NCBI GenBank assembly: GCA_003244145.1
Contig: QHBM01000123.1
Coordinates: 614-44,793 of the forward strand
Direction: 5' to 3'
Length of the DNA stretch: 44,180 nt
Origin: Chthoniobacterales bacterium
GTDB lineage: Bacteria > Verrucomicrobiota > Verrucomicrobiia > Chthoniobacterales > UBA10450
Positions 1 to 44,180 of the stretch are shown here, in pieces. The translations under genes were made by a program, and so were the position numbers. Within the stretch, counting starts at the first letter, position 1; every line of letters starts with the position of its first letter. The notes below the pieces were generated by a model. The model was not told the DNA's origin, ran no database searches, and was given only the letters and a program-made list of their open reading frames with translations.

Positions 1-630
1 CGTGCCGGTATCGAGCCAGATTTTCAGCTTCGGTTTCTTCTCGTAGAAATCGACCAGCCGAAGAATCGCGAAGTCGTCCCACCAAATCGAGGGCGACATC
101 ACGATCAGTTTCGTGAAAACCTCCGGGTACAAAACTCCGATCGCGAGCGTGACCAGCCCGCCGAGAGACGACCCGCCCAGCCCGGTGAATTCCGCTTCGC
201 GCCTGGTTCGATATTTCCGGTCGATGAAGGGCTTTAGCTCTTTGACCAGGAAGTCGCCGTACTGGCGGGCCAGGCCGCGGCTTCGTTTTTTGCGTTCCCC
301 CGTTTGGTGGTAAACGCCGCGGGTCGGCGCGTATTCGTGGATGCGGTCTTCCCCCATGTTGGCGACGGCCACGATGATGAGCGGCTCGATCAATTTCTGG
401 CGGATCAAATTCTGCGCCGTCTCATCGACGCCCCATTCCACGCCGCCAAAGGCAGTGGCGGCATCGAAAACATTTTGACCGTCATGGAGATAAAGCACCG
501 GATAACGCCGACTCGTCGATCGGCGATAACCGAGCGGCAGATAAACGAGCACGTCCCGGCGATTCTTGAGAATCTTCGAAGGGAAGTTCGCGTGGCGCTG
601 AATGTTTCCCGTAAGAGTTGGCGGCGGCAT
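1..630 (-). CDS. Putative esterase, alpha/beta-hydrolase (Esterase D-like), 3' end cut by window
   Basis: The minus strand reads through the left window edge, so the C-terminus is missing; 210 residues are visible. The start chosen is the ATG at 628-630. Upstream the frame stays open for about 90 nt to a TAA but offers no better ATG. The N-terminal part carries the 'VLYLHDGQNVFD' motif typical of the putative-esterase family (PF00756), in which the chain DGQN/F follows the central strand. The nucleophile elbow is G-S-S-L-G with the serine at residue 155. A strand 'KIWLDTGT' at the edge probably carries the acid residue. Family members are serine esterases acting on varied acyl esters, including siderophore esters; the substrate here is not predictable. 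The gene is divergent from a second esterase, with a 158-bp shared upstream region. The ORF is clear; the exact start is less certain. Confidence 0.82.
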   Translation of the reverse strand, partial: MPPPTLTGNIQRHANFPSKILKNRRDVLVYLPLGYRRSTSRRYPVLYLHDGQNVFDAATAFGGVEWGVDETAQNLIRQKLIEPLIIVAVANMGEDRIHEYAPTRGVYHQTGERKKRSRGLARQYGDFLVKELKPFIDRKYRTRREAEFTGLGGSSLGGLVTLAIGVLYPEVFTKLIVMSPSIWWDDFAILRLVDFYEKKPKLKIWLDTGT

Positions 631-788
631 TTTCGACAAGAGGTATGGTCGAAGAGATACGGCTTGTCCAACGGTGCTGGATGTTTCGGGCTTGGCAGCG
701 CGCGCGGCAGCCGCTTAGGTAGGGGCGATTGACCTCAATCGCCCGCGCCTTTCGGCAGCGCAAACGATTCAGGAAATTCCTGCCTGTT

Positions 789-1499
789 ATGAACGAACGC
801 TACATTCGCTGGTGGACGCCGCACTTGAGCCGCGAGTTCGAGATGCTCGCGTTCGGCAACGGCGGTGGCATTCCGCTCGTGCTTTTCCCGACTTCCTTCG
901 GGCGCTATTCGCAGACCAAGGATTTCGGATTGACCGACGCCATCTCCGGCTACGTCGATAGCGGCAAGATCACCATCTATTGTCCGGACTCAGCCGACCT
1001 CGACAGTTTTTACAACAAAGCCATTCATCCGGCGGATCGCATGCGCACCCACATGGCTTACGAGAACGTCATCACCCGCGACGTTTTCGATCTCGCGCGT
1101 CGCGAGTGTTCCTGTCACCGCGTGGCCGTCTGCGGCGCGAGCCTCGGCGCCTATCATGCGGCGAACATCGCTTTCCGGCATCCCGATGCCGTCAGCCATC
1201 TCATCAGTTTGAGCGGCGCGTTTGAGATCAGCGATTTCTTCGACGGCTATCACGACGAGAACATTTATTTCAACAGCCCCTACGAATACCTGCCGAACAT
1301 CTCCGATCCGTGGCGGTTCAACCACAAGGGGATTATTCTCGGCACCGGCGAATGGGACAACACGCGCCACGAATCGTATCGGCTCTCCGAGATCCTCAAC
1401 GCCAAAGGCATTCAACATTGGCTCGATGACGGAAGGTGGCGTGGCCACGATTGGAATTACTGGCGCGACATGCTGCCACATTATTTGTCGCTCATTTAG
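789..1499 (+). CDS. Esterase of the COG4947 type (alpha/beta-hydrolase)
   Basis: A 236-residue protein. The start taken is the ATG at 789 (MNERYIRWW); an in-frame ATG at 729 would add a basic, low-complexity leader that does not look like protein. The fold signature is an early hydrophobic strand 'IPLVLFPTSFG', a G-A-S-L-G nucleophile elbow with Ser118, and a C-terminal 'GHDWNYW' whose His220 fits the catalytic histidine. No signal peptide is visible, so a cytoplasmic enzyme is likely. It resembles small esterases annotated as PHB-depolymerase-like (COG4947). The ATP-grasp gene follows after 11 nt, so the two are probably co-transcribed. The link suggests a role in hydrolysing or processing an ester of a small peptide-like metabolite, but that is inference. 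No true substrate can be assigned. Confidence 0.85.
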   Translation: MNERYIRWWTPHLSREFEMLAFGNGGGIPLVLFPTSFGRYSQTKDFGLTDAISGYVDSGKITIYCPDSADLDSFYNKAIHPADRMRTHMAYENVITRDVFDLARRECSCHRVAVCGASLGAYHAANIAFRHPDAVSHLISLSGAFEISDFFDGYHDENIYFNSPYEYLPNISDPWRFNHKGIILGTGEWDNTRHESYRLSEILNAKGIQHWLDDGRWRGHDWNYWRDMLPHYLSLI

Positions 1500-1510
1500 A
1501 CCCCAAGCTT

Positions 1511-2476
1511 ATGAAAAAAATCGGAATCCTCTTTGGACAGGAAGGCAGCTTTCCACCGGCGTTTGTCGAACGCGTCAACATGAAGACCGGCGGCAAAGAC
1601 ATCATGGCCGAGTTCGTCAAGATGGACAAAGTGATCCAGGGCGAGCCGTCTGGATACGACGTGGTGATCGATCGCATCTCGCAGGACGTGCCGTTCTATC
1701 GGGCGTGGCTGAAGAACGCGGCGCTTACCGGCACCGCGGTCGTGAACAATCCGTTTTGGTGGAGCGCCGACGAGAAGTTTTTCAATAACGCGCTGGCCAC
1801 CAAGATCGGCGTCGCGGTGCCGAATACGGTGTTGCTGCCCTCCCATCAACTGCCGCCGGAGACGAGCGACAATTCCTTCCGCAACCTCGCTTACCCCCTC
1901 GATTGGGACGGCATTTTCAGCTACATCGGCTGGCCTGCGTTCTTCAAACCATTCGCGGGCGGCGGCTGGAAAAACGTTTATAAGCTGCACAATCCCGAGG
2001 AATTTTTCCGCGCCTACAGCGAGACCGGCCAGCTTGTCATGATGTTGCAGGAGGAAGTGACGTTCGACATGTACTTCCGCTGCTACTCGATCGACCAGCG
2101 CAACGTCCGGATCATGCCCTACGAGCCGCGGCATCCCTATCATCTGCGCTACCAGACGGAATGGCAGGCGCCACGCGAGATTCTCCAAAAGGTCGAAGAA
2201 GGCGTGCTGACGCTGAACCAGTATCTCGGCTACGACCTGAACACCGTCGAGTTCGCCATCCGCGACGGCGCCCCGCTCGCGATCGACTTTTGCAATCCCG
2301 CGCCGGACGCCGAGGTTGCGAGTGTCGGCCAGGCAAATTTCGAGTGGGTAGTCGAAGCCGTTTCCGATATGGCGATCCGCAAAGCGAGGGAGCACCAGCC
2401 CGGCCGCGATAATTTGAGCTGGGGTAAATTCCTTCAGGCGGCGGTGACGAAGCGGTCGCTGGGCGACCTGGCGTAG
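1511..2476 (+). CDS. ATP-grasp ligase family protein
   Basis: A 321-residue protein starting at the ATG at 1511, 11 nt after the esterase stop. It begins with a 'KKIGILFGQEGSFP' strand-loop like the N-domain of RimK/Ddl-type ligases. The ATP-grasp core shows 'PAFFKPFAGGGWKNV' (candidate ATP lysine Lys146 followed by a Gly-rich loop). Near the C-terminus 'LAIDFCNPAPD' supplies Asp259 and Asn262, matching the metal-binding D/E...N pattern of the family. ATP-grasp enzymes couple ATP hydrolysis to formation of an amide or peptide bond through an acyl-phosphate. The preceding esterase and the YbdK-type amide ligase at 13249 suggest a small amidated or peptide product. The substrate is unknown. The next gene is the ECF sigma factor, 88 nt away, which appears to begin a different functional block. 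Confidence 0.85.
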   Translation: MKKIGILFGQEGSFPPAFVERVNMKTGGKDIMAEFVKMDKVIQGEPSGYDVVIDRISQDVPFYRAWLKNAALTGTAVVNNPFWWSADEKFFNNALATKIGVAVPNTVLLPSHQLPPETSDNSFRNLAYPLDWDGIFSYIGWPAFFKPFAGGGWKNVYKLHNPEEFFRAYSETGQLVMMLQEEVTFDMYFRCYSIDQRNVRIMPYEPRHPYHLRYQTEWQAPREILQKVEEGVLTLNQYLGYDLNTVEFAIRDGAPLAIDFCNPAPDAEVASVGQANFEWVVEAVSDMAIRKAREHQPGRDNLSWGKFLQAAVTKRSLGDLA

Positions 2477-2564
2477 ACTCGCTGTTCTAGCTCGAATCTC
2501 CTTTGGGCCGGATCGATCACCCGCTGTTCTTGACTCTGGGTGACCGAGAAGGTCATCTGGACGA

Positions 2565-3320
2565 GTGGATCCCGAGGGAATAAAGGACGGTCGACATGCC
2601 GCCCGGGCGATCTTTGTGACCACGCTCTGGAGCCGCGTCATTCGCGCCGCGTCGCCGGCGGACGAGGATGGACGAGAGGCGCTTTCCAGTTTATGCGGCG
2701 ATTATTGGGGACCGCTCTATCACTTCGCGCGGCGGCAGGGACGCCAGCCCGATGACGCGCAGGACCTGACGCAGGGCTTTCTCCTCTCTCTTCTGGAGAA
2801 AAACGGGATCGCCCTGGCGAATCGCGAGCGCGGGAAGTTCCGCACGTTTTTGCTCGCGGCTTTTTGTCATTACCTCGCGAATGAGCGTCGTGATCGCTCC
2901 GCGCAGAAGCGGGGCGGCGGACAGGCCCCGGTTTCTTGGGACGCAGCGTGCGAAGAAGGCTTTCTGCGACAGGCGAGCCATCGGATTACGCCAGAGCTGC
3001 AATATGAAAAAACCTGGGCCCTTACGTTACTCGATCGCGTCATGGGTCGGCTGCGGGAGGAATATGAAAACGCTCATCGCTTGCCCCTTTACGAAACCAT
3101 TCAGCCGCACCTCTCCGGCGCGGAGGGCCGGCCTGGTTATGCGCGACTCGGCGCCGGGCTTGGCATGAGCGAGAGCGCGGTGACCGTGGCGATGCACCGA
3201 ATGCGGCGGCGCTACGGACAACTATTGCGCGAGGAAATCGCCAACACCGTGAGCTTACCGGAAGAGGTGGAGGATGAGCTGCGACACCTCATGCATGTCG
3301 TCTCGGTCACGGCGCAATAA
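2565..3320 (+). CDS. ECF-type RNA polymerase sigma factor (kinase-associated)
   Basis: A 251-residue protein with a GTG start at 2565. Region 2 is visible as 'DDAQDLTQGFLLSLLEK' (about residues 63-80), the usual core-RNAP and -10 contact segment. Region 4 is the C-terminal helix-turn-helix 'MSESAVTVAMHRMRRRYG' (about residues 204-221). It is somewhat longer than a minimal ECF factor because of an extended linker, as in the ECF groups that neighbour Ser/Thr kinases in Planctomycetes and Verrucomicrobia. No anti-sigma factor gene is adjacent. The kinase gene starts 51 nt downstream, so control by phosphorylation instead of by an anti-sigma factor is plausible but inferred. Likely targets include the giant exported protein two genes on. 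Confidence 0.9.
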   Translation: MDPEGIKDGRHAARAIFVTTLWSRVIRAASPADEDGREALSSLCGDYWGPLYHFARRQGRQPDDAQDLTQGFLLSLLEKNGIALANRERGKFRTFLLAAFCHYLANERRDRSAQKRGGGQAPVSWDAACEEGFLRQASHRITPELQYEKTWALTLLDRVMGRLREEYENAHRLPLYETIQPHLSGAEGRPGYARLGAGLGMSESAVTVAMHRMRRRYGQLLREEIANTVSLPEEVEDELRHLMHVVSVTAQ

Positions 3321-3371
3321 TTCTTTTCCGTGTAAGAATCGGGCGATTTCCGTTCAGAAACGAATGCCTCC

Positions 3372-6300
3372 ATGGAAACGGCTCCTCTTTCGCCTAACGA
3401 TTCTAAGTTCCTGCCGTCCCCGGCTGCACTCGTGCGCTGCGCCGTCTGCAGCACTCCGCTCGCGGCTGGCCAATGCCCGCGCTGCCTGCTGAGCCTCGGG
3501 AGCAGCTTCGGTCTGCCGGGCGACGAGGTGGCGGCGGACGATCTGCTCGATCCGATGCAAGTGCGTCGCTTCGGCGACTATGAGTTGTTAGGCGAAATCG
3601 CCCGTGGCGGGATGGGCGTGGTCTACCGCGCGCGACAGATCAGTCTCAATCGCGAGGTCGCGGTGAAGATGATCCTGGCGGGTGAGCTGGCGGGGGAGGC
3701 GGCCTTGCGTTTGTTCCAAAACGAGGCGCACGCTGCGGCCAATCTGCATCATCCGAACATCGTGCCCGTTTATGAAATCGGAGAGCGCGAGACGCAGCAC
3801 TACTTCACGATGCGCTTCGTGCCTGGCGGGCAAACGATTGCCGACTGGGCGCGCGGGCAGGGCGAAGATTATCGCGCGATCGCTGGGGCCGTAGCGCGGG
3901 TGGCTCGCGCGGTCGCCTATGCGCACGAACGCGGCGTGCTTCACCGCGATTTGAAGCCTTCGAATGTTCTCTGGGATCCTGTGGGCGAACCGCAGGTGAC
4001 CGATTTCGGCCTCGCCAAAGTCCTCGCCTCTGCTGATGGCATGGCCACCTTTTCCGCGCAGGCGCTGGGCAGCCCGAGTTACATGGCGCCCGAGCAAATG
4101 AACGGCCGCACCGCCGAGATTACGACCGCGACCGACGTGTATGGAATCGGCGCCGTGCTTTACGAACTGCTCGCAGGCAAGCCGCCTTTCGCCGGCGATT
4201 CCGCGCTCGAAACGATGCGCCGCGCGGCGGAAGAATCGCCACGTCCTCTGACGCGGGGCCCGAAAGATCTGCGCACGATTTGCCTGAAGTGTCTCGAGAA
4301 GAAACAGCCGGATCGCTATCGCTCCGCGGCCGCATTGGCCGACGATCTGGAGCGCTTTGTGCGGGGCGAACCGGTCTCCGCCGTTCCGCTCACCCCGCCG
4401 CAAGTCCTCTTGCGCTGGGCCGCGCGCAAGCCGCGGGTGGCAGCGCTGCTGGCGTTGTTCCTGGCCTCGCTCGTTTTCGGAATCACCGGCATCGCCTGGC
4501 AATGGCGCCGCACCGAGCATGCACGCGTGGCCCAGGAACGGGCGGTCAATCACTTGCGCTGGGAGGAAATCGCGCGCGAGGCCGGAACGGATGAAGCGCC
4601 GATCGCTCTAGCCAAGCTCGCCGCCGTGCTGCGCGCGGACCCGGGCCGCTGGCAGGCCGCGATGCTCGCCATGTCCATTGTCAATCAAGGCGCTTTTCCG
4701 GTGCTCGCTGGACCACCCGTACTGCCCGGGGTGAAATTGACCACGCCGCCGGCCCTCGCTCCTGATGGCAATTGGTTCGCCGTCGCGACCGCAGACGGAA
4801 GCGTGCGCGTTTGGGACGTGGCCACTGGCCGGGAGCGGCAGAAGATCGCGCTCGAAGCACCGGCTACCACGGTCGCTGTTACGCAAGGCCCGTTCGCGCT
4901 CGCCATTGCCACTTCGGATGGGAAGTTGACGGTTCATACGACACCGGAAGCGCCCGGCACTTCCCTCGCCCTCGCTGGCACGCAGGCGATTTCGAAATTG
5001 CACTTCTCTGCCGATGGCTCTCACCTCGCCACCCTCGCGAAGGATCGAGTGGAAGTCTGGAACTGCACCGAGCCGGCGTTGCCGCCGACCATCCTGCAGT
5101 TGGACGGCGAAATGCTCGGGTGCGCCATCTCGGCAGACGGCGCGCGGGTCCTCACCTGGACCGCCTCGCGCGGCGCGGTCTGGGACGTGGCCACAGGCCA
5201 GGAGATTTTCGGGGTGGCCGCGCGGAAGGATTTCCATCGTGGGGGCGCTCTGTCGGCCAATGGCAAACGCTTCGCCCTGCTCGATGGCATCTACGCGGCG
5301 CGGGTTTGGGACATCGATTCCGGACAGCAACTGGCGGACCTCGATCACCCGCTCACCCTCTTCCTCTTCGCCGCGCTTAATGCGGACGGCAGCCGCATCA
5401 CTCTCTCGGGAAACGCGAATGATCTCGCGGTTTACGACACCGTCTCGCACCTCGTTGTTTCGCCGCCGATGCAGCATCTTTATCAACCGAAAACACTCCT
5501 CGCCTCGAGCGATGGCCGGCGGACCGTCAGCCAGGGCTGGGACGGGCGCGCGTGTGTCTGGGACGCCACCTCGGGTCGTTCGGTTCTCGGCGCCATCTGG
5601 CTGGAGACGGGCCTCTCTGATACCGCGGTCGATCTCTCTCGCGACGGCAGAACCGTCTTGCTATACCCCGAAAAAATCCGCGGTACCCCTGGCACGATCA
5701 GCGTTTGGCGCGGCACGCGCACCCAGCCATCGCAGCGTCATTACATCGACGGTGCGCGCGATTTCTCCTCCAATCTCCTCAGCCCGGATGGCCGCCTCGG
5801 CTGCATCGGCCTCGGGCCGCATTACGGCACCCAGCTCTATGAACTTGCCACCGGACGCGTCGTGTTCGCGGCCCAGACGAAAGGCGACGTCTACATCCAC
5901 CTGTTCTCGCCGGATATGCGCAGCTACTACACCCTCACGGAAAATGGCTGGCTCTACGGCTGGTCGCTGGAAACGGGCCAGCCGCTCTGGCCGCCCAGCC
6001 AGCAACCCGGGCTCGTCCGAGCGGCGGAAATCTCGCCCGACGGCAACCGCATCATCGCCGGCTACTCCGACGGCCACATTCGCATCCACGACACCGCCAC
6101 CGGCAAAGTCGTGCGAACGTTGGACGATCCCCCGGAGACACGCCTGCTCCGTTTCGCCCCCGATGGCAGCGGGCGCTTCCTCGTCGGATCGAACCAAGGC
6201 GCCGCCAGCATCTGGCAAATGCAAACTGGCCAAAAACTCCACACCCTCACGGGACACACCGCCGGCATCATCACCGGCGGCTGGAGTCGCGACGGGAAAC

Positions 6301-6938
6301 TCGTCGCCACCGGTTCCTATGACCGGACGGTGCGCGTCTGGGATTCCGCCACCGGCCGGCCCGTTGGCCGCCCCATGCAGCATCTCGCCGGCATTTCCCA
6401 TCTCGAGTTCAGCCCCGATGGACGCCAACTCCTCACCGGCTCCCGCAACGCCACCGCGCGCCTGTGGAATCCTCTCACCGGCGACCCCCTTTCGCCGCCG
6501 CTCCCTCAGGCCAGCACCGTCCTCACCGTCCGCTTCACCCAGGACGGCGCCTGCTTCCTCGTGCGCGATCACCTCGGCTTCCAGTTTTGGGACACGGAAA
6601 AAGCCGAGCCCATCACCGTGCATTACTCGGAACCCATGGGCAGCGGCCTCGGGATGGACTCTGCACCCTGGCGCGCGATCATGTCGCCCGATGGCAAGCT
6701 GGTGCATCTCGGCATGTCGATGAATTACGCCGCCCTCTGGACCGTCTCCCAGCCTCGCACCTCCGTTCCGGCCTGGTTCCCAGATTTTCTCGAAGGCCTC
6801 GCCCTCATGCGCCTCGACTCCACCGATTCCACTCGGATCTCTTCCGGCGACGGCATCCTCGCGCTCAAAAAGCAGCTCCGCGCCGGGGGCGACGATCCCT
6901 ACGCGACCTGGGCGCGCAGAGTCCTGCAGGAGAAATAG
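3372..6938 (+). CDS. Transmembrane Ser/Thr protein kinase with WD40 repeats
   Basis: A 1188-residue protein, ATG start at 3372. Residues 23-38 hold a small CxxC...CxxC zinc-ribbon-like motif. The Hanks-type kinase domain follows (about 70-330): Gly-rich loop 'GEIARGGMG' (74-82), Lys99, catalytic loop 'HRDLKPSN' (191-198, Asp193), DFG at 211-213, and 'MAPEQ' at 238-242, so all catalytic residues are present. One hydrophobic helix at about 356-376 should span the inner membrane. The rest (about 440-1140) is a chain of WD40-type units with repeating 'SxDG....VWD' patterns, most regular at 'GKLVATGSYDRTVRVWD', predicted to form one or two beta-propellers. The topology implies a cytoplasmic kinase and a periplasmic propeller sensor or scaffold. 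It lies between its likely sigma partner and a giant exported protein. Confidence 0.94.
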   Translation: METAPLSPNDSKFLPSPAALVRCAVCSTPLAAGQCPRCLLSLGSSFGLPGDEVAADDLLDPMQVRRFGDYELLGEIARGGMGVVYRARQISLNREVAVKMILAGELAGEAALRLFQNEAHAAANLHHPNIVPVYEIGERETQHYFTMRFVPGGQTIADWARGQGEDYRAIAGAVARVARAVAYAHERGVLHRDLKPSNVLWDPVGEPQVTDFGLAKVLASADGMATFSAQALGSPSYMAPEQMNGRTAEITTATDVYGIGAVLYELLAGKPPFAGDSALETMRRAAEESPRPLTRGPKDLRTICLKCLEKKQPDRYRSAAALADDLERFVRGEPVSAVPLTPPQVLLRWAARKPRVAALLALFLASLVFGITGIAWQWRRTEHARVAQERAVNHLRWEEIAREAGTDEAPIALAKLAAVLRADPGRWQAAMLAMSIVNQGAFPVLAGPPVLPGVKLTTPPALAPDGNWFAVATADGSVRVWDVATGRERQKIALEAPATTVAVTQGPFALAIATSDGKLTVHTTPEAPGTSLALAGTQAISKLHFSADGSHLATLAKDRVEVWNCTEPALPPTILQLDGEMLGCAISADGARVLTWTASRGAVWDVATGQEIFGVAARKDFHRGGALSANGKRFALLDGIYAARVWDIDSGQQLADLDHPLTLFLFAALNADGSRITLSGNANDLAVYDTVSHLVVSPPMQHLYQPKTLLASSDGRRTVSQGWDGRACVWDATSGRSVLGAIWLETGLSDTAVDLSRDGRTVLLYPEKIRGTPGTISVWRGTRTQPSQRHYIDGARDFSSNLLSPDGRLGCIGLGPHYGTQLYELATGRVVFAAQTKGDVYIHLFSPDMRSYYTLTENGWLYGWSLETGQPLWPPSQQPGLVRAAEISPDGNRIIAGYSDGHIRIHDTATGKVVRTLDDPPETRLLRFAPDGSGRFLVGSNQGAASIWQMQTGQKLHTLTGHTAGIITGGWSRDGKLVATGSYDRTVRVWDSATGRPVGRPMQHLAGISHLEFSPDGRQLLTGSRNATARLWNPLTGDPLSPPLPQASTVLTVRFTQDGACFLVRDHLGFQFWDTEKAEPITVHYSEPMGSGLGMDSAPWRAIMSPDGKLVHLGMSMNYAALWTVSQPRTSVPAWFPDFLEGLALMRLDSTDSTRISSGDGILALKKQLRAGGDDPYATWARRVLQEK

Positions 6939-6995
6939 CCGCACCGGAGAAATTTTTTCAGAAAATCCGGTAAGGATTGCCGGCAGACCGTTCAG

Positions 6996-7002
6996 AAGGG
7001 GG
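6996..7002 (+). promoter_or_regulatory. Strong ribosome binding site that fixes the start of the giant exported protein
   Basis: AAGGGGG lies 4 nt before the ATG at 7007. It supports that start over the in-frame ATG at 6977, which would add ten residues in front of the signal peptide. Confidence 0.6.
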
Positions 7003-7006
7003 TGCG

Positions 7007-10000
7007 ATGAAATATAATTCCTGCAGCCTCAAAGCGGCGATTGCTCCAAAACTGGCTGCGTCCGGCCGCACGGCGCTTTTTGTTGCGCTCGTTCTGCTAA
7101 GCTTTCCGGTCTTCGCGGCGACGGCAGCGACGGTGACGTGGGGTGCTGCGACCACCATCTCGGGTGACAATGATGTGAGTAATGCCGGCACGCTCATCGG
7201 CGCGTTTAATGTCGGTGACGGAATAGCGAGCACGACGACGATTAACAGCGTGCCGTTTCAGCCTTTCAATGTGCCTAACGGCACCACAGCCCCCGTTAGC
7301 TCTGGAAATTTCACGCTCGCTTGCGTGGGGGGGGATTCCTTAAGCAGTGACAGCTCGACATCCAATTCGAATCCTTACGCCAGTCTTTCGTCATCTTACC
7401 GAACTCTGCTCTCGACCTATACCATTAGAGGCATAGCGCAGCCGATGACTCTCACCATGACGGGACTGACTGTCGGCAGGAATTATCAGTTCCAATTCTG
7501 GTCGCATGTCTCATTCAACCCACAGGGTGCGGCGAGCATAAAGACGACAGCAACCACCGGGAATAGCGTCACGGTCGAGGCGATTGCAGGCGTGGACGGC
7601 GGCGTGGGGCAGTTTGCGACGGGGACTTTTGTTGCGGACACGACGAGCCAGGTCATCACCTTCAATCCTGGGCCGGATAATCCCCTAATCAACGGCTTTC
7701 AGCTGCGTCAGGTAGAAACAGCTAGCCTGGTAGTCACTGCGACCTCGGATACGACTGATGTCGGCGATTTCCAGACGAGCCTGCGCGAGGCGCTCGCCTA
7801 CGCGGCAACCTTGAGCGGACTGCAGACGATCACTTTCTCCAACAGCACGGCAAATGGCGCCGTGAACTTCTACGACGGCGCCGCTCACACCATCACCCTC
7901 GCCGGCACACAGCTGGTGATCAGCTCGAGCGTCACGATCAATGGTCCCGGCGCGAATCTGCTCACCGTCTCGGGCAACAACGCGAGCCGCGTCTTTCTGG
8001 TCAACAGCGGAGTGACCGTCACGCTGTCGGGGCTGACGATAGCCAACGGGAGGGTGACAGATGCCAGCCCCGGCGGTGCCGCAGGCGGCGGCATTTTCAG
8101 CAACGGCGGCATATTGAATGTCGTGAGCAGCACGCTCTCAGGTAACACGGCGAGCAACAGCAGCTGCTGCAGCATGGTCAGCAGCAGCTACGGCGGCGGC
8201 ATTTTCAATAACGGCGGCACAGTGAATGTCGTGAGCAGCACGCTCTCAGGCAACATGGCGAGCAGCGACGGCAACGGTTTCGGCTTCGTCTACGGCGGCG
8301 GCATTTTCAATAACGGCGGCACATTGAATGTCGTGAGCAGTACACTCTCGGGCAACACGGCGAGCACTAGCAGCAGCAGCGGCTACGGCGGCGGCATTAA
8401 CAACACCGGCACATTGAATGTCGTGAGCAGTACACTCTCGGGCAACACGGCTAGCGGCTTCTTCGGCTACGGTAACGGCGGCGGTATTTACAACGGCTCC
8501 GGAGCGACTGTCAAAAACACCATCATCGCCGGTAACTTTGTTTCAGCCATAAACACCCGAGGACCTGATGTCGATGGTACTTTCACCTCACAGGGCTACA
8601 ACCTGATCGGTAATAATGCTGACAGCACCGGCTTTACCGCTGCGGGCGATCAGGTCAATGTCAATCCGATGCTTGTTGCATTGGCGAACAACGGCGGCCC
8701 GACCCAGACCCACGCCCTGCCCCCCGGCAGCCCGGCCATCGACGCGGGCGCGAGTGTGACGACGTTGAACGGCGCGATCACGGATACGGCGACGAGCGTC
8801 ACGGTTGCGGATGGCACGGCTCTCCCAGCCGGTCTCGTCATTCAAATCGAGAGCGAACAGATGCTCATCACCACGAACGCGAGTAACACTCTTACAGTTA
8901 CTCGCGGGGTAAACAACACCACGGCTGCGACACACGCGAACGGCACGGGCGTGAACCCAGCGTTCGATCAACGCGGCGCGGGTTACGCGCGAGTAGTTAA
9001 GGCTGGCACTTTGGCGAATCCGGACATAGGCGCGTATGAAGTGCAGTTACCGCCGCCGCCGCCGTTCAACGCCGCCACCGGCTCCGGGTTTAGCTACGCC
9101 GCGAATGCCGCGACCGTGACGCTCGGAACGCTGACCGGCGCCTCGCCTTCCAATGGAACCTTTAGCGGGCCGGGAGTAACGAACGGAACCTTCGATCCAA
9201 TGGCTGTAGGTCCCGGCGTTTATACGATTACCTACACGACCGCTCCGGACGCGTATGGCAACACCTCCTCAGCTACATTTACCATCACGGTCACGGCGTT
9301 AGCGAGCCCGGTCGTAGTAACCAACACCAACGACGATGGCGCAGGGAGTCTTAGGCGCGCCATTCGCGACATCGCCAGCAGCGGCACGATCACTTTCTCC
9401 AACAGCACGGCCAACGGCGCCGAGAACTTCTACGACGGCATCGCGCACACGATCACGTTGAATAATTCGGAGTTAGTCATCAGCAGCGATGTGACCGTCG
9501 CGGGTCCGGGCGCGAGTCAATTGACGGTGCAGCGCGACAGCAGTGCACCTACTCAATTTCGCATTTTCAACGTCACCAGCACCAATGCGATAGTGGCCCT
9601 TACTGGAATGACGATCACCGGCGGCAGCCTCAGCCAGGGTGATACCGGGGTCACTCCGGATGGCGGTGGCATTCGCAATTCCGGTAACCTCACCGTGGCG
9701 GACTGCGTGATCACGCAGAACGCGACTGCTTACACGGGCAGCGGGAGCGGGGGAAATGGCGGTGGCGGTGGTCTTTCGAATTATGGATCGTTGAACGTGA
9801 CGCGCACCTCGATCTCCGGGAATACCGTCTTCGGAGGCACTGGAGGAGGAATTCTAAGCGTTGGCCAATTAGTCCTGACCGCGTCCGACATCACCGGTAA
9901 CACCGCGACGAGCAATGACAGCGGCAGCAGCGGCAGCGGCCACGGCGGCGGCATCGATAACGAAGCAACAGCGACGCTCGTGAACTGCACGGTCGCAAAC

Positions 10001-13000
10001 AACCTTTCGAAGGCTACGAGTGCCAATCTCCTCGGCGGCGGAATCCTCAATAGCGGCTTCAGCGGCGGCCTCACCTTGATCGACAGCACGGTCTCGGGAA
10101 ACCAAGCCACGAGCGCCACTGGCAGAGTGTTTGGCGGCGGTATTTACAACTCAGCCCCGCTCAAGCTAAAGAATACCATTATTGCCGGTAACACCCTCTC
10201 GTCTGGCGGCGTGGGGCCGGATGCGGATGATCCCGGAAACCAGGCAACCTCCCAGGGGCATAACCTGATTGGCAAAGGCGACGGCACCGGCTTCACCAAT
10301 GGCTCGAATGGCGACCAGGTAGGCACAAGCGCTTCTCCACTTGATCCCAAGGTTGGCTCCCTGACGAATAACGGCGGGAATACCCAGACGTTGGCGCTGC
10401 TCCCCGGCAGCTCGGCGATCAATGCGGGCGGCGACATGGCGACGGTGAAGGATCCGGTGAATCCTACGACGTCATCCATTACCACCACTCAATCCACCGC
10501 CATCTTCCCAGTCCCGCAGGGTGGAACCTCCGGCAGCTTCCTCATCCAGATCGACCAGGAGCAGATGCTCGTGCGCCAGCGTTTCGCAGCCGACACCTTG
10601 CTTGTGACGCGGGCGGTCAATGGCACCACCGCGGCCACACACGCCAGCGGCGCGGGCATCAACCCAGCCTTCGACCAGCGCGGCTTTGCCCGGAAGGTGA
10701 ACGGCACCGTCGACATAGGCGCCTTTGAGAGCAATTACCTTTTCGCGATTACCGCTGGTGATTCTCAACACGTGCCGATTAACACCGCCTTTGGCACCCC
10801 TCTCCAGGCGACCGTGACCGAGTCCGGTCAGGCGCAACCCGGCGTGTCGGTTAACTTCACCGCGCCGAGCAGCGGAGCCAGCGGCACCTTTGCCAATGGG
10901 ACCAGCATCGTCACGGTCCTGACCGATAACAATGGCATGGCGAGCGCGACGGTCCTCACCGCCAATGGGAACGCGGGCGGCTATCTGGTGACGGCGTCCG
11001 CGGCCGGATTGCAGCCGGTGAGCTATAGCTTGAGCAACGACAAAGGGAGCGCGCAGGTCATGCTGGGTAACCTGAACCAGACCTATGATGGAACGGTTAA
11101 ATCGGCCACAGACACGACCACGCCGACAGGGCTGAATGTAAGCCTTGCCTACAGCCAGGGCGGCAATGCGGTGGCTTCCCCGATTAACGCGGGGAGCTAT
11201 AACGTCGTGGCCACGATCAACGATGCCAACTACGCGGGAAGCACGACGGGAACCCTCGTGATTCAGCCGGCCACGTCCACGATCACATGGAGCAATCCGG
11301 CGAACATTACCTACGGGACGGCGCTCAGCGCTACGCAGCTCAACGCGACTGCCTCGGTGCCGGGCAGCTTTGTCTATACGCCAGCCACTGGCACAATCCT
11401 AAGCAGTGGGAATGGCCAAACTTTATCGGTGAGTTTCACGCCTACGGACGGCGCCAACTACAATAGCGCGAATAAAAGCGTCTCGATCAACGTCCTGAAA
11501 GCGACGCCTACGATCATCTGGAGCAACCCAGCGGATATCACCTACGGGACAGCACTGAGTGGGACGCAATTGAACGCGACGGCGTCGATGCCGGGGAGTT
11601 TTAGTTACACGCCAGCGGCGGGAACAGTCTTGAATGCGGGCGCCGCACAAAGCCTGTCAGTCACCTTTAGTCCCACCGACAGCGCCAACTATAATAGCAC
11701 GAATAAGAGCGTCTCGATCAATGTCCTCAAAGCGAACCAGACGATCAGCTTCGGCGCGATGTCGGACAAGACCTATGGAGAGCCCGATTTCGCGGTCAGC
11801 GCGGCAGCGAGTTCCGGGTTGCCGGTCAGCTTCAGTGCCACCGGCAACGCGACGGTAAGTGGTAACACGGTGCACCTGACCGGGGTGGGGAGCGCCACCA
11901 TCACCGCTTCCCAAGCTGGTAACAGTAACTACAATGCCGCCAGCTCAGTGGATCAATCCTTCACGGTGGCCAGGGCAGCTACGACGGTGTCGGTGAGTTC
12001 GAACCGCAACCCTTCGAAGTTCGCCGAGAGCGTAACCTTTACCGCCGGCATCGGATCGAACGCGGCCGGGACGCGGACCGGCACGGTGCAGTTCAAGGAC
12101 GGAGGCGCGAATCTTGGCTCTCCGCAAACCGTCAACGCGGGAGCGACCGCCTCGTTCTCCACCAGTTCGCTTAGCCTCGGCACCCACACGATAACGGCGA
12201 GCTACAGCGGCGACGCTACCTTCGCGCCTGCCGTTAGCGCTTTGACCGGCGGCCAAGTGGTCAATGCCTTAGCCGGCCAGGCGTTAAACATGTCGGCCCG
12301 GGCGCGGATCGGGACCGGCGAGGAAGTGTTGATCGGCGGCTTTATCGTGAGAGGCGACGTGGCCAAGAAGGTGTTGATTCGGGGGATAGGGCCGTCGTTA
12401 TCCCAACCGGGAGTGCTGGCCAACCCAGTCCTGGAGTTGCATCGTCCCGACGGCTCTGTCTTTACGAACGACGACTGGAAAGACACCCAGCCGGCCGAGA
12501 TCCAGGCGACCGGTGCGGCGCCGATCAGCGATTTCGAATCCGCCATCGTCGATACCCTGGCGCCGGGCAGCTACACGGTGGTGATGAAGGGGAAGGGGGG
12601 CACGAGCGGGGTGGGCTTGGTGGAGCTGTATGATCTGGATGAGCTGGCGGAGGCGCAACTAGCGAATGTGAGCGGGAGGAGCCTGGTCCAGACGGGGGAC
12701 AATATCATGATAGGCGGCTTCATCCTGGGCCCGAATCGCGACCCGGCGACGGTGGTTATACGCGCCCTGGGACCGTCGTTGACCCGATCAGGCGTGAGTA
12801 ATGTGCTGGCGAATCCGACTCTTGATCTGCGCGACGGCAACGGGACCCGCATTCTCTATGATGATGACTGGAAGGACGACCCGACCCAGGCCGCGAGCTT
12901 AAGCGCCAATGGCCTCGCGCCTGAGAACGACTTGGAAGCGGCCCTCTCGACCAGTCTGGCGCCGGGGAGTTACACCGTGATCGCAAGAGGCAAGAATGGT

Positions 13001-13042
13001 GGGGTGGGTATTGGGCTTATCGAAATCTATCGCGTGCCGTAA
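7007..13042 (+). CDS. Giant secreted beta-helix/Ig repeat protein (choice-of-anchor Q type)
   Basis: A 2011-residue exported protein. A Sec-type signal peptide is seen at about 1-38 (basic stretch, 'LFVALVLLSFPVFA', Ala-rich cleavage region). Order of parts: a globular domain (about 40-240); a CSLREA-like motif (about 250-265) and a first parallel beta-helix block with GGGI.N tandem units (to about 680), ending in 'SPAIDAG' and 'FDQRG'; a linker domain; a second block starting 'NTNDDGAGSLRRAI' (about 768-1235); a Big_1-like Ig domain (about 1245-1346); MBG-type repeats (about 1348-1657), two of them nearly identical 77-residue copies; an Ig-like domain (about 1657-1756); and a two-copy C-terminal module (1758-2011) ending 'EIYRVP'. 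The likely role is surface adhesion or matrix. It follows the kinase gene with about 70 nt between them. No catalytic residues were seen. Confidence 0.9.
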   Translation: MKYNSCSLKAAIAPKLAASGRTALFVALVLLSFPVFAATAATVTWGAATTISGDNDVSNAGTLIGAFNVGDGIASTTTINSVPFQPFNVPNGTTAPVSSGNFTLACVGGDSLSSDSSTSNSNPYASLSSSYRTLLSTYTIRGIAQPMTLTMTGLTVGRNYQFQFWSHVSFNPQGAASIKTTATTGNSVTVEAIAGVDGGVGQFATGTFVADTTSQVITFNPGPDNPLINGFQLRQVETASLVVTATSDTTDVGDFQTSLREALAYAATLSGLQTITFSNSTANGAVNFYDGAAHTITLAGTQLVISSSVTINGPGANLLTVSGNNASRVFLVNSGVTVTLSGLTIANGRVTDASPGGAAGGGIFSNGGILNVVSSTLSGNTASNSSCCSMVSSSYGGGIFNNGGTVNVVSSTLSGNMASSDGNGFGFVYGGGIFNNGGTLNVVSSTLSGNTASTSSSSGYGGGINNTGTLNVVSSTLSGNTASGFFGYGNGGGIYNGSGATVKNTIIAGNFVSAINTRGPDVDGTFTSQGYNLIGNNADSTGFTAAGDQVNVNPMLVALANNGGPTQTHALPPGSPAIDAGASVTTLNGAITDTATSVTVADGTALPAGLVIQIESEQMLITTNASNTLTVTRGVNNTTAATHANGTGVNPAFDQRGAGYARVVKAGTLANPDIGAYEVQLPPPPPFNAATGSGFSYAANAATVTLGTLTGASPSNGTFSGPGVTNGTFDPMAVGPGVYTITYTTAPDAYGNTSSATFTITVTALASPVVVTNTNDDGAGSLRRAIRDIASSGTITFSNSTANGAENFYDGIAHTITLNNSELVISSDVTVAGPGASQLTVQRDSSAPTQFRIFNVTSTNAIVALTGMTITGGSLSQGDTGVTPDGGGIRNSGNLTVADCVITQNATAYTGSGSGGNGGGGGLSNYGSLNVTRTSISGNTVFGGTGGGILSVGQLVLTASDITGNTATSNDSGSSGSGHGGGIDNEATATLVNCTVANNLSKATSANLLGGGILNSGFSGGLTLIDSTVSGNQATSATGRVFGGGIYNSAPLKLKNTIIAGNTLSSGGVGPDADDPGNQATSQGHNLIGKGDGTGFTNGSNGDQVGTSASPLDPKVGSLTNNGGNTQTLALLPGSSAINAGGDMATVKDPVNPTTSSITTTQSTAIFPVPQGGTSGSFLIQIDQEQMLVRQRFAADTLLVTRAVNGTTAATHASGAGINPAFDQRGFARKVNGTVDIGAFESNYLFAITAGDSQHVPINTAFGTPLQATVTESGQAQPGVSVNFTAPSSGASGTFANGTSIVTVLTDNNGMASATVLTANGNAGGYLVTASAAGLQPVSYSLSNDKGSAQVMLGNLNQTYDGTVKSATDTTTPTGLNVSLAYSQGGNAVASPINAGSYNVVATINDANYAGSTTGTLVIQPATSTITWSNPANITYGTALSATQLNATASVPGSFVYTPATGTILSSGNGQTLSVSFTPTDGANYNSANKSVSINVLKATPTIIWSNPADITYGTALSGTQLNATASMPGSFSYTPAAGTVLNAGAAQSLSVTFSPTDSANYNSTNKSVSINVLKANQTISFGAMSDKTYGEPDFAVSAAASSGLPVSFSATGNATVSGNTVHLTGVGSATITASQAGNSNYNAASSVDQSFTVARAATTVSVSSNRNPSKFAESVTFTAGIGSNAAGTRTGTVQFKDGGANLGSPQTVNAGATASFSTSSLSLGTHTITASYSGDATFAPAVSALTGGQVVNALAGQALNMSARARIGTGEEVLIGGFIVRGDVAKKVLIRGIGPSLSQPGVLANPVLELHRPDGSVFTNDDWKDTQPAEIQATGAAPISDFESAIVDTLAPGSYTVVMKGKGGTSGVGLVELYDLDELAEAQLANVSGRSLVQTGDNIMIGGFILGPNRDPATVVIRALGPSLTRSGVSNVLANPTLDLRDGNGTRILYDDDWKDDPTQAASLSANGLAPENDLEAALSTSLAPGSYTVIARGKNGGVGIGLIEIYRVP
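8084..8490 (+). repeat. Tandem coding repeat, five units, in the first beta-helix block
   Basis: Units begin with GGCGGCGGCATT or a close variant at 8084, 8192, 8294, 8387 and 8477, giving spacings of 108, 102, 93 and 90 nt, all multiples of three. Each unit has the shared stretch AATGTCGTGAGCAG near its centre. Variable Ser/Gly-rich spacers account for the length changes. The near-identity at DNA level implies recent duplication or gene conversion. Confidence 0.9.
11288..11740 (+). repeat. Two 231-nt coding repeats (MBG-type domain duplication)
   Basis: Copy 1 starts at about 11288 and copy 2 at about 11519. The period is 231 nt (77 residues). Both open with TGGAGCAA and close with a segment encoding 'NKSVSINVLKA'. 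A more divergent third relative follows (about 11741-11975, 'DKTYGEPDFAV'). Confidence 0.85.
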
Positions 13043-13248
13043 GACAGTAAACTGGAAGCAATCCGCCTGTCGGGGATGACCCAGCGGGCGTGAGACGAAA
13101 AACAGGCCGTAGTAACGAAGCGCGCTTTGAGCGACATGGCGTTCCTGCTTTGGATCATAATCTTCAGAGGGGCCCCCGGTCACTCACACGATCGTGAGCA
13201 TGAACAAGAGTAGCTTGCGGTCGTTGCCTAATTGACGGTTGTTGATCT

Positions 13249-14394
13249 GTGCCCGCCACGAACCACGCCTACACCCTCGGCATCGAGGAGGAATTCGCGA
13301 TTGTCGATCCGGAGACGCGCGAGCTGCGTTCGCACATCCAGGAAATCCTCGAAGGCGGCAAGGTCACGCTCAAAGAACAGATCAAGCCCGAGATGCACCA
13401 ATCTGTGGTCGAGCTCGGCACGGAGATTTGCCAGTCTATCGACGACGCGCGCTCCCACGTCCTCGATCTGCGGAGCAAGCTCGCTGCTCTCGCCGGCAAC
13501 GCCGGGTTGCGCATCGCCTCCGCGGGCACGCATCCATTTTCACATTGGCGCGACCAGCTCATCACCGAAGGCGAACGCTATCAGGAAATCGTCAAGGATA
13601 TGCAGCAGCTTGCGCGAGCGAACCTGATTTTCGGCTTGCACGTGCACGTCGGCATTCCCGATCGGGACAGCGCGATCCAGGTCATGAATCAGGCGCGTTA
13701 TTTTCTTCCGCATCTTTATGCGCTCTCGGTTAACTCGCCTTTCTGGGTCGGCCGCAACACCGGCCTCAAGGGATACCGGCTCAAAGTTTTCGAACGTTTT
13801 CCGCGCACCGGAATTCCGGACGCCTTCGAGAGTCTTTCCGAGTACGAAGATTACTGCAAACTGCTGGTCAAGACCGGTTGCGTGGACAACGCGAAGAAAA
13901 TCTGGTGGGACATTCGGCTCCATCCGTTCTTCGACACGCTGGAACTTCGAGTGTGCGATGCGCAATCACGCGTGGACGACACCCTCGCGCTCGCGGCCTT
14001 GATCCAGGCCATCGTGGCGAAGCTCTATAAAATGCTGCGACAAAATACGACCTTTCGCGTTTATCGGCGCCGGCTGCTCGATGAAAATCGCTGGCGCGCG
14101 TCGCGTTACGGCATCGAAGGCAAGCTGATCGATTTCGGCCGCGAAACCGAAGTCGAAACCAAGAGCCTGATTAACGAATTGCTTCATTTTGTTTCCACCG
14201 AAGTGGACGAGCTCGGGAGCAAACGGGAGATGGCGCACATCGAACGGATCCTGCGCGAGGGCACCGGCGCCGACCGGCAGCTCGCCGTTTGGGAAAAAAC
14301 CCAGGACATGAAAGCGGTCGTCGACCACATCGTGGCCGAGACCTACGAGGGCCTGAATGTGCCGCAGCGTCCGAGGACCGCCTCGGCTTCGTAG
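13249..14394 (+). CDS. Carboxylate-amine ligase, YbdK/GCS2 family
   Basis: A 381-residue protein with a GTG start at 13249, just before the conserved N-terminus 'YTLGIEEEFAIVD'. Motifs of the glutamate-cysteine ligase type 2 family (PF04107, COG2170) are visible: GIEEEF at 11-16, 'SAGTHPFSHW', 'GLHVHVGIPD', and 'WWDIRLHPFFDTLELRVCD', which together build the ATP/Mg site of the glutamine-synthetase-like fold. YbdK proteins have weak gamma-glutamylcysteine ligase activity in vitro, and the true substrate is usually unknown. The length is normal for the family. It stands alone after the giant protein gene (206-nt gap) and is probably functionally linked to the ATP-grasp gene ending at 2476 and the aminopeptidase at 19430; that link is inferred. 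Confidence 0.92.
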   Translation: MPATNHAYTLGIEEEFAIVDPETRELRSHIQEILEGGKVTLKEQIKPEMHQSVVELGTEICQSIDDARSHVLDLRSKLAALAGNAGLRIASAGTHPFSHWRDQLITEGERYQEIVKDMQQLARANLIFGLHVHVGIPDRDSAIQVMNQARYFLPHLYALSVNSPFWVGRNTGLKGYRLKVFERFPRTGIPDAFESLSEYEDYCKLLVKTGCVDNAKKIWWDIRLHPFFDTLELRVCDAQSRVDDTLALAALIQAIVAKLYKMLRQNTTFRVYRRRLLDENRWRASRYGIEGKLIDFGRETEVETKSLINELLHFVSTEVDELGSKREMAHIERILREGTGADRQLAVWEKTQDMKAVVDHIVAETYEGLNVPQRPRTASAS

Positions 14395-14402
14395 CAACGC
14401 CT

Positions 14403-14729
14403 TTAACTTCCCGCTTTGAGGAATGCGAGAATTTTCTTGTGCTCTTCCGGAGTGAGATTAGCGCGGACGCGCATGTGCATCATAACTACTTCCCATTGCG
14501 CCGGGCTATAGTTGCTGGGTGATCTTATGTTATGACAACGCACGCAATTCGCAGCCCAAAGCTCGGCGCCGCCTTTCTCAACCGCCGACGGAGTCGTTCC
14601 GGCGGCGACCTCGCTCGATGATTGGTTCGTCGCGCAACCAATCAACCAGGTCAGCATCGCACACGATATAAGAACGATGCCCCCCGGCCAGCCAATCCAT
14701 TTGCGAATTCTCGAAGTAAGTTTTTTCAT
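14403..14729 (-). CDS. Monohaem cytochrome c lipoprotein
   Basis: A 108-residue protein and the last gene of a three-gene minus-strand operon. A hydrophobic signal segment ends in a lipobox L-I-G-C with Cys32 as the predicted acylated residue, so it should be membrane-anchored. One haem site, Cys62-V-R-Cys65-His66, is present. Several methionines in 'VVMMHMR' could supply the distal ligand. The ATG lies 2 nt after the stop of the porin gene, implying translational coupling. It is likely a periplasm-facing electron carrier working with the porin and the other cytochrome. The redox partner is unknown. Confidence 0.88.
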   Translation of the reverse strand: MKKLTSRIRKWIGWPGGIVLISCAMLTWLIGCATNQSSSEVAAGTTPSAVEKGGAELWAANCVRCHNIRSPSNYSPAQWEVVMMHMRVRANLTPEEHKKILAFLKAGS

Positions 14730-14731
14730 CG

Positions 14732-16132
14732 CTAAAAACCGACCGCTACTTGCAGCATGAAGGCGTCTTGGTCTCTTAACCCTGCGCTCCTATCGTCGAG
14801 TTCGTAGGCCGCTTTGATTACTGTACTGGGCGTCAGCCAGTAGTTTAGCCCGAGGGTTATCCGCTTCTCATTAAATCCGACGGGCGTGTGCATTTGATTT
14901 AGCCGGTCGAAGCGCACCACCGGTTCGAAATTCTTGATGATGTCGTTGTCGATGTGGGTCGGCCGGTAGGAAAGCTGAACGTATCCGCCGCGGCGGTTGT
15001 TATTGAACTCGACCGGGCCGAAGCCTTGGCTGCCATCGGGATCGTAAACGAAATGTCCGACGTGCGACCAAACCCATTGCGCACGGAAATTGATCAAACC
15101 TTTGAGCAACGTCGAATCGCGCACGTAATTAAAATCGACGGTCTGCAAGATACTCTCCACAGCGATGTCGCGCGGACCAACTTTCGAACGTTGAATTCCA
15201 TAACCGATCTCGAGCTCTGGAATGGGGATGAACCCGACATGCCCACCTATTGCAAAATGTCCGTGTTGGTTCGCGGTGTTGGCAAAGTCGAGCATACCAA
15301 CTGCGGCGGGATCGTCGAAAGAAGTGATTAGATTCGGCGCGTTCGCCACGTAGGCGACGTATTCGAGTTTGGTTGGGCCGATCGGAATGACGCCGCGCAA
15401 TTGCGCGCCCAGGATGGATTCGGGGAGCAGACCGTCGTAAACGGCGAGCGGCTTGTCGGGCAGCTTATTCACCCAGTTCATGTGTTGCCGTTCGACGAAG
15501 AAATTCATCGGATTCAGGAACCGGCCGACGCCCATTGTCATATAGTCATTCAAAAGGTAGGAGGCTTGCGCCACTTCCAAGTTGATATTTGTTGAACCAT
15601 TCTCGAATTGGAGTTCCATCTCACCTTCGAAGAAAAGCCGATCGTTCAGCTTCCAGAGAAACAGCGCGTTGAACGAGGCATCGAAAAATGGATCATCGCC
15701 GCTGCGTGCCGTGAATCCGGCCGATCCGTAGCCAGCAACGAGGAATTTCGTCGTGCCGGGAAATGTTTCCTTCACCTGCGTCTTTAATGTTTCCACTTCC
15801 TGACGCAGCTCGTCCGTCGCGGCAGCTGGTGGCGAGGTTGTGCTGACGACTTGTTTGTTGTCTGTTGTTCGCGTGCGCGGAGCGGGTCCTTCCGCCGGAG
15901 CCGCTGGCGCCGTGCCATTCGCCATTTGCAGAACGGCTGCTTTCAACGCCTCCATTTCTTTTTTCATCGCTTCGTGTTCCGCCTTGAGCTTGTCGTACTC
16001 AGCGCGCGACACGTAATCGGTGGGAGCAGCGGCATCCTGTGCGGCGAGCGTAAACGTAGTGAGCAGCAAAACCGCAATGGCCATCGCGCCCATGATCGTT
16101 CGATTCACGATAGACGAAATTGCGCGATTCAT
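14732..16132 (-). CDS. Outer-membrane porin with N-terminal coiled coil
   Basis: A 466-residue protein. The signal peptide is at about 1-31 ('MAIAVLLLTTFTLAAQD'). Residues about 38-70 ('EYDKLKAEHEAMKKEMEAL') form a heptad-rich coiled coil, followed by a Pro/Ala-rich linker and a second short helix ('ELRQEVETLKTQV'). From about 115 on, alternating polar/aromatic strands suggest a beta-barrel, and the chain ends in 'MLQVAVGF' with the C-terminal Phe typical of outer-membrane barrels. The architecture recalls trimeric porins with N-terminal coiled coils (DcaP-like or phosphate-selective-porin-like). The ATG begins directly after the TAA of the upstream cytochrome gene, with no spacer. What passes through it is not predictable, but being sandwiched between two cytochromes suggests a link to respiration. 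Confidence 0.88.
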   Translation of the reverse strand: MNRAISSIVNRTIMGAMAIAVLLLTTFTLAAQDAAAPTDYVSRAEYDKLKAEHEAMKKEMEALKAAVLQMANGTAPAAPAEGPAPRTRTTDNKQVVSTTSPPAAATDELRQEVETLKTQVKETFPGTTKFLVAGYGSAGFTARSGDDPFFDASFNALFLWKLNDRLFFEGEMELQFENGSTNINLEVAQASYLLNDYMTMGVGRFLNPMNFFVERQHMNWVNKLPDKPLAVYDGLLPESILGAQLRGVIPIGPTKLEYVAYVANAPNLITSFDDPAAVGMLDFANTANQHGHFAIGGHVGFIPIPELEIGYGIQRSKVGPRDIAVESILQTVDFNYVRDSTLLKGLINFRAQWVWSHVGHFVYDPDGSQGFGPVEFNNNRRGGYVQLSYRPTHIDNDIIKNFEPVVRFDRLNQMHTPVGFNEKRITLGLNYWLTPSTVIKAAYELDDRSAGLRDQDAFMLQVAVGF

Positions 16133-16543
16133 TTACTTACCCGCAAAAGTCTTGATGTAATTAACCAGCTCCCAACGCTGCGTCTCGGAGAGCGAACCCC
16201 TCCAGGAAATCATAGGCGATTTGCCTTCCGAGATTTTCCAAAACAACGCCCCATCGGTTTCGCCAGCTCTGATGCGCGCGCTTAAGTCTGCCGGCCTTTT
16301 CTCCAAGGCGGCTCCGCCGGGGCCGTCACCTTTTCCGGATGGGCCGTGACAGGTGGCGCAGTTCGACGCGTAAAGTTTTTGCCCGAGCGCAACCGTTCCA
16401 GGGTTTGACGGCACCGGGTTTGGCCGATTAGCAGCCGCGGCTGGGGCTTTCCAATCTTGCGCCAGCAGCACTCCACTAATCGAGAAAACTGCCAGCCCGA
16501 TTAGCACTCTCGAAGAACTGGCAGCGGAATTTCGTGATTTCAT
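16133..16543 (-). CDS. Periplasmic monohaem cytochrome c
   Basis: A 136-residue protein and the first gene of the cytochrome-porin-cytochrome operon. The signal peptide is at about 1-29 ('VLIGLAVFSISGVLLAQD'). The haem motif is Cys62-A-T-Cys65-His66, followed by 'GPSGKGDGPGG', a pattern typical of class I cytochromes and cytochrome c6/cbb3-subunit-like domains. Met111 in 'GKSPMISW' fits the axial ligand. The size and single haem suit a soluble periplasmic electron carrier. About 259 nt of non-coding DNA upstream separate it from the divergent DoxX gene and should contain the operon promoter. Confidence 0.92.
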   Translation of the reverse strand: MKSRNSAASSSRVLIGLAVFSISGVLLAQDWKAPAAAANRPNPVPSNPGTVALGQKLYASNCATCHGPSGKGDGPGGAALEKRPADLSARIRAGETDGALFWKISEGKSPMISWRGSLSETQRWELVNYIKTFAGK

Positions 16544-16802
16544 AGACTAGTCCAACTTTGGGCTACCGAAATCCATTCGGCTGCGCATTTCTTGCGATTT
16601 TGTAATCGCGAGTTGCCATGCAAATCGCGCAGCTGGCAGCGTCGCAAATCAATAAAGCTTTCCGGCTGGTTGATCTCGAATGCGACACGAACCGGAGTGT
16701 TGCCAGGAACTCGATTCAGTGACTACGCATTTTTACGGAAAATAATTCTGCGCGATAGGTCAGTGGCTTGACAGCAAAGATCGAGATCATCACGCTCGGC
16801 GC

Positions 16803-17252
16803 ATGAACTCTCTGAATCGATTTGCAGATCCAGTCTACTGCATCGTGCGACTGATTATTGGATTAGTGTATGCGTGTCATGGGGGGCAAAAGCTTATGGG
16901 ATTTCCCGGCGGCGGTCATGGCATGGATGGGCTCGCCTTTGTTGCGGGGTTCATCGAGCTTATCGGCGGATTTCTGATTGCTTTCGGATTCCTCACGCGC
17001 ATCGCGGCATTTCTCGCGAGCGGAGAAATGGCCGTGGCCTATTTCATGTTTTACGTGGGAGTTGTGCCCTCGCTGGAGGAAAAGTTTTTCCCCATCATGA
17101 ATGGAGGCGAACTCGCCCTGGTTTATTGCTTTGTTTTCTTTTTCATTATCTTTTACGGCGGCGGACGTTGGAGCATCGATGCGCTATGGGGCAAAGACAG
17201 ACATGCCCAAATGGCGACATCCTCGTCACCGATGGAACCTACTGGCATCTAG
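16803..17252 (+). CDS. DoxX family membrane protein
   Basis: A 149-residue protein with four predicted hydrophobic helices ('IVRLIIGLVYACHG', 'FVAGFIELIGGFLIAFGF', 'AYFMFYVGVVP', 'LVYCFVFFFIIFYGGG'). The first helix is followed by 'GGQKLMGFPGG', the hallmark of the DoxX/SURF4-like family (COG2259). These are small inner-membrane proteins, often tied to oxidative or thiol stress; their reaction is poorly defined. The gene is divergent from the cytochrome-porin operon and is followed by two AraC-type regulator genes on the opposite strand, which could control it. A short hydrophilic C-terminal tail follows the last helix. Confidence 0.9.
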   Translation: MNSLNRFADPVYCIVRLIIGLVYACHGGQKLMGFPGGGHGMDGLAFVAGFIELIGGFLIAFGFLTRIAAFLASGEMAVAYFMFYVGVVPSLEEKFFPIMNGGELALVYCFVFFFIIFYGGGRWSIDALWGKDRHAQMATSSSPMEPTGI

Positions 17253-17391
17253 ACTCACCCCTTTGTGAATTTGCTTTGACGAGAGCTTGGGGCGCTCTGT
17301 AAGGCAGTGCATCGCGAGTTCGCGCCGCAATCAAAATAAAATAGACGGCAATTCAGCGGGCCACAATTCGCCGAACACGCGTTCGGGCCAA

Positions 17392-17859
17392 TTAAGCGGC
17401 TTTGCCGGCGCGCTTGTTTGAAGAAAGATGCGCGCGGAAGTCGCTCGGCGATTGTCCGAAGACCCGTTTGAAAGTGCGATTGAATTGCGACAATGATTGG
17501 AAGCCGACAGCAAACGCGATTTCGCTGATGCGGAGGTTCGAATTCCGCAAGCAATCGCGCGCTTTATGAACGCGTACGCCTGCGACGTAATCGACAAAAT
17601 TTACACCGGTCACCTGCTTGAACTTTTCGCTCAGATGGTTCGCGCTGATGTTGACCGCTTTCGCCACTTTGGTCAGCGAAACTTTTTCATCCGAATGTTC
17701 GTGAATGAAATTCCGCGTTTTCCATATCTCCACCGGTTCAGCTCGAGAGCGGCTACGCGCGGCCTGAGTGAACCGATCTGCGGATATCGCCCTTCTCGTC
17801 ATGCCACAACCAACCACGGCTGGCGTCGTCAGGCTCTCCGCCGCTTGGCAATTGCTCAC
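17392..17859 (-). CDS. Short AraC-family HTH protein lacking a sensor domain
   Basis: A 155-residue protein. The C-terminal 100 residues form a complete two-HTH AraC domain: first HTH 'SLTKVAKAVNISANHLSEKF', then 'RISEIAFAVGFQSLSQFNRT' and the family end motif 'FGQSPSDFRAH'. The first roughly 45 residues are basic and look non-conserved, so the true start may be internal. It is clearly paralogous to the neighbour at 18044-18976; the stretch around 'GFQSL.QFNRTFKRVFGQSP' is almost identical. It lacks the PocR sensor domain that the neighbour has. It is either an orphan DNA-binding regulator or the 3' remnant of a duplicated full-length gene. Confidence 0.75.
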   Translation of the reverse strand: MSNCQAAESLTTPAVVGCGMTRRAISADRFTQAARSRSRAEPVEIWKTRNFIHEHSDEKVSLTKVAKAVNISANHLSEKFKQVTGVNFVDYVAGVRVHKARDCLRNSNLRISEIAFAVGFQSLSQFNRTFKRVFGQSPSDFRAHLSSNKRAGKAA

Positions 17860-18043
17860 CTAATCTTGGCACGACGCAGGTCTCCGGCTCGTTACTCTGG
17901 GACCGCGACACCGCGCGTCGAACAACGTCGCCCCGGGAGACTTATAGCCCACGAAGGCCTGGGAAATTCACCCCAATCAAGCAGCTCGCGGAACGTTGAT
18001 GAATTAGGGTGCGTTTGCGCACCAATTGCGCGTGCTAGGCACG

Positions 18044-18976
18044 TTACCTCCCCGGATTTTTCGGGCGCTCGCCGTTGTCGAGATGGGCGCGAAATTCTGT
18101 CGGTGATTGACCGAACACGCGTTTGAATGTGCGGTTAAACTGCGTCAGCGATTGAAAACCAACGTCGTAGGCGACTTCGCTGATCCGCCGACTTGGATTT
18201 AGTAGCTGCGTCCTCGCGTCGTCCAAGCGCACCCGGGCGACGTAGTCGGTGAACCTCAAACCGGTTGATTTGTGAAACACTTTGCAGAAGTGAAACACGC
18301 TCGCGCCCGCCGCCTTCGCTACGTCGGTCAGCGACAGCGGTTCCAATTTGTGTTTATCAATGTATTTCCGGGCTTTTTGCACGAGCGGCGGTTCGGCATT
18401 TTGCCTCTCGAGCATGATCTGATTGATCAGCGCGGAAAGTTGTTCAGCGAAAAAGGAAAGCAACCGGACGATGGCGCCGTACTTATCGGGCGGGATTAAG
18501 GGGTTTTGCTCCCAGGCTTTGCGAAGTTCGTTCGTGAAACGGACGCCGTGTTCCATGACGGTGCGTTTCACCTTTTCGGTGTCGCCCCGTTGCGGCGACT
18601 TCCGCAAGACCTGGCCTATGCGCAAATACCCGATGGTTTGTCCGCCGAGCTTCACTGGCACCGCGGTTTCGGTGAGCCCAAAGGGACAAGTCACCGTGTG
18701 TGGGATATCGCCGGTTTGGTGAATCATGTTCTCGTGCGCCTCCAGGCAAACCGACAGCGTTTCCGGATGCTCGGCGAGGTAGGCGCAGAAAGGGTTCTCG
18801 TTTTTCTTGCCGTGATGGGCGAGCTGCCAGTACTCCAGAGGACGGAGCGTGAGCGGCAATCCGGTCGCTTTGGTAAAAACGCTCTCGTAATCGCGAAATG
18901 ACCGCGAGCGCACCAACATCTCGATCAGTTGTTTGTTGGAGCTACTCTCACCGGATCGTAATGCGGCGTCGGTCAT
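18044..18976 (-). CDS. AraC-family transcriptional regulator with PocR sensor domain
   Basis: A 310-residue protein. Residues about 30-180 match the PocR-type ligand-binding domain (PF10114), with 'YESVFTKATGLPLTLRP', 'CLEAHENMIHQ' and 'GLTETAVPVKLGGQTIGYL'. These sensors bind small molecules and keep conserved Cys and His residues. The C-terminal domain (about 205-300) is a double HTH: 'SLTDVAKAAGASVFHFCKVF', 'RISEVAYDVGFQSLTQFNRT' and 'FGQSPTEFRAHL'. It presumably activates transcription in response to a small metabolite. Candidate targets are the adjacent DoxX gene or the cytochrome operon, inferred only from position. The length is normal for this domain pair. Confidence 0.92.
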   Translation of the reverse strand: MTDAALRSGESSSNKQLIEMLVRSRSFRDYESVFTKATGLPLTLRPLEYWQLAHHGKKNENPFCAYLAEHPETLSVCLEAHENMIHQTGDIPHTVTCPFGLTETAVPVKLGGQTIGYLRIGQVLRKSPQRGDTEKVKRTVMEHGVRFTNELRKAWEQNPLIPPDKYGAIVRLLSFFAEQLSALINQIMLERQNAEPPLVQKARKYIDKHKLEPLSLTDVAKAAGASVFHFCKVFHKSTGLRFTDYVARVRLDDARTQLLNPSRRISEVAYDVGFQSLTQFNRTFKRVFGQSPTEFRAHLDNGERPKNPGR

Positions 18977-19032
18977 AAAGTGAAGGTACCCAATCTAAGC
19001 CAAACCTTCGCGAAATCGGCAATTCTTAATCG

Positions 19033-19329
19033 TTATCGCGGCCGGGAAGGGGGTCGAGTTTCTAATCTATGCACGGACTCGGAAACAACTGGTGACAGCG
19101 ACGCTCCCTCCGACTGAATCGCGAGCATCTTCTCGCGTTTACCGTGCGACCTTGCCGGATCCCTCGAGCAAGCGGTGCGCATCCGATCGCGCCGACAAAG
19201 ATCCGCAATGGGTTTGAGAGAAAAGGGCGGCAGTCCCCAGGGATGAAATCGAACGGCGACAAATCCGGTGAATCCGTCTGAGTAAAGCTTCTTCAGATTC
19301 TCTTTGGGGGCGATCTCGCGATAAAACAT
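19033..19329 (-). pseudogene. Apparent remnant of an AraC-type gene (DUF6597-like N-terminus)
   Basis: The 98-codon reading frame opens with 'MFYREIAPKENLKKL', like the first residues of AraC-type regulators with a DUF6597 N-domain. It jumps directly to 'FVAVRFHPWGLPPF', which in those proteins normally lies about 60-80 residues further in. The remaining C-terminal half is Arg/Ser-rich and resembles no domain. The middle of the N-domain and the whole HTH region are missing. The best reading is a deleted, decaying gene next to two intact AraC genes. Without it, 18977-19429 would be about 450 nt with no recognisable gene. An intact small protein of unknown role cannot be excluded. Confidence 0.45.
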
Positions 19330-19429
19330 GGCCTTGCCATCACGCTAGCCGCCGCGGCATGCGCTTGCGATCCCGGATTGCCGGCGCGCATTTTTCGCGT
19401 AATGCTGAGCGCTCCTGATTTGCTCGATT

Positions 19430-20449
19430 ATGCCAGACCGCGCCCATGCCATAGAAATTGATCCGGAATTGCAGCCGGGCGCACGCAACGCGATTCGCGA
19501 TTGCCTGCGGTTGAAGCCGGCAGAACGCATTACCATCATCACGGATGAAGCGACACGAGATATCGCGGCCGCGCTCCAGGCGGAAGTGGAAGAGGTCGGC
19601 GCAGAACATTCCGTTTTCCTGCTCGAAGAATATGCCGAGCGGCCTCTCATCGACATGCCGCAGATTATTCTCGAGGACCTGGCCCGATCGCAGGTGAGTA
19701 TTTTTTGCGCGCAAACCCAGCGAGGCGAACTGCGTTCGCGCATGCAGATGAGCGCCATCGTGAACAAGAACCGGATTCGCCACGGTCACATGGTCAATAT
19801 CAACCGCGAGATCATGCTCGAAGGAATGCGCGCCGATTTTCTCGCGATCGATGCCCTCAGCCAGCGGTTGATCGAGCGCGCGCGCATGGCCAAGCGCATC
19901 AAATGCACGACGCCCGCCGGCACCGATTACGAAGCGGAATTTTCGCCGGAACTGAAGTGGCTTAAGACCAGCGGCATCATTACGCCGGACAAGTGGGGCA
20001 ATCTGCCGGGCGGTGAAATTTTCACTTCGCCCGCCGATTCGCGCGGAATCTTTGTCGTGGATGGTGTGGTGGGCGATTACCTCTGCCAGAAGTATGGCGA
20101 CCTTCAGGCGACACCTTTGAAAATCGTGGTCGAGAAAAATCGCATCCGCGATCTGCAGTGTGAAAACCAGGAGTTGCTGGAAGAGTTCGGCGCCTACATC
20201 AGCACGGACGAAAACAGTAATCGCGTGGGAGAGTTTGCGGTCGGCACCAACACCGCCTGCACGCACGTGATCGGAAACATCTTACAGGACGAAAAGATTC
20301 CCGGCATCCACATCGCCTTTGGTCATCCCTACGCGGAACACACGGGGCAAAACTGGGTTTCCAAGACGCACATCGACTGCGTCGGCCGCGACTTCGACAT
20401 CTGGTTCGATGAGGAGAAGGTGATGGAGCGTGGGAAGTTTTTGGTGTGA
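19430..20449 (+). CDS. Leucyl aminopeptidase-like metallopeptidase (M29 / AmpS family)
   Basis: A 339-residue protein starting at the ATG at 19430. The C-terminal half has the landmarks of M29 aminopeptidases (COG2309): 'GNLPGGEIFTSP' (first Glu ligand), 'NRVGEFAVGTN' (second Glu), 'GIHIAFGHPYAEHTG' (His ligands) and a final 'HIDCVGRDFDIWFD' (Asp ligand). M29 enzymes are cytoplasmic two-metal exopeptidases removing N-terminal residues. At 339 residues it is a little shorter than the roughly 360-410 usual for the family, mostly in the N-domain. The ATP-grasp-like gene begins 3 nt after its stop, so the two are almost surely co-expressed. The pairing suggests processing of a specific small peptide instead of general proteolysis, which is inference. 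Confidence 0.85.
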   Translation: MPDRAHAIEIDPELQPGARNAIRDCLRLKPAERITIITDEATRDIAAALQAEVEEVGAEHSVFLLEEYAERPLIDMPQIILEDLARSQVSIFCAQTQRGELRSRMQMSAIVNKNRIRHGHMVNINREIMLEGMRADFLAIDALSQRLIERARMAKRIKCTTPAGTDYEAEFSPELKWLKTSGIITPDKWGNLPGGEIFTSPADSRGIFVVDGVVGDYLCQKYGDLQATPLKIVVEKNRIRDLQCENQELLEEFGAYISTDENSNRVGEFAVGTNTACTHVIGNILQDEKIPGIHIAFGHPYAEHTGQNWVSKTHIDCVGRDFDIWFDEEKVMERGKFLV

Positions 20450-20452
20450 GCG

Positions 20453-21640
20453 ATGGATCCGGTCCAGCGTGCGCGGTTTAACGCTGACTTCACGGCCGAC
20501 CGCTACGCCAAACTTCTTCGAACGGCGAACGAGAGCGAATATTGGCCGGTAGATTTCCGGATTTCCGAGAGCCCGATTTTTCTCTCCGACGCTTTCGCCG
20601 ATGAAGTCGAGCAGGCGGCCCAGGAAATCGTCTCACAACTGCGCACGCCGGAATTTGCGCTCCACGCCCGCACGGCCATCCCAGCCGGCCTCGAAGTGCC
20701 CGGAGAATCTCCGCATCCGATTTTCCTGGCCGTAGATTTCGCGATCTGTGAGGAGAGCGGGCGGTTCGCACCACGGCTCATCGAGCTTCAGGGTTTTCCG
20801 AGCCTCTACGCCTTTCAGTTATTCTTGGTCGGCTGCATGCGCAGCGCCTATCCCGCGATCCCGTCAGATTGGATTCCGTTCTTCGGCGGGTTCGATGAAG
20901 AAAGTTATGTTGCTCTGCTGCGTCGCGTCATCATCGCCGACGCCGACACGGAGAATGTTATCCTGCTCGAGGTCGAGCCGGAAAAACAAAACACGCGGAT
21001 CGACTTTGCCTGCACGGACAGCCTGCTCGGGGTTCGTCCGGTGTCGTTGACCGAAGTGACCAAACGCGGCCGGCAATTATTTTATCAGCGCGAGGGGCGA
21101 GAGGTGCGAATCGAGCGCATCTACAATCGGGTAATTTTCGACGAATTGCTGCGCCGGCCAGAGCTCAAAGCCGGCTTCGACTTTCAGGACGATCTCGATG
21201 TGACCTGGGTGGGCCACCCGAATTGGTATTTCCGCATCAGCAAACACACCTTGCCGTTTCTCAAATCGAAGCATGCCTCGCCGGCGTTCTTCGCGGATGA
21301 GTTTCCGGCTGGCGAACAATTGACGGATTTCGTTTTGAAGCCGCTCTACTCGTTCGCGGGTTTAGGCGTCGATCTGGAGCCGACCCGGGAAAAACTGGCG
21401 GTGCTATCGGATCCGCGCGCGTGGATTTTGCAGAAGAAAGTGGAGTATGCCGACTTTGTGCCCACGCCGGACGGGCCGCGCTCAAAGGCAGAGATCAGGA
21501 TGATGTTTGTTTGGCCGGCAGGGGAAGAACCGATGCTGGTCAACAATCTGGTCCGGATGAGTCAGGGAAAAATGATGGGCGTCAAATTCAACAAGGACAA
21601 AACCTGGGTGGGCTCGAGCATCGCGCTGCGCTCCGGGTAA
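20453..21640 (+). CDS. ATP-grasp-like protein of unknown substrate
   Basis: A 395-residue protein, ATG at 20453. No named family is recognised with confidence. Visible features suggest an ATP-grasp-like fold: 'LIELQGFPSLYAFQ' (an E-x-Q/N element like a metal-binding strand, but placed early, at about residues 103-116), and late in the chain 'DFVLKPLYSFAGLGVDL' (candidate ATP lysine plus Gly-containing loop), then 'WILQKKVEY' and 'EIRMMFVW'. Having the metal-type motif before the lysine loop would fit a circularly permuted ATP-grasp, as in glutathionylspermidine-synthase relatives. No signal peptide or membrane helix is present. It is coupled to the M29 aminopeptidase gene upstream. A peptide-forming or amide-forming role opposite to the peptidase is possible but unproven. 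Confidence 0.7.
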   Translation: MDPVQRARFNADFTADRYAKLLRTANESEYWPVDFRISESPIFLSDAFADEVEQAAQEIVSQLRTPEFALHARTAIPAGLEVPGESPHPIFLAVDFAICEESGRFAPRLIELQGFPSLYAFQLFLVGCMRSAYPAIPSDWIPFFGGFDEESYVALLRRVIIADADTENVILLEVEPEKQNTRIDFACTDSLLGVRPVSLTEVTKRGRQLFYQREGREVRIERIYNRVIFDELLRRPELKAGFDFQDDLDVTWVGHPNWYFRISKHTLPFLKSKHASPAFFADEFPAGEQLTDFVLKPLYSFAGLGVDLEPTREKLAVLSDPRAWILQKKVEYADFVPTPDGPRSKAEIRMMFVWPAGEEPMLVNNLVRMSQGKMMGVKFNKDKTWVGSSIALRSG

Positions 21641-21656
21641 TCTTGTCATCGCTCGA

Positions 21657-21672
21657 CCTGGCTCGGGATGAC
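21657..21672. repeat. 16-bp direct repeat, copy 1 (flanks kbl on its 3' side)
   Basis: CCTGGCTCGGGATGAC, in the gap between the ATP-grasp-like gene and the end of kbl. An identical copy lies at 22939-22954. On the minus strand it reads GTCATCCCGAGCC, the core of a sequence type that is often dispersed through bacterial intergenic DNA. Confidence 0.75.
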
Positions 21673-21680
21673 TAAGGAAA

Positions 21681-22862
21681 TTACTTCAGTTCGTTGTTCG
21701 TTTCCGCGAAAGCATTCACGGCGAACTCGAGGTCCGCGCGCGAGTGCGCGGCCGAAACCTGGGTGCGGACGCGCGCGGTGCCGTGGGGCACGACGGGATA
21801 GAAAAAGCCGATGACGTAAACGCCTTTCTCGAGCATGCGCGCGGCAAATTTCTGCGAGAGCGCGGCGTCGCCGAGCATGATCGGAACGATGGGATGCGTT
21901 CCCGGTTTGATCGTTAGGCCACGTTCGGTCAGGGCGTCCCGAAAATATTTTGTGTTCTCCTCGAGTTTGTCGCGCAGCTCAGTGGAATGGCTCAGGAGTT
22001 CGAGCGCCCTGATGGCTGCGGCCACGATCGGCGGCGCGACGCTGTTGGAAAAAAGATAAGGCCGCGACCGTTGGCGGAGCAGCTCGACGATCCGTTTGCG
22101 CGCGCTAGTGAAACCGCCGCTCGCTCCGCCCAGCGCTTTGCCGAGCGTGCCGGTAATGATGTCGATGCGGCCCATGACGCCGCGATATTCGTGCGTGCCG
22201 CGACCGGTCGCGCCCAGAAATCCGGTCGCATGCGCGTCATCGATCATCGTGAGCGCGCCATATTTGTCGGCCAGTTCACACAGGGTGTCGAGCTCCGCGA
22301 TGGTGCCGTCCATGGAGAAACAACCATCGGTGGCGACGAGACGAATGCGCGCTGTGCTGGCCTCGGCCAGTTTCGCTTCGAGGTCGGCCATGTCATTGTG
22401 CTTGTAACGGAAGCGCTGCGCTTTGCAGAGCCGGATGCCATCGATGATCGACGCGTGATTAAGTTCATCGGAAATGACGGCGTCTTCTGGGCCGAGCAGG
22501 GTCTCGAACAATCCGCCGTTCGCATCGAAGGCGGACGGGTAGAGGATCGTGTCTTCGGTGCCGAGGAATCTCGTCAGTTCGTCTTCGAGATCTTTGTGAA
22601 TGTCCTGGGTGCCGCAGATAAAACGGACCGAGGCCATACCGAGGCCGTGGCTATCGAGGGCTTGCTTGGCCGCGGCGATGAGCGCGGGATGATCGGCGAG
22701 ACCGAGATAATTATTCGCGCACATGTTGAGGACGGTGCGTCCACCGCTGATGCCGATCTTCGCGTCCTGCGGGGTGGTGATGATCCGCTCCGTTTTGTAG
22801 AGACCTTGCGACCTGATCTCAGCGAGAGTGTTTGCGAGTTGATGGTCGAATTCCGCGAGCAT
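21681..22862 (-). CDS. kbl: Glycine C-acetyltransferase (2-amino-3-ketobutyrate CoA ligase)
   Basis: A 393-residue PLP enzyme of the alpha-oxoamine synthase family; the length matches E. coli Kbl (398). It converts 2-amino-3-ketobutyrate plus CoA to glycine and acetyl-CoA, the second step of threonine degradation after Tdh. Visible motifs: '[14 protein letters not shown]', '[16 protein letters not shown]', '[14 protein letters not shown]', '[12 protein letters not shown]' (Asp binding the PLP ring nitrogen) and '[13 protein letters not shown]' with Lys242 as the Schiff-base lysine. The N-terminal GTQ..H segment separates it from BioF and KAS. The expected operon partner tdh is on the same strand but more than 900 nt upstream, with a plus-strand gene between. 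The gene lies between two 16-bp direct repeats. Confidence 0.95.
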
Positions 22863-22920
22863 GATTTGAGAATACGCAGATCAATTCGAATCGACAAAGC
22901 GAATCGCGGCCGTTGATTGA

Positions 22921-22933
22921 TTGCAGACCGCCT
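22921..22933. repeat. 13-nt sequence shared with the rho/DUF4112 gap
   Basis: TTGCAGACCGCCT. Its reverse complement AGGCGGTCTGCAA occurs at 42323-42335, also between genes. At 22921 it sits 5 nt from the 16-bp repeat at 22939. It is possibly part of a dispersed intergenic repeat family. Confidence 0.4.
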
Positions 22934-22938
22934 TTCGT

Positions 22939-22954
22939 CCTGGCTCGGGATGAC
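22939..22954. repeat. 16-bp direct repeat, copy 2 (flanks kbl on its 5' side)
   Basis: CCTGGCTCGGGATGAC, identical to 21657-21672 and in the same orientation. The two copies are about 1.28 kb apart and bracket kbl exactly. Confidence 0.75.
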
Positions 22955-23035
22955 GCTATGTAGTTGTGCGCCTGATTAATTCGATCAAAAAATACTCTTG
23001 CATGTGGTTGTGAATAACTGTTAATAACCTCGCCG

Positions 23036-23773
23036 TTGCGTAACCGGGATTATTTTCTTCTTCTCTGCGCCTCCGTCGGCGTTCTCTTCCTGGGCGCCTG
23101 CGAAACGACCTCGTCCAAACGAACCACCACCACTGCCCTCCCGAAGTATGAAACGCCGTTAGCCAAGCGTGACTTCCAGAACGTCCGGACCACGGCTTAT
23201 ACGCATACCGAAGCGGACCATCTTCCGTACGGAAGTCACAACGCGCTTGGCGGTCAATTGCACGCCGCAACGGGCGCAGTTCGTCGCGCGGAATACACAC
23301 CGCGCGCGATTGCTGTGAGCGGCGACGACCCGGCAGACTATCGGCGCGCCTCCTATTCTGGTCCGGCGCTCGAAAAGTTTTCGCTGAAGGAAACGAAGAC
23401 GACCAAGATCGTGAAAACGAAACACGGTACGAAAAAGGTGACGGTCACGCGAAAGCCCCAGATCGGGAGCGCCGCGGCGGACTGGTCGCGCTGGCCGGCG
23501 GGGACCGTTTTTCGTCTTATCTCGACCGGGCAGGTTTATCGCGTTGACGATTACGGCTGGGCTTTAGCGGGCCGCAACACGATTGATCTCTACATGCCTT
23601 CTCGCAGCTCAATGAATTCCTGGGGCGCGCGCGAAGAAAATATTCAGATTCTGCAATGGGGCGATCCGAGCAGGAGTTTGGGACTCCTGCAAGCGCATCA
23701 AGGATATCGGCATATTCGCCGCATGGTCCTGGAATTGCAGGGTGATGCCGCCGCCGCGGCGAGTCTGGAATAG
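23036..23773 (+). CDS. Lipoprotein with 3D / double-psi-beta-barrel-like domain
   Basis: A 245-residue protein. The only plausible start is the TTG at 23036 (or an upstream CTG at 23018); an in-frame TAA at about 23015 blocks longer versions. The N-terminus 'YFLLLCASVGVLFLGAC' is a lipoprotein signal with lipobox L-G-A-C. The mature part has 'VRTTAYTHTEADH' and, at about 160-205, 'WPAGTVFRLISTGQVYRVDD' followed by 'NTIDLYMPSRSSMNSWG'. This matches the 3D domain (PF06725) of MltA and Rpf-like cell-wall proteins, where Asp residues line the active groove. A Lys/Thr-rich segment lies between. The likely role is binding or cleaving peptidoglycan. It interrupts the tdh-kbl pair on the opposite strand and has its own start region. 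Confidence 0.8.
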   Translation: MRNRDYFLLLCASVGVLFLGACETTSSKRTTTTALPKYETPLAKRDFQNVRTTAYTHTEADHLPYGSHNALGGQLHAATGAVRRAEYTPRAIAVSGDDPADYRRASYSGPALEKFSLKETKTTKIVKTKHGTKKVTVTRKPQIGSAAADWSRWPAGTVFRLISTGQVYRVDDYGWALAGRNTIDLYMPSRSSMNSWGAREENIQILQWGDPSRSLGLLQAHQGYRHIRRMVLELQGDAAAAASLE

Positions 23774-23799
23774 CGGACGCTGGAAGATCTCAGCGGTCG

Positions 23800-24849
23800 T
23801 TAGGTCGCCCAATCGAGAATGATTTTTCCGGAGTTGCCGGATCGCATCAACTCGAAGCCGTCGCGAAAGTCGCGATAGGGGAAATGGTGGGTAATGACCG
23901 GCGAAATATCGAGCCCACTTTGGATTAGCGCCGTCATTTTGTACCACGTCTCGAACATCTCGCGGCCGTAAATTCCTTTGATCGTGAGGCCGTGGAAGAC
24001 CACCAGGTTCCAATCGATCGCGGCGCTGCCGGGCATGATCCCGAGCATGGCGATGCGGCCGCCGTTCACCATCACGTCGAGCATGTCCGTGAACGCTTTC
24101 GGATTGCCCGACATCTCCAGACCGACATCGAAGCCCTCCTTCATCTCGAGTTCTTTCATGGCGTCGTGGAGATTTCGTTCGCGGACGTCGACGGCCAAGG
24201 TCGCGCCCATTTTTCGCGCCAGATCCAGCCGATACGGATTCACATCGGTGATCACCACTTTGCGCGCACCGGCCATTTTGGCGACCGGCACCGCCATGCA
24301 ACCGATCGGACCCGCGCCGGTGATGAGCACATCTTCGCCGACGAGATCGAACGCGAGCGCGGTGTGAACGGCATTGCCGAGTGGATCCGAGCAGGAAAGC
24401 ACGTCCATCGGAATCTTCGGATCGCACCGCCAAAGATTTGTTTTGGGCACGGAAACGTATTCGGCGAAGCCACCGGGCCGATTCACGCCGATGCCTTTCG
24501 TGTTTGGACAAAGGTGCCGCCGCCCTGCCAGGCAATTCCGGCAGTGACCACAAACGATGTGTCCTTCAGTCGTGACTAGCTCGCCTTCCTTGAAGTCATG
24601 GACACCGGCGCCGATTTTTTCGATCACGCCGACGAATTCATGCCCGATTACCATGGGAATGGGAATCGTCTTCTGGGCCCAGGCGTCCCAGTTATATATA
24701 TGAACGTCGGTGCCGCAGATGGATGCTTTCTGCACGCGCATGAGGACGTCGTTAGGCCCAATCTCCGGGATCGCGACTTCTTCCAAATCGAGGCCCGGTT
24801 CGGGCCGGCGTTTTACCAGTGCCTGCATCGTCTTGCTCACGGCGATCAA
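23800..24849 (-). CDS. tdh: L-threonine 3-dehydrogenase
   Basis: A 349-residue zinc-dependent medium-chain dehydrogenase that oxidises L-threonine to 2-amino-3-ketobutyrate with NAD, the substrate of Kbl. Catalytic zinc ligands are Cys45, His70 and Glu71 ('[14 protein letters not shown]', 'VIGHEFVG'). Structural zinc ligands are Cys100, Cys103, Cys106 and Cys114 in '[16 protein letters not shown]'. The Rossmann motif '[11 protein letters not shown]' follows. '[14 protein letters not shown]' is specific for threonine dehydrogenase over other MDR enzymes. The ATG at 24849 is used; the ATG seven codons on (MQALVKRR) aligns better with E. coli Tdh. The start region is divergent from cdsA, which begins about 84 nt away. 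The adjacent kbl supports the call. Confidence 0.95.
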
Positions 24850-24933
24850 ACTAGGTCAGTGGCGCTTGAGCGCAATCATTTCGCTCCTGTTCTGCGCTTG
24901 CCTTTCCCGGGATCATTTCGGATTGTGCTGCGA

Positions 24934-25851
24934 ATGGCCGAGACGCTCGAGCGCGTCGCCGCAGCAAAACCGTCGTCGCCGCGCTCTGTATTTGTTTTTC
25001 GTTTCGCCAGCACGCTTGTCCTCTGGTCGATCGCGCTGGGCATAATCTTTTCCGGTTATGAGCTGGCGTTTTTCGCGTTGATCGGAACCCTCGGACTCCT
25101 TTCGCTCTGGGAATTTTACGGGATGCTCGATCACAAGGGCCTGCCGAATTTCAAGATCACCGCCATGATCTGCGGCGGGGTGATGTTGTGCGGCAGCTTC
25201 TATTATTTTTCCCGGATCGGTCTCGGCCACTCCTACGATTTCGAGATGGCGGTGCTGCTCTTTTTTCTGCTCACGGTTTTCACCAGACAAATGTTCGATG
25301 GCCTGCGGGATGACGCGCCGTTGCGGACGATGGCTTACACGATCTTTGGCCTTCTCTACGTTCTCTGGCTTTACAATTTCATCACGAAAATCGTCTATGT
25401 CGTTCCCCGTTCCCCTAGCGGCGCGGTAACCGGACAATTCTACGTCCTCTATCTGATCGCGATTACCAAGTTCAGTGACATGGGCGCCTATCTGACTGGC
25501 AGTCTGATCGGGCGTCATCCCTTGATTCCGCACATCAGCCCCAAGAAAACGTGGGAAGGTTTTTGCGGCGCGCTCGCGTTTTCGTTGCTGGCCAGTTGGG
25601 GGATGTTCAAGCTGATGCCGGGACATCTCTCCGCGCTGAATTGGACCCACGCGACGGTGTTGGGATTGCTCCTCGGGTTCGCCGCCGTCATCGGAGATTT
25701 GGCGGAATCGATCGTGAAACGGAGCACTGGGGTGAAGGATTCCGGGAATCTGTTGCCGGGTATCGGCGGTGCGCTCGACCTGGTTGACAGCCTTCTGTTC
25801 ACTGCGCCGCTGCTGTTTTTCTACCTTCGCCTGGTCATTCGGCTGAACTAA
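24934..25851 (+). CDS. cdsA: Phosphatidate cytidylyltransferase (CDP-diglyceride synthase)
   Basis: A 305-residue integral membrane enzyme making CDP-diacylglycerol from phosphatidate and CTP, the branch point of phospholipid synthesis. The start taken is the ATG at 24934; the same frame is open further upstream but there it overlaps tdh. About eight hydrophobic helices are visible. 'HISPKKTWEGFCGAL' and 'KRSTGVKDSGNLLPG' mark the CdsA family. The signature usually ends HGG.LDR.D, but here it reads 'GIGGALDLVDS', so the His and Arg are replaced by Ile and Leu while both Asp residues stay. dxr follows 30 nt later and then rseP, the classic cdsA-dxr-rseP order, which supports the call. Confidence 0.92.
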   Translation: MAETLERVAAAKPSSPRSVFVFRFASTLVLWSIALGIIFSGYELAFFALIGTLGLLSLWEFYGMLDHKGLPNFKITAMICGGVMLCGSFYYFSRIGLGHSYDFEMAVLLFFLLTVFTRQMFDGLRDDAPLRTMAYTIFGLLYVLWLYNFITKIVYVVPRSPSGAVTGQFYVLYLIAITKFSDMGAYLTGSLIGRHPLIPHISPKKTWEGFCGALAFSLLASWGMFKLMPGHLSALNWTHATVLGLLLGFAAVIGDLAESIVKRSTGVKDSGNLLPGIGGALDLVDSLLFTAPLLFFYLRLVIRLN

Positions 25852-25881
25852 GGGCGGGCACGAGAAACGATTGTCTTTTAG

Positions 25882-27075
25882 ATGAGGAGAAAACGTGTTG
25901 TCGTTCTCGGCGCGACGGGATCGATCGGGGAAAGCGCACTCAAGGTGGCGCACGATATTCCAGAGCGAATGGAAATCGTGGGCCTGGCCGCGAACAGCAA
26001 TGCGAAAAAGCTGGCGGCGCAGGCAAACGCGGTCCGGCCGAAAGCGGTTTGTCTGGTCGATGAATCGAAGATCGCGGAGCTGCGCGGCGCGCTGGAATAC
26101 GAGCCGCGGATTTTCTTGGGCGAACAAGGACTGATCGACATCGCCTGCCTCGATGAAGCGGAGATGGTGCTGGTGGCGGTGGTAGGGACAGGTGGATTGC
26201 GGCCGGCGCTGGCGGCGATTGAAGCGGGGAAAGATCTGGCGGTGGCGAGTAAGGAGATCCTGGTCATGGCGGGCGAGATCGTGATGCGAGAGGCGGGGGG
26301 AAAGGGGGTTCAGATTTTGCCTGTCGATAGCGAGCACAACGCGATTTTTCAATGCCTCGATTCGCAAAGAGAACGCCTAACGCCCAACGCCCAACGCCCA
26401 ACGCCCAACGCCGAGGTGCGGCGGCTAATTTTGACAGCGTCCGGCGGTCCGTTTCGGAATACGCCTAACGAGCAGTTCGAATCGATCACGGTCGAACAGG
26501 CGTTGAAGCATCCGACCTGGAACATGGGGCCGAAGATCACGATCGATTCGGCCACGCTCTTCAATAAAGGGCTCGAAATGATCGAGGCGCACTGGCTTTT
26601 TGGCGTGGAAATGAAGCGCGTGGAAGTGGTGATCCATCCGCAGAGCATCGTGCACTCGATGGTCGAGTTTACCGACGGGTCGGTGCTGGCGCAGTTGAGC
26701 CATTCCGATATGTGTTTTCCAATTCAATACGCGGTGACCTGGCCCGAACGCGTGCCAAATTCGTTGCCGCCGCTCGATTTCGGAAAAGTGCGCCAACTGG
26801 AATTTGCTACGCCGCGCTATGAGGATTTTCCGGCGCTGAATCTGGCGCGCCGCGCGGGAGACGAGGGTGGCACGCTGCCGGCGGTGTTGAATGCCAGCAA
26901 CGAGATCGCGGTGGCGGCATTTCTGGCCGGAGAAATTTCGTTCCCGCAAATCTGGCGGACGGTCGAAGAAGTGATGAATCGGCACGGCTCCGTTGCCAAG
27001 CCGACGCTCGATGCCATATTGCGGGCCGATCAATGGGCGCGCCAGGGAGCCGCAAACGCACTGCAAACTCATTAA
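25882..27075 (+). CDS. dxr: 1-deoxy-D-xylulose 5-phosphate reductoisomerase
   Basis: A 397-residue protein, second enzyme of the MEP isoprenoid pathway, reducing and rearranging DXP to MEP with NADPH. The N-terminal 'VVLGATGSIGESALKV' is the NADPH-binding motif. 'PVDSEHNAIFQCL' supplies the metal-binding Asp and Glu, and 'ASGGPF' and 'NKGLEMIEAHWLFG' form the substrate pocket. After 'FQCL' the chain has 'TPNAQRPTPNA', encoded by a heptanucleotide tandem repeat at 26374-26411. This lengthens a surface loop by roughly a dozen residues compared with B. subtilis-type Dxr, while leaving the frame and all catalytic motifs intact. It sits in the cdsA-dxr-rseP cluster. Confidence 0.97.
   Translation: MRRKRVVVLGATGSIGESALKVAHDIPERMEIVGLAANSNAKKLAAQANAVRPKAVCLVDESKIAELRGALEYEPRIFLGEQGLIDIACLDEAEMVLVAVVGTGGLRPALAAIEAGKDLAVASKEILVMAGEIVMREAGGKGVQILPVDSEHNAIFQCLDSQRERLTPNAQRPTPNAEVRRLILTASGGPFRNTPNEQFESITVEQALKHPTWNMGPKITIDSATLFNKGLEMIEAHWLFGVEMKRVEVVIHPQSIVHSMVEFTDGSVLAQLSHSDMCFPIQYAVTWPERVPNSLPPLDFGKVRQLEFATPRYEDFPALNLARRAGDEGGTLPAVLNASNEIAVAAFLAGEISFPQIWRTVEEVMNRHGSVAKPTLDAILRADQWARQGAANALQTH
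26374..26411 (+). repeat. Heptanucleotide tandem repeat inside dxr
   Basis: About five and a half units of CGCCCAA (the first is CGCCTAA, the last partial unit reads CGCCGAG). Three units (21 nt) encode seven residues, giving the protein period TPNAQRP. Gain or loss of a number of units not divisible by three would shift the dxr frame. Confidence 0.93.
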
Positions 27076-27140
27076 TCTGGAAACCAGGAAATAACCTCTT
27101 ACCTCCTTCTCTTGGTTTCATGGCTTCCTAATTCAATTAC

Positions 27141-28559
27141 ATGATCTCTCACGCCTTTCGCGTCCTCTTCATCGTCCTCGAAGTCATCGTCCTTTTTAAT
27201 CTCCTCATCGTGGTGCATGAGCTGGGACATTTCCTGGCCGCTCGCTGGCGCGGGCTTTTCATAGAAGGTTTCGGGGTTTGGTTCGGTAAGCCGATCTGGA
27301 AGAAGACCATCAACGGCGTTCAGTATTCGTTAGGCTCACTTCCTTTCGGCGGATTCGTGAAACTGCCGCAGCTCGCACCGATGGACATCATCGAGGGCAA
27401 GGCGGACATGGAACGCGAGAAGCTGCCGCCTATCTCGGCCCTGGATAAAATCATTGTGGCGGTGGCGGGTCCGCTCTTCAGCCTGCTCCTCGCGTTATTT
27501 TTTGCCGTAATCGTTTACGCCGTCGGCCACCCGGTCAGCGAATCGGATCTCACTACCGTGATCGGTTACGTGGAGAAAGATTCGCCGGCGGAAAAAGCGG
27601 GATTACTGGCGGGTGATAAGATTCTCGAAGTCGACGGCAAGAAGGTCGTCCGGTTCAGCGGAATGAACGACAGCGTGATGTGGAATGTTCTCCGCAGTGA
27701 GGAGCCGACGGTTCCGTTCAAAGTCGAACGCGCCGGGCAAGTCCTGCCGTTCTCGGTCACTCCCATCAAAGCGGAGACGAGCGGCTGGCGGCGCAAGAGC
27801 GTCCGGCAGGTGATGATCGTGGCTGCGCAAACGGCGTTGATCGACAAAGTGGTGCCGGATTCGCCTGCATCAGCCGCGGGCTTGAAGCACGGCGATGTGG
27901 TCACCGGTTACAACGGGATAAAAATCTATCATCCCGATGCGGTGGGAAAGTTCATCGACGCGCATCCGAACGAGCCGATCGTGCTTCAGTTGAATCGCGA
28001 CGGCGCGTTATCGGAAGTGACAGTGCTGCCGAAGTTGATGGAAGGGAAGAAAACGCCGCGGATCGGAATCGAGTGGGAAGCGAACGGCCGGATGTCGGTG
28101 GCGCATCCGCAACCATTCGAGCAGGTCTTTAACAGCGTCACGAGCACCATCAATACCATCACCGCCGTGGCCTCGCCGAAGTCCGACGTGAAGCTGCAAC
28201 ACTTGAGCGGGCCGATTGGGATCGGGCGCATCTATTATCTCCTTTTCCAAAGCGAGAACGGCTGGCAGTTGGCGCTCTGGTTCAGCGTGATCCTGAACGT
28301 GAACCTCGCGATCCTGAATATGCTGCCGATCCCGGTCCTCGACGGCGGTCACATCGTGCTTGCGATCATCGAGTCGATCCGGCGCAAACCGGTAAACATC
28401 CGCGTGCTCGAGTTGATCCAGACCGGCTGCGCGGTCCTGATCATCGGCTACATGCTCTACGTGACCTTTTACGACGCGCAGGACTTGCCCTTTATCCGGA
28501 ACAAGCTCGACAAGATGGACACACCATCCGCTCCGGCCAAGCCGACGCCGGCACCGTAG
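27141..28559 (+). CDS. rseP: Intramembrane site-2 metalloprotease with two PDZ domains
   Basis: A 472-residue protein. The first transmembrane helix carries the zinc site H26-E27-L-G-H30 ('VVHELGHFLAARW'). The third zinc ligand and conserved Asp lie in 'NMLPIPVLDGGH' (Asp401) near the C-terminus. Two PDZ domains lie between, each recognisable by 'SPAEKAGLLAGDKI' and 'SPASAAGLKHGDVV'. This is the M50 RseP/YaeL architecture at normal length, which cleaves anti-sigma factors or signal peptides in the inner membrane. It follows dxr by 65 nt. The C-terminus ends in a Pro/Lys-rich cytoplasmic tail after the last helix. The ECF sigma factor near the left end has no visible anti-sigma gene in this window, so a regulatory link cannot be claimed. 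Confidence 0.95.
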   Translation: MISHAFRVLFIVLEVIVLFNLLIVVHELGHFLAARWRGLFIEGFGVWFGKPIWKKTINGVQYSLGSLPFGGFVKLPQLAPMDIIEGKADMEREKLPPISALDKIIVAVAGPLFSLLLALFFAVIVYAVGHPVSESDLTTVIGYVEKDSPAEKAGLLAGDKILEVDGKKVVRFSGMNDSVMWNVLRSEEPTVPFKVERAGQVLPFSVTPIKAETSGWRRKSVRQVMIVAAQTALIDKVVPDSPASAAGLKHGDVVTGYNGIKIYHPDAVGKFIDAHPNEPIVLQLNRDGALSEVTVLPKLMEGKKTPRIGIEWEANGRMSVAHPQPFEQVFNSVTSTINTITAVASPKSDVKLQHLSGPIGIGRIYYLLFQSENGWQLALWFSVILNVNLAILNMLPIPVLDGGHIVLAIIESIRRKPVNIRVLELIQTGCAVLIIGYMLYVTFYDAQDLPFIRNKLDKMDTPSAPAKPTPAP

Positions 28560-28645
28560 CGGACTGGCTCGATGGAGTTTCGCCCGGCCAGGCGGGCAAT
28601 CGGAATTGGAAGTGCGTTGAGCGCGATTCGTATCTAAATTCCGCC

Positions 28646-28984
28646 ATGAGCCCTACCATGACCACGACCACTTTCACCCTGGACGGTTATCGAATCGTGA
28701 AGACGTTCGGCGTCGTTCGCGGGATCATTGTCCGTTCGCGCTCCATTTTCGGAACGATCGGCGCGGGTCTTCAGACTTTAATCGGCGGCAACATCACCAT
28801 TCTCTCGAATCTTTGTGAGCGGACCCGGCAGGATGCGCTCGAGCAAATGCTGGAGCACGCGCGCGCTCTCGGCGCGAACGCCGTGATTGGTCTGCGCTAC
28901 GACGCCACCGAAATCATGGACGGCGTGACGGAGGTTCTGTGTTACGGCACGGCCGTTTTGGTGGAACCGCTGGCGGCCTCCTGA
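28646..28984 (+). CDS. YbjQ-family (UPF0145) protein
   Basis: A 112-residue cytoplasmic protein. The family pattern is clear: 'GYRIVKTFGVVRGIIVRSRS' at the start, 'CERTRQDALEQMLEHARALG' in a central helix, then 'ANAVIGLRYDATEI' and 'EVLCYGTAVLV' at the end. UPF0145 proteins (PF01906) form small oligomeric beta-alpha rings sometimes described as heavy-metal-binding, with no firm function. The length is normal. It follows rseP with an 86-nt gap and precedes a 78-residue ORF that leads into ispG. Confidence 0.92.
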   Translation: MSPTMTTTTFTLDGYRIVKTFGVVRGIIVRSRSIFGTIGAGLQTLIGGNITILSNLCERTRQDALEQMLEHARALGANAVIGLRYDATEIMDGVTEVLCYGTAVLVEPLAAS

Positions 28985-29028
28985 TATGCGAGATTGCGTC
29001 AAACCGGCGTGGCGAATATCTTGACTGC

Positions 29029-29265
29029 GTGACGTTCGAGGAGATTAGGAAACTTTATGATGCGGCGCCATTCCGGCCGTTCGAGTTCATTTTGACGAAC
29101 GGACGGCAGGTGCGGGTGGATCATTCAGAATTCATGGCGCTGTCGCCGAATGAGGATGTCGTCGTGGTGTTTGAGCCGGATGGTCATTTGACGATTGATG
29201 TTCCACTAATCATCGGCGTGAAGGAATTTCGGAACGGCGCTCGCCTACGCAAGCGCAAGCGGTGA
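29029..29265 (+). CDS. Small conserved-looking protein, translationally coupled to ispG
   Basis: A 78-residue protein from a GTG start at 29029, preferred over the in-frame ATG at 28939, which lies inside the ybjQ-like gene. It reads 'MTFEEIRKLYDAAPFRPFEF', then 'LTNGRQVRVDHSEFMALSP' and 'VVVFEPDGHLTIDVP', and ends in a basic tail. The alternating beta pattern suggests a small beta-rich fold; no named family or function can be given. Its TGA overlaps the GTG start of ispG (GTGA at 29262-29265), so ispG translation is probably coupled to it. Confidence 0.7.
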   Translation: MTFEEIRKLYDAAPFRPFEFILTNGRQVRVDHSEFMALSPNEDVVVVFEPDGHLTIDVPLIIGVKEFRNGARLRKRKR

Positions 29266-31115
29266 ACTACTGCGGCAATCCCTATCGTTACCGACGCCGG
29301 GTAACGCGCGAAGTGATGATCGGCCGCGTCGGCGTCGGCGCAGAGAATCCGATTCGGGTTCAATCGATGATCACGTGCGACACGATGGACACGGAGGCAT
29401 CGATTGCGCAGACCATCGAGCTGGCGGAAGCCGGTTGCGAGATCGTGCGGATCACGGCCCCGACGGTAAAAGATTCGGCGAATTTGGAGCACATCGTGCG
29501 CGGTCTGCGCGAGCGCGGCTGCGACGTACCGATCGTGGCCGACATTCATTTCAAACCCGAGGCCGCGATGGAGGCGGCGAAGTGGGTGGAGAAAGTCCGG
29601 ATCAATCCGGGGAATTACGCGGACTCGAAGAAATTTAAGATCCTGGAATACACCGACGAGCAGTATGCCGCGGAGCTGGAGCGGATTCGCGAGCGCTTCA
29701 CCCCGCTGGTCAAGCGCTGCCACGAACTCGGCCGCGCCATGCGGATCGGGACGAACCACGGCTCGCTCTCCGATCGGATCATGAACCGCTACGGCGACAC
29801 GCCGCTCGGGATGGTAGAGAGCGCGCTCGAATTTGCGCGGATCGCGCGCGACCTCGATTACCACGCGTTCGTTTTCTCGATGAAATCGAGCAACCCGAAA
29901 GTGATGATCAACGCGTACCGGCTGCTGGTGGCGCGACTGCGCGAAGAGGGAGACGATTGGAATTATCCGATCCATCTGGGCGTGACGGAGGCAGGGGAAG
30001 GGGAAGACGCACGGATCAAGAGCGCGATCGGCATAGGCTCGCTCCTGCATGATGGGATTGGCGACACTATTCGCGTTTCGCTCACGGAAGACAGCATCCA
30101 CGAAATCCCGGTGGCCCGGGCCCTGGTGCAAATGGTCGAGCGCGCGAGTCGCTCGCCTAACGAACAGTCGGAACAAGCGGTCCGGCTCTCCTATAATCCA
30201 TTCGAATACGAGCGCCGCGGATCGAACAAGATCGAGCGCGATGGGATCAAACTCGGCGGAGACGAAATGATGCGCGTTGTTGTTCGCCAGACGAATTTTG
30301 ACAAGGTCGCGCACAAGCTGGATCGGCTGGGCGATTACCAACCGGAGATTGTTTACGAGAAAGCCGGCATCGTGGAATTGGACCCGCGTGACGCCGCCGC
30401 GATCGAGCAACTGAACAAATCGGCGGAGGACAAGATTATTACAGTGAGGGACGATCTGGCGATGCCTGTGATCACGGCGTTTCGTTTGCTCGCATCGAAA
30501 GCCGCCGCGCGGCATCCGATTCTGCTAAAGGATGTGCTCAGCGCTCCCCGAATGTGGGAGGGGCCTCAGCGCCCCGACTCTGCAAAGACGCGCGATGATC
30601 GCGGCACTGAGGCCGCTCCCACATTCCTGCAAACGCTCCTCACGGCCGCGACCAATATCGGCTCGCTCCTTTGTGATGGGATCGGCGATGCGATTCTCGT
30701 CCAGGGCGAAGAAGCGCCGGGCCAGGCCTTGCGCGTGAGCTACAACATTCTGCAAGCGGCCGGCTCGCGCATTTTCAAAACCGATTACGTGGCCTGCCCG
30801 TCGTGCGGCCGCACCTTGTTCAACCTCCAGACCACGACCGCGCGCATCAAAGAGAAAACCTTGCATTTGAAGGGGGTGAAGATCGCCATCATGGGTTGTA
30901 TCGTGAATGGCCCTGGCGAAATGGCTGACGCGGATTTCGGATACGTAGGAGGCGCGCCCGGGAAAGTGAATCTTTATGTGGGCAAGACCGCGGTGAAATT
31001 CAACATCCCGGAAGCTGATGCCGTCGAGCGCCTGCAGGATTTGATTCGGGAACATGGGAAATGGGTGGAACCCGTGGAGGCGATCGGAGCCGGGGTAGAA
31101 TCGGCGCCGGTGTAA
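29262..31115 (+). CDS. ispG: 4-hydroxy-3-methylbut-2-enyl diphosphate synthase, long form
   Basis: A 617-residue protein, GTG start at 29262 overlapping the stop of the small ORF. IspG converts MEcPP to HMBPP with a [4Fe-4S] cluster. The N-terminal TIM barrel is plain ('VRITAPTVKDSANLEHIVR', 'VPIVADIHFKPEAAMEA', 'KVRINPGNYADSKKF'). The iron-sulfur domain has Cys512 and Cys515 ('CPSCGRTLF') plus Cys546 and Glu553 in 'MGCIVNGPGE'. The extra domain of about 250 residues between them is the known long-form insertion (plants, Chlamydiae, Chlorobi, Verrucomicrobia; E. coli has 372 residues). Residues about 430-455 are encoded by a palindromic repeat at 30551-30625, an in-frame insertion not expected in this family. 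All cluster ligands are intact. Confidence 0.97.
   Translation: MNYCGNPYRYRRRVTREVMIGRVGVGAENPIRVQSMITCDTMDTEASIAQTIELAEAGCEIVRITAPTVKDSANLEHIVRGLRERGCDVPIVADIHFKPEAAMEAAKWVEKVRINPGNYADSKKFKILEYTDEQYAAELERIRERFTPLVKRCHELGRAMRIGTNHGSLSDRIMNRYGDTPLGMVESALEFARIARDLDYHAFVFSMKSSNPKVMINAYRLLVARLREEGDDWNYPIHLGVTEAGEGEDARIKSAIGIGSLLHDGIGDTIRVSLTEDSIHEIPVARALVQMVERASRSPNEQSEQAVRLSYNPFEYERRGSNKIERDGIKLGGDEMMRVVVRQTNFDKVAHKLDRLGDYQPEIVYEKAGIVELDPRDAAAIEQLNKSAEDKIITVRDDLAMPVITAFRLLASKAAARHPILLKDVLSAPRMWEGPQRPDSAKTRDDRGTEAAPTFLQTLLTAATNIGSLLCDGIGDAILVQGEEAPGQALRVSYNILQAAGSRIFKTDYVACPSCGRTLFNLQTTTARIKEKTLHLKGVKIAIMGCIVNGPGEMADADFGYVGGAPGKVNLYVGKTAVKFNIPEADAVERLQDLIREHGKWVEPVEAIGAGVESAPV
30551..30625. repeat. 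Palindromic repeat element inserted in frame in ispG
   Basis: The 23-nt arms at 30551-30573 and 30603-30625 are inverted copies matching at 21 of 23 positions (left arm begins AATGTGGGAG, right arm ends CTCCCACATT), separated by 29 nt. The element is 75 nt, so it keeps frame, and it contains no stop in the ispG frame. It resembles REP-type intergenic palindromes and also the in-gene palindromic elements described in Rickettsia. Confidence 0.88.
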
Positions 31116-31203
31116 TTCCTGGCTGAGAAGATGTTGTGTCCGGGAGCGGTTCGAATAATATCCAGGCAAGTTCGGTCTAAATTCGAATCAAAGATAACCA
31201 CTT

Positions 31204-31431
31204 ATGAAATACAAACTTGCAGTTTTATTGGCCGCGCTGATGTGCGCGGGGGCGATGGTTCCGAAGACTGCGGACGCGCTCAGGATTAATATCGCGATCG
31301 GTGATCGGCCCTATTACACCCATGGGCCATGGTACTGGAATAATGGCGTGCGTTGGTACTGGATCCCGGGTCATTTTGCCTGGCGCCACCATCATCAAGT
31401 CTGGATTCCGGGCCACTACGCGGCCCGATAG
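31204..31431 (+). CDS. Small secreted protein with W-x-PGH repeats
   Basis: A 75-residue protein with a Sec signal peptide ('LAVLLAALMCAGAMVPKTADA', cleavage near residue 25). The mature part of about 50 residues is Trp/Tyr/His-rich and has two copies of a short motif, 'WYWIPGHFAWR' and 'VWIPGHYAAR'. Small periplasmic proteins with such YxWxPGH repeats are frequent in Proteobacteria and Verrucomicrobia and lack a known role; metal binding by the His cluster ('RHHHQ') is a guess. It is followed by a strong terminator. Confidence 0.82.
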   Translation: MKYKLAVLLAALMCAGAMVPKTADALRINIAIGDRPYYTHGPWYWNNGVRWYWIPGHFAWRHHHQVWIPGHYAAR

Positions 31432-31457
31432 GCTCAGCGGTTGGAAAACTCAAAATC

Positions 31458-31492
31458 AAAAAACGCGCGGCATCCGATGTCGCGCGTTTTTT
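31458..31492. terminator. Rho-independent terminator, probably bidirectional
   Basis: A perfect 12-bp stem, AAAAAACGCGCG (31458-31469) with CGCGCGTTTTTT (31481-31492), and an 11-nt loop that can itself partly pair. The A/T runs on both sides allow termination on either strand. It ends the small secreted protein gene. Confidence 0.9.
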
Positions 31493-31560
31493 GTTGTGGT
31501 GAGGCTGCCGCCGTAGTTGACTCCACACCTGCTCTGCATTCACCCACCCCAAAGAAACTC

Positions 31561-31794
31561 ATGAAGAAAAATCTTATCGCGCTCCTGGCCACAATCATTC
31601 TCGCGGGGATGATTTGTTCCTGTTCAAAATCTCCGCCGCAACCGGCGGCCAACTCGACCCCCGACCCTAAGTTGCCCGATCGCGTGGAAAAGCAGCAACG
31701 CGCCATGGCAAAAGCGTCGGAGGAACTTAAGAAGCGGCAAGAGAACGCCAGTCCGACCGAGGCCGCGACGCCTACGCCGACAAGTACGCCGTAG
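31561..31794 (+). CDS. Small lipoprotein
   Basis: A 77-residue protein from the ATG at 31561. The longer frame from 31441 would include the terminator and is rejected. 'LIALLATIILAGMICSC' is a signal segment with two cysteines; the first, preceded by M-I, or the second, preceded by C-S, could be lipidated. The mature chain is short, Pro/Thr-rich at both ends, with a charged helix 'DRVEKQQRAMAKASEELKKR' between. It may be a periplasmic anchor or a fitness lipoprotein. No family is recognised. Confidence 0.7.
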   Translation: MKKNLIALLATIILAGMICSCSKSPPQPAANSTPDPKLPDRVEKQQRAMAKASEELKKRQENASPTEAATPTPTSTP

Positions 31795-31939
31795 ACTGAT
31801 TTTCCACGGATGCGGTCGCACCGCATGCGCGCTCACGCAACGCCGGTAATTCCGACCGTTCCGACGGTGTAGCGACGGCGCGCTTTGTCGCCCTTTTCTA
31901 ACGCGCGAAAATTTCTACAAAAATAGTCTTGCCTGGAAC

Positions 31940-31955
31940 ATTACAATTTTGTAAT
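31940..31955. promoter_or_regulatory. Inverted repeat upstream of the outer-membrane protein gene, possible operator
   Basis: ATTACAA and TTGTAAT (7-bp arms, 2-nt spacer) end 8 nt before the ATG at 31964, in an AT-rich stretch within otherwise GC-rich DNA. It is a dyad of the size bound by dimeric regulators; it could equally be a chance palindrome or part of the translation start region. Confidence 0.35.
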
Positions 31956-31963
31956 TCCCCGGC

Positions 31964-32935
31964 ATGCGTTCGAAACACGACTCTGGGCACCGGTTGCCTG
32001 CTCTTTACTTATTGGGCTTTCTTGCTCTGTCGCTGGCGAGTCAATCAAGCAAAGCTCAGGTGGCGACTTCGGAAACACTCATCGTGCGGGGCGAAGAAGT
32101 GCCGAGCGCTTACGGTGCGCCGCCTAGTTTCTCGCGCAACCGCTTCTCCAATCTCACCAACAGTTACGTTCTGCCGCCCGGCGCGGTTTACGTGGGTTTG
32201 ATCTACCAGGGCAATGCGCAAAGCTTCAATCGCCCCGATCACTTCTTGACCCAGGAAATCGAATTGGGCCTCCCGAACCGGTTCGGGGTCGCGATCGAAA
32301 ACGGCATCGAAAACTTCCGCGGCCGGACCCAGGAGCGGACCTTTAGCATCGAAGGGCGCTACGCGTTGGCTGATTGGAACAAGATTCCACTCAACCCGAC
32401 CTTCTTCGTGGAATACAAATTCGGCACTGGAGATATCCTCCATGACGAAGGGCCGCCGGCGCCGTTGGAAAAGGGAGAAGCGCAAGCGTTTCTCAACGAA
32501 CACAAACCCTTGCCGGACGCCTACGAAGTGCGGCTGCTGTTGGCCCAGGATTTTGATAACCACGTCGAATGGGCCGCGAACTTCTTTTACGAGCAGGAGA
32601 TCGGCGGCGATCGAGGTCGCGAAGCCGGCTTTGCGCAGGCCGTGATGATCCCGGTGTGTCTGCCGCATGAGCGACTCAAGGTGGGCGTGGAAATGCAGTT
32701 CACCGAATTTACCGATGTGGGAATCAGAGAGGAAAACCAGACTCCTTCCTATCGAGTGGTGATTGGACCTACCATCGCGTGGAAGCCATCGAAGAACACG
32801 CGGCTCGATATCTCACCGCTTTTCGGAGTTACCCACGATGCGCCCAGGGCGTCGGTTTACGTGGTGTTCTCAATGTTATTCGGTGGGAGCGAGCCAACGC
32901 AGGCTGAAGCACCTGCCTCTACGCGGAACCGATGA
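31964..32935 (+). CDS. Exported protein, likely outer-membrane beta-barrel
   Basis: A 323-residue protein. The signal peptide is at about 1-31 ('LYLLGFLALSLASQSSKAQ'). The mature part has regularly spaced amphipathic strands such as 'GAVYVGLIYQGNAQSF', 'NPTFFVEYKFGTGD', 'AANFFYEQEIGG' and 'ASVYVVFSMLFGG', which suggest an 8-12-strand barrel, followed by a short polar tail. No catalytic motif was seen and no named family was recognised. It may be a porin or channel. The gene has its own upstream region and stands alone, with over 400 nt to the next gene. Confidence 0.75.
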   Translation: MRSKHDSGHRLPALYLLGFLALSLASQSSKAQVATSETLIVRGEEVPSAYGAPPSFSRNRFSNLTNSYVLPPGAVYVGLIYQGNAQSFNRPDHFLTQEIELGLPNRFGVAIENGIENFRGRTQERTFSIEGRYALADWNKIPLNPTFFVEYKFGTGDILHDEGPPAPLEKGEAQAFLNEHKPLPDAYEVRLLLAQDFDNHVEWAANFFYEQEIGGDRGREAGFAQAVMIPVCLPHERLKVGVEMQFTEFTDVGIREENQTPSYRVVIGPTIAWKPSKNTRLDISPLFGVTHDAPRASVYVVFSMLFGGSEPTQAEAPASTRNR

Positions 32936-33363
32936 GTTAATCGGCTTTCGTTCGCAACCTGCTTAGCCACGCCGATCGGGCGTTCAATCTCGTCTCGTTA
33001 GGAATTGATCGCGGTCGCGCAGCCGGGCGAGGTTATCGCCGAAGTAGAGTCGATTCATTGGCCGGCGAAAGAAGACTGGGAGCGCATTTCGGCTGGATCT
33101 TAGCCGGTGGATTGACCTCCGGTCAACGCGGCCAGCAGATTAATATTTCGGTTCGGGTCGCAGAGTTCGTCGAAAGGACGCTGCCAATGTTGTTCTCGGA
33201 CAGTCCTCGAAAAAATATTTTCGGATTTGTAGAAAATAAACCTTGTCAGCAATTTACCGCTTCTCTAAAACGGCCAGACTGACCGCGGTTCCTGAGAGCA
33301 AAAAAATGTCCGATAGCCCCGGCAAAGCGAATCGATTGTAAATAGAAAAAAGGAGTTCATCCC
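32936..33363. other. 428-nt stretch without a recognised gene
   Basis: It contains only one short open frame (33058-33282, 74 codons) with no recognisable motif, signal peptide or convincing start, so it is left unannotated. The 3' part becomes AT-rich (about 33210-33350) and probably holds the promoter of the 1286-residue protein gene; no clear -35/-10 pair could be fixed by eye. Confidence 0.6.
33351..33355 (+). promoter_or_regulatory. Ribosome binding site of the Asp-box protein gene
   Basis: AGGAG, 8 nt before the ATG at 33364, inside an A-rich run. It is one of the few near-consensus Shine-Dalgarno sites in this window. Confidence 0.65.
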
Positions 33364-36300
33364 ATGTCTCGCATTAAGATCACGGCACTAGCCATCCTCG
33401 TATCACTCTCTGCGTTCTTCGCGGTTTGGGGCGTTTCATTACGACCCGGAGCAAACACGACTGCAACATCGCCCGCTGATGATGCTGATCCCGATTTGCC
33501 GTCCAAGGCATTCATGCAAAACAGCATCGATCAAGAAGACTATCTCGATATGCGGTCGCGAGCGATTTCGCGTAAGCACGGTATCGATCCCGACGTCGAC
33601 TTGGACCCGGGACTGAGAACAACCGCGATCGCAAAGTTTGAGGAGCAACAGGAAGCCCTTCTGCGCAACACTCCGGAATCCATGCGCGACCCGGTGACGG
33701 GAACTGGCCTGCCTGCCTGGGTTCCTATCGGACCGTTCTCGATTCCGAACGGACAGACAACGGCGGCTGCGGGCGGAACGATTGCAGTTTCCGGCCGAAC
33801 GACCGCTGTCGTAACCAATCCTTCTGACGCGAACGTGGTTTATATAGGCACGGCGCAGGGCGGTGTTTGGCGCTCGAAGGATGGCGGCAATACTTGGGTG
33901 AGCATTTTCGATAATGCGCGGTCGCAGGCCATCGGAGCCCTGGCGCTGGCTCCGTCGAATCCTTCGATCCTTTATATCGGAACCGGCGAGGCCCACTTTT
34001 CCGTCGACTCCTTCTTTGGCATCGGTCTTTATCGAATCGATAATGCCGACACGACCACCGGCGCCCTGGCAGACCTGAAGGGCCCAATCAATCCGCCTTA
34101 CACCTTCACTGCGAATGCAACGGGCAATCCGTCGATCACGACGACCTGTTTCGGCGGACGCGCAATCAGCCAAATCCTTGTCAACCCAACCGATCCCGCA
34201 ACGATCTTCGTTTCGACGAGCACCGGCGCTGCGAGCAATCACGGAAACGGGCTTTCCTCTTTTGTTCCGCCGCTCGCGCTGGTGGGCGTTTATCGTTCCA
34301 CCAATGCGACTGCCGCCCCATCTGCAGTGACATTTACGAAACTGGCGGTGGCGCCGAATGGCGGCAGCCTGGACGTTCCGGGAACAGGTAATCGACGAGT
34401 CTCCGACATGGCGTTTGAGCCGGGCAATCCGGACGTTCTGCTCGCTGGCGTTTTTGGTAACGCAGCCGCTGGGGATGGCGGTGTTTTCCGCTCCACCAAC
34501 GCGACCTCGGTGAGCCCCACGTTCACGCAGACGCTGACCATTTCTGCGACCCGCATCAATTTCGCAATTCAAAAAACGGGCGCGGTCGTAACTGTTCTCG
34601 CGGCCACTTCTGAGTCGTCCGGGACTGTTGCCTGCGGCGTCGGCACGGGCCAGTTGCGCAAATCCATCGATGGAGGTGTGACCTGGCCAAGTGTCGCGGC
34701 CACCGCCGCAACCGGGGGCATTTTGACTGGCGCGGACGGTTTCTGCGGTGGCCAATGCGTCTATGATATTACGGTGGCGATGGCGCCGGCGGATCCGAAT
34801 ACCATCTATCTCGGTGGAAACGCGACCGGCACCTGCTCCAATTCAGTCAAAAAATCGACCAACGGGACGACGTTCGTGCGCGATGATAACAAAGTGCACG
34901 CCGACACCCAGATCCTCTATGTTTCCAACACCACGCCGCCTATCGTCTTTGACGGAAATGACGGCGGCATTTGGAAGCGCGACGCGACTTTGGCAGCGGG
35001 TTCGGCGTGGACGGATCTAAACAAGGCTCCACTTAACGTTACGCAATTCCAAAGCGTGGCGGTCCACCCGACCGACCGTAATTTCACGATCGGCGGAACC
35101 CAGGACAATGGGACTGAAGCCCAGGACGACCCTGCGGGCGCCGGTCCCTCCGTGTCCGGGCAGTGGATTAGCGCCGAGGGAGGCGATGGCGGATTCGCGC
35201 TCATCGACTCAAACTCGAACGCGACCGCCATCACGATGTATCACACGTTCTTTAACCGAACGGGCCTCCAGATCGTCTTTGACCGGGCTTTGACGCGCCT
35301 TTGTCTAGCGACAAAGGATGGCTGGGAGACCCGGGGCAATTTTGCAGGTGCGCCGCCTATAGATGCCACCCCATCCTGCGATACGACTCCATTCTTTGTC
35401 CAGAACGGAATCGCCCTTACGGATACGGTTAATTTTTATGCGCCGATGGCGTTAGGACCCGGTAATCCCAACACGTTGTATTTTGGCACGGACCGGCTCT
35501 ACCGCTCGATCAACCAAGGCGACCTCATGACGGTAGTCAGCCAGGCGCCGTTCGCTGCGGGCAGAGCCATTGATTACGTCGCCATTTCTCCGCAAACCGA
35601 TAATTCGCGCATCGTCGGTCTGGACAATGGCAAAGTGTTTGCGACAACGACCGGTGCAGCTGTCCTGATCGACACGAACTTCCCGCCGCCGAACAATGCG
35701 CAAGCCAATACGTTCCGCGATATCGGACAGATGAGGTTTGCTCCTAACGATCCCAACACTGCCTATATCTCGCTGGATTACTACTTCGATTCGCCGAACG
35801 CGACGACTTCGCACGTGTGGAAAGTTGTGAATCTAAACACGACACCAGTCTGGACGCCCCTCCAAGGCACAGACCAGAATGTTCTTCCAAACATTCCGGT
35901 CAACGCCTTGGTGGTTGATCCGGCGCAGCCAAACCGCATCTTTGCCGGCACCGACATCGGCGTCTATGTGACGCAGGACGGCGGCGCCAATTGGGTCCCG
36001 TTCGGCCAGGGTCTGCCGCGCGTCGCGGTCTTCGACATGGCCATTCAACCTACCAGCCGACTGCTGCGTATTGCCACGCACGGCCGCGGCATGTGGGAGA
36101 TTCCTGTCGCGGCAGTGGCAGGTCCATCACTTACTACTCAGGTGGCCTCAGCGGCGATCTCGCTGGGTAGCAGTACCTCCGATACTGCCACGCTCTCCGG
36201 TGGACAGAATCCAACTGGCTCCATCACGTTCAGGCTTTTCGGGCCAAACGATAATAGCTGCTCGAACGCGCCCATCTTCACCTCAGTCCAAGGAGTAAAT

Positions 36301-37224
36301 GGTAACGGGACCTATACTTCTGGTTCGTTCACGCCGTCGGCGGTGGGAACGTATCTCTGGGTGGCGAGTTATAGCGGCGACAGTAACAACGGCGGCCTCG
36401 CCACGCCTTGTGGCGATGCGAACGAAACCGTGACGGTCACGCTGTCGCAGCTGGTGAACGTGTCGACTCGGGCCCGAGTAGAAGCCGGCAACGGTAACGA
36501 AATCATTGGAGGGTTCATCATCCAGGGAAGTGCATCGAAGAAGGTGCTCATCCGAGGCCTCGGACCTTCGTTACAGTCCATGGGTCTTACCGATGTTCTG
36601 ATTAATCCGACGCTCGAGCTGCATCCGGCAAGCGGTCCGGTGGTGTTTAACCAGGACTGGAGAGACACACAGGCAGCCGCCATCCAGGCAACCGGAATAC
36701 CGCCGCTGTATGATGTCGAGTCCGCAATTCTGGCCACACTAGCTCCGGGCAACCACACAGCCATCCTCAAGGGCCTGAATGGTGGTTTGGGCCTTGGATT
36801 GATAGAAGTGTATGACTTGGACACAGCTTCTTCCAAGCTGGTCAACCTGAGCACCCGTGCTTCGGTTACGAGCGGGAACAACGTTATGATTGGCGGCTTC
36901 TTTGTCGGTGCTGGCAACGGCGGCGGCAACATCGTCGTGCGCGCCCTTGGGCCATCACTCTCATCCGGTGGAGTAACCAATCCGCTGGCAGATCCCACGT
37001 TGGAACTGCGCGACGGAGATGGAACGCTGATAATGTCGGATGACAATTGGCAGGACAACCCGACCCAGGCCACAGCCATCTCTGCGGCAGGACTGGCGCC
37101 TACCAATACGAAGGAGGCTGCTATTATCAAGTTCCTGGCTCCCGGTGCTTACACCGTGATCGTGCAGGCAAGACCCAACACGGGGACAGGAGTAGGTCTG
37201 GTGGAGATCTACAACGTTCCGTAA
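33364..37224 (+). CDS. Giant secreted Asp-box (BNR/sortilin-like) protein
   Basis: A 1286-residue protein. The signal peptide is at about 1-27 ('ITALAILVSLSAFFAVWG'). Residues about 115-920 form a beta-propeller-like region with Asp-box motifs S-x-D-x-G-x-T-W: 'SKDGGNTWVS' (about 170), 'SIDGGVTWPS' (about 435) and 'TQDGGANWVPFG' (about 873), plus repeated 'NPSILYIGTGEA'-type strands. This resembles VPS10/sortilin and BNR-repeat glycosidase-like proteins (propellers often binding sugars or peptides), but no full glycosidase active site was identified. An Ig-like domain follows (about 920-1025). The last 258 residues are the same two-copy C-terminal module (1029-1286) as in the 2011-residue protein, ending 'EIYNVP'. 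It is probably surface-attached or secreted. A near-consensus RBS precedes it, and a terminator follows. Confidence 0.9.
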   Translation: MSRIKITALAILVSLSAFFAVWGVSLRPGANTTATSPADDADPDLPSKAFMQNSIDQEDYLDMRSRAISRKHGIDPDVDLDPGLRTTAIAKFEEQQEALLRNTPESMRDPVTGTGLPAWVPIGPFSIPNGQTTAAAGGTIAVSGRTTAVVTNPSDANVVYIGTAQGGVWRSKDGGNTWVSIFDNARSQAIGALALAPSNPSILYIGTGEAHFSVDSFFGIGLYRIDNADTTTGALADLKGPINPPYTFTANATGNPSITTTCFGGRAISQILVNPTDPATIFVSTSTGAASNHGNGLSSFVPPLALVGVYRSTNATAAPSAVTFTKLAVAPNGGSLDVPGTGNRRVSDMAFEPGNPDVLLAGVFGNAAAGDGGVFRSTNATSVSPTFTQTLTISATRINFAIQKTGAVVTVLAATSESSGTVACGVGTGQLRKSIDGGVTWPSVAATAATGGILTGADGFCGGQCVYDITVAMAPADPNTIYLGGNATGTCSNSVKKSTNGTTFVRDDNKVHADTQILYVSNTTPPIVFDGNDGGIWKRDATLAAGSAWTDLNKAPLNVTQFQSVAVHPTDRNFTIGGTQDNGTEAQDDPAGAGPSVSGQWISAEGGDGGFALIDSNSNATAITMYHTFFNRTGLQIVFDRALTRLCLATKDGWETRGNFAGAPPIDATPSCDTTPFFVQNGIALTDTVNFYAPMALGPGNPNTLYFGTDRLYRSINQGDLMTVVSQAPFAAGRAIDYVAISPQTDNSRIVGLDNGKVFATTTGAAVLIDTNFPPPNNAQANTFRDIGQMRFAPNDPNTAYISLDYYFDSPNATTSHVWKVVNLNTTPVWTPLQGTDQNVLPNIPVNALVVDPAQPNRIFAGTDIGVYVTQDGGANWVPFGQGLPRVAVFDMAIQPTSRLLRIATHGRGMWEIPVAAVAGPSLTTQVASAAISLGSSTSDTATLSGGQNPTGSITFRLFGPNDNSCSNAPIFTSVQGVNGNGTYTSGSFTPSAVGTYLWVASYSGDSNNGGLATPCGDANETVTVTLSQLVNVSTRARVEAGNGNEIIGGFIIQGSASKKVLIRGLGPSLQSMGLTDVLINPTLELHPASGPVVFNQDWRDTQAAAIQATGIPPLYDVESAILATLAPGNHTAILKGLNGGLGLGLIEVYDLDTASSKLVNLSTRASVTSGNNVMIGGFFVGAGNGGGNIVVRALGPSLSSGGVTNPLADPTLELRDGDGTLIMSDDNWQDNPTQATAISAAGLAPTNTKEAAIIKFLAPGAYTVIVQARPNTGTGVGLVEIYNVP

Positions 37225-37281
37225 CCTAACGACTATTGTCCGCGAGCGTGAGCTCGCAGGCAGGAAGCGACCTGAAATTCG

Positions 37282-37321
37282 AGCAGCTCCGTGGGCAAAA
37301 CCCGCGGAGCTGCTTCGTTTT
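37282..37321. terminator. Hairpin terminator between convergent genes
   Basis: A 14-bp stem (37282-37295 with 37301-37314), perfect apart from one G-U wobble, with loop CAAAA, then a short T-run TCGTTTT. It lies after the 1286-residue protein gene and before the convergent small exported-protein gene. Confidence 0.75.
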
Positions 37322-37452
37322 CCAGAGTGAATTCTCCTGCCACTCAAAATTCGCGTTGTTGCACTTTGCGAATATCGCGAGTGAGCCAGGAATGGAATCC
37401 CGCGCAGGAGCCACAGCTCGGCCTGAACGTTTAGCGGCGAGTCGCCTACAAG

Positions 37453-37992
37453 CTAATACTTTCCCGGATCAAGTGGCTGCGCATCCCGTCCAAGAGCCGT
37501 ACCTGGATGGACCATGCTCCTCTCTTCCGGGGTAAGAACGATATCACCGCGCGCAACGCGGATGAAATCGTGAATCGCGTGGCGCGCTCCCTCGTTTGAG
37601 GACGACATCTCCACTTGAATGCCAGCGGGTGCTGGCGTTACGGAAAATTCTACGCCGCCGGTTTTCTTCGCTCGCTCCACAAAAAGTGGATTGGCCGGTA
37701 CGACTCTGAATAACAACTCAAATTCGCCCCTCCTCAATTCTGCCAGAAGCGCCTTTCCGTAGCGGCGAATCGCGTCGCGGTTGGCGATGTCACGCGGGTC
37801 TCTTGATTCGAAATTTATCGTGCCGCCGCCCTCGGAGAGCCGAAATTGAACAAGGATTTTTTGTCGATCCAACTTTCCCGATGATTGCTCGCTGACCTGG
37901 GGTGCGGAAGGTTGCGATTGGGACGCTGCTCCTGTTGCGATCGCTGAGACCATCAAGCCCGAGAGCACGACTTGCAGCGCATTTTTGTTCAA
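37453..37992 (-). CDS. Small exported protein of unknown function
   Basis: A 179-residue protein with a signal peptide (about 1-24, 'LQVVLSGLMVSAIATGAAS'). The mature part has 'ILVQFRLSEGGGTINFESRD', a basic helix 'RRYGKALLAELRRGEFELLF', and a C-terminal 'RHAIHDFIRVARGD' helix. The pattern is a mixed alpha/beta periplasmic domain; no named family was recognised. It is convergent with the Asp-box protein gene and divergent from typA about 130 nt away. Confidence 0.72.
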   Translation of the reverse strand: MNKNALQVVLSGLMVSAIATGAASQSQPSAPQVSEQSSGKLDRQKILVQFRLSEGGGTINFESRDPRDIANRDAIRRYGKALLAELRRGEFELLFRVVPANPLFVERAKKTGGVEFSVTPAPAGIQVEMSSSNEGARHAIHDFIRVARGDIVLTPEERSMVHPGTALGRDAQPLDPGKY

Positions 37993-38121
37993 TGCTGGCT
38001 TCCTCGATTGATGTTTTAGAAACTACGCGGCAGCAACACGTGCGCAAGCTCCGTAGCCGTCCTGTTGACGCGGGCAACCATCGCGACCATATTCGCGCTC
38101 CTCAATTTCGAGGATCGTCCC

Positions 38122-39936
38122 ATGGACAAGATTCGTAACATCGCCATCATTGCGCACGTCGACCACGGCAAGACCACTCTTGTCGATCAACTCCTGCGCC
38201 AATCGGGCACCTTCCGTTCCAATCAAAAGATCGAGGAACGGATGATGGACTCGATGGACCTCGAGCGCGAAAAAGGCATCACCATTCGGGCGAAGAACGC
38301 GGCCTTCCAGTGGAACGGTTACCGCATCAACATCGTGGACACCCCGGGCCACGCCGATTTCGGCGGTGAGGTGGAGCGCATCATGAAAATGGTGGACGGC
38401 GTCCTTCTCGTCGTCGATGCGCACGACGGTCCCCAGGCGCAGACGCGTTTCGTTTTGCGAAAAGCGCTCGAGAATCACGCGAAGCCAATTGTCGTGATCA
38501 ACAAGATCGATCGGGAAAATGCGCGGCCGCACAAAGTCCTCGATCTCGTCTTCGATCTTTTTGTCGAGCTCAAGGCCACGGACGAACAGCTCGATTTCCC
38601 AATCATTTACGCGAGCGCCAAAAACGGTTTTGCCATGCGCGAGCTGCACGAGAACAGCGAAGACATGACGCCGTTATTCGAGGCCATCGTGAAATATGTT
38701 CCGCCACCGGAAGTTTCACCGGAACCGTTCTTTCAAATGCTCGTTTCGAATCTGGACTACAGCGATTACCTCGGCCGCATTGCCTTGGGCCGCATCGTCA
38801 GCGGACGAGTGAGCGTGGGTGATTCCATCGTCTGTATTCATCGCGACGGCCGCCGGGAGCGCGCGAATGTCACCGGCCTTTATACTTTCGCGGGGATGGG
38901 CCAGGTGGAGTTGAAGCACGCCAGCGTCGGCGACATCATCGGCCTGACCGGGTTTGAAGAAGTTTACATCGGCGAAACCCTCACCGACCGCGAGGAGCAT
39001 CCCCCTCTGCAATTCGTCGACATCGATCCACCGACCATTCGGATGAGGATCCTGGTTAACGATTCGCCGTTCGCCGGTCGCGAAGGAAAGTTTGTCACCG
39101 CGCGGCACGTTCGCGAGCGCCTCGTGCGCGAGACGCGGGCTAACGTTTCGCTCCAGATGAAAGACACCGAGGCTGCCGGCGCTTTCGAGATCAATGCGCG
39201 AGGCGAAATGCAGATTGCGATCCTGGTCGAACAGATGCGGCGCGAGGGCTACGAAGTGATGGTGTCGCGTCCGGAAGTCATCTTTCAGCGCGGCGAAGAC
39301 GGAGCGTTGCTCGAGCCGCTGGAGACTTTATACGTCGAAGTCCCGAACGAAAATCTCGGCGACGTCTTGCAATCACTGGCCGCGCGCAAAGGCGAGATCG
39401 TGAGCATGGACCATCATGCGACACGGGTTTCCGTCGAAGCGATTATTCCTACCCGCGGCCTGATTGGATTCGAGAGCGATCTCATCAACCTGACACGCGG
39501 CGAAGGTTTGATGAGCCATCTCTTCCGCGAGTACGCGCCGTTCAAAGGCGAACTGGAGGGGCGCAATCGCGGCGTGATGATTTCGATGGAACCCGGCACC
39601 AGCACCGCTTACGCGTTGAACAATATCCAAGCCCGCGGCAAACTTTTCATCGGCCCGCAGGAAGAGGTTTATTCCGGCATGATCGTGGGCGAAAACGCAC
39701 GGCCGGAAGACCTGCCTGTGAATCCCTGCAAGGCAAAACATCTCACGAACATGCGCAGCCAGGGAGATGGCAAAGGCATTCAGCTCGAAGCCCCGCTCCG
39801 CATGACTCTGGAACGCGCCATTGAATATATCAGCGCGGACGAATTCGTGGAGGCGACGCCGAAATCGCTGCGGTTGCGCAAGCGCATTCTTGATCCCACC
39901 GCGCGCAAACGCGCCTCGAATCTGGCCGCCGCGTAG
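38122..39936 (+). CDS. typA: Ribosome-associated GTPase TypA/BipA
   Basis: A 604-residue translational GTPase; the length matches E. coli BipA (607). The start is the ATG at 38122. G1 '[17 protein letters not shown]', G2 'REKGITI', G3 '[14 protein letters not shown]' and G4 'NKIDR' are intact. The EF-G-like domains follow, with 'RGELQIA'-type sequence here as '[20 protein letters not shown]' and '[11 protein letters not shown]'. The BipA-specific C-terminal domain is seen at '[15 protein letters not shown]'. It binds the ribosome and aids 50S assembly and stress or low-temperature growth. A single-gene unit; yebC follows after 174 nt. Confidence 0.97.
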
Positions 39937-40110
39937 CTCCACGCGCGGCAAAATTCGCGGCCCGCGCTGATTGACAAATCCGGCCGGCTGCAGTTCAATT
40001 CAACCGTTAGTCTTCCTCTCGATTAACCATTCTGCTCGAGAGGAGCGCCCGTTCCGAATCAACCGTTTCTGTCTGGGCGGCTTTGGTAAAATCAAGGACT
40101 CCGCACATCG

Positions 40111-40866
40111 ATGTCAGGACACAGCAAGTGGTCCAAAGTTAAACGCTTCAAAGGCGCGCTCGATACCAAGCGCGGCGCGCTTTTCAGCAAGCTCTCCCGC
40201 GAGATCACCATGGCCGCGAAAATCGGCGGCGGCGATCCCGACGGTAATGTCCGGCTGCGCAGCGCCATCCTTTCCGCGCGCGGGCAAAGCATGCCCAACG
40301 ACAACATCGACCGCGCAATCAAGCGCGGCACGGGCGAAGGAGTGGAAGCGCAGCATTTCGACGAAATCGTTTACGAAGGATACGCACCCGGCGGCGTCGC
40401 CGTGATTGTGGAAGCCGCGACCGATAATAAGAACCGCACCGCGGCCGAGATTCGTAGCATCTTCACCAAGAACCACGGCAACCTTGCCACCAGCGGCAGC
40501 GTCTCCTACATGTTTCACAAAAAAGGCCGGTTCACCGTCCCCCGCCACGCCATGGGCGAGGAGCGCATGTTTGAGCTGGCCCTTGAAGCTGGCGCTGAGG
40601 AGTTGACAACGGAGGAGGAACAGTATGTTATTACCACTTCCCACGATCAGCTCTATGCAGTAGCTGAGACGCTCAAACACGCGGGCGTCACCACCGATGG
40701 GCAAAAGTTTACTTTCATCCCTGATACGACAGTTCCGGTCAACGATGAGACCGTCGCGCTGCAGATCTTGCGCTTGTGCGATAGTCTCGAAGAAGACGAT
40801 GACGTCCAAAACGTCTATTCCAATTTAGATATCCCCGACGAACTGCTGGCGAAGTTGCCGGCCTAG
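40111..40866 (+). CDS. yebC: YebC/PmpR family protein
   Basis: A 251-residue protein of normal length. The N-terminus 'MSGHSKWSKVKRFKGALDTK' fits the family pattern GHSKW..IK.RK...D.KRG, followed by 'KLSREITMAAKIGGGDP' and 'MPNDNIDRAIKRGTGEG'. Later come 'AVIVEAATDNKNRTAAEIR' and 'FTKNHGNLATSGSVSYMFHK', also typical. Known as a DNA-binding regulator or, more recently, as a factor that relieves ribosome stalling at proline-rich stretches (YebC/TACO1 family). rho follows by 63 nt. Confidence 0.96.
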   Translation: MSGHSKWSKVKRFKGALDTKRGALFSKLSREITMAAKIGGGDPDGNVRLRSAILSARGQSMPNDNIDRAIKRGTGEGVEAQHFDEIVYEGYAPGGVAVIVEAATDNKNRTAAEIRSIFTKNHGNLATSGSVSYMFHKKGRFTVPRHAMGEERMFELALEAGAEELTTEEEQYVITTSHDQLYAVAETLKHAGVTTDGQKFTFIPDTTVPVNDETVALQILRLCDSLEEDDDVQNVYSNLDIPDELLAKLPA

Positions 40867-40929
40867 AAACGCCGCCGGTCAGACCGACGGCCTGGCTGCT
40901 CCGGCAGCCTGGAGAGCATCTCTGTAATT

Positions 40930-42315
40930 ATGAGCGAACAACCTGATAACCAGCGACCGCTGGAAACCAACGCGGCCGCGGAACGTCCACGGCGTCCCCG
41001 CCGGCGATTTCCCCGCCGGCACGATGGTCCGCGTCGCGGACCCGAGGAACAGCAGCGGGGCGATCTCAACGGACCGGCGGACCGGATCGAGCCCGAAGCG
41101 GACAGAAGCGCGGCGAACGTCGGAGACGGCGGAGGCGACCAGCGCGATTACCAGCCGCGTTCCGATCAGGATCAATCCGCGGGTCCTTCTCAGAACGGTG
41201 AGCTCGAACGCGAACCGGAGCTAGGCGACGGCATCATTGAGATTTCCGGAAAAGGCTTTGGGTTCCTGCGCGACGCGAAACGCAATTTCGTCCAGACCCC
41301 GCAGGATATTTTTGTCACGCCGGAGATTGTTCGCCGTTTTGCTTTGCGGGATGGCATGTGGATCCACGGCGAGACCCGTCGCGGGAACCGCGGACCGCAG
41401 TTGACCCGGCTCCTCACTATCAATCAAGACGAGCCGCCGAAGTATCAGGGGCTCCGGCCGTTTGAGGAACTGACCACGATCAATCCGAATCGGCGGATCA
41501 AGCTCGAGACCGTGCCCGACCGCTACACCACGCGCATCATGGATTTGATGACGCCCCTCGGCATGGGCCAGCGCGGAATCATCGTCGCACCGCCCCGTAC
41601 GGGCAAGACAACGTTGTTGCATCACATCGCGGACGCGGTCGTAAAAAATCATCCTGAAATGAAGCTCATCATTCTTCTGGTGGACGAGCGTCCCGAGGAA
41701 GTGACCGATTTCCGGCGCTCCTGTCCGCAGGCGGAGATCATGGCGAGCTCGAACGACAGCGACATCAAGAGCCATACCCGCATTGCCCAACTCGCGGTCG
41801 AACGCGCCAAGCGCATGGTCGAAGCCGGCAAAGATGTTTTTATCCTGCTCGACTCGATCACCCGCACGGCCCGCGCTTTCAATAACGCGACGGGCGGGGG
41901 CGGACGCACCATGAGCGGCGGTATCGACGCACGCGCGATGGAGATTCCGAGAAAACTTTTCTCCGCGGCGCGCAACACCGAAGAGGCTGGCTCGCTCACG
42001 ATTGTGGCGACCGCGCTGATCGACACTGGCAGCCGGATGGACGAATTGATCTTCCAGGAATTCAAAGGCACGGGAAACATGGAACTGGTGCTCGATCGCA
42101 AGATCAGCGACCAGCGCATTTATCCGGCGGTGGATATTTTCCTTTCCGGCACCCGCCGCGAGGAACTGCTCATGCAGCCGTGGGAGCTGGAGAAGATCAA
42201 TATGATCCGGCGCGGATTGGCCGGCCATAAACCGGGTGAAGCGATCGAGCGTCTGCTCATGTTCGTGAAGAAATTTCCCACGAACACCCAGATGCTGAAG
42301 GAAATCCCGGGTTAA
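40930..42315 (+). CDS. rho: Transcription termination factor Rho
   Basis: A 461-residue protein. The RNA-binding domain starts at 'GIIEISGKGFGFLRDAKRNF' (about residue 100). The hexameric helicase core has Walker A 'APPRTGKTTLLHH', Walker B 'LIILLVDERPEEVTDF', and the R/Q-loop region 'NNATGGGGRTMSGGIDARAM' followed by 'GTGNMELVLDRKISDQRIYP'. The usual N-terminal Rho_N helical domain is absent. The first roughly 100 residues are instead a low-complexity segment: Arg-rich ('RPRRPRRRFPRRHDGPRRG'), then acidic and polar. Such intrinsically disordered N-terminal extensions are known in several phyla and can affect RNA binding or phase separation. All catalytic motifs are present. Confidence 0.98.
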   Translation: MSEQPDNQRPLETNAAAERPRRPRRRFPRRHDGPRRGPEEQQRGDLNGPADRIEPEADRSAANVGDGGGDQRDYQPRSDQDQSAGPSQNGELEREPELGDGIIEISGKGFGFLRDAKRNFVQTPQDIFVTPEIVRRFALRDGMWIHGETRRGNRGPQLTRLLTINQDEPPKYQGLRPFEELTTINPNRRIKLETVPDRYTTRIMDLMTPLGMGQRGIIVAPPRTGKTTLLHHIADAVVKNHPEMKLIILLVDERPEEVTDFRRSCPQAEIMASSNDSDIKSHTRIAQLAVERAKRMVEAGKDVFILLDSITRTARAFNNATGGGGRTMSGGIDARAMEIPRKLFSAARNTEEAGSLTIVATALIDTGSRMDELIFQEFKGTGNMELVLDRKISDQRIYPAVDIFLSGTRREELLMQPWELEKINMIRRGLAGHKPGEAIERLLMFVKKFPTNTQMLKEIPG

Positions 42316-42322
42316 TCTTTAG

Positions 42323-42335
42323 AGGCGGTCTGCAA
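42323..42335. repeat. 13-nt sequence shared with the kbl upstream region
   Basis: AGGCGGTCTGCAA lies between rho and the DUF4112 gene, within GCGGTctgcaACCGC, a 5-bp hairpin. Its reverse complement is at 22921-22933. Confidence 0.4.
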
Positions 42336-42349
42336 CCGCGTCCCGAGAA

Positions 42350-42904
42350 GTGGCGATCGAACACACGCCCAGCATTCCTCGACCGCCGCTCCAGGAAGTC
42401 GATTGGGAAGTTCTTCCCCCGGAAGAAAAGCGAAAGCGTCAGGGCCTCGAGCCGCTTTTCAAATGGCTTGCGCTCATCATGGATGAGTTCCTGCGCATTC
42501 CAGGGACCAAGTTTCGCTTCGGGCTCGATCCTTTGATCGGTCTTGTTCCCGGTATCGGCGACACCGGCTCCGCACTCGTCTCTGCCTTCGCCCTCATTCA
42601 GGCCGTCCGAGTCGGAGTGCCCAAAATCCTCCTCGCGCGCATGTCCCTAAATATCTTGATCAACGAAATCATCGGCATTGTGCCGATCATCGGCGACGCG
42701 TTTTCCTTTTGGTTCAAATCGAACACACGCAATTACGAGATCATCAAGGACCACATTGCCACGCCGGGTGTTACCCGCAGGAGCGATTGGGTTTTTGTCA
42801 TCGCGGTCCTGGTCCTCCTGTTCGCAGTCGTTCTTGTCGGATTGTTGATCAGCCTCATTTTTTTTATGGCCCTGGCGAAGCTGCTCTCGTCGATAAATCA
42901 CTAG
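42350..42904 (+). CDS. DUF4112 membrane protein
   Basis: A 184-residue protein, GTG start at 42350, 34 nt after rho. The DUF4112 (PF13430) core is clear: 'RIPGTKFRFGLDPLIGLVPG', 'GDTGSALVSAFALIQAVRVG' and 'NEIIGIVPIIGDAFSFWFKS', followed by a C-terminal hydrophobic helix pair 'FVIAVLVLLFAVVLVGLLIS'. Function is unknown; it is a small inner-membrane protein. The last 3-4 nt overlap the 3' end of the convergent glnE gene (42901-42904). Confidence 0.9.
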   Translation: MAIEHTPSIPRPPLQEVDWEVLPPEEKRKRQGLEPLFKWLALIMDEFLRIPGTKFRFGLDPLIGLVPGIGDTGSALVSAFALIQAVRVGVPKILLARMSLNILINEIIGIVPIIGDAFSFWFKSNTRNYEIIKDHIATPGVTRRSDWVFVIAVLVLLFAVVLVGLLISLIFFMALAKLLSSINH

Positions 42905-44180
42905 CGAAGATTTCGCAGATAAATCGCGTGGATGTTCGCGCGCGCTTCACGATAACGCTGCGCGAATGCATCCAGACTGTCCGCCCCGACGCGCGCGGCC
43001 AGCTTCCGTTGGGCGGCTTCATCTGCCGGCAAGGTCGAGACACTCTTGTTCTCCCAGCGCCGCAGCACTGACTCGATCGCGCGCAGGTGCGTGTAATTTT
43101 CCTTCAGTGACGCGGCGTCCTCCGCTCCGATTATTTTTTTCGCCGTGAGCTGGCGCAATGCGCTGGCCATCTGCGGCTCCCAGACGTCCGCCCGCATCTG
43201 GAGCGCCTGCACCAGAAACTCGGCCTCGATCACGCCGCCGGTCCCGGTTTTGAAGTCCAATTCATCCGACGCTCTGCCGCGCTCCCGACGAATCCGTTGT
43301 AGCATCGCATCGATCTGCGCATACAAGTCATCACGTTGACCGACGTGACGCCAGATCAGCTTGGCGAATTCCATGAATTCCTGTTGGAGCGGACCCGCTA
43401 AAGGGCGAGCGCGTGTCAGTGCTTGAACTTCCCAGAGCTGGGCCCGCGTTTGGAAGTAGGCCGCATACGCTGTGAGCGAACAGGCCAGGTTTCCTTTCTC
43501 GCCGTCGGGCCGCAAGCGCGCATCCAAAGTCCAAACGCTTCCCTCCGCCGTCGGTTGCGCCATCGCCACCATAAGATGCTGCGCCGCGCGCACATCTTCG
43601 CCGACGAAAACGACATCGAGATCGGCGCCGTATCCGATTTCGCTGCCGCCAAATTTTCCCATCGCAATAATGGTCAGGTCGCTTTCGCTCCCGCCTAACC
43701 GGTTCACGAAAACCAGGCACGCCTCCGCCAGCGCCGAATGCTCCGTGAACACAGAAGCGAGATCGGCCAGCCCAAGAACATCGCGCAGAAAAATCCGCAG
43801 GAGCTGCGTCTGGCGATAGACCCGAAGCAAATCGAGGGACGTGGCGCTGATCTCAAGGCGATCCAGCCGCTGTAAATGTTGGGCGACGGAAACCTCGCGA
43901 TCGAGCATCCCGCCCCGGGTGATTTCTTCCAGGAGCTGCGGCCGCCGAATCAGGAGATCCCCGGCGTAACGACTCGCATCGAACGTTTTCACCAGCAGTT
44001 CGAGTAGCTTCGGATTCACCACGAGGAGCTCGAAGAGCATGCTGCGCAACCCATACGCTTCTACGAACCGGATAAACTGATTGAGCGTGGCGTCGGGATC
44101 GCTCGCCCGCGCCAGCCATCGAAACAACAGGGGCCGCAAATTGCGCAGGACCTGGCGGGTGCGCGGCGCTACGTGGAAAC
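42901..44180 (-). CDS. glnE: Glutamine synthetase adenylyltransferase, 5' end cut by window
   Basis: The frame runs open to the right window edge, so only the C-terminal 426 residues are visible. The nucleotidyltransferase core reads 'AMGKFGGSEIGYGADLDVVF', matching the GlnE G-K-L-G-G-x-E-L-x-Y-x-S-D-x-D signature. Then come 'LDARLRPDGEKGNLACSL', 'WEVQALTRARPLAG' and 'DFKTGTGGVIEAEFLVQALQ' of the helical GlnE domain. GlnE adenylylates and deadenylylates glutamine synthetase in response to PII and glutamine. This looks like the second of the two transferase domains; the first would lie beyond 44180. It overlaps the stop of the DUF4112 gene in a convergent arrangement. Confidence 0.92.
   Translation of the reverse strand, partial: FHVAPRTRQVLRNLRPLLFRWLARASDPDATLNQFIRFVEAYGLRSMLFELLVVNPKLLELLVKTFDASRYAGDLLIRRPQLLEEITRGGMLDREVSVAQHLQRLDRLEISATSLDLLRVYRQTQLLRIFLRDVLGLADLASVFTEHSALAEACLVFVNRLGGSESDLTIIAMGKFGGSEIGYGADLDVVFVGEDVRAAQHLMVAMAQPTAEGSVWTLDARLRPDGEKGNLACSLTAYAAYFQTRAQLWEVQALTRARPLAGPLQQEFMEFAKLIWRHVGQRDDLYAQIDAMLQRIRRERGRASDELDFKTGTGGVIEAEFLVQALQMRADVWEPQMASALRQLTAKKIIGAEDAASLKENYTHLRAIESVLRRWENKSVSTLPADEAAQRKLAARVGADSLDAFAQRYREARANIHAIYLRNLR

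Follow-up and report, generated by a model that had tools for sequence, protein, structure and literature searches.

The closest described systems come from Pseudomonas fluorescens SBW25, from O. terrae, a Verrucomicrobium whose genus is presumably Opitutus, and from Rickettsia. In P. fluorescens SBW25, REPINs are inverted REP doublets that lie in extragenic space beside their cognate RAYT, according to the passages available to us of Bertels and Rainey (2011; PMC3116915). GTAG-tagged REPs inside ORFs were described for O. terrae by Di Nocera et al. (2013; PMC3733652). The accessible parts of that paper report that more than half of the intragenic REP inserts are dimers or groups coding for 20-30 aa, and note a GTGG tag variant for O. 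terrae GTAG-20. The genes they name as carrying intragenic REPs belong mainly to DNA and RNA metabolism, and in recB of two Xanthomonas species differing REPs occupy nearly the same position. The Rickettsia palindromic elements are ~150 bp long and lie in frame in unrelated metabolic genes (excerpts of PMC10969869). Going by these excerpts, repeats of this sort in frame within genes had been reported before from both Verrucomicrobia and Rickettsia, and the kind is known. The original prediction had seen novelty in palindromes within genes of a different phylum, which the O. terrae report (PMC3733652) had preceded.

We analyzed a stretch of 44,180 nucleotides (the window; positions 614-44793 of G000:C62) in which a 75-nt palindrome lies within ispG (Table 1). 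It has in common with the SBW25 REPINs, as those passages describe them, an inverted REP doublet, a spacer, a hairpin and an adjacent cognate RAYT (here in relatives). It differs in its verrucomicrobial host, in having at most 15 strict copies per genome and in that some copies are in frame in conserved genes. With the O. terrae REPs in the excerpts of PMC3733652 it shares the phylum, the presence of REPs in ORFs and the GTGG tag variant; ispG as a target and one loop filled by many kinds of insert appear in neither the cases nor the passages we consulted. The Rickettsia elements, compared by their description in the excerpts, are likewise palindromes in frame in protein genes, but at ~150 bp they are longer than the 75 nt here and are reported from Rickettsia. 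A literature search that covered few subscription papers, partly as excerpts, returned neither ispG as a REP target nor repeated filling of a single loop by many kinds of REP; recB in Xanthomonas came nearest. The "ISPg" of PMC5771137 is, in the passage available, the name of an insertion sequence.

Table 1 Positions in the window of ispG, its two variable loops and the parts of the REPIN.
Feature	Position	Strand	Description
ispG	29262..31115	+	4-hydroxy-3-methylbut-2-enyl-diphosphate synthase of the long form, 617 aa; start codon listed as GTG among the ORFs
Loop A	29940..29957	+	residues 227-232; short in G000, other inserts in relatives
Loop D	30534..30623	+	residues 425-454, flanked by LKD and FL; repeated target of inserts within the family
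REPIN	30551..30625	.	75 nt (25 codons), in frame in ispG; encodes MWEGPQRPDSAKTRDDRGTEAAPT; codons shared with both neighbouring residues
Left REP	30551..30577	+	27 nt, GTGG tag; AATGTGGGAGGGGCCTCAGCGCCCCGA
Spacer	30578..30598	.	21 nt, between the two REPs
Right REP	30599..30625	-	inverted; TCGCGGCACTGAGGCCGCTCCCACATT

The G000 assembly (3.6 Mb, 173 contigs, 88% complete) has a single ispG match, the copy in the window. Its product scored 466.2 bits against TIGR00612, over the cut-off of 280, and 598.6 bits against the long-form profile NF002534, under the curated cut-off of 886; it also matched Pfam GcpE. Among the best 50 matches of a fold search, IspG structures came top, followed by unrelated barrel proteins. 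Residues 285-489 had no counterpart in the alignment with the solved IspG 3noy, in agreement with the accessory-domain site proposed for the palindrome. In an AlphaFold2 model built from 58 aligned sequences (mean pLDDT 80), residues 429-451, which follow a strand (420-423) and precede a helix (455-471), had pLDDT <50, and the insert residues are thus modelled as disordered. Cys512, Cys515 and Cys546, all encoded 3' of the insert, were invariant in 58/58 aligned IspG sequences, and the stretch of ispG after the insert accordingly seems to be under constraint. The frame would be translated at full length, through peptides around the insert junctions such as WEGPQRPD and RGTEAAPTFLQTLL.

Several other features of ispG were seen in relatives. 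Residues 288-300 and 318-332 of their IspG hold further length-variable, repeat-like peptides, such as VAAGVSPA...AADTAAT. The otherwise nearly full-length ispG genes of G053:C61, G032:C165 and G025:C174 each contain a single in-frame stop. In L181 (G078), L138 (G024), L177 (G085) and L141 (G011) the gene is split over at least two frames, with the break of G078 at loop D; these splits could be assembly errors or real frame changes.

The repeat search placed 28-nt arms at 30550-30577 and 30599-30626, 89% complementary and 21 nt apart. Comparison with other copies set the ends of the element at AAT...ATT, which gives a total of 75 nt, made up of 27-nt arms around a centre of 21 nt. The span of the inverted repeat was therefore as originally predicted, and this comparison recut the proposed 23/29/23 division as 27/21/27. 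The predicted in-frame, stop-free passage of about 25 residues was also found: the repeat makes up exactly 25 codons of the 617-aa frame. Read from the sequence, each REP arm has its own short inner palindrome, GGGGC...GCCCC. We assume that the arm sequence resembles P. fluorescens REPs. The tag of this REP, which we call REP1, is GTGG, a variant of the tetranucleotide that marks the GTAG REP superfamily. The element folded at -49.6 kcal/mol as RNA (z -7.3) and with a z of -6.5 as DNA, and in both cases 0/200 shuffles equalled it. REPINs are recognized by two inverted REPs and a spacer that form one hairpin, by dispersed copies and by a cognate RAYT beside the same REP; all three are seen here, the RAYT in relatives. 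The likeness of the arms to intergenic REPs that had been suggested is refined, by this anatomy and the partner gene, to a RAYT-linked REPIN.

Seven inverted repeats with arms of at least 18 nt within 120 nt were found in the window, and the ispG palindrome has the longest arms. Complementarity exceeded 80% in two of them, the ispG palindrome and an 18-nt pair at 31457-31493 (94%). The latter ends in a T run after a small frame that starts at 31204, and looks like an ordinary terminator. A known structured RNA was rejected as an identity for the palindrome, with 0 Rfam matches at the gathering score across the window. Elsewhere in the window, 33364-37224 is a frame of 1286 aa, whose sequence resembles repeated sortilin/BNR-type segments.

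We searched for further copies with a 96-nt query. It gave 17 matches in G000, which correspond to 11 distinct places including ispG; of the 10 others, 4 are full strict doublets and 6 match about one arm. Matches to this query occurred in 19/39 genomes, G000 included. A strict doublet pattern found 85 copies, counted on one strand, in 27/83 same-family genomes, while the reversed pattern used as a control found 0/83. The short arm motif behaved differently. Its 14-nt form was not enriched in the window (9 matches with ≤3 mismatches vs a shuffle mean of 7.1), and genome-wide, with 2 mismatches, the short pattern gave 14+13 matches vs 12+6 for the reversed control. This motif is unremarkable by itself; the evidence for a family comes from the longer matches and from the doublet pattern with its zero controls. 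Strict doublets are few per genome (5 in G000, 13 in G003 and a maximum of 15 in G016), and the low number in G000 counts against the REPIN explanation.

These copies bear on an alternative in which the loop is ancestral and its palindrome a matter of chance. A loop is present here in all readable relatives, as that reading expects, but copies of the palindrome are dispersed, the reversed control was empty and the loops of relatives are short or different. We rejected the chance origin, to which we give almost no probability. The arm search across G000 and same-family genomes and the alignment of IspG from close relatives, both proposed at the outset, turned up dispersed copies and a short loop or another insert at the same place. 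An ancestral loop shared by all relatives, with no palindrome copies elsewhere, is contradicted by these results, and the insertion that had been proposed is upheld by the 10 other places in G000, the loops of relatives and in-frame copies in dnaE and metH.

A candidate mobilizer was found among the PF01797 transposases, which occur in 22/24 genomes examined. A RAYT with an identity of ≥61% to the G004 protein was present in 11/83 same-family genomes (in G103 as a partial gene at a contig end). REP1 lies within ~70 nt of this close RAYT in all 11, on both sides in 7, and was found beside distant RAYTs at 0/9 loci. Close RAYTs were present in 9/27 genomes with strict REPINs vs 2/56 without (Fisher p 0.0005). 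The close RAYT protein contains PDHWH and, further along, a tyrosine motif. In G000 (88% complete) the best match was 28% identical, so no cognate RAYT is evident in the window's genome, and the absence of a close RAYT there counts against the REPIN explanation. Separately, a single frame on G021:C223 (L049, L187) matches both a CHY zinc finger and RAYT, and three REPINs lie within ~2.5 kb.

The doublets are not confined to ispG. Of 47 doublets with known flanks, 13 lie inside conserved protein genes, seven in number: ispG (G000, G014, G086), dnaE (G000, G058, G086), metH (G000, G007, G016), formate dehydrogenase alpha (G020), nnr, encoding NAD(P)H-hydrate dehydratase/epimerase, and a starch-synthase-like gene (both G016), and ileS (G007). 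Two further ispG copies (G002 and the decayed copy of G049) were missed by the doublet search and are plain in the alignment. Three of the five strict copies of G000 are intragenic and in frame, in ispG, in dnaE and in metH, where the insert sits between the homocysteine methyltransferase and pterin-binding domains. The fourth precedes the domain of a 6-phosphogluconolactonase-like gene, and the fifth is not spanned by any long frame. The remaining 34/47 doublets were assigned no conserved gene; for some of them no long frame crosses the copy, and crossing frames were scanned in part. Six such further frames were scanned: the copy lay outside the matched domain in L012, L061, L049 and L197, and L063 and L204 had no match. 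A protein-coding mobile palindrome family had been envisaged, and copies in frame in conserved genes do exist, but a mainly coding family is unsupported, given 13/47 copies in such genes vs 34 unassigned.

The in-gene copies have common properties. Length was a multiple of three in 12/13, and 11/13 were read in the same phase (phase 2), giving peptides like MWEGPQRPD...RGTEAAPT. Counted per gene, phase 2 was used in 5/7, and this bias is suggestive only, because the 13 copies represent seven genes. In 19 copies with lengths in threes from outside the 13 in-gene loci (38 readings), phase 1 was open in 36, phase 2 in 33 and phase 0 in 11. Phase 2 was the most hydrophilic reading of these same 19 copies over both strands. 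Lengths in threes as a rule for all REPINs found no support: among the listed copies of the 85 the count was 37/75, and 29/66 without 9 in-gene copies (p 0.09).

We then compared loop D across relatives. An ispG match was found in 66 of the 83 same-family genomes searched, and loop D was readable in 55 of these and in 15 other genomes of the order. It had at least 18 residues in 32/55 family genomes vs 0/15 others of the order, where it has 8-13 residues; in 23/55 family genomes it was shorter than 18 aa. Inserts of one of six kinds, assigned by eye on peptide and DNA, were carried by 30/55 readable family genomes, and the long loops of G001 and G020 were given no kind. The kinds are NDE (NDEARMTN...RHSS; 10 genomes), CRA (GTAG-tagged, CRASVSDA...GVSQKRP; 6 genomes), REP1 (5 genomes), VGA (GTAG-tagged, VGAVDRNGPGRLGSIAPT; 5 genomes), HPE (HPERREAKRNAVEG...; 2 genomes) and ILD (2 genomes, G010 and G046). 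GTAG/CTAC ends are present on the CRA and VGA inserts and on several inserts in loop A.

Palindromicity was assessed by letter shuffling. In 17/32 loops of at least 18 aa, ≤2/200 shuffles were as good as the real sequence. The 15 failing loops were those of G002, G003 and G088 (4 shuffles of 200 each), G010 and G101 (5 each), G096 (9), G095 (12), G080 (15), G046 (24), G048 (26), G001 (59), G049 (68), G062 (71), G011 (110) and G020 (190). A passing member exists for five of the six kinds; no ILD member passes. In loop A, strongly palindromic inserts (≤1/200 shuffles) occurred in eight genomes (G086, G096, G084, G064, G078, G039, G069 and G004), and the loop A inserts of G041 and G062 and the slightly longer one of G030 failed the shuffle test. 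The hairpin in the message is very stable, and REPs are discussed as RNA elements in the accessible parts of PMC3733652, which would suit an element kept beyond mere tolerance for a role of its mRNA or DNA hairpin, such as ribosome pausing or mRNA stability. We consider such a role improbable, as the loop is shorter than 18 aa in 23/55 family genomes and several inserts, for example that of G049, pair no better than shuffles.

Named loci were compared as well. Of 575 matches, 80 were kept, including Chthoniobacterales and one Candidatus Udaeobacter MAG; 45/80 were readable at loop D and 5 had a loop of at least 18 residues. L238, L239, L242 and L244 (the last being the Candidatus Udaeobacter MAG) carry REP1, NDE or CRA inserts, but they seem to be the same as G086, G093, G023 and G103 and therefore do not count as independent evidence beside the survey. 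In L285, a Verrucomicrobia MAG that is more distantly related (64% identity), loop D has 65 aa and a repeat-like peptide. Long loops are therefore not confined to the window's family, and this sequence suggests that the site may be open to inserts beyond it. The compared family genomes are mostly fragmented assemblies, and G000 could in principle have acquired the element as an artefact of metagenome assembly. This is highly improbable: the frame is intact over 617 residues, and the insert kinds recur in many genomes as well as in the four loci above, though these are seemingly survey genomes.

For three kinds, the loop inserts correspond to repeats that are plentiful in the carriers examined. 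Dispersed copies were counted in 5/10 NDE carriers, 5/6 CRA carriers and 2/2 HPE carriers; counts include the ispG copy, cover both strands and are lower bounds in rich genomes, for each of which no more than 40 candidates were scored. The NDE carriers G075, G004, G006, G018 and G042 had at least 61, 59, 83, 62 and 47 matches, and the non-carriers G000, G002 and G017 had 2, 1 and 2. For CRA, the carriers G088, G023, G101, G080 and G103 had 19, 12, 41, 9 and 23 matches (lower bounds where rich) and the non-carriers G000, G002 and G017 had 2, 16 and 0. HPE matches numbered at least 54 and 48 in the carriers G003 and G047, and 3, 0, 7 and 58 in the non-carriers G000, G002, G017 and G007. NDE shows a clear fit between carrying a kind and being rich in it. 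CRA and HPE have a single exception each: the non-carrier G002 exceeds the CRA carriers G023 and G080, and the non-carrier G007 is as rich as the HPE carriers.

Phylogenetic analysis addressed the turnover of the inserts. On a quick tree of 70 IspG proteins with loops removed (29/67 inner branches open), loop kind changed 21 times when short loops were counted as empty and 19 times when they were left out. Shuffling the kind labels over the 51 family rows gave a mean of 26.2 changes and a minimum of 22, with 0/1000 shuffles at or below 21. The kinds thus turn over fast yet keep a family signal, and this signal counts to some extent against repeated insertion. Loop identity, from which gapped positions were excluded, was higher than identity at fourfold sites of the flanks in 27/27 carrier pairs, for example 94% vs 42% for G014/G086, 85% vs 39% for G075/G006 and 78% vs 41% for G003/G047. 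The gaps were narrowest for G000/G002 (79% vs 60%) and G086/G049 (82% vs 57%). The loop of G000/G002, from the same genus, has 27 gapped positions, and its identity of 79% is below the 84% of the flanks. Judged from these identities, a single old insertion followed by neutral descent does not fit most pairs, and separate insertions or local rewriting would fit.

Transfer of insert-bearing ispG alleles between lineages would place the same element, in the same phase, in different genera, which is what we see. But identity right beside the insert is ordinary (77-78% for G014/G086, vs 94% in the loop), no high-identity tracts extend beyond the insert in nine pairs compared, and the quick tree places G000 and G002 with their own genus in a clade of support 97, and G014 and G086 elsewhere. 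With the loop far more alike than the adjacent ispG sequence, we rejected allele transfer as very unlikely.

Gene conversion is another way to rewrite the loop: one ancestral insert would have opened it, and later copies would have been written in by recombination between repeats, with no new transposition. The inserts stand in for part of the native 8-13-residue loop and have common boundaries, VL/TL-type residues and (D)FL. They seem to replace native residues, so exchange or later trimming happened; simple insertion leaves this unexplained, and it counts against our preferred reading. G002, G014 and G086 also share a changed third base of the element, the same short version and an unusual left end, and need not be three separate insertions; the G000 copy is longer and has more native residues before the element. 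Different REP kinds without homology speak against conversion, as do flanks just outside the insert whose similarity does not exceed that seen elsewhere in ispG, and 11-aa outgroup-like loops in the family members G016, G045 and G008. We regard conversion as an unlikely account of the loop, though a credible one for the REP1 carriers, whose five cases may represent fewer than five separate insertions.

We interpret the ispG stretch, with considerable confidence, as a RAYT-mobilized REPIN in a disordered loop, the same loop having been filled repeatedly in the family. The REPIN, a REP doublet that is non-autonomous, would be mobilized in trans by its cognate RAYT, an IS200/IS605-like Y1 transposase, and would have inserted into ispG at a point of the accessory domain that encodes a disordered and flexible loop. 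The enzyme may tolerate the copy owing to its length, a multiple of three, and to its phase, in which the peptide is hydrophilic and free of stops; such tolerance is the probable cause of the hotspot. Within the family, loop D would be refilled repeatedly, for the most part by REP-like families of which the genome holds many copies, and older inserts would decay or be replaced. A bolder extension, which we offer tentatively as a possibility, is that loop D acts as a safe harbour in soil Verrucomicrobia, losing and regaining inserts as one REP family succeeds another. Each species' ispG would then record its recently active repeat family, and the REPs might be suited to translation through their hydrophilic, stop-free phase and their lengths in threes.

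The in-frame palindromes of Rickettsia prompted the question of whether bacterial protein sequence can be built from selfish DNA. Here a single core enzyme gene carries several kinds of insert across one soil family, and a likely transposase partner has been identified for one kind. The inserts also caution against reading every such peptide of a metagenome protein as part of a conserved domain, since it may derive from a repeat. For this family, they make turnover, choice of phase and tolerance measurable in one gene, ispG.
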